Shown: positions 1-33,205 of the stretch, piece by piece
How the letters are laid out: the number at the start of each line of letters is the position of its first letter
Position numbering within the stretch: the first letter of the stretch is position 1
NCBI GenBank assembly: GCA_016778305.1
Contig: JADHPT010000016.1
Location: 1 to 33,205 of the forward strand
Direction: 5' to 3'
Origin: Candidatus Poseidonia sp.
GTDB lineage: Archaea > Thermoplasmatota > Poseidoniia > Poseidoniales > Poseidoniaceae
DNA: 33,205 nt
Made by a program: the position numbers and the translations under genes
The notes under the pieces: model-generated
The model's database searches: none
What the model was told of the DNA's origin: nothing
Seen by the model: the letters and a program-made list of their open reading frames with translations, nothing else

Positions 1-1
1 G

Positions 2-3001
2 TGGTACATGCCCTTCACGGCGGAAACTGAAGTTACAGGTTCCTCCGATTACTTTGACCCCTCCGAATTTGACTCGGAAGAAGATGAAAACAATTCCTGG
101 CAGGTCATCAAGAACGAGGCTCCTGTTGAAGACGGGGCGAGCCCACAATACTCGGGTTGTGACGATTCATACAAGATTGCAGAGTGGAATGAAACCGGGG
201 TAAATACCGGATTTAACTGGTACTGCCCAGCGGTGCGGGGGAGCGTATGGAATCGCATCATCAACTCAGCTGGATTTACCATCGACTGGATTCTCAAAAC
301 CTACAATCCTGCGGATTCCAACAGCGTAACGCCTGGTTCTTTCCCGGGCGGACGAAATACCGAGATTGAGGTTTACACAGCATATTCTGCAACGCTACCC
401 GATTCAATGGAGCAAATCTCGATTGATTATTCCGTCGCTGGCTCGCCATCCATCCCGATCAAAAATACAAACCTCCAGCTGAGGTATGAAATTGCAGATA
501 CGATTCTCAATCCGACTACGGACAATAACGGGCTCGCCCAGGTCCCACTCAACGTTTCCTCTGAGGTTGATGATACGCCAAGCAGTGACGACCACACCAG
601 CAACGGCGTGGTGGTATATGACCCAGCCAACAAAATCGTTGGTGCCACGACCGTCGTTGTCGACTTGAGCGTGGTTGGTATCGACCTCGTAGCCCAGGCG
701 AATTCGGCCATCGTTGAACGAAGCAGAGGCGGCGTAACAACAACCCTTAGTTCGTCGATTGGATTCAATGCACTCCCTGGCGATACCATTTCATTCTCGC
801 TCCCCGCTCAAAATCGTGGAGTACTGACTTCTCCACCCACCTACATGGAAATCCAGACGCCCGATGAGTCGACCGTCCGTGCTGTGATTCCAGCCATTGA
901 ACCTTATAGCGAGCAGCGTGTTGTGGTCAATTGGTCGGTCCCTGAAACCTTGGCTGTCGGGTTCAAGACCATGCAATTCACCGTTGACCCCGACCAAAAT
1001 GTAACCGCTGATGCGAATCGTAGCAATAACGATGCAACACTCACAATCTTCATCGGACGTTCACCCACAGGAAATTTGGTGGTTGATGAGGGCAAATACA
1101 CCTTTGAGAACGTCACCTTAAACGCTACTGCGAGCTTTGACGAAGACGGAGGTTCAGTCGATTGTGTCTTCGAAATTGAATCACGCATTGGCCTGGTTGA
1201 CATCATTGAAGCACCCGGTTGCTGGACTCAGTGGAATTGGTCAAACAGTGGCTCATGGACGGTAAAGGTCCTCGTCGTGGACGAGGAATTGGATACCGAC
1301 GAAGTCGAGATGGAAGTCACCGTCCTCAATCGGCCACCAGCGTTCAATCTGACGCACCCCGAATCGGTCTTTGTTGAATCCACCGTCACCGTTGAGGCCA
1401 TTGAGATTCTTGACATTGACACATCCTCGCCCTCCGGCCAACAAGTGTCCATAGCGTGGCCAACCCTCGACTGCAACGAGGGTTTGACACAACCTACCTG
1501 CACCTTCACACCGATGTTCGAGGGGGCCGTGAACATCACCGCCGTAGCGACAGACGATGATGGGGCCAAAACGACCGTCTACTCTTCCATCGATGTCCTC
1601 AACATTGCTCCAACCTTGGACTATCCACAACTGTGGAAAGGTGGAGAAGAACTCCTTCTCGATGAGAACGGCACATGGCATCTGAATGAAGATGAGGTAG
1701 CCCTCTTGCGCGCTACAGCTACCGATTCGGCCAACGATGCTGGTACGCTCATCATCGAATGGCATCCATCTGCTGAAGATGAAAGTTGGACCATCACCAG
1801 TGTTGGCGTTAGTTCTTCAGAAGCCGTTTCTTGGCCGACGGCAGGGCCACATATCATCCAAGTACGCGCTATTGACGCAGACGGTGCGAGTTCTGACCCT
1901 CTCCAAGCCAACGTCATGATTCACAACGTTGCTCCAACCGTTACGGGTCTTCCGCAATTTGAAGCCGTTGATGAGGATGTAGATTACGACCTTTCAGTAA
2001 CGATTGAAGATACCGTATCGGACCAGAATTCCCTCGAGGTATGCTGGGACTTTGATCGCAATGTCGACGTTGACAACGATGGCGTTATGGACAATGACTG
2101 TGAAATGAAAGGCGAATCAGTCTCGAAGTCATGGCCGAATGTTGGTATGCAATGGATTACGGTGACCGTGACCGATGACGACGGTGAATACGCACAACAA
2201 TCAATGAACGTCAGCGTCATCAATAGAGCACCTCTCCCTGAAATCTCTTACCAAAACCTTGCTCTTGAAAATCTCACTGCGGGCGATAACCTCACAATCA
2301 GCGGATTTGAAACCATCGATTCTCCTAGCGACAAAGCCGTTCTCGCCTACCAGTGGGACGCATCTCATCTCGATACCGACCTCGATGGAGCGAAGGTCGG
2401 CGATGTCGATTACTCTGGACCAACATGGACGATTGAAAACCTTCCTGCTGGTACATGGACCATCGTTCTGACCGTCACCGATGACGATGGAGAATCTGGA
2501 CAAAGCGAGATCACGATTCTGGTCGCTGAGGCACCTGCTGAAGGCTTCTTTGAAGTGATCAGTGCTTCGGTTGGATCTACGACTGCAATGGTCATCGTTG
2601 TATTGGGCTTTGTGATTGTTGGACTCGTAGTCTTCCTGCTCTTTACACGCCAAAGCGGTTCAAAGGACGAGGACTTCTCTTCATTTGGACAACAGATGAG
2701 CAGCGGTTTGCCCGCTATGGAGGCGCCTCAGCCTGCTGAACCTGCAGCAGCGGCGCCTGCAGCCATTGCAGCAGCCCCAGCACCGGAACCCGCACCACAA
2801 CAGCCCTACAACAGCGGGCCTCCCTTGCCTGCGAGCGGATTGCCTGCGGGCTGGACAATGGAACAGTGGAATTACTACGGTGAGCAGTGGTTGGCCGCAA
2901 ATCAGCCTGCACCAGCCCCCGTTCAACCCATAGTTTCACAAACACCTCCCGCCCCTGCTTCAGACCAGTTGAGTTCTTTATTGGACGATTTGGATTTCTG
3001 A
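2..3001 (+). CDS. Large PKD/CARDB-repeat surface protein, membrane anchored (5' partial)
   Basis: The reading frame is open to the window edge and no signal peptide is visible, so the N-terminus lies upstream; residue numbers below count from the ATG at 8. The visible ~1000 residues are an extracellular stalk. A CARDB-like beta domain spans about 218-350. Several PKD/Ig-like repeats follow, with recurring boundary motifs NRPP, NIAPT, NVAPT and NRAP, and VTVTDDDGE-type strands. Asp-rich loops such as DVDNDGVMDND look like calcium-binding (TSP3/EF-hand-like) turns. A transmembrane helix lies at about 860-880. The cytoplasmic tail of ~120 residues is Ala/Pro-rich, carries an aromatic motif GWTMEQWNYYGEQWL at about 948-962, and ends in the acidic segment SLLDDLDF. 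The family role is adhesion or an envelope scaffold; the ligand is unknown. The stop lies 9 bp before the SepF-like gene, so co-transcription is likely. Confidence 0.85.
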   Translation, partial: WYMPFTAETEVTGSSDYFDPSEFDSEEDENNSWQVIKNEAPVEDGASPQYSGCDDSYKIAEWNETGVNTGFNWYCPAVRGSVWNRIINSAGFTIDWILKTYNPADSNSVTPGSFPGGRNTEIEVYTAYSATLPDSMEQISIDYSVAGSPSIPIKNTNLQLRYEIADTILNPTTDNNGLAQVPLNVSSEVDDTPSSDDHTSNGVVVYDPANKIVGATTVVVDLSVVGIDLVAQANSAIVERSRGGVTTTLSSSIGFNALPGDTISFSLPAQNRGVLTSPPTYMEIQTPDESTVRAVIPAIEPYSEQRVVVNWSVPETLAVGFKTMQFTVDPDQNVTADANRSNNDATLTIFIGRSPTGNLVVDEGKYTFENVTLNATASFDEDGGSVDCVFEIESRIGLVDIIEAPGCWTQWNWSNSGSWTVKVLVVDEELDTDEVEMEVTVLNRPPAFNLTHPESVFVESTVTVEAIEILDIDTSSPSGQQVSIAWPTLDCNEGLTQPTCTFTPMFEGAVNITAVATDDDGAKTTVYSSIDVLNIAPTLDYPQLWKGGEELLLDENGTWHLNEDEVALLRATATDSANDAGTLIIEWHPSAEDESWTITSVGVSSSEAVSWPTAGPHIIQVRAIDADGASSDPLQANVMIHNVAPTVTGLPQFEAVDEDVDYDLSVTIEDTVSDQNSLEVCWDFDRNVDVDNDGVMDNDCEMKGESVSKSWPNVGMQWITVTVTDDDGEYAQQSMNVSVINRAPLPEISYQNLALENLTAGDNLTISGFETIDSPSDKAVLAYQWDASHLDTDLDGAKVGDVDYSGPTWTIENLPAGTWTIVLTVTDDDGESGQSEITILVAEAPAEGFFEVISASVGSTTAMVIVVLGFVIVGLVVFLLFTRQSGSKDEDFSSFGQQMSSGLPAMEAPQPAEPAAAAPAAIAAAPAPEPAPQQPYNSGPPLPASGLPAGWTMEQWNYYGEQWLAANQPAPAPVQPIVSQTPPAPASDQLSSLLDDLDF

Positions 3002-3010
3002 GGCGAATGC

Positions 3011-3568
3011 ATGGTTAATTTGTGGCATTTTTTTGGACTTCCCGACCCTGAAGGAAACCCGCCTGTTCAACGACGTCAGGCTGCGGTCCCTGCAGATCAG
3101 CCTGTTGCTCTCAAAAGCACACTAACGGTCAATTCCGAAAGCAAACCAAGGCCAACTCCCGCCGTCACGCCCAACAGTGCCGGGCTGAGACCTGTCCCTC
3201 TTGGATGGACCGGACCCCTCACGCCCGATGGTGAACCATTTCACGACCTCGGCATGGTCAAATCCCCACCTTTACCCATCCCAACCCAGGCTCTCCGCTA
3301 CGTTGCGCCTGATGAAATGAAACGAATTCATAGCCAATCCATTCTCAAGCGAGTGATACAAGGGGATACCGTAATCGTAGATCTCCGCCCACTTGTCCAC
3401 ATGGACAGTCACCAAATGGCATGCAGAAGAGAACTCAAACACATGGGTGACCAGGCAGGGGTTGAGATTTTCGCACTTGATACAGAAGACAAATTGCTGA
3501 TGATCCCAGGTATTGACATCGTCGTTGACATGCAGAAGCGCGAATTAGGTTTGACGCCCTTGCTGTGA
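3011..3568 (+). CDS. sepF: SepF-like cell division protein (FtsZ membrane anchor)
   Basis: 185 residues. SepF anchors FtsZ to the membrane in FtsZ-containing archaea and in Gram-positive bacteria. The C-terminal 105-172 fits the SepF core: a beta strand GDTVIVDLRPL, a helix with RRELKHMGDQAG, a strand EIFALDTEDKLLMIPG, then a terminal strand. The first ten residues (MVNLWHFFGL) form a short hydrophobic/amphipathic stretch like the SepF membrane-targeting sequence. Residues ~15-100 are a Pro-rich disordered linker, as in other SepF proteins. A GAGG Shine-Dalgarno precedes the ATG at 3011. The gene follows the surface protein by 9 bp and is convergent with Maf, another protein historically linked to septation. 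The assignment rests on fold pattern and length, not on a strong signature motif, so it is probable, not certain. Confidence 0.55.
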   Translation: MVNLWHFFGLPDPEGNPPVQRRQAAVPADQPVALKSTLTVNSESKPRPTPAVTPNSAGLRPVPLGWTGPLTPDGEPFHDLGMVKSPPLPIPTQALRYVAPDEMKRIHSQSILKRVIQGDTVIVDLRPLVHMDSHQMACRRELKHMGDQAGVEIFALDTEDKLLMIPGIDIVVDMQKRELGLTPLL

Positions 3569-3570
3569 CT

Positions 3571-4140
3571 TTAGAGCAGTGTGGCGAGTGCCTCAAGGTG
3601 CTCCAATGCACCTGAGGCAAGGCCGAGTACAACCGATTCTGAACCCTCGATAAGCGTAGCATGTTCACCCATAGTTCCATGCAGGTCATATCCTCCGGCT
3701 TTACCCTTCCAGGAGTCGGATTCAATGAGGTCAGAAAAAACCTCATCAGAGAATTCGGGAAAGGCCACGACTGCATGTTCACACCAGAAAGTCCATTCCC
3801 CGTTCCAATACAGTCCACTGGCAGTCCAAACTTGGTGATGGCGTCCTGAAAGTCGATGGAGCATCACCGCTGCATGTGCTTTACTGGTGGGTTTTCCAAT
3901 GCTTAAGGAATGGTCATCAGGGTCACTGATCATCGTATCTGCTACGAGGATGGCATCAAAATTCGTTGATTCATTGAGTGCCGCAGCCTTTCGCTTGCAA
4001 ATACTCAGGACTTGGGACTCGACCGTGCCCTTTGGTGGAGACTCATCAACTCCATCAAGGCCTTCTTGGTGCAGGAATGGATAGAGGGGGCGCAACATAG
4101 CGGCTCGGCGAGGTGAGGCTGAGGCCAACCAGAGGTTCAT
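3571..4140 (-). CDS. maf: Maf-family nucleoside triphosphate pyrophosphatase
   Basis: Maf proteins hydrolyse non-canonical or modified nucleoside triphosphates (dTTP/UTP or m7GTP type) to monophosphates, as a house-cleaning function. The 189-residue frame shows the family's motifs in order: LASASPRRAAML at 5-16, ILVADTMIS at 64-72, GKPTSKAHAAVMLHRLSG at 82-99, HHQVWTASG at 101-109, and SWKGKAGGYDLHGTMG at 143-158, followed by IEGSESVVLGL. I chose the ATG at 4140 because the protein then begins directly with the strand MNLWLASAS, and AAAGGAAG lies just upstream. An in-frame start at 4191 would add 17 residues with no family counterpart. The gene converges on the SepF-like gene with 2 bp between stops, and diverges from the KaiC-like gene. 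The substrate subclass cannot be told from the sequence alone. Confidence 0.9.
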   Translation of the reverse strand: MNLWLASASPRRAAMLRPLYPFLHQEGLDGVDESPPKGTVESQVLSICKRKAAALNESTNFDAILVADTMISDPDDHSLSIGKPTSKAHAAVMLHRLSGRHHQVWTASGLYWNGEWTFWCEHAVVAFPEFSDEVFSDLIESDSWKGKAGGYDLHGTMGEHATLIEGSESVVLGLASGALEHLEALATLL

Positions 4141-4239
4141 GCGTCTTCCTTTGAGCGGCGGGTCAAGGAGATTCCGCTTCATCATGAACAAGGGTGACCT
4201 TGAAGAATCGGAAGGTATAGCGGAACGTGAGTGAGCCGA
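4141..4239. promoter_or_regulatory. Divergent intergenic region, maf / KaiC-like gene
   Basis: These 99 bp separate two divergent genes, so both promoters should lie here. A weak TATA-like stretch (GGTATAGC, near 4214-4221) sits about 20-26 bp before the ATG at 4240. That is close to, but slightly short of, the usual archaeal TATA spacing. No clear inverted repeat was seen. Confidence 0.3.
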
Positions 4240-4959
4240 ATGTCAACCTTGGAACGAATCCCTACCCACATCGAAGGCCTGGATGAAAACATGCAGGGAG
4301 GCATCCCCCAAGGCCACATCAGTATCGTTGCTGGTTCCTCGGGTGCCATGAAGTCAAGTCTGACCTTCTCAATGCTCTACAATGCCGTCCTGTATGGTGA
4401 AACCAGTGGAATCTACGTGACGCTTGAACAAGGGAAGGATTCGTTGCGCTCGCACATGGCGAACATGGGAATGAACGTTGACGACCCACGTGTTCGTAAC
4501 CGAATTGCTATCATTGATTTGGCCGACCTTCGCGTGCAACTTGACGAACAGGGCATGAGCAACAGAGTTGACTGGATGGGCCAGCTCATCAAACAGTTGA
4601 CGTCCTACCGCCAATCCATTGGCTTTGAACTCCTCGTCTTCGACTCACTTGGCGCCTTTTTCACATTGACCAAGATGGAGAACCCCCGAGATGAAATTTT
4701 TCGCCTCTTTGAAGCAGTACGACGCTTGGAGCTAACCTCCTTCTTCATCTGCGAAATGACGGGAGAAGATCACAAACAATTTGGCGAATACGGTGTAGAA
4801 GATTATCTTTCAGACGGCGTTGTTCACCTCGTCATGGAACGCCACGGTGACGACGTCATGCGTAAACTCGGCATAGTCAAGATGCGCCACACCAATCACA
4901 TTTTGGGTTACAAACCATTTGCATGGAAACCTGAAGAACAGCGCTTCACAATTCTTTGA
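4240..4959 (+). CDS. Single-domain KaiC-like RecA-superfamily ATPase
   Basis: About 239 residues from the ATG at 4240; a GTG at 4231 is an alternative three codons upstream. GTGA elements lie 5-10 bases before the ATG and fit a Shine-Dalgarno. The N-terminal pattern ERIPTHIEGLDENMQGGIPQGHISIVAG is the KaiC/RadA-type entry to the P-loop. The P-loop reads GSSGAMKSS instead of GxxxxGK[ST], so the glycine before the lysine is a methionine. The strand YVTLEQ replaces the KaiC-typical acidic pair (EE) with EQ. Walker B is ELLVFDSLG. The C-terminus VKMRHTNHILGYKPFAW matches the KaiC pattern of a beta strand followed by a terminal extension. Single-domain KaiC-like proteins are common in archaea and are generally thought to be signalling switches; the partner here is unknown. 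Its stop is 1 bp from the convergent glmS stop. Confidence 0.8.
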   Translation: MSTLERIPTHIEGLDENMQGGIPQGHISIVAGSSGAMKSSLTFSMLYNAVLYGETSGIYVTLEQGKDSLRSHMANMGMNVDDPRVRNRIAIIDLADLRVQLDEQGMSNRVDWMGQLIKQLTSYRQSIGFELLVFDSLGAFFTLTKMENPRDEIFRLFEAVRRLELTSFFICEMTGEDHKQFGEYGVEDYLSDGVVHLVMERHGDDVMRKLGIVKMRHTNHILGYKPFAWKPEEQRFTIL

Positions 4960-4960
4960 A

Positions 4961-6784
4961 TCACTCGACGGTCACTGACTTGGCGAGGTTTCGAGGGCGG
5001 TCAACGTCTTTACCCAAATGCAATGCCGTTGAATAGGCAATCAGTTGAAGTGGTACCACCGTCAATAAGGGCGTTAACCACGGATGAATGCGTGGAACGG
5101 GGATCGAAACATCACCTTCTGATGCAATGATGTCGCCTTCTTCGTGAATGAGAATAATTTTCGCACCTCGAGCCCGACATTCGTGCAATGCGGAGAGGGT
5201 TTTTTCTTTCAAGTGGTCGTTGGGGGCAACGATAACGACCGGACTGCCCTCCTCTAACAGGGCAATTGGTCCGTGTTTCATCTCGCCAGCGGGGTAGGCT
5301 AGACACGGAATATATGCCAATTCCATGAGTTTCAAAGCACCTTCTTTTGCGACCGGTGCGGAGAGTCCACGGCCCAAGAAAAGTACCGATTTAGCATCGG
5401 CAAGAAGAGCCACTGCTTCATCGATGGGCCCTGGGTTCTCAAAATAAGATTCCATCAAATGAGGCGCCTGTTGAAGATGCTCAATGATTTCTCGACCTTT
5501 GGCCTTCGAGAGGTGGCGGGTCCTTCCCAATTGGGTTGCAAAGATGGTTAGGGCTGCTACCATGTTCGTGAAGGCCTTGGTTGAGGCCACGGATTGTTCG
5601 GGCCCTGAATGGATGTAAACGCCTTGACCACAAAGCCTCGCGATGGTAGACCCAACGACATTGACGACACCAAATACCTGCCCGCCCTTGAGTTTAATTT
5701 CCTTCACTGCTGAAATTGTGTCTGCAGTTTCTCCAGATTGTGACACTGCGAGATAGATGGCTTTTGGATTGATGACTGGGTCGTTGTTTCGGAATTCACT
5801 GGAGATATGTGTCACTGCAGGGATACGTGCCATTTTTTCAATCAACATTTGGCCAATTTCAGCGGCGAAATTTGCTGTCCCACAACCGAGCAATCTGACA
5901 TGTGGGGCTTGAACCATGGTTGAATGACCCAAACGCATCCCGCCCAAACGGCCCGAACCCATCTCTCTGTCAACACGACCTGCGATGCAATGACGAAGCG
6001 CTTCAGGTTGTTCATAGATTTCCTTGTGCATGAAATGAGGCGAGTCACCAAGGTCGGATTCCGACCACGAATCTTCCAGTACCGTGACCGTCGGGTCGAC
6101 CGAATGGCCTTTTCGAGTCACCATTTTCATGGAGTCACGTGTGAGGATTGCAAGGTCTCCGTCTTCCATGTACACCACCCGTTGGGTATGAGCAGAGAGG
6201 GGATGAGGGTCACTTGAAACGAACATTTCCCCATCGCCTTGGCCGATGATGAGAGGTGAACCATTGCGAGCACAGATCAAGAGATCATGGTCAACAAAAA
6301 GAATGGACAATCCCCATGTACCACGAGCGAGGGCGAGCGTTCGCTCTACTGCTTCTTGAGGAGTAGCCCCCCCAGCGAGTTCAATGCTCATCAAGTGGAC
6401 GAGAACCTCAGAGTCCGTTTGTCCAACACACTCGATACCGTGAGATTGGACACGACGATGAAGTGATCTGAAATTCTCAATAATTCCATTGTGCACAAGA
6501 TGAATCTTACCGTCGTGAGAAGCATGTGGATGGGTGTTCACGAAGGTAACCCCGCCGTGGGTTGCCCACCGTGTATGAGCGATCCCCATCGTACCAGGAA
6601 CGTCTTCGGGCAAGACCGAATGAAGCTCTTGGACCTTTCCAACGGTTTTGTGAACCGTAATCTTGTCACCATCATGAATAGCGACCCCGGTTGAATCATA
6701 GCCACGATATTCTAGGCGGCGTAGGCCTTCAACCAATACAGGAAGAGCTGATCGTTTTCCAATGTACCCGAAAATGCCACACAT
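4961..6784 (-). CDS. glmS: Glutamine--fructose-6-phosphate aminotransferase (isomerizing)
   Basis: GlmS makes glucosamine-6-phosphate from fructose-6-phosphate and glutamine, the entry step to UDP-GlcNAc and other amino sugars. The 607-residue length is normal for the family. The N-terminal class II glutamine amidotransferase domain begins MCGIFGYIG, giving the Cys nucleophile after Met removal. It continues with HTRWATHGG and HNGIIENF. Two SIS sugar-isomerase domains follow, with SQSGETADT, SVASTKAFTNM and KEGALKLMELAYIP. The C-terminus DVDRPRNLAKSVTVE closes the synthase active site in the family. The gene lies 9 bp downstream of the giant subtilase on the same strand, so it probably shares that transcript. 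The product would feed the surface glycan pathway suggested by the glycosyltransferases near 18-21 kb; that link is inference. Confidence 0.97.
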   Translation of the reverse strand: MCGIFGYIGKRSALPVLVEGLRRLEYRGYDSTGVAIHDGDKITVHKTVGKVQELHSVLPEDVPGTMGIAHTRWATHGGVTFVNTHPHASHDGKIHLVHNGIIENFRSLHRRVQSHGIECVGQTDSEVLVHLMSIELAGGATPQEAVERTLALARGTWGLSILFVDHDLLICARNGSPLIIGQGDGEMFVSSDPHPLSAHTQRVVYMEDGDLAILTRDSMKMVTRKGHSVDPTVTVLEDSWSESDLGDSPHFMHKEIYEQPEALRHCIAGRVDREMGSGRLGGMRLGHSTMVQAPHVRLLGCGTANFAAEIGQMLIEKMARIPAVTHISSEFRNNDPVINPKAIYLAVSQSGETADTISAVKEIKLKGGQVFGVVNVVGSTIARLCGQGVYIHSGPEQSVASTKAFTNMVAALTIFATQLGRTRHLSKAKGREIIEHLQQAPHLMESYFENPGPIDEAVALLADAKSVLFLGRGLSAPVAKEGALKLMELAYIPCLAYPAGEMKHGPIALLEEGSPVVIVAPNDHLKEKTLSALHECRARGAKIILIHEEGDIIASEGDVSIPVPRIHPWLTPLLTVVPLQLIAYSTALHLGKDVDRPRNLAKSVTVE

Positions 6785-6793
6785 ATCTCTTCC

Positions 6794-9700
6794 TCACAAA
6801 TCAAAGTCAGCGCCACATACGGGGCAATTGATGCGCTTGAGCATCAAATCCTTCACGCTAAAACTCGCTTGGCATGATGGGCATTGAGCATCACGCTTCA
6901 AATCTGGAAGGGGCAAGGGAACGGGTTGAATTGGAGTTGTTGGAAGAGGAATGCCTTGGAGGGGTGGCAGTTGTCCAGGCAAGGGAAGAGGAGGGAGCCC
7001 TTGCTGAAGAGCAGCAGCCATTTCGCCCATTTCTCGCTGCTGCTTACGTTGCATGCGGCGTTCAAGACGTGCGTTTGCTTCACCGTCCTCAAATTTCTTT
7101 TCGAGTTCTTCAGCGAGGGTCTCTTCCTCTTCAACGATCACCGCTACTGCAGACTCACTGACGGTCAGTTCATCTTCACTCTCATCTATCAGGAGAAGAG
7201 GACCTTGGTCTAATTCAATATCGACCATGATTTCCACGCCGTCTCTTTCCTCTGAAAGAACGGCTTCCATTCCCTCAAGTTCTGTATGGGAGCGCCGAAC
7301 ACTCACAATCACAAAGAGAAGGAAGGATACGAAGATGACCGCCATGATACCCAATAAACGAATCTTGAATTCATCAGAATCTCCGGGGAGGTACTCAAGA
7401 AGTGTTTCGAAGGGGCCGGGTGACTCTATGACGTCTTGGGAGCCGCCCAAGGAGACCACCTTGCTGAGCGAATAAGACCCAGCAGGCGTCATGGTACATA
7501 CGACGGTATCATCCTCCATCATCCCGATGCCGAACGTATATCCTTCAAAGAGCATGTTCGAGAGACCAGGGGTTGCTTCTCCATCTTCATTTGCAATAAG
7601 GCCCATTCGGGATACCGGCCCGTAGACGTTAATCTCGTCGTGATAGAGGTACACCCCGCCCTCTTGATAGGACAAAGCGATGGTACTCACACCTGGAGTA
7701 GAGGTGCGAATCACGTTGTCATTTGACCAAATGGAATCAGTTGAAATGCTGGCGACGCTTGCAGTTTTTCCTTGCCCCTCAATCCAAGCCCCAATCAATC
7801 TGTCCGAGTCATCATCGACAAGGACATTGAGTTGCGGTGAAGTGGCCTCATCACCGATCGAATACTGGAAACTCCAGGAGGGCTCGTTCAATACACCATG
7901 CGTATACATCAGCCCGACGCGCTCCACTCCCGTGACGTCATCCCTGTATTCTTGATAGAAGATGTGCAAGTATTCTTCGCCCAAGCCAATAGCAAGCGGT
8001 TGGGCATCTGCAGGTTGAATGTCAATGTCTACCAGGACTGTCAAAGCGTTGCCCCAAGAAGCGCCCCGGTCAGGCGTGGGCGAAGAGATGACAAAAATGG
8101 ATGTTAGATCCTGCCAAGATCCACCCGTCGAAAGATCTCGATGGTATCCGGCGAGAACCATGGTTCCGTCGTACTGATCGAAGGTAAAGCCGTAATAGGA
8201 ACCTTCTGAGAGCTTGAGTGCAGGCATGTGATAGTGCTTCGGAGTGGTTTTCCCAGCAGCCGAAATCGAGGTCATTGCGATATCGGTCAGGACATATCCT
8301 TCGAGGCTCAATGTGCGGCGCGTCCAAGCAAGTTGAACAAGTCCGTCATCACGTTCATGAACGGCGAGTTCTCCACCCCATGATTCTTCGATGACAACAC
8401 CCCCTGGCATGCTGAGGGTCGAGGTGATGGTCCGAGCGTGCAGCTCACCGTCGATGGTTGTGAAAAGAAGCCCTCCGTCGTCAAGTCCAACAAATTCCAC
8501 TGGGGTTTCACCCGTTGCCAACGAGATGGGGACTTTGGATCCCACATACAAATCAACCACGGTCACGTTGAATCGTAATTGACTGTGTTCGAGTTCAACA
8601 CCTGACCCGCTCAGCACCGCTCTGTAGGCGGTATGGCCCGGTTCGTATACCACGTCTGCAAACTTGGTGAATGCATAACCCGACGTCGTACTTGAGCCGG
8701 GGACGAGGTTGATGCCTCGATCATCAAGGCGGGTCCAACTGCCCACATCATCGAGCCATCGTTCAAGTCCAATATTGAGACTCGTAGCGTCGGTTTGGCC
8801 GAGGTTGTCCAGCCTGATTTGGATGTCAAAGGGCGCCCCTGGAGTAGGTATTTCAGGCTGGGTTCGGGAAGAACCGGCTAAGAAACGGAGCATGGGTTCA
8901 ACGGGACGGGGGTCGATTTGGAAACTGAAGGTGTAGGCGTTGTTGTCTCTATCAGCATCTTCGTATTGTTGGGACGGATCAAGAGACAAGGTGACGTCGT
9001 GAGTTCCTGCTTCAGTCGCCCACCAATACAAGGTAACTCGAACGCTCTCGCCCTCGTCGAGTGAAGTAATCTTGCCCTCCGAGGGATAGGTTGAGGAGTC
9101 ATCGCCAGGTCCATCGAGCCGTAGATAGACTTCGTTGGCCCTAAGATCACCAATGTTGCGGACGCCAAAACGAACTTCCAATATCGTTCCAGCAACAGCG
9201 TTGTTGACCGGCAGGCCCGCATCGAAAACTTCAACCGAACCTGAAAAGGCAAAATCCGGTGCTGCTGGCAGGTTATCCACCTCGTAGGTTCGACGCAGAA
9301 CTTCGCTGGAAACCTCTGAAGCATTGATTGTTCGTACGCTGATTCGGTGAGAACCGTCTGCAACCGATGCCGAATCCCATGTGAAGGACCACGCTTGGGT
9401 TCCTTCATCCTGCTCTGAAAGTGTGTCGCCAAGTATCCAGTCGCCGTTGTTAATTTTGTATTCCACGCGGTCGTGTTCTGGGCCTTCAACAATTCCGCTG
9501 AAATCAACAAAACCAACCAGGTCAGTTCCGATACCGGGTTCTGAAATTGAGATGGACAAACGGGTAAGGTGAACGATTCGAACATCCACTGACGAGGCAT
9601 CTCCAGCGGCATTGAGTGCACGAGCATAGACCAAGGTGTAGGCTTCGTCTTCGTCAATCCAGTCATCATCGATGATGAGATCGTAATACCATTCTTCGAC

Positions 9701-11677
9701 GGTGCCATCAGCGCCCAACCAATTGGTCAATTCAGTACTGTCTCCATCATCGTAAAACTGCTCTAGTTTCACTTGGACTTCAAGATAGTCAACTTCACTC
9801 AAATCGGTCTCCCCTTCAATGGAGAGGGTATTGCCTGAGAGGTAAAGCGATTGATTCGCTGGCGAAGAGATGGCGACATCGTCACCCAATCCGTCACCGC
9901 CTGGAGGTGGGTCGATGATGATGCTCCCTCCGTCTTCAAACGAAGTACAAGTTCGGTCGAGGACGCGGTCAAGGGCACAAGAGGCGTCGACGAGGCCGAA
10001 TCCCCACTTGTCGTTCCATCGGTTGGACACTCCCGGTTCAGAGGCTGAGCCTCGTTCTTCGGAGGAATTCCTCAAAATGTTGCGAATCTCTTCGGGTTCA
10101 AGGCTATCATCCGCCTGCAGAAGTGTGGCAACGATTCCAGAGACCAAGGGTGTGGCCATGCTGGTTCCGTCTTTGGAATCGTAATCGTTGTCAGCAAGGG
10201 GGCGTTCGGGTTGGCCCGGGAAGGACGGACCTGTCGCTGCTGTTGCCGAGGTGATACCTGTCCCGTAAGAGGTTATGTCAGGTTTCAATTCGTCCCACTC
10301 GTCATCGTCCCCGTCGTCGAGACGTGGCCCATAATTGGTGTATGATGCAAGGACATCATCGGTCCTATTCACAGAGTTTCGGTCATCGACCGCACCGATG
10401 GAGATCGCTCCGTCCGCACTTGCTGGAGACGGCACACGCTTGGTGCCATCGTTGCCCATGGCTACGATGCAGACAATGCCCGCATCACGGGCATCGTTAA
10501 CGAGACGTGCTTCAGCGCCTGAACCGTTGTCACCTTCATCGCCTGGATTGAGCGGAGAACTGAATGAACCAAAGGACATTGATGCGACATCAATCCCTCG
10601 GCTCGAGTCGTTATTGCCCCAATCCGTGTCTTTGTTGTTAATCATCCATTGAATGCCGTTGAGTGAGGCTTGAGAATTGGTACCGCCTGAATCGGTGAGG
10701 ACCTTGATGTCAACCAAGAAAGCGCCCATTGCTGAACCGGTATGAACGCGGTTTGAGCCACCTGTTCCAAGAGCCGTTGCTGCAACGTGGGTGCCGTGAC
10801 CTTGGCCGTCGTCCGGATCGGCAGTGCCGTCAGGATTTGAAGCAGAAGATGTAGCATCAAATCCTGCAACCCACTTTTGGTCATTGTAGCTGGTTGCATC
10901 GCTATCAGGTTCGTCATCGATATCATCGAAATCATTCAGTGCACGGTGTTCATTGTCCACGCCGGTATCCAAGATGGCAATGACGACTCCTTCTCCAGTG
11001 TAGCCACGTTCGTAGGCACTAGCAGTATAGTCATCTGAAGGCATGGAACGGGTCGCTTGACTGGCAATTCCATTGAAGGGAATCATCACATTTTGCATTT
11101 CAATCACGACGACTGCGTCCAAATGATAGATGTCCATAAGGGCGCTGACTGGAACTTTGTCGACCACCAAGGCATCGATAGAATCCATCGCTTGGAACCA
11201 AGCATTTCCTTCTTCCCCGACCCATCCGTGATCGTCAAGAACACTTCGAAGTGCTGCGATTTCGTATTCGCCAGGGTGCCATGCATAATCGACCACGATA
11301 GCGACCGTCTTTCGTCCATCAGGTCCGATAATGGCAGTTGGTGAAACAGACGGTTCGCCTGCGAGGACGCGCTGAAGACGGTCATCCATTCCGTTCCAAT
11401 CCAAGTCGGGGCCGTACCCGAGCCACCACATCGGAGGTTCGGCAGAGGCGCGTTCACCACGATCAATGAGGCGTGTAGGGCGTTCACACAACACTTCATC
11501 GCAGACCAAAGGAGGCAAACCATCAATCAAAATTGGAGCCACATCGTCCGACGAAAGACCCTGTTGTGGCTCCTGAGCGAGAACCATTCCGCTCATGTCT
11601 GCAAAGAGGAATAGAATGGCCATGAGAAGGGCCCCAATATGCAATGACGTGCGCTGATTTTCAACCATCATGTCCAC
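6794..11677 (-). CDS. Giant membrane-anchored subtilisin-like (S8) protease with cytoplasmic zinc ribbon
   Basis: 1627 residues. An N-terminal hydrophobic segment (IGALLMAILFLFADMSGMVLA, about 14-34) acts as signal peptide. The propeptide-like region runs to ~225. The S8 catalytic domain follows: AILDTGVD with Asp237, GHGTHVAA with His294, oxyanion Asn409 in AMGNDG, and GTSMATPLVSG with Ser506. All catalytic residues are present. Downstream are Ig-like/CARDB domains (~600-1060) and a beta-propeller-like stretch (~1080-1410). One transmembrane helix lies at ~1441-1460. The cytoplasmic tail is acidic, then coiled and basic, then very Pro/Leu-rich, ending in a zinc ribbon with Cys1599, Cys1602, Cys1618 and Cys1621. 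A cytosolic zinc ribbon on an exported protease is unusual. The start is GTG 11677, ATG 11671 or ATG 11668; a GGGGTGG element just upstream fits the ATGs best. The gene sits between rhomboid (80 bp upstream) and glmS. Confidence 0.93.
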   Translation of the reverse strand: MDMMVENQRTSLHIGALLMAILFLFADMSGMVLAQEPQQGLSSDDVAPILIDGLPPLVCDEVLCERPTRLIDRGERASAEPPMWWLGYGPDLDWNGMDDRLQRVLAGEPSVSPTAIIGPDGRKTVAIVVDYAWHPGEYEIAALRSVLDDHGWVGEEGNAWFQAMDSIDALVVDKVPVSALMDIYHLDAVVVIEMQNVMIPFNGIASQATRSMPSDDYTASAYERGYTGEGVVIAILDTGVDNEHRALNDFDDIDDEPDSDATSYNDQKWVAGFDATSSASNPDGTADPDDGQGHGTHVAATALGTGGSNRVHTGSAMGAFLVDIKVLTDSGGTNSQASLNGIQWMINNKDTDWGNNDSSRGIDVASMSFGSFSSPLNPGDEGDNGSGAEARLVNDARDAGIVCIVAMGNDGTKRVPSPASADGAISIGAVDDRNSVNRTDDVLASYTNYGPRLDDGDDDEWDELKPDITSYGTGITSATAATGPSFPGQPERPLADNDYDSKDGTSMATPLVSGIVATLLQADDSLEPEEIRNILRNSSEERGSASEPGVSNRWNDKWGFGLVDASCALDRVLDRTCTSFEDGGSIIIDPPPGGDGLGDDVAISSPANQSLYLSGNTLSIEGETDLSEVDYLEVQVKLEQFYDDGDSTELTNWLGADGTVEEWYYDLIIDDDWIDEDEAYTLVYARALNAAGDASSVDVRIVHLTRLSISISEPGIGTDLVGFVDFSGIVEGPEHDRVEYKINNGDWILGDTLSEQDEGTQAWSFTWDSASVADGSHRISVRTINASEVSSEVLRRTYEVDNLPAAPDFAFSGSVEVFDAGLPVNNAVAGTILEVRFGVRNIGDLRANEVYLRLDGPGDDSSTYPSEGKITSLDEGESVRVTLYWWATEAGTHDVTLSLDPSQQYEDADRDNNAYTFSFQIDPRPVEPMLRFLAGSSRTQPEIPTPGAPFDIQIRLDNLGQTDATSLNIGLERWLDDVGSWTRLDDRGINLVPGSSTTSGYAFTKFADVVYEPGHTAYRAVLSGSGVELEHSQLRFNVTVVDLYVGSKVPISLATGETPVEFVGLDDGGLLFTTIDGELHARTITSTLSMPGGVVIEESWGGELAVHERDDGLVQLAWTRRTLSLEGYVLTDIAMTSISAAGKTTPKHYHMPALKLSEGSYYGFTFDQYDGTMVLAGYHRDLSTGGSWQDLTSIFVISSPTPDRGASWGNALTVLVDIDIQPADAQPLAIGLGEEYLHIFYQEYRDDVTGVERVGLMYTHGVLNEPSWSFQYSIGDEATSPQLNVLVDDDSDRLIGAWIEGQGKTASVASISTDSIWSNDNVIRTSTPGVSTIALSYQEGGVYLYHDEINVYGPVSRMGLIANEDGEATPGLSNMLFEGYTFGIGMMEDDTVVCTMTPAGSYSLSKVVSLGGSQDVIESPGPFETLLEYLPGDSDEFKIRLLGIMAVIFVSFLLFVIVSVRRSHTELEGMEAVLSEERDGVEIMVDIELDQGPLLLIDESEDELTVSESAVAVIVEEEETLAEELEKKFEDGEANARLERRMQRKQQREMGEMAAALQQGLPPLPLPGQLPPLQGIPLPTTPIQPVPLPLPDLKRDAQCPSCQASFSVKDLMLKRINCPVCGADFDL

Positions 11678-11757
11678 CCCGCATAAGTTTGGAGTGCACG
11701 GCTACCTTTCATTCTATCCACCCTTCGTCTACGGGGTGTCCCATTTAGGGCCTCAAT
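11678..11757 (-). promoter_or_regulatory. Short spacer upstream of the subtilase gene
   Basis: The 80 bp between the rhomboid stop and the subtilase start could carry a separate promoter. I see only a weak TATA-like GGATAGAAT on the minus strand and a short CACCC/GGGTG inverted repeat. Neither is decisive, so read-through from the rhomboid gene remains possible. The GGGGTGG immediately before the start is the probable ribosome binding site. Confidence 0.2.
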
Positions 11758-12792
11758 TCAAGCCTTCGGCCATTCAAGATGTTCCGCATTCGCTGAGCAT
11801 TGCAATCTCGGTCCGCTCGAACGCACGACCATGCCCAGGGGTGCATCGCAATGCGGGCACACCCCTGTATTTGCAATGTGTTCCATCCATGCCGTGCGGG
11901 TTTCTGGCTCATCGCTTGCCTGCATGAGATTTTTCATTGCGGTTCGCAAATGCTTGGGGATAGGAATACCTTGCTCAGTCCACGGGTCTTGAAGCGTGGC
12001 CATATCCACCATCTGTGATTTCATTCGTCGGCGCTCAGCGGTCACCGCATCTCGGTGACTCGGCCCCCCATCGACCACTCCGAGTTCAACGGGACCTCCC
12101 TTTGCGACCAAAGGAAGAAGGGCGTATGCGGCAATGAAGCCACCGATGTGGGCCATGTGTGCAATGCCGCTTGAGACACCGGATTCCATCGTTGTGAAGG
12201 CACGCATCAATTCCAGACCAAAATAGAGGAGAGCAATGAATACCACTGGCCAAGGGCGAATCAACAGAAGCGGGAAAGGAATCTCATCTTTGGGCCAACC
12301 CGCAAGGTAAGCGCCCAAGAGGCCAAAGGCAGCCCCCGAAGCACCCAGTGCAGGTGTATATGAACCAGCGTTGAATGCAATCCAACCGATTGAACCACCC
12401 ATTAAGCCAAGCAAGTAGATGATGCCAAAACGTTTGGTTCCCAAACGCTGTTCAAGAGGGACGCCCACAAGGGCAAGGATGATCACGTTCCCTAACACGT
12501 GCATCATGTCATTTTGACTGTGGAGAAAGCCTGCTGAGATCAGCGTGTGCCAAAATTCAGGCATCGTGCTTCTGACCGGGATGAGGACAAAATCATACCA
12601 GACCCAGTACTCAACCCAACCCCAGGAATAAAAAACGGCCCATAGAACTTGAACCACTGCACCAAGAAGTACGCTCACGGTGATGCCCATAGCAAGCGAT
12701 GTTTTTGTTCGAACAGCATAGATCATCGGGGATAAGACCGCTGCAAACCACAGGAGAAGTACACCCCATTCCGCCGTGTCAAACAGACTCAT
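11758..12792 (-). CDS. Rhomboid-family intramembrane serine protease with C-terminal zinc ribbon
   Basis: About 344 residues from the ATG at 12792; ATG 12804 is an alternative. Rhomboids cleave transmembrane helices inside the bilayer. The six-helix core runs ~10-232. It contains FLHSQNDMMHVLGN (His98 and oxyanion Asn102), the nucleophile motif GASGAAFG (Ser152), and AHMAHIGGF with the catalytic His215. A soluble tail of ~110 residues follows, with a basic helix (AERRRMK) and a terminal zinc ribbon-like unit: VCPHC at 311-315, Cys332 and His338. An upstream in-frame start at 12876 would add 28 residues that overlap the divergent transporter's control region and look non-membrane, so I rejected it. 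The next gene on the strand is a membrane-anchored subtilase whose tail also ends in a zinc ribbon, which suggests a shared cytosolic regulation or a shared substrate. Confidence 0.93.
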   Translation of the reverse strand: MSLFDTAEWGVLLLWFAAVLSPMIYAVRTKTSLAMGITVSVLLGAVVQVLWAVFYSWGWVEYWVWYDFVLIPVRSTMPEFWHTLISAGFLHSQNDMMHVLGNVIILALVGVPLEQRLGTKRFGIIYLLGLMGGSIGWIAFNAGSYTPALGASGAAFGLLGAYLAGWPKDEIPFPLLLIRPWPVVFIALLYFGLELMRAFTTMESGVSSGIAHMAHIGGFIAAYALLPLVAKGGPVELGVVDGGPSHRDAVTAERRRMKSQMVDMATLQDPWTEQGIPIPKHLRTAMKNLMQASDEPETRTAWMEHIANTGVCPHCDAPLGMVVRSSGPRLQCSANAEHLEWPKA

Positions 12793-12893
12793 GGCGAAGG
12801 GCATGGATGTCGGTCGGGGTGGACCTCTTTTGACTTGCTGGAAATATGGGAAGAAACAGGAGGGTTCATTCTTCATGTGCTTGTCCCCGTTTC
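12793..12893. promoter_or_regulatory. Divergent intergenic region, rhomboid / CcmAB
   Basis: About 100 bp between divergent starts. The only A/T-rich element is GGAAATATGGG near 12840-12850. It lies about 45-50 bp from each start, so it fits leadered transcripts but not leaderless ones. An AGGAGGG lies at 12858-12864, too far from the ATG at 12894 to be its ribosome binding site. Confidence 0.25.
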
Positions 12894-14111
12894 ATGGCGC
12901 AGCCACTTCTTGCCGTTGATGGCATCGAAGTTCGTCGGGGCATGCATGTCGTTTTGAACGCCTTCAACCTCTCGCTCAATTCTGGAGAGGTGCTGGCTCT
13001 AACCGGTGAAAACGGGGCTGGGAAATCCACTCTGCTGGAAGCATGTGCCAGATTACTGCCCCTCGAACAGGGTCGAATTCTTCACGCTGGAGTGGTCGTA
13101 GCCGACCATGAGGGTCGAAGGCGCCCTACCCCACTTGTCCTCGGATTGGCCCTCCAAAAAAACGGGATGATGGGCAGTGAATTCGTAGTTGAACACCTCG
13201 AGACCGCCATGTCAATGAGCGGACATAGCGTTGACCCCCGCCCCTTTCTTAGAGCCTTTTCACTGGAACATCGAGCCAATGATTTAATCGCCCATCTCTC
13301 CCAAGGTCAAGCGCGAAAAGTGGCCGTACTCGCAGCCCTCCTACCCGCATTTGCAAGCAAGCAACCAGCGCTGATTCTCCTCGATGAACCCGCAGCTGGA
13401 ATGGATGAGAGGTCCGTATCTGTGCTGTGTGAATGGATTGCTCAACTTCGAATTTCCGGCCATGCTGTCATGATTTGCACCCACGATCAACGCCTCTCTG
13501 ATTGTGCGACGACACACGTTGACGTGAGTACTTCAGAAGCAACAGAGGTAATACCCAACGAACCAAGTTCACAACTCGACATGAATGCGCAACCCGTCAA
13601 AGCGATTTCACCCGCAGCCTTTGGCTGGAAGATGCAATGGCGAACGTTGGCTTGGCTCAATCACAATGCAGTCGCTTCCTTGTTAACACTCGGAGTCTTA
13701 CTTTCCTTTGGCGACCTGCTCGACGACCTCGAGGATATGCAGCGCTACGGTTTTCTTCTCGCACCCGCTTTTGCGGCGGGTCTGTGCGGTGAGGCCATGG
13801 TACAGGCGTCGCGGGAAGAACGGACAAATGCGTGGTGGCGAGCAGTCGCTAACGCCAACCCACACAGTGGTATTCTGCCCTTGGCACTCGGGTGTTTGCT
13901 GACGCTCCTCAGTAGTCTCAGTTTTTCCGTCGTTGTTGAACCGAACATCATCATCGTTGGCGGGCTGCTGACCTTCGTCACCTGGCACATTATTCGCCTC
14001 CTTCAAGAGGCAACCAACCGTTTGGCTCGCCCGAGAGCCGTATTTGTTGGATTGTTAACCCCGATTCTCATCCTCCCCTACGCCCTTCTTCTCGACCTCC
14101 TGAGCCAGTAG
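12894..14111 (+). CDS. Fused CcmA-CcmB-like ABC exporter (ATPase plus permease)
   Basis: 405 residues from the ATG at 12894. In cytochrome c maturation, CcmA (ATPase) and CcmB (permease) are normally separate and, with CcmC/CcmD, handle haem and release holo-CcmE. Here residues 1-~215 are a complete ATPase: Walker A GENGAGKST (38-46), signature LSQGQ (135-139), Walker B LILLDEP (160-166) and H-loop His197. A linker of ~30 residues leads to a membrane part (~245-405) with about five hydrophobic helices. These include LLAPAFAAGLCGEAMVQASR and PRAVFVGLLTPILILPYALL, which follow the CcmB pattern of a cytosolic EER-type loop and a Pro-rich last helix. The membrane part is shorter than the ~220 residues usual for CcmB. 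It is followed 40 bp later by ccmC. The fusion is read directly; the CcmB identity is inferred from context and pattern. Confidence 0.82.
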   Translation: MAQPLLAVDGIEVRRGMHVVLNAFNLSLNSGEVLALTGENGAGKSTLLEACARLLPLEQGRILHAGVVVADHEGRRRPTPLVLGLALQKNGMMGSEFVVEHLETAMSMSGHSVDPRPFLRAFSLEHRANDLIAHLSQGQARKVAVLAALLPAFASKQPALILLDEPAAGMDERSVSVLCEWIAQLRISGHAVMICTHDQRLSDCATTHVDVSTSEATEVIPNEPSSQLDMNAQPVKAISPAAFGWKMQWRTLAWLNHNAVASLLTLGVLLSFGDLLDDLEDMQRYGFLLAPAFAAGLCGEAMVQASREERTNAWWRAVANANPHSGILPLALGCLLTLLSSLSFSVVVEPNIIIVGGLLTFVTWHIIRLLQEATNRLARPRAVFVGLLTPILILPYALLLDLLSQ

Positions 14112-14151
14112 GACAACCACCTTCAAGAAGGGCGACTCTCCGCCTTAATTC

Positions 14152-14853
14152 ATGAAGCAGAAGGTTGGCGAGGGCTTGCTTTTCTTCGGCTTCGCTGGCA
14201 TTGCATCCACGCTCGTGCTCGCTCTGCTTTGGGCCCCAAGCGTCTCAATTGATGCCTTTGAATCACCTGCAGCACAACGAATCTTCTACTGGCACGTCCC
14301 TGCTGCATGGGCGGCATTCATCGCGTTTGGAGCATTGTTCGTAGGTTCTGCAGGATGGTTGTTCAAACGATCGGAGGTCATGTGGCGCCTGCACACCGCG
14401 GGGGCGGAAGCCGGACTGGCAACTGGCCTCATGACCGTATGGTCGGGATGTGTATGGGGTGCTGCAGAATGGGGGACTCCGTGGGATTGGACGGATGTTC
14501 GACTGAACACATTTGGATTACTTACTCTTCTGGCCATCTACTTGGTATTAGGTCGTGGAAGTCAACCTGATGGCGTTGAGACGAGGGATACCTTTGCTGC
14601 CTTTGGGCTCTATGGATTCGTATTGGTACCTATCACCTATGTCGCCACGCGAATCTGGTCCATCCGCCATCCCGGTCCCGTCGTGGGAACTGGAGATGAA
14701 AGTTCGATCAACGGCGACATGGGGCTTGTTTTGCTGCTCGGAGCCATTTCCTTCACCGTATTCATCATCGGTCATATCATGAACTCAATGCGTGTGACGT
14801 CACTCGAGCAGAGGCTTGAACGGCTTCAAGCCACAATGGACAAGGTGATTTAA
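14152..14853 (+). CDS. ccmC: Haem-handling protein CcmC (cytochrome c biogenesis)
   Basis: 233 residues with six membrane helices. CcmC binds haem on the outer face of the membrane and passes it to CcmE. The haem-binding tryptophan-rich (WWD) segment reads EWGTPWDWTDVRLNT at about 106-120. The two conserved flanking histidines are present: the first in IFYWHVPAAW (His48), the second in SIRHPGPVV after the next loop. The C-terminus ends in a helix with a charged coiled segment (SLEQRLERLQATMDKV). The gene lies between the CcmA-CcmB fusion and a CcmD-like ORF starting 10 bp downstream, as expected for a ccmABCD unit. No ccmE or ccmF is in the window. Confidence 0.93.
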   Translation: MKQKVGEGLLFFGFAGIASTLVLALLWAPSVSIDAFESPAAQRIFYWHVPAAWAAFIAFGALFVGSAGWLFKRSEVMWRLHTAGAEAGLATGLMTVWSGCVWGAAEWGTPWDWTDVRLNTFGLLTLLAIYLVLGRGSQPDGVETRDTFAAFGLYGFVLVPITYVATRIWSIRHPGPVVGTGDESSINGDMGLVLLLGAISFTVFIIGHIMNSMRVTSLEQRLERLQATMDKVI

Positions 14854-14863
14854 CGTGGAGGGA

Positions 14864-15007
14864 ATGACGTATTTGGCCGTCGCCTACTTCGGCATGCTCG
14901 TTGCCATTGCCCTGTGGACCTACACGGTAGTGCAACGCAGTCGCCGTCTGAACCAACGACTCGAATCGCTTGAAGTAGCGATGTCTGACCGATTTGAAAA
15001 CGATTGA
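14864..15007 (+). CDS. ccmD: Small CcmD-like membrane protein
   Basis: A 47-residue frame, too short for ordinary gene calls. It has one hydrophobic helix near the N-terminus (YLAVAYFGMLVAIALWTYTV, 3-22), then a basic patch QRSRRLNQRLES and a charged helix. This is the expected shape of CcmD, a single-pass adaptor that stabilises the CcmABC complex and holo-CcmE release. A GGAGG lies immediately before the ATG, with a GTG nine bases upstream as an alternative start. It begins 10 bp after ccmC. CcmD sequences are poorly conserved, so the name rests on size, topology and position. Confidence 0.7.
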   Translation: MTYLAVAYFGMLVAIALWTYTVVQRSRRLNQRLESLEVAMSDRFEND

Positions 15008-15095
15008 GGCCAGGTCGCCAAAAAGGGCTCTTCTGTTCTCTCTTCAAGCGAACACGTTCAAAGGTTGTAAGCGAGCCCCTTCAACGGGGAGATAC

Positions 15096-16175
15096 ATGAC
15101 TGGGCGTCTCGGAGGTGAGTTTTGTCTGGTTTGTGGTGCTGATCCACCCCTGTTCGGAGACCGAATGTGCGAGACGTGCATGCGTGCGCGAACGACGCTG
15201 GCGAAAGTACCCGAAAATGTTCCATGGGTTCGGTGTGCACGATGTGGAATCGTGGAAATTGACGGCAAGTGGGAACACACCACCGATAACGAAGTCTGGG
15301 ATGAGTTGCTGCACCGAAATCTCGTCGTTCATGAACGTGCAGAGGCCATTGAATTGGGCATGGAATCGAAAACAGTTTCAGATCGCCACACACTTTTGTA
15401 CATACAAATTGAAGGCGTGATCGACAATCTCCTCTTCCAAGAAGAACATACCATGCGTGCCCGAATGGCCAATGGCGTCTGCTTAACGTGCACGCGCCGG
15501 GCAGGAAATTACTTCGAGGCCACCGTGCAGTTGCGTTCCAGTGCCCGTCGACTCACTGAAGATGAGTTTACGCGCCTGCGAAAAACACTTGACGACGTTC
15601 TGGAAAAACTCTCAGACGACCCAATGTTCTTCATCACTTCTGAAGGAGTCGTCACCGGAGGTTATGATGTGGTTCTTGGAAGTAAAGGACTCGCACGGGC
15701 ATGGGGGCGGCATCTTATTTCTGAATACGGCGGCATGGTCATCGAAACCAATTCAACCGTAGGACGCAAGGATGGTGTCGACGTGACCCGACTGACCCTT
15801 TTGTATCGTAAGCCGGGGTATGAAATCGGGGACGTCATTGCCTGGAGAGGGCACACATGGCGTCCGTCATCTTGGACCAAGGATGGGGCCATTATGGAAC
15901 GGGTTGACCGACGAGAACGCACCGGTGCGACTTGGAGAGACCTCGAACAGGCCAAGGTGCTGGCACAAATGCATGAATTGGTTCGAGTCGATTTTATCAC
16001 AGAAGATGCATCGGTAGGAGAATTCCTTGACCCATCGAACTGGAAGATGGAGTCCGTTCGCCTTCCTTACGACCACGAAACGGGCCGAAAGGGGTTGCTC
16101 GTACGCAAAGATGATGCATGGCTAGCCCTTCCTCAATTCGCGATTGACCTGCCTGAGTCCTCGGAGGAATCATGA
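15096..16175 (+). CDS. nmd3: NMD3-family 60S/50S ribosome biogenesis factor
   Basis: 359 residues from the ATG at 15096, which is preceded by GGGGAG. A frame start at 14994 would overlap ccmD and add 34 residues with no family features. Eukaryotic NMD3 is the export adaptor of the large ribosomal subunit; archaeal homologues lack the export tail and are thought to act in large-subunit assembly. The zinc-binding N-terminus is present: FCLVCG (Cys10, Cys13), MCETC (Cys25, Cys28), VRCARC (Cys47, Cys50), and CLTCTRRAGNYFEATVQLR further on. The C-terminal half, with GGYDVVLGSKGLARAWGRHL, matches the conserved NMD3 core. The stop overlaps the next start by ATGA, so the pair is translationally coupled. 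Confidence 0.9.
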   Translation: MTGRLGGEFCLVCGADPPLFGDRMCETCMRARTTLAKVPENVPWVRCARCGIVEIDGKWEHTTDNEVWDELLHRNLVVHERAEAIELGMESKTVSDRHTLLYIQIEGVIDNLLFQEEHTMRARMANGVCLTCTRRAGNYFEATVQLRSSARRLTEDEFTRLRKTLDDVLEKLSDDPMFFITSEGVVTGGYDVVLGSKGLARAWGRHLISEYGGMVIETNSTVGRKDGVDVTRLTLLYRKPGYEIGDVIAWRGHTWRPSSWTKDGAIMERVDRRERTGATWRDLEQAKVLAQMHELVRVDFITEDASVGEFLDPSNWKMESVRLPYDHETGRKGLLVRKDDAWLALPQFAIDLPESSEES

Positions 16176-17269
16176 TGGAGCCTGAACACGAACCAACACT
16201 GGTCGATCTGGCTCAGCGTTATGATTCCGAGGACATGATTGGATTCATTCGTCGCTTTGTCAATGATCTGCGCAGCGGCTTTGAAGCCGTCAATGTTGAG
16301 CGCTTTCCCTGGCTGACAACGCTTCGTCAGGCACCATGGTCAGGCGTGATTTGCCTCGGCATGGGGGGCAGTGGAGCTGGCGGCGATTTCTTGAGTGCAC
16401 TCACCGATTCAAAGGGCAAATGTCCCGTTCTCGTATCTCGTGGCTACACCCTCCCAGCATGGTTTGATGCAACCTGGTTGGTTCTTGCGACCAGCCACAG
16501 TGGCAATACCGAAGAAACTGTTTCAGCAGCACAAATGGCACTCGACAGGGGGGCGACGGTCGTCGTCATCGCATCGGGAGGCCTTCTTGCAGGCCTTCCT
16601 GAAACTTCAGATCGTTGTTACTTGATTCCAACCGTAGGTGGCCAACCTCCTCGAACGGCCTTTGGCCACATCTTCAGTCGCCAACTCGCCTGTTTGGAAG
16701 CGCTCGGGCTTTTGCAAGCAATGACCGAAGCGGATCGGAATGCTATGCTGCTGCGCCTTCAACAACACAACGACCATTTTGACATCTTAACCAATCCTGA
16801 AGGCGATATCGCATTGCTCGCTTCGAGTTTAATGGACCAGCCAATCGCAGTGATTGGTCCTAAAGAATTGTCCGCTGTGCTCACTCGTTTCAAGAATCAA
16901 ATGAATGAAAATGCAGCGCGTTTTGTTCGTGTTGGCGTATTGCCTGAAATGAATCACAACGAGAGCGTTGCTTGGGGGGGAATTGGAGAAGATGCTGACC
17001 CCGATGCCACCAATCAAGCCTTGCTGCTTTTGACATGGGAGGGCATGCTTCCACGTGTCCGCCAGCGACTCGATTGGATGGTGACTCACGCTTCAACTGA
17101 GACCGCATGGAACCTCACCGGCGAGGGAGGAACGTTGCTTGAGGTCATGCTGTACCATTGTCTGGTAATGGATTGGTTGTCGACGACCTTGGCTTTGCTT
17201 CGTGGAAAGGACCCTGCGGCCATCGCACCTATTTCATCGCTCAAAGCATACTTGAATTCAATTCAATAA
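16172..17269 (+). CDS. Bifunctional phosphoglucose/phosphomannose isomerase (SIS family)
   Basis: 365 residues. The archaeal bifunctional enzyme interconverts glucose-6-P, fructose-6-P and mannose-6-P, linking glycolysis to mannose donors. The SIS domains show ICLGMGGSGAGGDFLSAL (first phosphosugar loop), LATSHSGNTEETVSA (second loop) and VGGQPPRTAFGHIF. The catalytic Glu/His region reads LPEMNHNESVAW. Length fits the family. The ATG overlaps the NMD3 stop (ATGA), and the 3' end overlaps the convergent M23-type gene by 7 bp. Its fructose-6-P product is the GlmS substrate and its mannose-6-P could supply the GT2 at 20.3 kb. These are pathway links, not evidence of co-regulation. Confidence 0.93.
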   Translation: MMEPEHEPTLVDLAQRYDSEDMIGFIRRFVNDLRSGFEAVNVERFPWLTTLRQAPWSGVICLGMGGSGAGGDFLSALTDSKGKCPVLVSRGYTLPAWFDATWLVLATSHSGNTEETVSAAQMALDRGATVVVIASGGLLAGLPETSDRCYLIPTVGGQPPRTAFGHIFSRQLACLEALGLLQAMTEADRNAMLLRLQQHNDHFDILTNPEGDIALLASSLMDQPIAVIGPKELSAVLTRFKNQMNENAARFVRVGVLPEMNHNESVAWGGIGEDADPDATNQALLLLTWEGMLPRVRQRLDWMVTHASTETAWNLTGEGGTLLEVMLYHCLVMDWLSTTLALLRGKDPAAIAPISSLKAYLNSIQ

Positions 17270-17883
17270 AGCGGCCCGCAGATGAGTCGTGGATCTGGGA
17301 ATTGCTCGAGCGCAGCTTGTCGATCTGTTGGCCTAACAACGCCCGGTAAATCGCCGTTTTCTGGTGGATTCAAAGCCATCTGAACGTGGACGTGAGGGGG
17401 CCAGCCGCCGTTTTCGTTTTCATGACCCAAGCGTGCAATCACATCACCCGCTTCAAAGGTATCACCTACGGTCCAATCTTGAAGACTCTTCCAACTCAAA
17501 TGCCCGTAGAGAACCCAAAATGTACGTGCTGGTTGCATCTGTTGACTCCCCACACTGTCGGGCAAGGAGAGGTGGTGTTCAGTGATCAGGGTCGGGCCGT
17601 AGGAGCCCGGTTCGTCGTTCACGGCAATGGCGAAAATCTTGCCCGCCCCGAAGGCGTGGACGGGAGTGTCATGGGGTGCACCGAGGTCCAAGCCTACGTG
17701 GTGAGTGCGTTCGCCTTCAAACAATTCGGTGGTATACATCATCGGACGGTTTTCGTCATATCGTCCGACAGAATATCTGTAGGGGGCTTGCCAATCATCG
17801 GGAGAGGGGCGTGAGAAATCATGCACCCAATAGGATTCATCAAAAATAAGCGTTGGATGAAAGAAAGATGATGGCTCATCCAT
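17263..17883 (-). CDS. M23-type zinc metallopeptidase-like protein without signal peptide
   Basis: 206 residues from the ATG at 17883; a GTG at 17892 is an alternative. The zinc-site motifs of LytM/M23 peptidases are intact: HVGLDLGAP (HxxxD) near 64-72, VLYGHLSW, and the final PPHVHVQM (HxH). The spacing and the segments YGPTLITEHH and NENGGWPPHVHVQ recall the M23-like domain found in aminotransferase/phosphotransferase fusion proteins, more than secreted murein hydrolases. That is a memory-based family comparison. There is no signal peptide or membrane helix, and archaea lack murein, so the substrate is unknown and probably cytosolic. The gene converges on the isomerase (7 bp overlap) and diverges from the GT-C-like gene. 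Confidence 0.85.
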   Translation of the reverse strand: MDEPSSFFHPTLIFDESYWVHDFSRPSPDDWQAPYRYSVGRYDENRPMMYTTELFEGERTHHVGLDLGAPHDTPVHAFGAGKIFAIAVNDEPGSYGPTLITEHHLSLPDSVGSQQMQPARTFWVLYGHLSWKSLQDWTVGDTFEAGDVIARLGHENENGGWPPHVHVQMALNPPENGDLPGVVRPTDRQAALEQFPDPRLICGPLY

Positions 17884-17955
17884 GCCTTGCACACGGGGGG
17901 TTTCTACTTGAGGTTTCGCAGAATACTCAAGTCATGCCTGTGACGTGCTCCTTTC
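17884..17955. promoter_or_regulatory. Divergent intergenic region, M23-like / GT-C-like genes
   Basis: About 72 bp between divergent starts. The TATA-like GAATACTC near 17921-17928 lies about 30 bp before the ATG at 17956 and a similar distance before the GTG at 17892 on the other strand. No Shine-Dalgarno is visible before the ATG at 17956, which would fit a leaderless transcript. Confidence 0.3.
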
Positions 17956-20259
17956 ATGCTCGGTAGCATTGTTGTGCTTTTGGTACCGAGTTTGCTACCG
18001 GGCTGGGCTCTTGCATCCATTCTCGACGGCAGTGGCGATCGGTTACGAAAAGGGTTGCTTTCACCAGCACTTGGATTGTTACTTCTCTACGGCGTGTCCG
18101 GGGGGCTTCTGTTGCTCAACCTGTGGTCAATTTGGACTGCATTCATTGCCTTCGCTGCCCTCAATGCCATCGCTTGGAGACTGGTGTATGTTCGTCATGA
18201 GGAAGTATCTCAGCGCAGCCACTGGCAGCTGCTCGAAGCGGCTATGCACGGTGAGGTAAGTGAAACAATTACCACAACCATCAGCGAAGAGGCGGGGGCG
18301 CAATTAGAATTCCAGGCGAACCGTCATCTCCCCTTGATGGCGCTCAGCATCGCAATAGCCTCTATCGCCTTGCTCAGTCCTTTTCTGCAACGCTATCCAT
18401 TTGGAGTGGACTGGATTGGTTTTGCTGTTTTGAGTCAACAAATAGCAGTCGAGGGGAACTTGACGCTGAGTGGGACCAATCAAGGGTTTTGGACCTACCC
18501 TCCTGCCTTTCCCTCGCTTGCATCGTGGGTGGTTACAATCACTGGGACCGATGCAGGAGAAGCCGTTTTTCATCTGGGACATTACACACTGTTCGTCCTC
18601 CTCATCGGCTTTATGGGAGCTTTTGATCGTCACGGCGCTGGCGCTTATGCCGTCTTGTCGATGGGGTTGGGTTTGGGATTGTTTGCAAAGACCTTCGATT
18701 CGGGTTACCCAAGCGTAGCCAGTCAACTTGGCCTCATCGTCGGAGTCTTGGTGCTCCTGCGCCCAAGTCACGAACGACAACGACATCACACGGTGGGCCT
18801 TTGCATGGCCTTGCTATGCATCGCCATGATCCATCCTACGGGCGCCATCTATCTGGCACTCTTCATGCTCAGTCACGTGATTCATGGTTTCAAACTGGAT
18901 GACGAGGAGCATCAAGAATTGGTTCGTCGCTTTGCTTACGTAGTCTCTACTTTCATCACCTTCGGGTTTGCCCTTGCACTCCTCGTCATCGCTCCGCGTC
19001 TCTTCGAGGAGGCCGTATTTTCTGAATATGGATGGCAGGGCGGTCGTCCGCTTTTGGTGTACAATGGATTTGTACTCCTCGCTGCTGGGTTTGCAGCCAT
19101 TGGTTTGAGAGCGACCCTTGAAGCAAGAATCATCACAACGTGGTTTGCCTGTCTTTGGTTACTGAGTTGTGTTCATCTGGTTGAAGGCTTGCAAAACATC
19201 CCCATTCTTTCGCTTCTCTCATACACGCTTTACTCCATGGCTCTGCATGCATTCCACGTCCCATTAGCACTCTTGGTGGCCCTTTGGTGGTCACCCAAAA
19301 CCAACTTGACACCCGTGGATGAAGACGCGGTCATCAGGTGGCCATCCATGCCAAAATCTGCAGGCCTCGTCGTGTTGAGTGGCGTATTGTTAGGTGCTTT
19401 GTTCGCACCATCCATCGCATTGAGCCTGGCACAACATGATGAATTGCAAGCAGTCGCTCCCGGCGATCATGAATTGCGAGAACGCCTTGGTGAATTAGAA
19501 GGTGCAATTTACACCGAAAACATGCATTGGGGCTATGTTTGGAATGCGCCTGAAGGTGTTCAAACCACTTCAATTCCCGCACTGGGACTCGTTTACTTGA
19601 CCGGGGGAGAACAAAGCAATGCCACTCGAGCGATATACGCAGATAATGTCAGTTATTTTCGTGTGAATAACATGAATCACGCCCTTACGTCTCCTCTCGG
19701 CACCATTCAATGGGCTCTGGCAGTTTCCCCGTTCTGGGAGCGTCTCATCGAGGTAGACGGTGCGGCATTGTGGGTGCTTGTTCCCGAAGGAGATGCCGAG
19801 ATAAGTATCCTCACCGGTATTGGTGGTGAGGATTGTGTGGCATGTACTTCTCGTCTTGACCCCTGGCGTGACCATCGGTTCCGAGATCCAATGAACCTTG
19901 GAGACGAGCGCCCATTCCTTGCTGAGGGGACCGAAGCACAAGTCAAGATTTCCTCGCCTCCAACGGCCACGAAACTCTGCGTGACCTACGAAGTCATCGG
20001 CGAAGTCAATGGATTGTACATCCAATCCGGCAGCGGTCTCGAACGGCCCTTCCATGCCCTCAGGCAGGATGCTGGCTACCATCAGGGATGCTTTGACCTC
20101 GATGACGATGCACCGATTGAGCATCTCAATATTTCATGGAAGGTGGATGAACCTACGCGTTGGGTCAATCCATTGGGCTTATCGGGAAGAGATACGGTGT
20201 TGATCGATCGTACGGGAGTCAAGTTTCATTGGATTGAATGGCAGGGCGTGAGTTCATGA
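17956..20259 (+). CDS. Polytopic membrane protein, probable GT-C type glycosyltransferase
   Basis: 767 residues. The N-terminal ~490 residues form about 12-13 hydrophobic helices, beginning MLGSIVVLLVPSLLPGWALA. A charged loop (~75-120) follows the third helix. The segment FGVDWIGFAVLSQQIAVEG, then QGFWTYPPAFPSLASWV, resembles the first external loop of GT-C fold enzymes, where an Asp often coordinates the lipid-linked sugar. The remaining ~280 residues form a non-membrane domain with four or five cysteines (including CVACTSR) and beta-rich character. I do not recognise a precise family. The GT-C call comes from topology, the loop pattern, and tight coupling to a dolichyl-phosphate-sugar synthase-like gene: the stop overlaps its start by ATGA. 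Such a pair would make and then use a lipid-linked sugar at the outer membrane face. Confidence 0.65.
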   Translation: MLGSIVVLLVPSLLPGWALASILDGSGDRLRKGLLSPALGLLLLYGVSGGLLLLNLWSIWTAFIAFAALNAIAWRLVYVRHEEVSQRSHWQLLEAAMHGEVSETITTTISEEAGAQLEFQANRHLPLMALSIAIASIALLSPFLQRYPFGVDWIGFAVLSQQIAVEGNLTLSGTNQGFWTYPPAFPSLASWVVTITGTDAGEAVFHLGHYTLFVLLIGFMGAFDRHGAGAYAVLSMGLGLGLFAKTFDSGYPSVASQLGLIVGVLVLLRPSHERQRHHTVGLCMALLCIAMIHPTGAIYLALFMLSHVIHGFKLDDEEHQELVRRFAYVVSTFITFGFALALLVIAPRLFEEAVFSEYGWQGGRPLLVYNGFVLLAAGFAAIGLRATLEARIITTWFACLWLLSCVHLVEGLQNIPILSLLSYTLYSMALHAFHVPLALLVALWWSPKTNLTPVDEDAVIRWPSMPKSAGLVVLSGVLLGALFAPSIALSLAQHDELQAVAPGDHELRERLGELEGAIYTENMHWGYVWNAPEGVQTTSIPALGLVYLTGGEQSNATRAIYADNVSYFRVNNMNHALTSPLGTIQWALAVSPFWERLIEVDGAALWVLVPEGDAEISILTGIGGEDCVACTSRLDPWRDHRFRDPMNLGDERPFLAEGTEAQVKISSPPTATKLCVTYEVIGEVNGLYIQSGSGLERPFHALRQDAGYHQGCFDLDDDAPIEHLNISWKVDEPTRWVNPLGLSGRDTVLIDRTGVKFHWIEWQGVSS

Positions 20260-20996
20260 GCAAAAGCCATGAAGAAATCCATGCTAGCACCGACATGCAA
20301 CACCTCGTTGTTCTCCTTCCCGTGCTCAATGAAGCACTCGGGTTGGATTGGGTGCTGAAACGGCTCCCCATTGATGCTCTGAAAACCATGGGCTTCACGG
20401 TATCGGTCCTTGTGATGGACGGTCATAGTACCGATCAAACAAGTGATGTTGCAGCAGACCATGGCGTTCATTTCCTCGAGCAACACGGGCATGGAAAGGG
20501 GAGTGCCATCCGCCATGGTTTCAGCGAAGCCCTCGTGATGGGTGCGGATGTTGTGGTGATGTTGGACGCTGATGGCACCTATGCGCCTGATGAGATGACC
20601 AAACTTATCGCACGTCTTGACCGCTATGATGTGGTGATAGGAGATCGTTTGAGTGGCAAGATCGCTCCAACCGCCATGACTCGAATGAATTTCATTGGCA
20701 ACCACCTCCTCACGTGGTTTGCTACCGCCCTTTACGGCGTGACCACCAAGGATGTCTGCTCTGGTTATTGGGCCTTCAACCAACGGAGCATAGAGACCTT
20801 GATCTTGAACAGCGTCTCCTTTGAAATCGAGGCTGAGATGTATGCGAACATGGTGCATCAAAACATTCCCTTCGGTTACCATCCGATTTCCTACGGACCT
20901 CGAATCGGCGAGGCGAAGTTAGGGTCCACTGCGGACGGTTGGAAGATTCTGCGCAAATTGGTCACCCGCCGCATTCTCCCCGAACCAACCCTGTGA
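20256..20996 (+). CDS. GT2 glycosyltransferase, dolichyl-phosphate mannose/glucose synthase-like
   Basis: 246 residues from the ATG at 20256, which overlaps the upstream stop (ATGA). An in-frame start at 20238 is less likely. The fold is GT-A: LVVLLPVLNEALGL, then LVMDGHSTDQTSD for nucleotide binding, GKGSAIRHGF, and the metal-binding DADGTYAPDEM. VIGDRLSGK and VCSGYWAFNQRSIE match the dolichyl-phosphate mannose/glucose synthase group. These enzymes transfer a sugar from GDP-Man or UDP-Glc to dolichyl phosphate. There is no C-terminal membrane domain, so the protein is of the short, soluble or peripheral type. Coupling to the GT-C-like gene suggests a donor-synthesis/transfer pair. The sugar cannot be read from the sequence. 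Confidence 0.9.
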   Translation: MSKSHEEIHASTDMQHLVVLLPVLNEALGLDWVLKRLPIDALKTMGFTVSVLVMDGHSTDQTSDVAADHGVHFLEQHGHGKGSAIRHGFSEALVMGADVVVMLDADGTYAPDEMTKLIARLDRYDVVIGDRLSGKIAPTAMTRMNFIGNHLLTWFATALYGVTTKDVCSGYWAFNQRSIETLILNSVSFEIEAEMYANMVHQNIPFGYHPISYGPRIGEAKLGSTADGWKILRKLVTRRILPEPTL

Positions 20997-21042
20997 CGAA
21001 TCCAATCCAAGAACTCAAAACACTGAGATAAATGCGCAGGCC

Positions 21043-22098
21043 ATGCACCGGCACAAGGCAATTGTTCTCGGTGCAGGTGGACTGGTGGGCCAACGGCTTC
21101 AACAGCGACTCGTGAACCATCCAATGTTCGAAATTGCTGCCGTTGCCGGAAGCCCCTCATCTGCTGGTCGCTCACTCAGCGAAATCCCGTGGAGATTGGA
21201 TGAACCCCGCCCTGCACTACCCGAGACGATTGTTATTGATTCCAATGCGAAGGATTTGAGTCAACAATGCCGTTTACTCGGTATCGAATACGCTTTTTCT
21301 GCCTTGCCATCATTCATTGCGGTTGATGTTGAGAACGATTTGGTGGACGCTGGCATCACCGTGTTTTCAAATGCAAGTTCATACCGCAGAGCACAGGGTG
21401 TTCCGCTCATCATACCGGAAATCAACCCGCAGCATTATCTTGAATCTCGTCACTATTGTGCCACCAACTGCACGCTCATTCCTCTTGCTCTTCCCGTTGC
21501 TGCTCTCGCCAATGTCGTTGAAGTTCTGTCAGTCCAAATGAGGAGCGAACAAGCCCTGTCGGGTGCGGGGTGGGAACTCCTCTTCGATGAAGAAGCATTG
21601 GCAGGTCGAGTCAACCCCTTCATCGATGGAGAGGCTGAAAAGACAGCCGCAGAGCTCCTCCACGTAATGGGCAATCTCTCCAACCAATCGGTCTCTCCCG
21701 CCGAGATGGGTATTGAAGTCAATTGTGAGCGAGTTTCCCGACCCGATGGTCACCAGGTCTTTGTTGAACTCGTCACCGCTGAGCCACTGAATCACCATCA
21801 AATCATCGATGCCTTTCGCATGTTGGGCTTGCAGGGTGAATTGCCAAGTCGCCCCAATCAGGCCATTCATATCGTCGAGCAGATTGACGTTGATCATCAC
21901 CTGTGGAGTGATGGAACTTCATTCAGTGAACATCCTGACCCGAGCAAGGACCTCAAAACCGGCATGGCTGTTGTTGTGGGGAATGTCTCGGTGGACGGAT
22001 GCAAGATTACCTTCAGTGCATACTCTCACAACACCGTGCGTGGGGCAGCAGGAGGCGTCGTCTATTTGGCGGAATTTGTGCTCGCCAACACTTCGTGA
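21043..22098 (+). CDS. asd: Aspartate-semialdehyde dehydrogenase
   Basis: 351 residues. The enzyme reduces aspartyl phosphate to aspartate semialdehyde with NADPH, the branch point to threonine, methionine and lysine. The N-terminal Rossmann motif is VLGAGGLVGQRL (8-19). The catalytic cysteine lies in ATNCTLIPLAL (Cys143), where the usual residue after Cys-Thr is also Thr. SEQALSGAGWELL corresponds to the family's QAVSGAGYPG. CERVSRPDGHQVFVEL carries the conserved substrate-binding/catalytic segment with its His. The C-terminus reads HNTVRGAAGGVVYLAEF. It is of the archaeal/fungal class. It stands 46 bp after the GT2 gene with no obvious link to glycosylation, and no other gene of the pathway is in the window. 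Confidence 0.92.
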   Translation: MHRHKAIVLGAGGLVGQRLQQRLVNHPMFEIAAVAGSPSSAGRSLSEIPWRLDEPRPALPETIVIDSNAKDLSQQCRLLGIEYAFSALPSFIAVDVENDLVDAGITVFSNASSYRRAQGVPLIIPEINPQHYLESRHYCATNCTLIPLALPVAALANVVEVLSVQMRSEQALSGAGWELLFDEEALAGRVNPFIDGEAEKTAAELLHVMGNLSNQSVSPAEMGIEVNCERVSRPDGHQVFVELVTAEPLNHHQIIDAFRMLGLQGELPSRPNQAIHIVEQIDVDHHLWSDGTSFSEHPDPSKDLKTGMAVVVGNVSVDGCKITFSAYSHNTVRGAAGGVVYLAEFVLANTS

Positions 22099-22152
22099 TT
22101 TTAATTCGGTATGCCTAAAACACCGTTCGCCTTCCATTGAACTGGTGCGCCA

Positions 22153-23205
22153 ATGGGAATCACAGCAATGATACCGGACATGACCATTGGGCAGTTGACC
22201 CAAGAAGCGTCAGCCCGGTGGGGTGAAATCTGGGACCAACATGCCACCCGGATGCGCATTCTCTTGCTGTGCCCGCGCAAAGAACGGAAAATGATGGAAC
22301 TGCACGGTGATATGGTTGAGCACGGCCAGCCGGTGATGGCTGTCTTTCATCGACCCAGAGCAGAAGCCCCTCTTCTTGAGGAACAAGGCTTTGACCCTCG
22401 GGCTGCTTCCTTCCAATTTGTTGACATTTCAACACCCGACCTCGGTCCATGGATGCAACACATGGTCAACAATGAAGGATGGATTCGTGGCTCAATTGAG
22501 ATCGCATCAACACCCTTCTCTGTAGGATTGCCATCCCAACGACCCTTTGAAACCGAGCGAACGCTCTACTTCCGTCATCCCTCACTGCCTGCACTCGAGA
22601 AGTACTACCTGCCCTTCCCTGTGGAATCACTACCCGGGAAGTGCTTTGTCAGCCTCCCTCGCAGGGCTGCTGCAGAAATGGCTCGTCAACAAGCCGAGGT
22701 CTTAGGAATCGGCCGTTTGGAAAAACCTGTCCCGGAACCTGAACCTGCTCCGCCACAACCGCCTGCACCAAACGTTGAGGAAGCAGCGGCTCCCGTTGAA
22801 ACCCCGGAAGAACCTGTTCCTCCAGCCCCTGAACCTGCTGAACTGCCCGAAGAGTTCGCCGTCCCCTTGCCACCCTCTGCTAGCCCTGCGGACGAATCAG
22901 TGGACGATGACGATCCCGAACAGGTACCACTCCCTGCCCGAGCAGGTGCGCAACCATCGGGAGAAGAAATGCCACTCGAGCAACAAGAGGATGTCGAACT
23001 ACCCGAGGCGGTCGCTGAGCAAGAACCGGACCGAAGTGACCTTGAGATTGAATTGCGTTCCTTCTTCCAAGAACTGATCGACGCTGGGGTTGAACCAAGC
23101 GAATTCATGGATGATGCACGTTGGGAAGACCTCAACGAGCGCGCCCTTGCTGAAAGCCTAGAAACCTGGCCAATTTTATTGGAAATGACAGCCATGAGCC
23201 GATAA
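22153..23205 (+). CDS. Unknown three-part protein with Pro/Glu-rich linker
   Basis: 350 residues; I do not recognise a family. Residues 1-~185 look like a compact alpha/beta domain: RMRILLLCPRKERKM, a strand PVMAVFHRP, and later a PGKCFVSLPRRAAAEM element. Residues ~190-290 are a disordered, Pro/Glu/Ala-rich linker. Residues ~293-350 form a predicted helical acidic domain (LEIELRSFFQELIDAGVEP, then ARWEDLNERALAESL). There is no signal peptide or membrane helix, so it is probably cytosolic. GGTGC precedes the ATG; a second ATG lies five codons in. The gene is followed 41 bp later by the zinc ribbon and RNA-processing genes in the same direction. Its linker and acidic end suggest a protein-protein scaffold, but this is inference only. 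Confidence 0.8.
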   Translation: MGITAMIPDMTIGQLTQEASARWGEIWDQHATRMRILLLCPRKERKMMELHGDMVEHGQPVMAVFHRPRAEAPLLEEQGFDPRAASFQFVDISTPDLGPWMQHMVNNEGWIRGSIEIASTPFSVGLPSQRPFETERTLYFRHPSLPALEKYYLPFPVESLPGKCFVSLPRRAAAEMARQQAEVLGIGRLEKPVPEPEPAPPQPPAPNVEEAAAPVETPEEPVPPAPEPAELPEEFAVPLPPSASPADESVDDDDPEQVPLPARAGAQPSGEEMPLEQQEDVELPEAVAEQEPDRSDLEIELRSFFQELIDAGVEPSEFMDDARWEDLNERALAESLETWPILLEMTAMSR

Positions 23206-23246
23206 GATTGAAGATGAAGAGACCGTGCCAATCATGAGGGAGCGAC

Positions 23247-23435
23247 ATGGGATTTTGCATCAACTGTGGACAGCAACATCATGATGGCACCCGGTTCTGC
23301 CGCTTTTGTGGCAATCAACAACCTGGCGAACCCTTGCTCCAACGCCTTCGAATCGAAGCACAGCAGATTCATGCAATTCGTCTCCAGATGCAGACCCAAC
23401 AACAAGGCAATTCCTATCAGCAACGTCGCTGGTGA
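23247..23435 (+). CDS. Small zinc-ribbon protein
   Basis: 62 residues with two CxxC knuckles: FCINCG (Cys4, Cys7) and FCRFCG (Cys18, Cys21). A Gln-rich helical tail follows (about 28-60: RLRIEAQQIHAIRLQMQTQ). GAGGGAG lies seven bases before the ATG, a strong ribosome binding site, which supports a real gene despite its size. It ends 5 bp before the METTL5-type methyltransferase start, so the two are almost certainly co-translated. The short knuckle spacing is that of the common zinc-ribbon domain, not of Trm112, the zinc protein that activates METTL5 in eukaryotes. A partner role is a hypothesis from context. Confidence 0.85.
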   Translation: MGFCINCGQQHHDGTRFCRFCGNQQPGEPLLQRLRIEAQQIHAIRLQMQTQQQGNSYQQRRW

Positions 23436-23440
23436 AGGGC

Positions 23441-24091
23441 ATGCGTCCCAAGCATTTGGCGATTCAACTCTCTCGTTTAGCACCGCATCCATGCTTGCGT
23501 GTTGAACTTGAACAGTACGCTACAGAGGGAGACCTCGCCGCGTATTGGATGCTTGCGGTCGATCAACTTGATGGTATTGAAGGCCAGCACATTGTTGATT
23601 TAGGAAGCGGGAATGGAATTTTGGGAATTGCCGCCTTGCTTTTGGGCGCACGGAAGGTGACTTTTGTTGAAACCGACGAGGACGCTCTCGAGGTCCTGCA
23701 ATCCAATATCAACAGTCTCGATGAATCACTGCTGGCCCAAGCCAACGTGATCAATGCACGCATTGGCCGTGACGCTCTTGACCTCGCCGCCGTTGACTTG
23801 ATCGTCATGAACCCTCCTTGGGGTGTTCAAACAGCCAAGGCTGACCGCCCTTTTTTGGAACTCGCTTTTGGCTCCGATGCTTCTGCCGTTCACGTGCTCC
23901 ACAGCGAGAAAGCAGCACATATTGAGCCCCTTGCGAAGGACCTCGGATGGGAGTGGGAACACATCATACGAACCGTCTTCAGATTGCCTCCCACTTACAT
24001 GCACCACAGCCAGCGACGCGGGGATACCGAGGTCATGTGCTGGCGTTTTCACAGACCCGGTGATGCCCGCCTTCCCCAAGACGAATCCTAG
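23441..24091 (+). CDS. METTL5-type rRNA N6-adenosine methyltransferase
   Basis: 216 residues from the ATG at 23441, preceded by GGTGAAGG. A frame start at 23306 would lie inside the zinc-ribbon gene and is rejected. The class I SAM-dependent fold is clear: LEQYATEGDLAAYWML (23-38), VDLGSGNGILGIAALLLGA (52-70), FVETDEDALE (75-84) and the catalytic IVMNPPWGVQ (121-130; NPPW, N6-adenine type). VHVLHSEKAAHIEPLAKDLGW and FRLPPTYMHHS then follow the METTL5 C-terminal pattern. METTL5 makes m6A in the small-subunit rRNA decoding region in eukaryotes; archaeal homologues are expected to do the same in 16S rRNA. It sits in a run with exosome and RNA-binding genes. Confidence 0.88.
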   Translation: MRPKHLAIQLSRLAPHPCLRVELEQYATEGDLAAYWMLAVDQLDGIEGQHIVDLGSGNGILGIAALLLGARKVTFVETDEDALEVLQSNINSLDESLLAQANVINARIGRDALDLAAVDLIVMNPPWGVQTAKADRPFLELAFGSDASAVHVLHSEKAAHIEPLAKDLGWEWEHIIRTVFRLPPTYMHHSQRRGDTEVMCWRFHRPGDARLPQDES

Positions 24092-24106
24092 CCGACCCGT
24101 GAGGGG

Positions 24107-24138
24107 GGTTGAAAAGGAAGGAGCCCTCGCCTTCAACC
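24107..24138 (+). other. Inverted repeat in the leader of the Csl4-RRM gene
   Basis: A perfect 7-bp stem (GGTTGAA at 24107-24113 with TTCAACC at 24132-24138) lies between the METTL5-type stop and the Csl4-RRM start. Two more G-C pairs are possible across a two-base bulge. It lacks a U-run, so it does not look like a terminator. It could be an RNA structure in the leader. Confidence 0.35.
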
Positions 24139-24191
24139 AGCGTAACAGCGTGCGACTCACACCGAGCCACGTCGCTAAAGGAATGATTACA

Positions 24192-25607
24192 ATGACGGCG
24201 AGCCTCGTCACCCCAGGAAGCATCATCGGCCAAGAAGGCCAACACGAACAAGGCGAAGGAACCTCAGTTCATGACGGCAACATCATCTCAACGGTGGTGG
24301 GTTACGTTCATGTTGATGGAGGGACCATCAACGTCACTGCCTCCAAACCCATCGTTTCGCCTGAAGTCGGAGACACGGTTCTTTGCGAAGTTGTGAAACT
24401 CGACGAAAAACACGGTGAGGCCATGGTCCTTTGCATCGAAGGCAAACCTGGCTCCATCCAACCCCAACACCTCTACGGACAATTTTTCGTCACCGGTTTA
24501 GTTGACAGATTCATGCATCAAACATCCGATGCACTCCGTCGCCGTGACGTGTGCCGTGCTGTGATTAAAGAAGTTGAACCGGTCGTCCGACTCGATTTCC
24601 GAGAACGTGATGACTGTGGCGTTCTTCACGCAATTTGCCCGCCTTGTGGCAATACCCTCGAAGCCCATCTCGACGGAGACTGGAACGTCCTCTGTGGGAC
24701 ATGTGGCTACCAATCATACCGTGCTCTTGCTGATAATTTCGGAGCAGGTTGGGCTGAACTTGACCAAGGCTCAAGCAGCCTCAACAATGCTGGAAAACGA
24801 TGGGGAGCCGCTGCTGAAGCCATGTTTGCTGAGGGGCCCGCAGGTCGTGCGACCTTCATCGCAGCAGATGTTCGAGAAGACGGTCGTGAGCGAACCTACT
24901 TCAGATTTGAAGGTCAAGCAGGCGGAGGACGTGGACTTCAACAACGTGCAGCACCAGGTACACGACTCTTCGTGGGCGGACTGCCTCGTGAAATCGGAAC
25001 GGATGAATTACGTGACCTCTTTACCAAACACGGCGAAATGACCGACTGCATCGTGCTCACCGATGACGCTGGTGTGAACCGAGGCTTCGGCTTCGTCACC
25101 TATGCTGACAAGGCCATGGCTGAAGCAGCCATCAGCGCTCTTGACGGACACCGCATCAATGGACGGCGTATCGGTGTTCGTGATGCTGATGACGACAAAA
25201 AGAAAGACAAGAAGCGAGAGCGAAAAGAGCCTCAAGGCTTGAAACTCTACATCGGTAATCTGCCCTTTACCACCACCAGTGAGCAACTCAACAAAATGGT
25301 CGGGGCTCATGCTACCGTCAACGAAGTCATCCTGGCAACCGGGCCGGGCGGCAAACCCAAGGGCTTTGGATTTGTATTCATTCAAGAAAAGGACAAGGGT
25401 GAAGCAGTCGTCGGTGCGCTCAACAACAGCGAAATTGACGGCCGCCGTATCAAGGTCGACATCGCCGAAGCCAAAGGTGGCAAAGGTGGAGATCGTGGCC
25501 GAGACGCAAACAAGGGCGGAAAGTCCTCCCGAGAAATGCAAGCGCTCCGAGAAGAAGAAGAGGGTGGAAAGAAGCGAAATCGCCGCTCTCGCCCTAAGAA
25601 GGATTGA
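24192..25607 (+). CDS. csl4: Exosome subunit Csl4 fused to two RRM domains
   Basis: 471 residues from the ATG at 24192 (ATG 24183 is possible; AAAGGA lies just upstream). Residues 1-~185 match archaeal Csl4, the RNA-binding cap of the exosome. The N-terminal barrel begins LVTPGSIIGQ, an S1-type domain covers ~60-140, and a zinc ribbon is formed by Cys149, Cys152, Cys168 and Cys171. After a ~70-residue linker come two canonical RRMs. RRM1 (257-333) has RNP2 LFVGGL and RNP1 RGFGFVTY. RRM2 (349-426) has RNP2 LYIGNL and RNP1 KGFGFVFI. They are separated by a basic segment (KKKDKKRERK). The tail is Gly/Lys/Arg-rich. Archaeal Csl4 is normally ~180-200 residues, and RRMs are rare in archaea. The frame is continuous, so this is a true fusion. 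A frame start at 23823 overlaps the methyltransferase and is rejected. Confidence 0.9.
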   Translation: MTASLVTPGSIIGQEGQHEQGEGTSVHDGNIISTVVGYVHVDGGTINVTASKPIVSPEVGDTVLCEVVKLDEKHGEAMVLCIEGKPGSIQPQHLYGQFFVTGLVDRFMHQTSDALRRRDVCRAVIKEVEPVVRLDFRERDDCGVLHAICPPCGNTLEAHLDGDWNVLCGTCGYQSYRALADNFGAGWAELDQGSSSLNNAGKRWGAAAEAMFAEGPAGRATFIAADVREDGRERTYFRFEGQAGGGRGLQQRAAPGTRLFVGGLPREIGTDELRDLFTKHGEMTDCIVLTDDAGVNRGFGFVTYADKAMAEAAISALDGHRINGRRIGVRDADDDKKKDKKRERKEPQGLKLYIGNLPFTTTSEQLNKMVGAHATVNEVILATGPGGKPKGFGFVFIQEKDKGEAVVGALNNSEIDGRRIKVDIAEAKGGKGGDRGRDANKGGKSSREMQALREEEEGGKKRNRRSRPKKD

Positions 25608-25632
25608 AGGGGCAGGTTGCCTCGCTTCCTCC

Positions 25633-27423
25633 ATGGTTGAACCCTCCGAACCGACATGGTTGGTGCTGGACGGGTACGAAGATGAACCTGCAGCCTTCGG
25701 CGTACCGCCCTATGTTGGCTTTCACATCCGCTACGTCTGCGGCGTTTTGGAGCAACACAAGATCCCCTACACCTACATGACCATCGATCAGTTCAGACAA
25801 CAAAAGCGCCAAGATCCCGAGGGTGTGAACCGATGGATCAGCGCTCAACTCGGTTGTATTTGCATCGCAGGCGCCGTCGTCCCTGGGAAATATTTGCGGG
25901 GTGCACCGATATCCCTACGAGAAACTCAGGAGTTGATTCGAAGCCTGCCCTCTGGCATGCCAGCTCTTTTTGGAGGATGGGCCATTCGAGGATGGAAGCA
26001 ACAAGGATGGACGCCGCTACGAGCCAATCTTTTCCTCGCCGTTCAAGACACAGACGCAACGCTGAATCACTACCTCACCAAACACGAATGGAAACATCAG
26101 CGACGTACGGCGGAACAGTGGACTGCTTGGGCGCACGCTGGCGCTACCAGTCAGGCAGTGACCCTCCATCCGGATTTGGCGACATCCGAACGGCCAGGCC
26201 CGCTCACTTACGAAGTGGAAGTCTACCAGGGATGTGTACGCTACAAACGCGGTTGTAAGTTCTGCATTGAACCAAAAAAGGGCGTTCCAATATGGCGTAC
26301 GCCTGAAGACATCATCCAAGAAGTCAAACTCGCTCATGATTCTGGAGTTGAACACGTGCGTTTGGGTGGTATGACCGACACCTATACTTACATGGCAGAA
26401 GGTGTGAAGGAACTTGAATATCCAGTTCCAAATCCAGAGCCGATTGCCAAATTGCTTCATGGTCTGCGGGATGATGAGCGGCTTGGAATTCTGCACACCG
26501 ACAACGGCAACCCTTCCATCATCGCGGAAAACCTTGAGCCTTCTGAGGCGATCACCAAGACGCTTGTCGAAACCCTATCCGATGGGGCGGTCCTCTCGTT
26601 CGGTTTGGAGTCAGCGGACCCGAGCGTTCACGAAGCGAATTGGTTGAATTGCGATCCGGCCCAACTGAAATCAGCCATTCGTTTGATCAATCAATACGGG
26701 CGAGAACGCGGGGCTCGTGGTTTGCCCAAACTCCTTCCCGGCCTCAACTTCATCGCTGGCCTCAACGGTGAAACCAAGGCTACCTACGGCATGAACATGG
26801 ACCTGCTACGAGAAATCCGCTCGGAGGGGCTTTTGCTTCGTCGAATCAATATTCGTCAAGTTGAGGGCGAGGGTTTCCAGGAGATTCCTTCAGATGCATT
26901 CACGGCCTTCAAGACCGAATGTAGAGAAGAGATTGACCGCCCGTTGCTCGAAGAATTATTTCCCTTAGGCGAAACCCTACGAGACATTCATTGGGAAGCG
27001 CACGACGGGCGTACACGGCTTCCTGCACACCACGAGAAACAGCACACAGAACAGGCTGTTCGCGGGAAAGCAGGGATCACTTTTGGACGTCAAATTGGCG
27101 CCTATCCAATCCTCATCGGCGTGAAATACAAAATCCCTCTCGAAACTCAATCTGACATTATCATCACCGGCCATGGTGCACGCTCTCTTACCGGGGTTGA
27201 ACGAGGCCTCAACCCCACAAGCATCACAGAAAAACAGCTTGCAGCAATTCCTGGCATCGGCGATAAAACAGCGTGGGGCCTCATCAGTGCCCGTGTACGT
27301 TCGCAACGAAAGAAGGGCGACCCCTTTCCCTACGAGAGCGTCGAAGAATGGTTCAAAACTGCAAAAACACCCTATCTGGAAGCATTTGAGCCGTTCTTTT
27401 CGGAAATTATGCGTGTTGAATAA
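25633..27423 (+). CDS. COG1031-type radical SAM protein with C-terminal helix-hairpin-helix
   Basis: 596 residues from the ATG at 25633; longer frames reaching 25279 overlap Csl4-RRM. The N-terminal ~180 residues form a Rossmann-like domain (WLVLDGYEDEPAAFGVPPYVG, CICIAGAVVPGKYLRGAPI). The iron-sulfur motif is GCVRYKRGCKFC (Cys201, Cys208, Cys211), a CX6CX2C spacing in place of the usual CX3CX2C, as I recall for COG1031. The barrel continues with HVRLGGMTDTYTY, ILHTDNGNPSIIAENL and LSFGLESADPSVHEANW. The C-terminus has a helix-hairpin-helix, LAAIPGIGDKTAWGLISAR (~536-554), which commonly binds nucleic acid. The function of the family is not known; an RNA- or DNA-directed reaction is suggested by the HhH and by the RNA-processing neighbours. 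It starts 25 bp after csl4. Confidence 0.85.
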   Translation: MVEPSEPTWLVLDGYEDEPAAFGVPPYVGFHIRYVCGVLEQHKIPYTYMTIDQFRQQKRQDPEGVNRWISAQLGCICIAGAVVPGKYLRGAPISLRETQELIRSLPSGMPALFGGWAIRGWKQQGWTPLRANLFLAVQDTDATLNHYLTKHEWKHQRRTAEQWTAWAHAGATSQAVTLHPDLATSERPGPLTYEVEVYQGCVRYKRGCKFCIEPKKGVPIWRTPEDIIQEVKLAHDSGVEHVRLGGMTDTYTYMAEGVKELEYPVPNPEPIAKLLHGLRDDERLGILHTDNGNPSIIAENLEPSEAITKTLVETLSDGAVLSFGLESADPSVHEANWLNCDPAQLKSAIRLINQYGRERGARGLPKLLPGLNFIAGLNGETKATYGMNMDLLREIRSEGLLLRRINIRQVEGEGFQEIPSDAFTAFKTECREEIDRPLLEELFPLGETLRDIHWEAHDGRTRLPAHHEKQHTEQAVRGKAGITFGRQIGAYPILIGVKYKIPLETQSDIIITGHGARSLTGVERGLNPTSITEKQLAAIPGIGDKTAWGLISARVRSQRKKGDPFPYESVEEWFKTAKTPYLEAFEPFFSEIMRVE

Positions 27424-27457
27424 TTTTTTATTCATGTAGAGTTATTGTTATTTTTAC
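27424..27457 (+). promoter_or_regulatory. A/T-rich promoter of the repeat surface protein, probable leaderless start
   Basis: This is the most A/T-rich short stretch noticed in the window. TTTTTTATTC at 27425-27434 lies 24-33 bp before the ATG at 27458, the archaeal TATA distance for a transcript starting at the start codon. No Shine-Dalgarno precedes that ATG. The U-run directly after the radical SAM stop could also serve as its terminator. Confidence 0.45.
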
Positions 27458-30400
27458 ATGGAGCGGCAGAACAAAAAGGCGGGAGCCCCCCGAATGACCA
27501 TGAACAACCGTACTGCTTGTGGATTCGCTCTTCTCCTTCTCGTCCAAGCGATGTCTGCTGCCCTCTATGTCGTACCGATGGATACCAAGCAGGAAGAATG
27601 GCAGGGACCCGTTTTAGAAAGCGGTGCACGTTCAAATAATTCGAGTTCAGGTTGTGGCTACGACGTCAATTATACCTCGATGAACACCTATGCCCCGACC
27701 TATGTACTTTCAACCAGCACCATCAACGTCTACATCAATACATATTGTGACCTCTTGAACACCTCGATGTACCTCACTGCCTCATTAGCAAATCAAAACA
27801 ATGGATCTACCTACACCGTTGCCAATGTAACCTACAACGGCAGCAACGTATCCTTCAGTGGCAACTGGAGCATCCCCGCCTCCTCGTTAGGAGTGGGCAA
27901 TTACACCTTAACATCCACATTGAGGTATTATGATGGCTCGACCTGGCCCACGATTGAAACCAACACGAATAATTTCTCCATCACCGCCCCGGTTACCATT
28001 CCGTGTGGAGTTGACCCGAATTCTGCCTCCGTCTATGCTTACTCGCATTATGGAAGCTATGAAATCGGACTTAATTTCACGGGTACCATCTCGACTTACT
28101 GTTCAATTACGAACTCAACCATGGTGCTTGATTGGACCATTCGTTCATGGACGACCAACGCATCCGTTGATAGTGGTTCTTTCAACTGGACCGCTACCAA
28201 CACCTACGAAAGCCACAATGTTACGTCTACCGCACTCGCATCGATGGGTATAGGCAACTATAGTTTTGAAGCCACGTTGAGCTGGTACAACAACTCTTCA
28301 ATGTCGCTTGAAGTGCTTGACCTTGACTCAGATTCCTTCTTCATTTACAACAATACAAATAGCGGCCCTGGCAGTCTTGGATGCGGTTATGACCTCAACT
28401 TTACCGACGTGTTTGCATACGCGCCCTATTATGGAATTGCGAACCAATCCATTGACACGATGATGTATGTTCAATGTCCGATGTACAATTCGTCAATGTT
28501 GCTGAATTATTGGATTTACGACGGCAGCAACGTCACCTTGGACTCTGGGAATTACTCATGGACGGCTTCGTCTAACGGAACCACGCACTATTGGAATGCT
28601 ACATCGCTACCCGTGGGAAATTATACCTTCCATGTTGAACTCTATTCAAACGGTAGTTATGTTGCCAGCAACAGCGATGGATTCACCGTCATCAGCAACA
28701 ACAGTGGCGGTGGTGGAAATAACGGTGGCAACCAAACCTCGCCATGTGGAAACAACGTCAATTATACCTCCGTGTACGCATACGCCCCTTTCACGGTGAT
28801 GGAAAATCAATCATTCACAACCTCAATGTACGTGAATTGTGAAATCACGAACGCCAATATGTTCCTCGACTATTATATCTTCAATACGAATTATTACACC
28901 GTTTATTCCGGTAACCAATCATGGTACGGTACGGCCAATCACTCAAATTTCACAGGGTCCGTATTTGGACTCGCTGCGGGCAATTATACCTTCCATGCAG
29001 ACCTCTATGTCAACGGGACCCTTGTTGACAGTGATTCTGATTCCTTCGTGGTCTATGCCAACAACAGTGGCGGAAATAATACCGGAGGAAACGGCACTGG
29101 TAACAACAGCATGTATGACGTTGCCCATTGCTTGCACTTGAGAAATATCAGTGTTGATTCGTCATATTATGTCTCTGTCGATCTCGAGAACAGTTGCAGC
29201 ATCGATATCCATTATCCAGGCATTAACGCTACAACCAACGATGCGGGAGTTTCTGGCCTCTCCGATACTTGGTGGTATCTCCTCTGGGCAAACGGCACCT
29301 ACAACTCAGGTTGGCAATTATCATTCAGTTCAGCGGTTCAGAACAATACGCTGATCACACTGAACTTTAATGCTTCAATCCTGAACTGTGGCCCGAACGG
29401 ATACCATGCTTGCCCGAACTCAATGAATTCAAGCTCATCTTTCCAGTTCACCTACCTAATAGCGAGTGGAAATAACACAGGTGGCAACAATACAGGTGGA
29501 AACAATACCGGTGGAAACAACACTGGCAACAACACCGGCAACAATACCGGCGGTAACAGCACTGGCAACAACACGGGCGGCGATAATTACCCAGAGATTT
29601 CTTCAGTGTACTCTCATCTCGGGAATTACAGTTCGTCAGATGAAATAGATCTGAATTGGATTGCTCGTGATCTTGAGAGCTTCAGAGGCTCAAACCCTGG
29701 ATATACGCCATTGTACAACGTGACAGTAAATGTTAGAGGAGTAAATCCGATCAGCCAAGCATATACAACTCCTGCATTATGGGAAAATTTCACTACATTT
29801 ACAGCAGGAGGAGCTAACTTCTCTAATGGGACATTCTATGTCCCGGCAAATTATCTATCCACTGGTTGTTACTATGCTACATTCGGACTCTATCAAGACC
29901 CGAATGCATCTATTGGAGTAGATTCGTTCCAATGGGACTTTGGAATAGGATTCTTCATTGGTGTAAATGCGCAATGCTCGGAATTTGGTTGGGGTAATGG
30001 AACATCTGAAAACAACACTGGCGGCAACAACACCGGCGGAAACAGTACCGGTAACAACACTGGTGGTAACAATACCGTCCTCGATGCAGACGGTGATGGT
30101 GTCCTGGACGCTGACGACCTTTGTCCGAACTCAACCCCCGGCGTGAGCGTTGATGCAACGGGATGTGAGGCAACCGTCCAACCTGTCAACAATCCTCCTG
30201 CAGTGACCAGCGTGACCATTACACCTTTGATTGCCACCGTGGACGATACGCTCAATTGTAGCTATTCAACAACCGACTCAGACGGGGATGCAGTGACAAC
30301 AATCGTCACATGGGCTGTGAACGGCACCATTATCTCGACTGGTTCAGACACTCTCACGGGTGGTTTCGGAGTTGGCCAAACCGTCGCCTGTTCAGTTGTG

Positions 30401-30574
30401 GCAAGCGATGGCGCAGCCTCAAGTTCACCATTTATCTCAACGACTGTCATTCTCCCATCGGGTTCTGATGAACTTGTTGAAGACGCAGGTGGACTCCTGC
30501 CCTCCCTCAGCATGATGGGAACCTTGGTCGCCATCGCCTTCGGTGTAGGCCTGAGTCGTCGCCAAGACGATTGA
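27458..30574 (+). CDS. Repetitive Asn/Thr/Gly-rich surface protein with TSP3 repeat and C-terminal anchor
   Basis: 1038 residues. A signal peptide follows a basic n-region (hydrophobic CGFALLLLVQAMSAALYVV, ~22-40). Four tandem domains of ~115-125 residues follow. Each opens with a CG(Y/V/N)-type motif near an NYTS/NFTD segment, has a second Cys about 40 residues on, and ends in a GNYT(F/L) motif. Next are a Cys-containing domain, a NNTGG-repeat hinge (~671-709), a separate domain (~710-848), a second NNTGG hinge, a thrombospondin type 3 calcium loop (DADGDGVLDADDLCP), and an Ig/PKD-like domain. The C-terminus is a hydrophobic helix SLSMMGTLVAIAFGVGL followed by SRRQDD, the shape of an archaeal sorting/anchor signal. 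NxS/T sequons are very dense, so heavy N-glycosylation is expected. ATG 27494 and 27500 are alternative starts. Confidence 0.9.
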   Translation: MERQNKKAGAPRMTMNNRTACGFALLLLVQAMSAALYVVPMDTKQEEWQGPVLESGARSNNSSSGCGYDVNYTSMNTYAPTYVLSTSTINVYINTYCDLLNTSMYLTASLANQNNGSTYTVANVTYNGSNVSFSGNWSIPASSLGVGNYTLTSTLRYYDGSTWPTIETNTNNFSITAPVTIPCGVDPNSASVYAYSHYGSYEIGLNFTGTISTYCSITNSTMVLDWTIRSWTTNASVDSGSFNWTATNTYESHNVTSTALASMGIGNYSFEATLSWYNNSSMSLEVLDLDSDSFFIYNNTNSGPGSLGCGYDLNFTDVFAYAPYYGIANQSIDTMMYVQCPMYNSSMLLNYWIYDGSNVTLDSGNYSWTASSNGTTHYWNATSLPVGNYTFHVELYSNGSYVASNSDGFTVISNNSGGGGNNGGNQTSPCGNNVNYTSVYAYAPFTVMENQSFTTSMYVNCEITNANMFLDYYIFNTNYYTVYSGNQSWYGTANHSNFTGSVFGLAAGNYTFHADLYVNGTLVDSDSDSFVVYANNSGGNNTGGNGTGNNSMYDVAHCLHLRNISVDSSYYVSVDLENSCSIDIHYPGINATTNDAGVSGLSDTWWYLLWANGTYNSGWQLSFSSAVQNNTLITLNFNASILNCGPNGYHACPNSMNSSSSFQFTYLIASGNNTGGNNTGGNNTGGNNTGNNTGNNTGGNSTGNNTGGDNYPEISSVYSHLGNYSSSDEIDLNWIARDLESFRGSNPGYTPLYNVTVNVRGVNPISQAYTTPALWENFTTFTAGGANFSNGTFYVPANYLSTGCYYATFGLYQDPNASIGVDSFQWDFGIGFFIGVNAQCSEFGWGNGTSENNTGGNNTGGNSTGNNTGGNNTVLDADGDGVLDADDLCPNSTPGVSVDATGCEATVQPVNNPPAVTSVTITPLIATVDDTLNCSYSTTDSDGDAVTTIVTWAVNGTIISTGSDTLTGGFGVGQTVACSVVASDGAASSSPFISTTVILPSGSDELVEDAGGLLPSLSMMGTLVAIAFGVGLSRRQDD
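29468..29586 (+). repeat. NNTGG-coding tandem repeat, upstream hinge
   Basis: An imperfect 9-15 bp tandem repeat of the type GGCAACAATACAGGTGGA encodes NNTGGNNTGG-type glycine/asparagine hinge with a sequon in nearly every unit. Synonymous third positions differ between units, so it is not a very recent slippage product. Confidence 0.85.
30008..30078 (+). repeat. NNTGG-coding tandem repeat, downstream hinge
   Basis: A second, shorter array of the same unit in the same frame and orientation, starting about 420 bp after the first ends. It separates the codon-atypical domain from the TSP3 loop. The two arrays are direct repeats and could recombine. Confidence 0.85.
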
Positions 30575-31389
30575 GCACGAAGCACTATCAAACCCTAACG
30601 GGTCGCAGTCGTGTGAGCGTCGTTGAGCAATTGATGGACGCTGCTCAGCGGTTGTCGACGATCTGTGATGAAGCGATTCCAAGGCTCGAAAAAGGTGGTC
30701 ATGTCGCCCATGCGACCAATCCCTTGGATTATGCATGGTCGCACCATGAACAATACATCCAACAGTGGGGGGGCTTGGGGGCGAAGACATTGCTATTGGG
30801 TATGAATCCAGGTCCGTGGGGCATGGCACAAAGTGGTGTCCCATTTGGATCAACTGAGATGGCCAGGACCTTTCTCAACATCGACGAGCGCTCGCTTCTC
30901 ACCCCTCCTAACGCTCATCCCAAGCGGCCGATTGTGGGATTGAGTCTTGAACGACAGGAGGTATCAGGCCGGCGTCTGTGGGGACTGATGAAAACCCTGT
31001 ATGGCACACCTGAGGCAACGTTTTCCAACATCTTTGTCGTCAACCACTGCCCGCTCCTCTTGCTTGGTGAACGTGGCCAAAACATCACGCCCGACAAATT
31101 ACCCAAGGCTCTGATCGAACCCGTGTTGGAAGCCTGCGACGATCACCTTCGTGAGGTCGTTAACATCTTGGGAATCAACCGGATTGTGGGCGTGGGAGCC
31201 TATGCTGAAAAGCGTGCTCGGCGCGCCTTTAACACCGGTAAAACGGGACCTGGAGAAACCGCTAATGGACGGCAAATCAAGATCACTGCATGCTGGCATC
31301 CGAGTCCAGCCAGCCCACTTGCAAATAGAAACGAAGGGGCCGATTGGCGTGAAAATGTTACAAATGTGCTCAAGGAAATGACGGGGTGA
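30571..31389 (+). CDS. smug1: SMUG1-family uracil-DNA glycosylase
   Basis: Up to 272 residues. SMUG1 (UDG family 3) removes uracil and oxidised pyrimidines from DNA. The match is strong: NPLDYAWSHHEQYIQQW (50-66), catalytic motif GMNPGPWGMAQSGVPFG (77-93, with Asn79), LLTPPNAHPKRPIVGL, EVSGRRLWGLMKTLYG, VNHCPLLLL (158 = uracil-contacting Asn), GVGAYAEKRARRAF, and motif 2 HPSPASPLANR (His243). The vertebrate enzyme has closely similar blocks in the same order. The start is unclear: TTG at 30571 overlaps the upstream stop (TTGA), GTG lies at 30613 and ATG at 30634. The last two keep the whole catalytic core. The stop overlaps the acyl-CoA ligase ATG by one base. Confidence 0.92.
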   Translation: MSTKHYQTLTGRSRVSVVEQLMDAAQRLSTICDEAIPRLEKGGHVAHATNPLDYAWSHHEQYIQQWGGLGAKTLLLGMNPGPWGMAQSGVPFGSTEMARTFLNIDERSLLTPPNAHPKRPIVGLSLERQEVSGRRLWGLMKTLYGTPEATFSNIFVVNHCPLLLLGERGQNITPDKLPKALIEPVLEACDDHLREVVNILGINRIVGVGAYAEKRARRAFNTGKTGPGETANGRQIKITACWHPSPASPLANRNEGADWRENVTNVLKEMTG

Positions 31390-33205
31390 TGTTCAAATGC
31401 TCCTTGGTATACACCTGTCCCATGGAACCTTTTGAACTCGCATGGGACCGCCAGCCGAATGACCGACAATGGAAGAAGCCAGAGGGCGATGATCCTCGTA
31501 CGCTCTATCAAATGCTCATGACGAGCGTGAGCCGATTTGGTGACTTACCGTGCTTCGGCTACATCCCTGAAAAGGACATGCCTCGAACCCATATCAACTA
31601 CAATCAATTTGGAGAACTCGCAACCTCTGTTGGCAAGCAACTCAATGCCGTCGGCGTCAAGGGTGGCGACCGTGTTGCCCTGATCCTCAACAATTCTGTT
31701 GAATGGGCTGCAATCGCTTACGGTGCAAACGGCATCGGTGCGGCTTACACCGCCATGTACACGCACCAACACGGACAAGAGTGGGCCTACATCCTCAACG
31801 ATTCAACACCCTCTCTTCTCGCCGTTGCAGATACAACGGTGCTCGACAAACTCGTTGAAAACTTGCCATCAGAAGCTAGCGGATGGCCCGCTTGTGGTGT
31901 TTTGCTGCTCGGAGAGGATGCTCCCAATGAACTCCCTCCCGAAGGAGTAGCCGTTCACAAGTGGTCTGAATTCGTCGCTGCTGGTCGCAAGGCGGATGAC
32001 TTTGAAATCGCAGACGACCCCTTTGCACTCAACACTCTCATCTACACTTCAGGTACAACCGGCAACCCAAAGGGTGTTATGCTGTCCAACTGGAATACGC
32101 TGTCAAACATTCTCTGCGTCCAATCCGCCTTCACCATCTACGTGGGTGACAAAAATGCTGCCTTCCTGCCTTGGGCCCACTCCTTCGGGTCCACCTTTGA
32201 CCTGCACTGGATGATTCGATGTGGTGTTCACATCAACTTGATTTCCGACTTGACCCGTATTGCAGACGAATGCATTGAGATCAAACCTGCAGTCCTGCTT
32301 GCCGTGCCCCGTGTGTGGAATAAGTTCTACGACCGTGTCAACGCTCAGTTTGAAAGCGCAACCGGCTTGAAGAAAGTCTTCGTCAACAAGGCACAGAAGT
32401 CAGCTGCCAAGCGTATTGCCAAGGCCGGCGTCGAATGTGATGCTGTCCCACCCAGTGGATTCTTTGACAAACTCTGGGACAAACTCGTTTGGGCCAAGGT
32501 TCGCGCCCGATTCGGTGGAAACATCCGCTTCTGTATGTCCGGTGCTGCGGCGCTCTCACCCGACGTGGCTGCTTTCATCCAAATGGTCGGCTTCAACTGC
32601 TACGAAGGATACGGTTTGACCGAGACTTCTCCCCTCGTTTCCGCCAATGGCTGGTCGGGTGCAGGCACGAGCAGACTCAACACCGTCGGCCTTGTTGCTA
32701 ACGGAGTAACCGTTACCATCGACACCGATGCATGGGACGACCCAGACCGATCTGATGAAGGTGAAATCATCGTTACCGGCCCCAACGTCATGATGGGATA
32801 TTGGAATAACGATGAAGCCACCAAGGAAGTTATCATTGAACCGGGTACCTTCCGCACCGGTGACTTGGGTAAGTTGACCGATGGATACCTCTCCATCACG
32901 GGCCGAGTGAAGTCCCAATTCAAGTTGGAAAACGGCAAGTATGTCTCTCCTTCCTCGCTTGAAGAAACGATCAAGCTCAACCCACTGATCGAACAATGTG
33001 TTCTTGACGGCCGTAACATGCTGAACACCTTCCTGGTTGCCCATCCTAACATGGATTCACTTCGTGCTGCTCTCAAGAAGGCAGGTATCGCAGCCCCTGA
33101 AGATGATGCAGCCCTCTGTGCCAGTGCAGAAGTTCGCTCCTTTGTGCTCGAGAACCTCAAGTCCAACAACATGAAAGCGCCCGATTGGAAAGGCTACGAA
33201 GTGGC
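31389..33205 (+). CDS. Long-chain acyl-CoA ligase / AMP-forming synthetase (3' partial)
   Basis: 605 residues are visible and the frame is open at the window edge. AMP-forming ligases activate fatty acids to acyl-CoA through an acyl-adenylate. Motifs in order: TLIYTSGTTGNPKGVMLS (P-loop-like A3, ~217-234), LPWAHSFGSTFDLHW, ILAVPRVW-type LLAVPRVWNKFYDRV, FCMSGAAALSPDVAAF, CYEGYGLTETSPLVS (A5), GEIIVTGPNVMMGYW, FRTGDLGKLTDGYLSITGR (A7/A8) and KLENGKYVSPSSLEE. The order and spacing are those of long-chain fatty-acyl-CoA ligases. Either the ATG at 31389 (TGATG overlap with the glycosylase stop, GGGGTG adjacent) or the ATG at 31422 is the start. The C-terminal lysine region lies at or beyond the window end. 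Confidence 0.92.
   Translation, partial: MFKCSLVYTCPMEPFELAWDRQPNDRQWKKPEGDDPRTLYQMLMTSVSRFGDLPCFGYIPEKDMPRTHINYNQFGELATSVGKQLNAVGVKGGDRVALILNNSVEWAAIAYGANGIGAAYTAMYTHQHGQEWAYILNDSTPSLLAVADTTVLDKLVENLPSEASGWPACGVLLLGEDAPNELPPEGVAVHKWSEFVAAGRKADDFEIADDPFALNTLIYTSGTTGNPKGVMLSNWNTLSNILCVQSAFTIYVGDKNAAFLPWAHSFGSTFDLHWMIRCGVHINLISDLTRIADECIEIKPAVLLAVPRVWNKFYDRVNAQFESATGLKKVFVNKAQKSAAKRIAKAGVECDAVPPSGFFDKLWDKLVWAKVRARFGGNIRFCMSGAAALSPDVAAFIQMVGFNCYEGYGLTETSPLVSANGWSGAGTSRLNTVGLVANGVTVTIDTDAWDDPDRSDEGEIIVTGPNVMMGYWNNDEATKEVIIEPGTFRTGDLGKLTDGYLSITGRVKSQFKLENGKYVSPSSLEETIKLNPLIEQCVLDGRNMLNTFLVAHPNMDSLRAALKKAGIAAPEDDAALCASAEVRSFVLENLKSNNMKAPDWKGYEV

Follow-up and report, generated by a model that had tools for sequence, protein, structure and literature searches.

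In nearly every sampled genome of Poseidoniales, an order of marine archaea, the exosome cap protein Csl4 is fused, in one reading frame, to RNA recognition motifs (RRMs). The gene described here lies in the window, the whole 33,205-nucleotide stretch of Candidatus Poseidonia DNA that we analysed, as an open frame running from ATG to TGA without interruption and encoding 471 amino acids. The observation is confirmed and the fused gene is real; chance cannot account for Csl4 and RRM domains sharing one frame across so many genomes. Judged from sequence, the fusion is a trait of the order in the phylum sample examined. Csl4 and RRMs are each known, and what is new is an order-wide redesign of an exosome cap subunit by RRM fusion. 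The parts of the gene and its direct neighbours are as follows, in window positions.

23306-24091 (+): methyltransferase frame directly upstream of the fusion, with matches to methyltransferase Pfam families
24192-25607 (+): csl4-RRM-RRM fusion gene, 471 aa, from the open frame, the family matches and the same frame in 140 of 141 pairable order genomes
24204-24317 (+): ECR1_N, the cap-protein N-terminal domain family, aa 5-42 (PF14382, 39.7 bits, cut-off 27)
24375-24596 (+): S1-type domain of Csl4, about aa 62-135, within the Csl4 equivalog match and the 2ba1 alignment, with strands in the model
24636-24704 (+): four-Cys zinc ribbon, C149/C152/C168/C171, all four Cys invariant in an alignment of family-1 proteins (69 of 69)
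24750-24914 (+): conserved linker (aa 187-241) that aligns across the two families of the order; its family-1 form reads GKRW...ADxRxDG
24963-25190 (+): RRM1, aa 258-333, RNP2 LFVGGL, RNP1 RGFGFVTY (RRM_1, 73 bits)
25191-25244 (+): Lys/Arg-rich inter-RRM linker, pI 9.9
25245-25472 (+): RRM2, aa 352-427, RNP2 LYIGNL, RNP1 KGFGFVFI (RRM_1, 46.9 bits)
25473-25604 (+): basic tail, pI 10.7; its SSREMQALREE motif falls in a helix predicted at low confidence
25633-27423 (+): Radical SAM protein directly downstream (Radical_SAM, 42.8 bits)

A second in-frame ATG lies 9 bases upstream of 24192; we retained 24192 as the start because a matching methionine can serve as start in close relatives. The layout of the protein, a Csl4 part followed by a linker of about 70 residues, two RRMs and a basic tail, is one of two in the order. 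Family 1, that of the window, reads Csl4-linker-RRM-RRM-tail, and family 2 reads Csl4-linker-zinc finger-RRM-tail, with a CxxC-x17-CxxC finger that matches TIGR04272 at 48.7 and 40.4 bits (cut-off 36) in both family-2 proteins tested. In an alignment of 24 rows, 11 of them family 2 (hereafter A1), zf_Tbcl_2 was matched in 11 of the 24 members. At the family-2 loci L015 and L045, the finger sits between linker and RRM, at the place of RRM1 in family 1, as an alternative accessory domain; the CxxC-x17-CxxC motif is also present in the remaining family-2 rows of A1.

How such a protein might work can be pictured from its parts and from an engineered precedent. By orthology, the Csl4 part would take its place next to Rrp4 on the Rrp41/Rrp42 ring; everything after it, from the linker through the two RRMs to the basic tail, would form an arm that binds RNA, as the invariant RNP aromatics described below suggest; and this arm would hold RNA near the pore and feed the ring, as engineered Csl4-NT leads one to expect. 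Part of substrate choice may thereby be built into the cap. From the domains present and this analogy, we think it probable that this Csl4 belongs to the exosome cap and uses its RRMs as a built-in arm to capture RNA. Far more tentative is the further suggestion that the Poseidoniales cap carries its own sequence-selective RNA readers, with the degradation machine itself picking the fate of RNA; this may be so, but we lean somewhat against it.

In PMC4227792 and PMC7667871, the archaeal exosome cap is described as Rrp4, Csl4 and DnaG, and the preference of the Sulfolobus cap for A-rich RNA is put down to Rrp4 and DnaG. In Sulfolobus, according to PMC4227792, DnaG requires Csl4 to stay on the exosome, and Csl4 alone is a poor poly(A) binder; Csl4-NT, which carries the N-terminal RNA-binding domain of DnaG on the C terminus of Sulfolobus Csl4, gained poly(A) binding, and exosomes with Csl4-NT broke down poly(rA) more quickly than those with Csl4. 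As described in PMC4227792, Csl4-NT has an RNA-binding domain on the C terminus of Csl4, the same layout as the Poseidoniales protein, although the former is man-made and DnaG-derived whereas the latter is natural and carries RRMs. DnaG, for which Csl4 is the anchor on the Sulfolobus exosome (PMC4227792), contributes to the RNA selectivity of the cap, as is likewise proposed here for the fused protein, but DnaG is a separate TOPRIM-domain protein, unlike the fused RRMs. A literature search, mostly without subscription papers, turned up no title or abstract opening, among the matches listed, on a natural Csl4-RRM fusion.

The two RRM_1 domains of the window protein jointly score 111.9 bits in a Pfam search (cut-off 20.7). 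Their RNP aromatics, F260, F299 and F301 in RRM1 and Y353, F392 and F394 in RRM2, are invariant in 69 of 69 family-1 rows; position 7 of RNP1 in RRM2 is non-aromatic in 10 of the 69. An AlphaFold model, built on a shallow alignment of 22 close relatives, shows beta-alpha-beta-beta-alpha-beta order in each RRM, and 10-residue blocks within the RRMs have pLDDT values of 75-88. Confidence in the model is low overall (mean pLDDT 59.5, pTM 0.31), with confident parts in the S1 region and both RRMs; because it is low outside the domains, the model lends no support to any geometry relative to the ring. Foldseek ranked the tandem-RRM proteins Sex-lethal, HuR and HuD at the top, with a poor superposition of both RRMs as a pair (rmsd over 10). 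Against the NCBIfam RNA-binding regulator Rbp (NF058537), the window protein scores 97.9 bits, under the cut-off of 100, and is not a member; two family-1 relatives exceed that cut-off (146.1 and 116) and two family-2 relatives miss it (85.6 and 67.7).

This near miss to a bacterial-type RNA-binding regulator family is one of the points in favour of RRMs that bind RNA with little sequence preference and serve the exosome as a chaperone or affinity booster, not as a selector. The inter-RRM linker and the tail are both basic, and the Csl4 proteins of three genomes elsewhere in the phylum (G246, G254 and G257) have long RGG/basic tails and no RRMs, so that plain affinity may be what is selected. 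Nevertheless, invariant RNP aromatics in two domains, together with an RRM in both families, exceed what a basic tail would need, and we give such a low-preference role only a modest chance, although that argument is still compatible with weak specificity.

Within family 1, the best conserved region of the fused protein is the linker. Median identity to the window protein is 88% in the linker, 79% in RRM1, 67% in the Csl4 part and 55% in RRM2, the less conserved of the two RRMs; these medians come from 68 comparisons among 80 loci, with frames that contain N or fall outside 441-479 codons dropped. Across family 1, pN/pS is 0.07 in the linker and 0.14-0.27 in the other regions, rough values taken from 22 pairs more than 75% identical with pS near saturation. 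The linker residues R203, W204, D226 and R228 do not vary in any of 24 rows that cover both families. That the best conserved stretch lies outside the RRMs makes protein contact plausible for the arm, and some RRMs do bind protein; the RRMs might accordingly be docking modules for a protein partner (ribosome, helicase or polymerase), with little or no RNA binding. Yet the RNA-contact aromatics are invariant in all 69 family-1 rows, and we consider pure docking improbable.

The first-pass annotation had read the frame as a complete archaeal Csl4 with two RRMs, and the searches bear this out, NF034126, ECR1_N and two RRM_1 domains all being over cut-off. Over residues 5-183 the NCBIfam Csl4 equivalog NF034126 scores 91.2 bits, just above its cut-off of 90, so the N-terminal part does match a Csl4 profile; ECR1_N reaches 39.7 bits (cut-off 27) in the Pfam search of the window protein; and the N-terminal 240 aa align in sequence with Archaeoglobus fulgidus Csl4 (2ba1) over residues 5-186 with an E value of 6.8e-10. 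No S1 Pfam family was matched in the window protein, and the S1 label for about aa 62-135 is one that we take from general knowledge of Csl4. ECR1_N was matched in 13 of the 24 members of A1 at E 0.01, and in the wider set of 24 from both families Ser replaces Cys at two of the four zinc-ribbon positions of a single member. Some other Csl4 proteins have lost zinc-ribbon cysteines, namely that at L027 (G064) and the sister-order genes L088, L090 and L096. Among 145 order genomes, the NF034126 cut-off is exceeded in 102 and missed in 43, and full-length Csl4 scores reach up to 128 bits in the order, 126-166 in the sister order (those over cut-off) and up to 206 in outgroups. Compared with archaeal Csl4 (A. 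fulgidus 2BA1; NF034126), the fused protein has ECR1_N, the S1-type domain and the four-Cys zinc ribbon in common, and is also alike in its single strong copy and its kind of upstream methyltransferase neighbour, but it adds about 285 residues of linker, RRMs and basic tail.

The genome of origin (1.9 Mb in 33 contigs, 94.4% complete, the window being contig C29) has its sole strong Csl4 match in the fused gene. A search for a second Csl4 found none: the other match, at 23.9 bits, is the Rrp4 gene, which adjoins Rrp41 and Rrp42, and the fused gene probably encodes the organism's only Csl4. RRM_1 was matched only twice in this genome, both times in the fused gene; if the cap does carry its own selective RNA readers, every instance of RNA recognition by RRMs in this organism would be coupled to the exosome. 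The exosome core, examined in this genome only, is represented by Rrp4, Rrp41 and Rrp42 genes standing in a row. Rrp41 is over its cut-off (321.4 against 318.7 bits), and the other two are best matched by the NCBIfam families Rrp42 and Rrp4 but fall below cut-off (230.5 against 280 and 147.5 against 200, respectively). Directly before them, by eye from translations, are SBDS-like and proteasome alpha subunit-like genes, the classical neighbourhood of the archaeal exosome. Away from the exosome genes, on contig C26 at about 206160-207005 (L217:3160-4005, + strand), this genome encodes a second phosphorolytic nuclease, a ribonuclease PH that matches the bacterial equivalog at 247.7 bits (cut-off 141.5).

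DnaG is also over cut-off in this genome, and its matched part begins KYQI, which by eye fits the RNA-binding K6/Y7 of PMC4227792. Since DnaG is still encoded there, the RRMs would add to DnaG, not replace it; the idea that they stand in for a lost DnaG is ruled out in this genome. More widely, DnaG was matched in 37 of 39 genomes tested, the exceptions being G124 and G163. The best DnaG piece in order genomes scores 301-352 bits and mostly ends near position 280 of 419; in G012 it scores 191.6 bits, or 312 with neighbouring pieces, and elsewhere in the order neighbouring pieces bring the total to as much as 371. Sister-order and outgroup genomes reach 469-545 bits where the match is full-length. 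One order genome, G004, has a match over positions 1-418, and several others keep a weak separate C-terminal match; DnaG is also split in some outgroups, and the C-terminal match of sister-order G146 is weak (28.4 bits). At the DnaG loci of the order (L205, L237-L246), matches are thus weaker than in the outgroups and the sister order, and the drop is greatest in the C-terminal domain, the exosome-binding one in Sulfolobus. The scores hint that this domain diverged together with the fusion, a pattern blurred by G004, G146 and the split outgroups.

Directly upstream of unfused csl4, a frame similar to the methyltransferase neighbour, recognized by eye from its LEQY...DLG motifs, stands in 8 of 10 sister-order and outgroup loci; among those ten it was not seen by eye at L207 and L214. 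A methyltransferase neighbour common to fused and unfused csl4 supports their orthology. Downstream, the Radical SAM start motif DEPAAFG occurs somewhere in 29 of the 30 loci L035-L064 (25 of them family 2) and somewhere in 75 of the 80 loci L125-L204. Elsewhere in the window, 14994-16175 encodes an NMD3-family protein (126 bits).

These results bear on whether the fused protein acts apart from the exosome or whether its Csl4 part has lost its place in the cap. The weaker Csl4 matches of the order, relative to those of the sister order and outgroups, would fit such a loss, but the protein is the sole strong Csl4 of a genome that retains Rrp4/41/42-type genes, its gene has a methyltransferase neighbour like that of unfused csl4, and no zinc cysteine is missing from any of the 69 family-1 proteins, points that together make this account very improbable.

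The fusion recurs in relatives throughout the order. Within the 145 order genomes, Csl4 was matched in 144 at E 0.001 and RRM_1 in 143. Both a Csl4 and an RRM place are among the matches listed for 141, and in 140 of these the two share a contig, and the open frames that hold them are equal in length. In the exception, G090, the two parts occupy frames of 213 and 230 aa, and ambiguous bases mark the point where the frame is broken. G109 has neither match; G015, which lacks an RRM, shows Csl4 only as a weak match (positions 2-80) where a contig begins; G054 offers no strong Csl4, and its RRM frame lies close to the beginning of a contig; and in G081 the Csl4 frame runs off the contig inside RRM1. 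By hand count in this sample, each of the 71 RRM-bearing family-1 genomes gives two or more RRM matches, and 71 of 72 family-2 genomes give one, G022 having two on two contigs.

In a larger sample of the class, RRMs were matched in 205 of 222 order genomes. Three family-1 genomes gave one RRM match only, and in all three the frame leaves the contig before or inside RRM2. Fifteen of the 17 order genomes without an RRM are also without a Csl4 over cut-off: in 12 every match is weak and falls in an Rrp4-sized frame (214-269 aa), and three have no match. In G229, the Csl4 frame leaves the contig right after the linker, and in G216 the contig ends 507 bases past the Csl4 match, short of where a family-2 RRM would end. 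Because Csl4 and RRM are absent together or Csl4 lies at a contig end, these RRM-less genomes are no counter-examples, and no complete unfused Csl4 was seen in the order when the 17 RRM-less and three single-RRM genomes, G054 and G081 were searched.

A scan of named contigs, which partly covers the same genomes as the 145-genome sample, agrees. Queried with the Csl4-plus-linker part of five family-1 proteins, it returned, as the best 80 of 110 relatives, loci named as Poseidoniales, Poseidoniaceae, Poseidonia or uncultured euryarchaeotes, among them the 2.06-Mb chromosome record CM001443.1. The frame is closed in 76 of the 80 and leaves the contig in the other four; RNP1 occurs at least twice in 76 of 76 closed frames, one of which shows three across a gap of N. 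Conservation of the fusion in relatives thus stands on the pairable genomes and the closed named loci alike, and relatives in the order carry the same fusion, not separate genes as a local oddity would have it. Although the genomes are mostly metagenome bins and G090 has its parts in separate frames, an assembly or annotation artefact is refuted for the order as a whole by the shared frame (140 of 141 genomes and 76 of 76 closed loci, including a chromosome), the ambiguous bases at the G090 break further counting against it, and its chance is negligible.

Outside the order, the two parts are found separately. The sister order (21 genomes), which by inference is MGIII-like, has an RRM match in 18 of 21 genomes and Csl4 over cut-off in 13 of 21. 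Its RRM frames are 85-105 aa long (17 among the matches listed), its Csl4 frames span 185-235 aa, apart from that of G159 (294 aa), which is extended on the upstream side, and RRM and Csl4 lie on different contigs in all 11 genomes with both places listed. As Csl4 and a small RRM protein are separate in the sister order, the fusion most simply arose at the base of Poseidoniales. Across the phylum, 353 of 389 genomes match Csl4 at E 1e-20, with one match per genome. Among the matches listed, nine Csl4 frames outside the order are at least 263 aa long, and an RRM is absent from all nine; what lengthens them is mainly open frame on the upstream side, an extension of 40 aa (G270) or tails of RGG/basic type. 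Such tails, 73-118 residues long, occur at L251, L253 and L254 (G254, G257 and G246), in other members of the phylum, and it looks as if nucleic-acid-binding tails had been added to Csl4 more than once.

Small single-RRM proteins of the sister order and other phylum members resemble the fused RRMs in having RNP1 and RNP2 but are stand-alone frames. RRMs occur outside the class in 21 genomes of the 389-genome sample, in frames of 81-158 aa (hand count), and RRM_1 was matched in only two of 14 control genomes, Synechococcus elongatus and Bacteroides ihuae; the supposed scarcity of RRMs in archaea held for those examined in these two sets. RNP1 reads VEM or IEM in the stand-alone RRMs and mostly VT[YF] in fused RRM1. 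In an RRM tree of 53 rows and 76 columns, which carries a long-branch warning, family-1 RRM1 falls on one side of a branch (96/88), RRM2 takes 3 changes and the family-2 RRM takes 2, and the RRM2 rows of L005 and L006 group with stand-alone RRMs (100/99), a picture compatible with one origin of the fused RRMs or with several.

In eukaryotes, exosome adaptors with RRMs, such as RBM7 of NEXT and Nrd1, use the RRM to bring RNA to the exosome. Their RRM resides in a separate adaptor, whereas that of Poseidoniales resides in a core cap subunit. Marine archaea of the Poseidoniales type are abundant in the ocean, and in this order the cap subunit itself has acquired putative RRM-type RNA readers, a natural counterpart of an experiment earlier done by engineering. 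Specificity in RNA decay may have evolved by domain fusion rather than through separate adaptors, and the degradation machine of these archaea may directly select some of its own RNA substrates.
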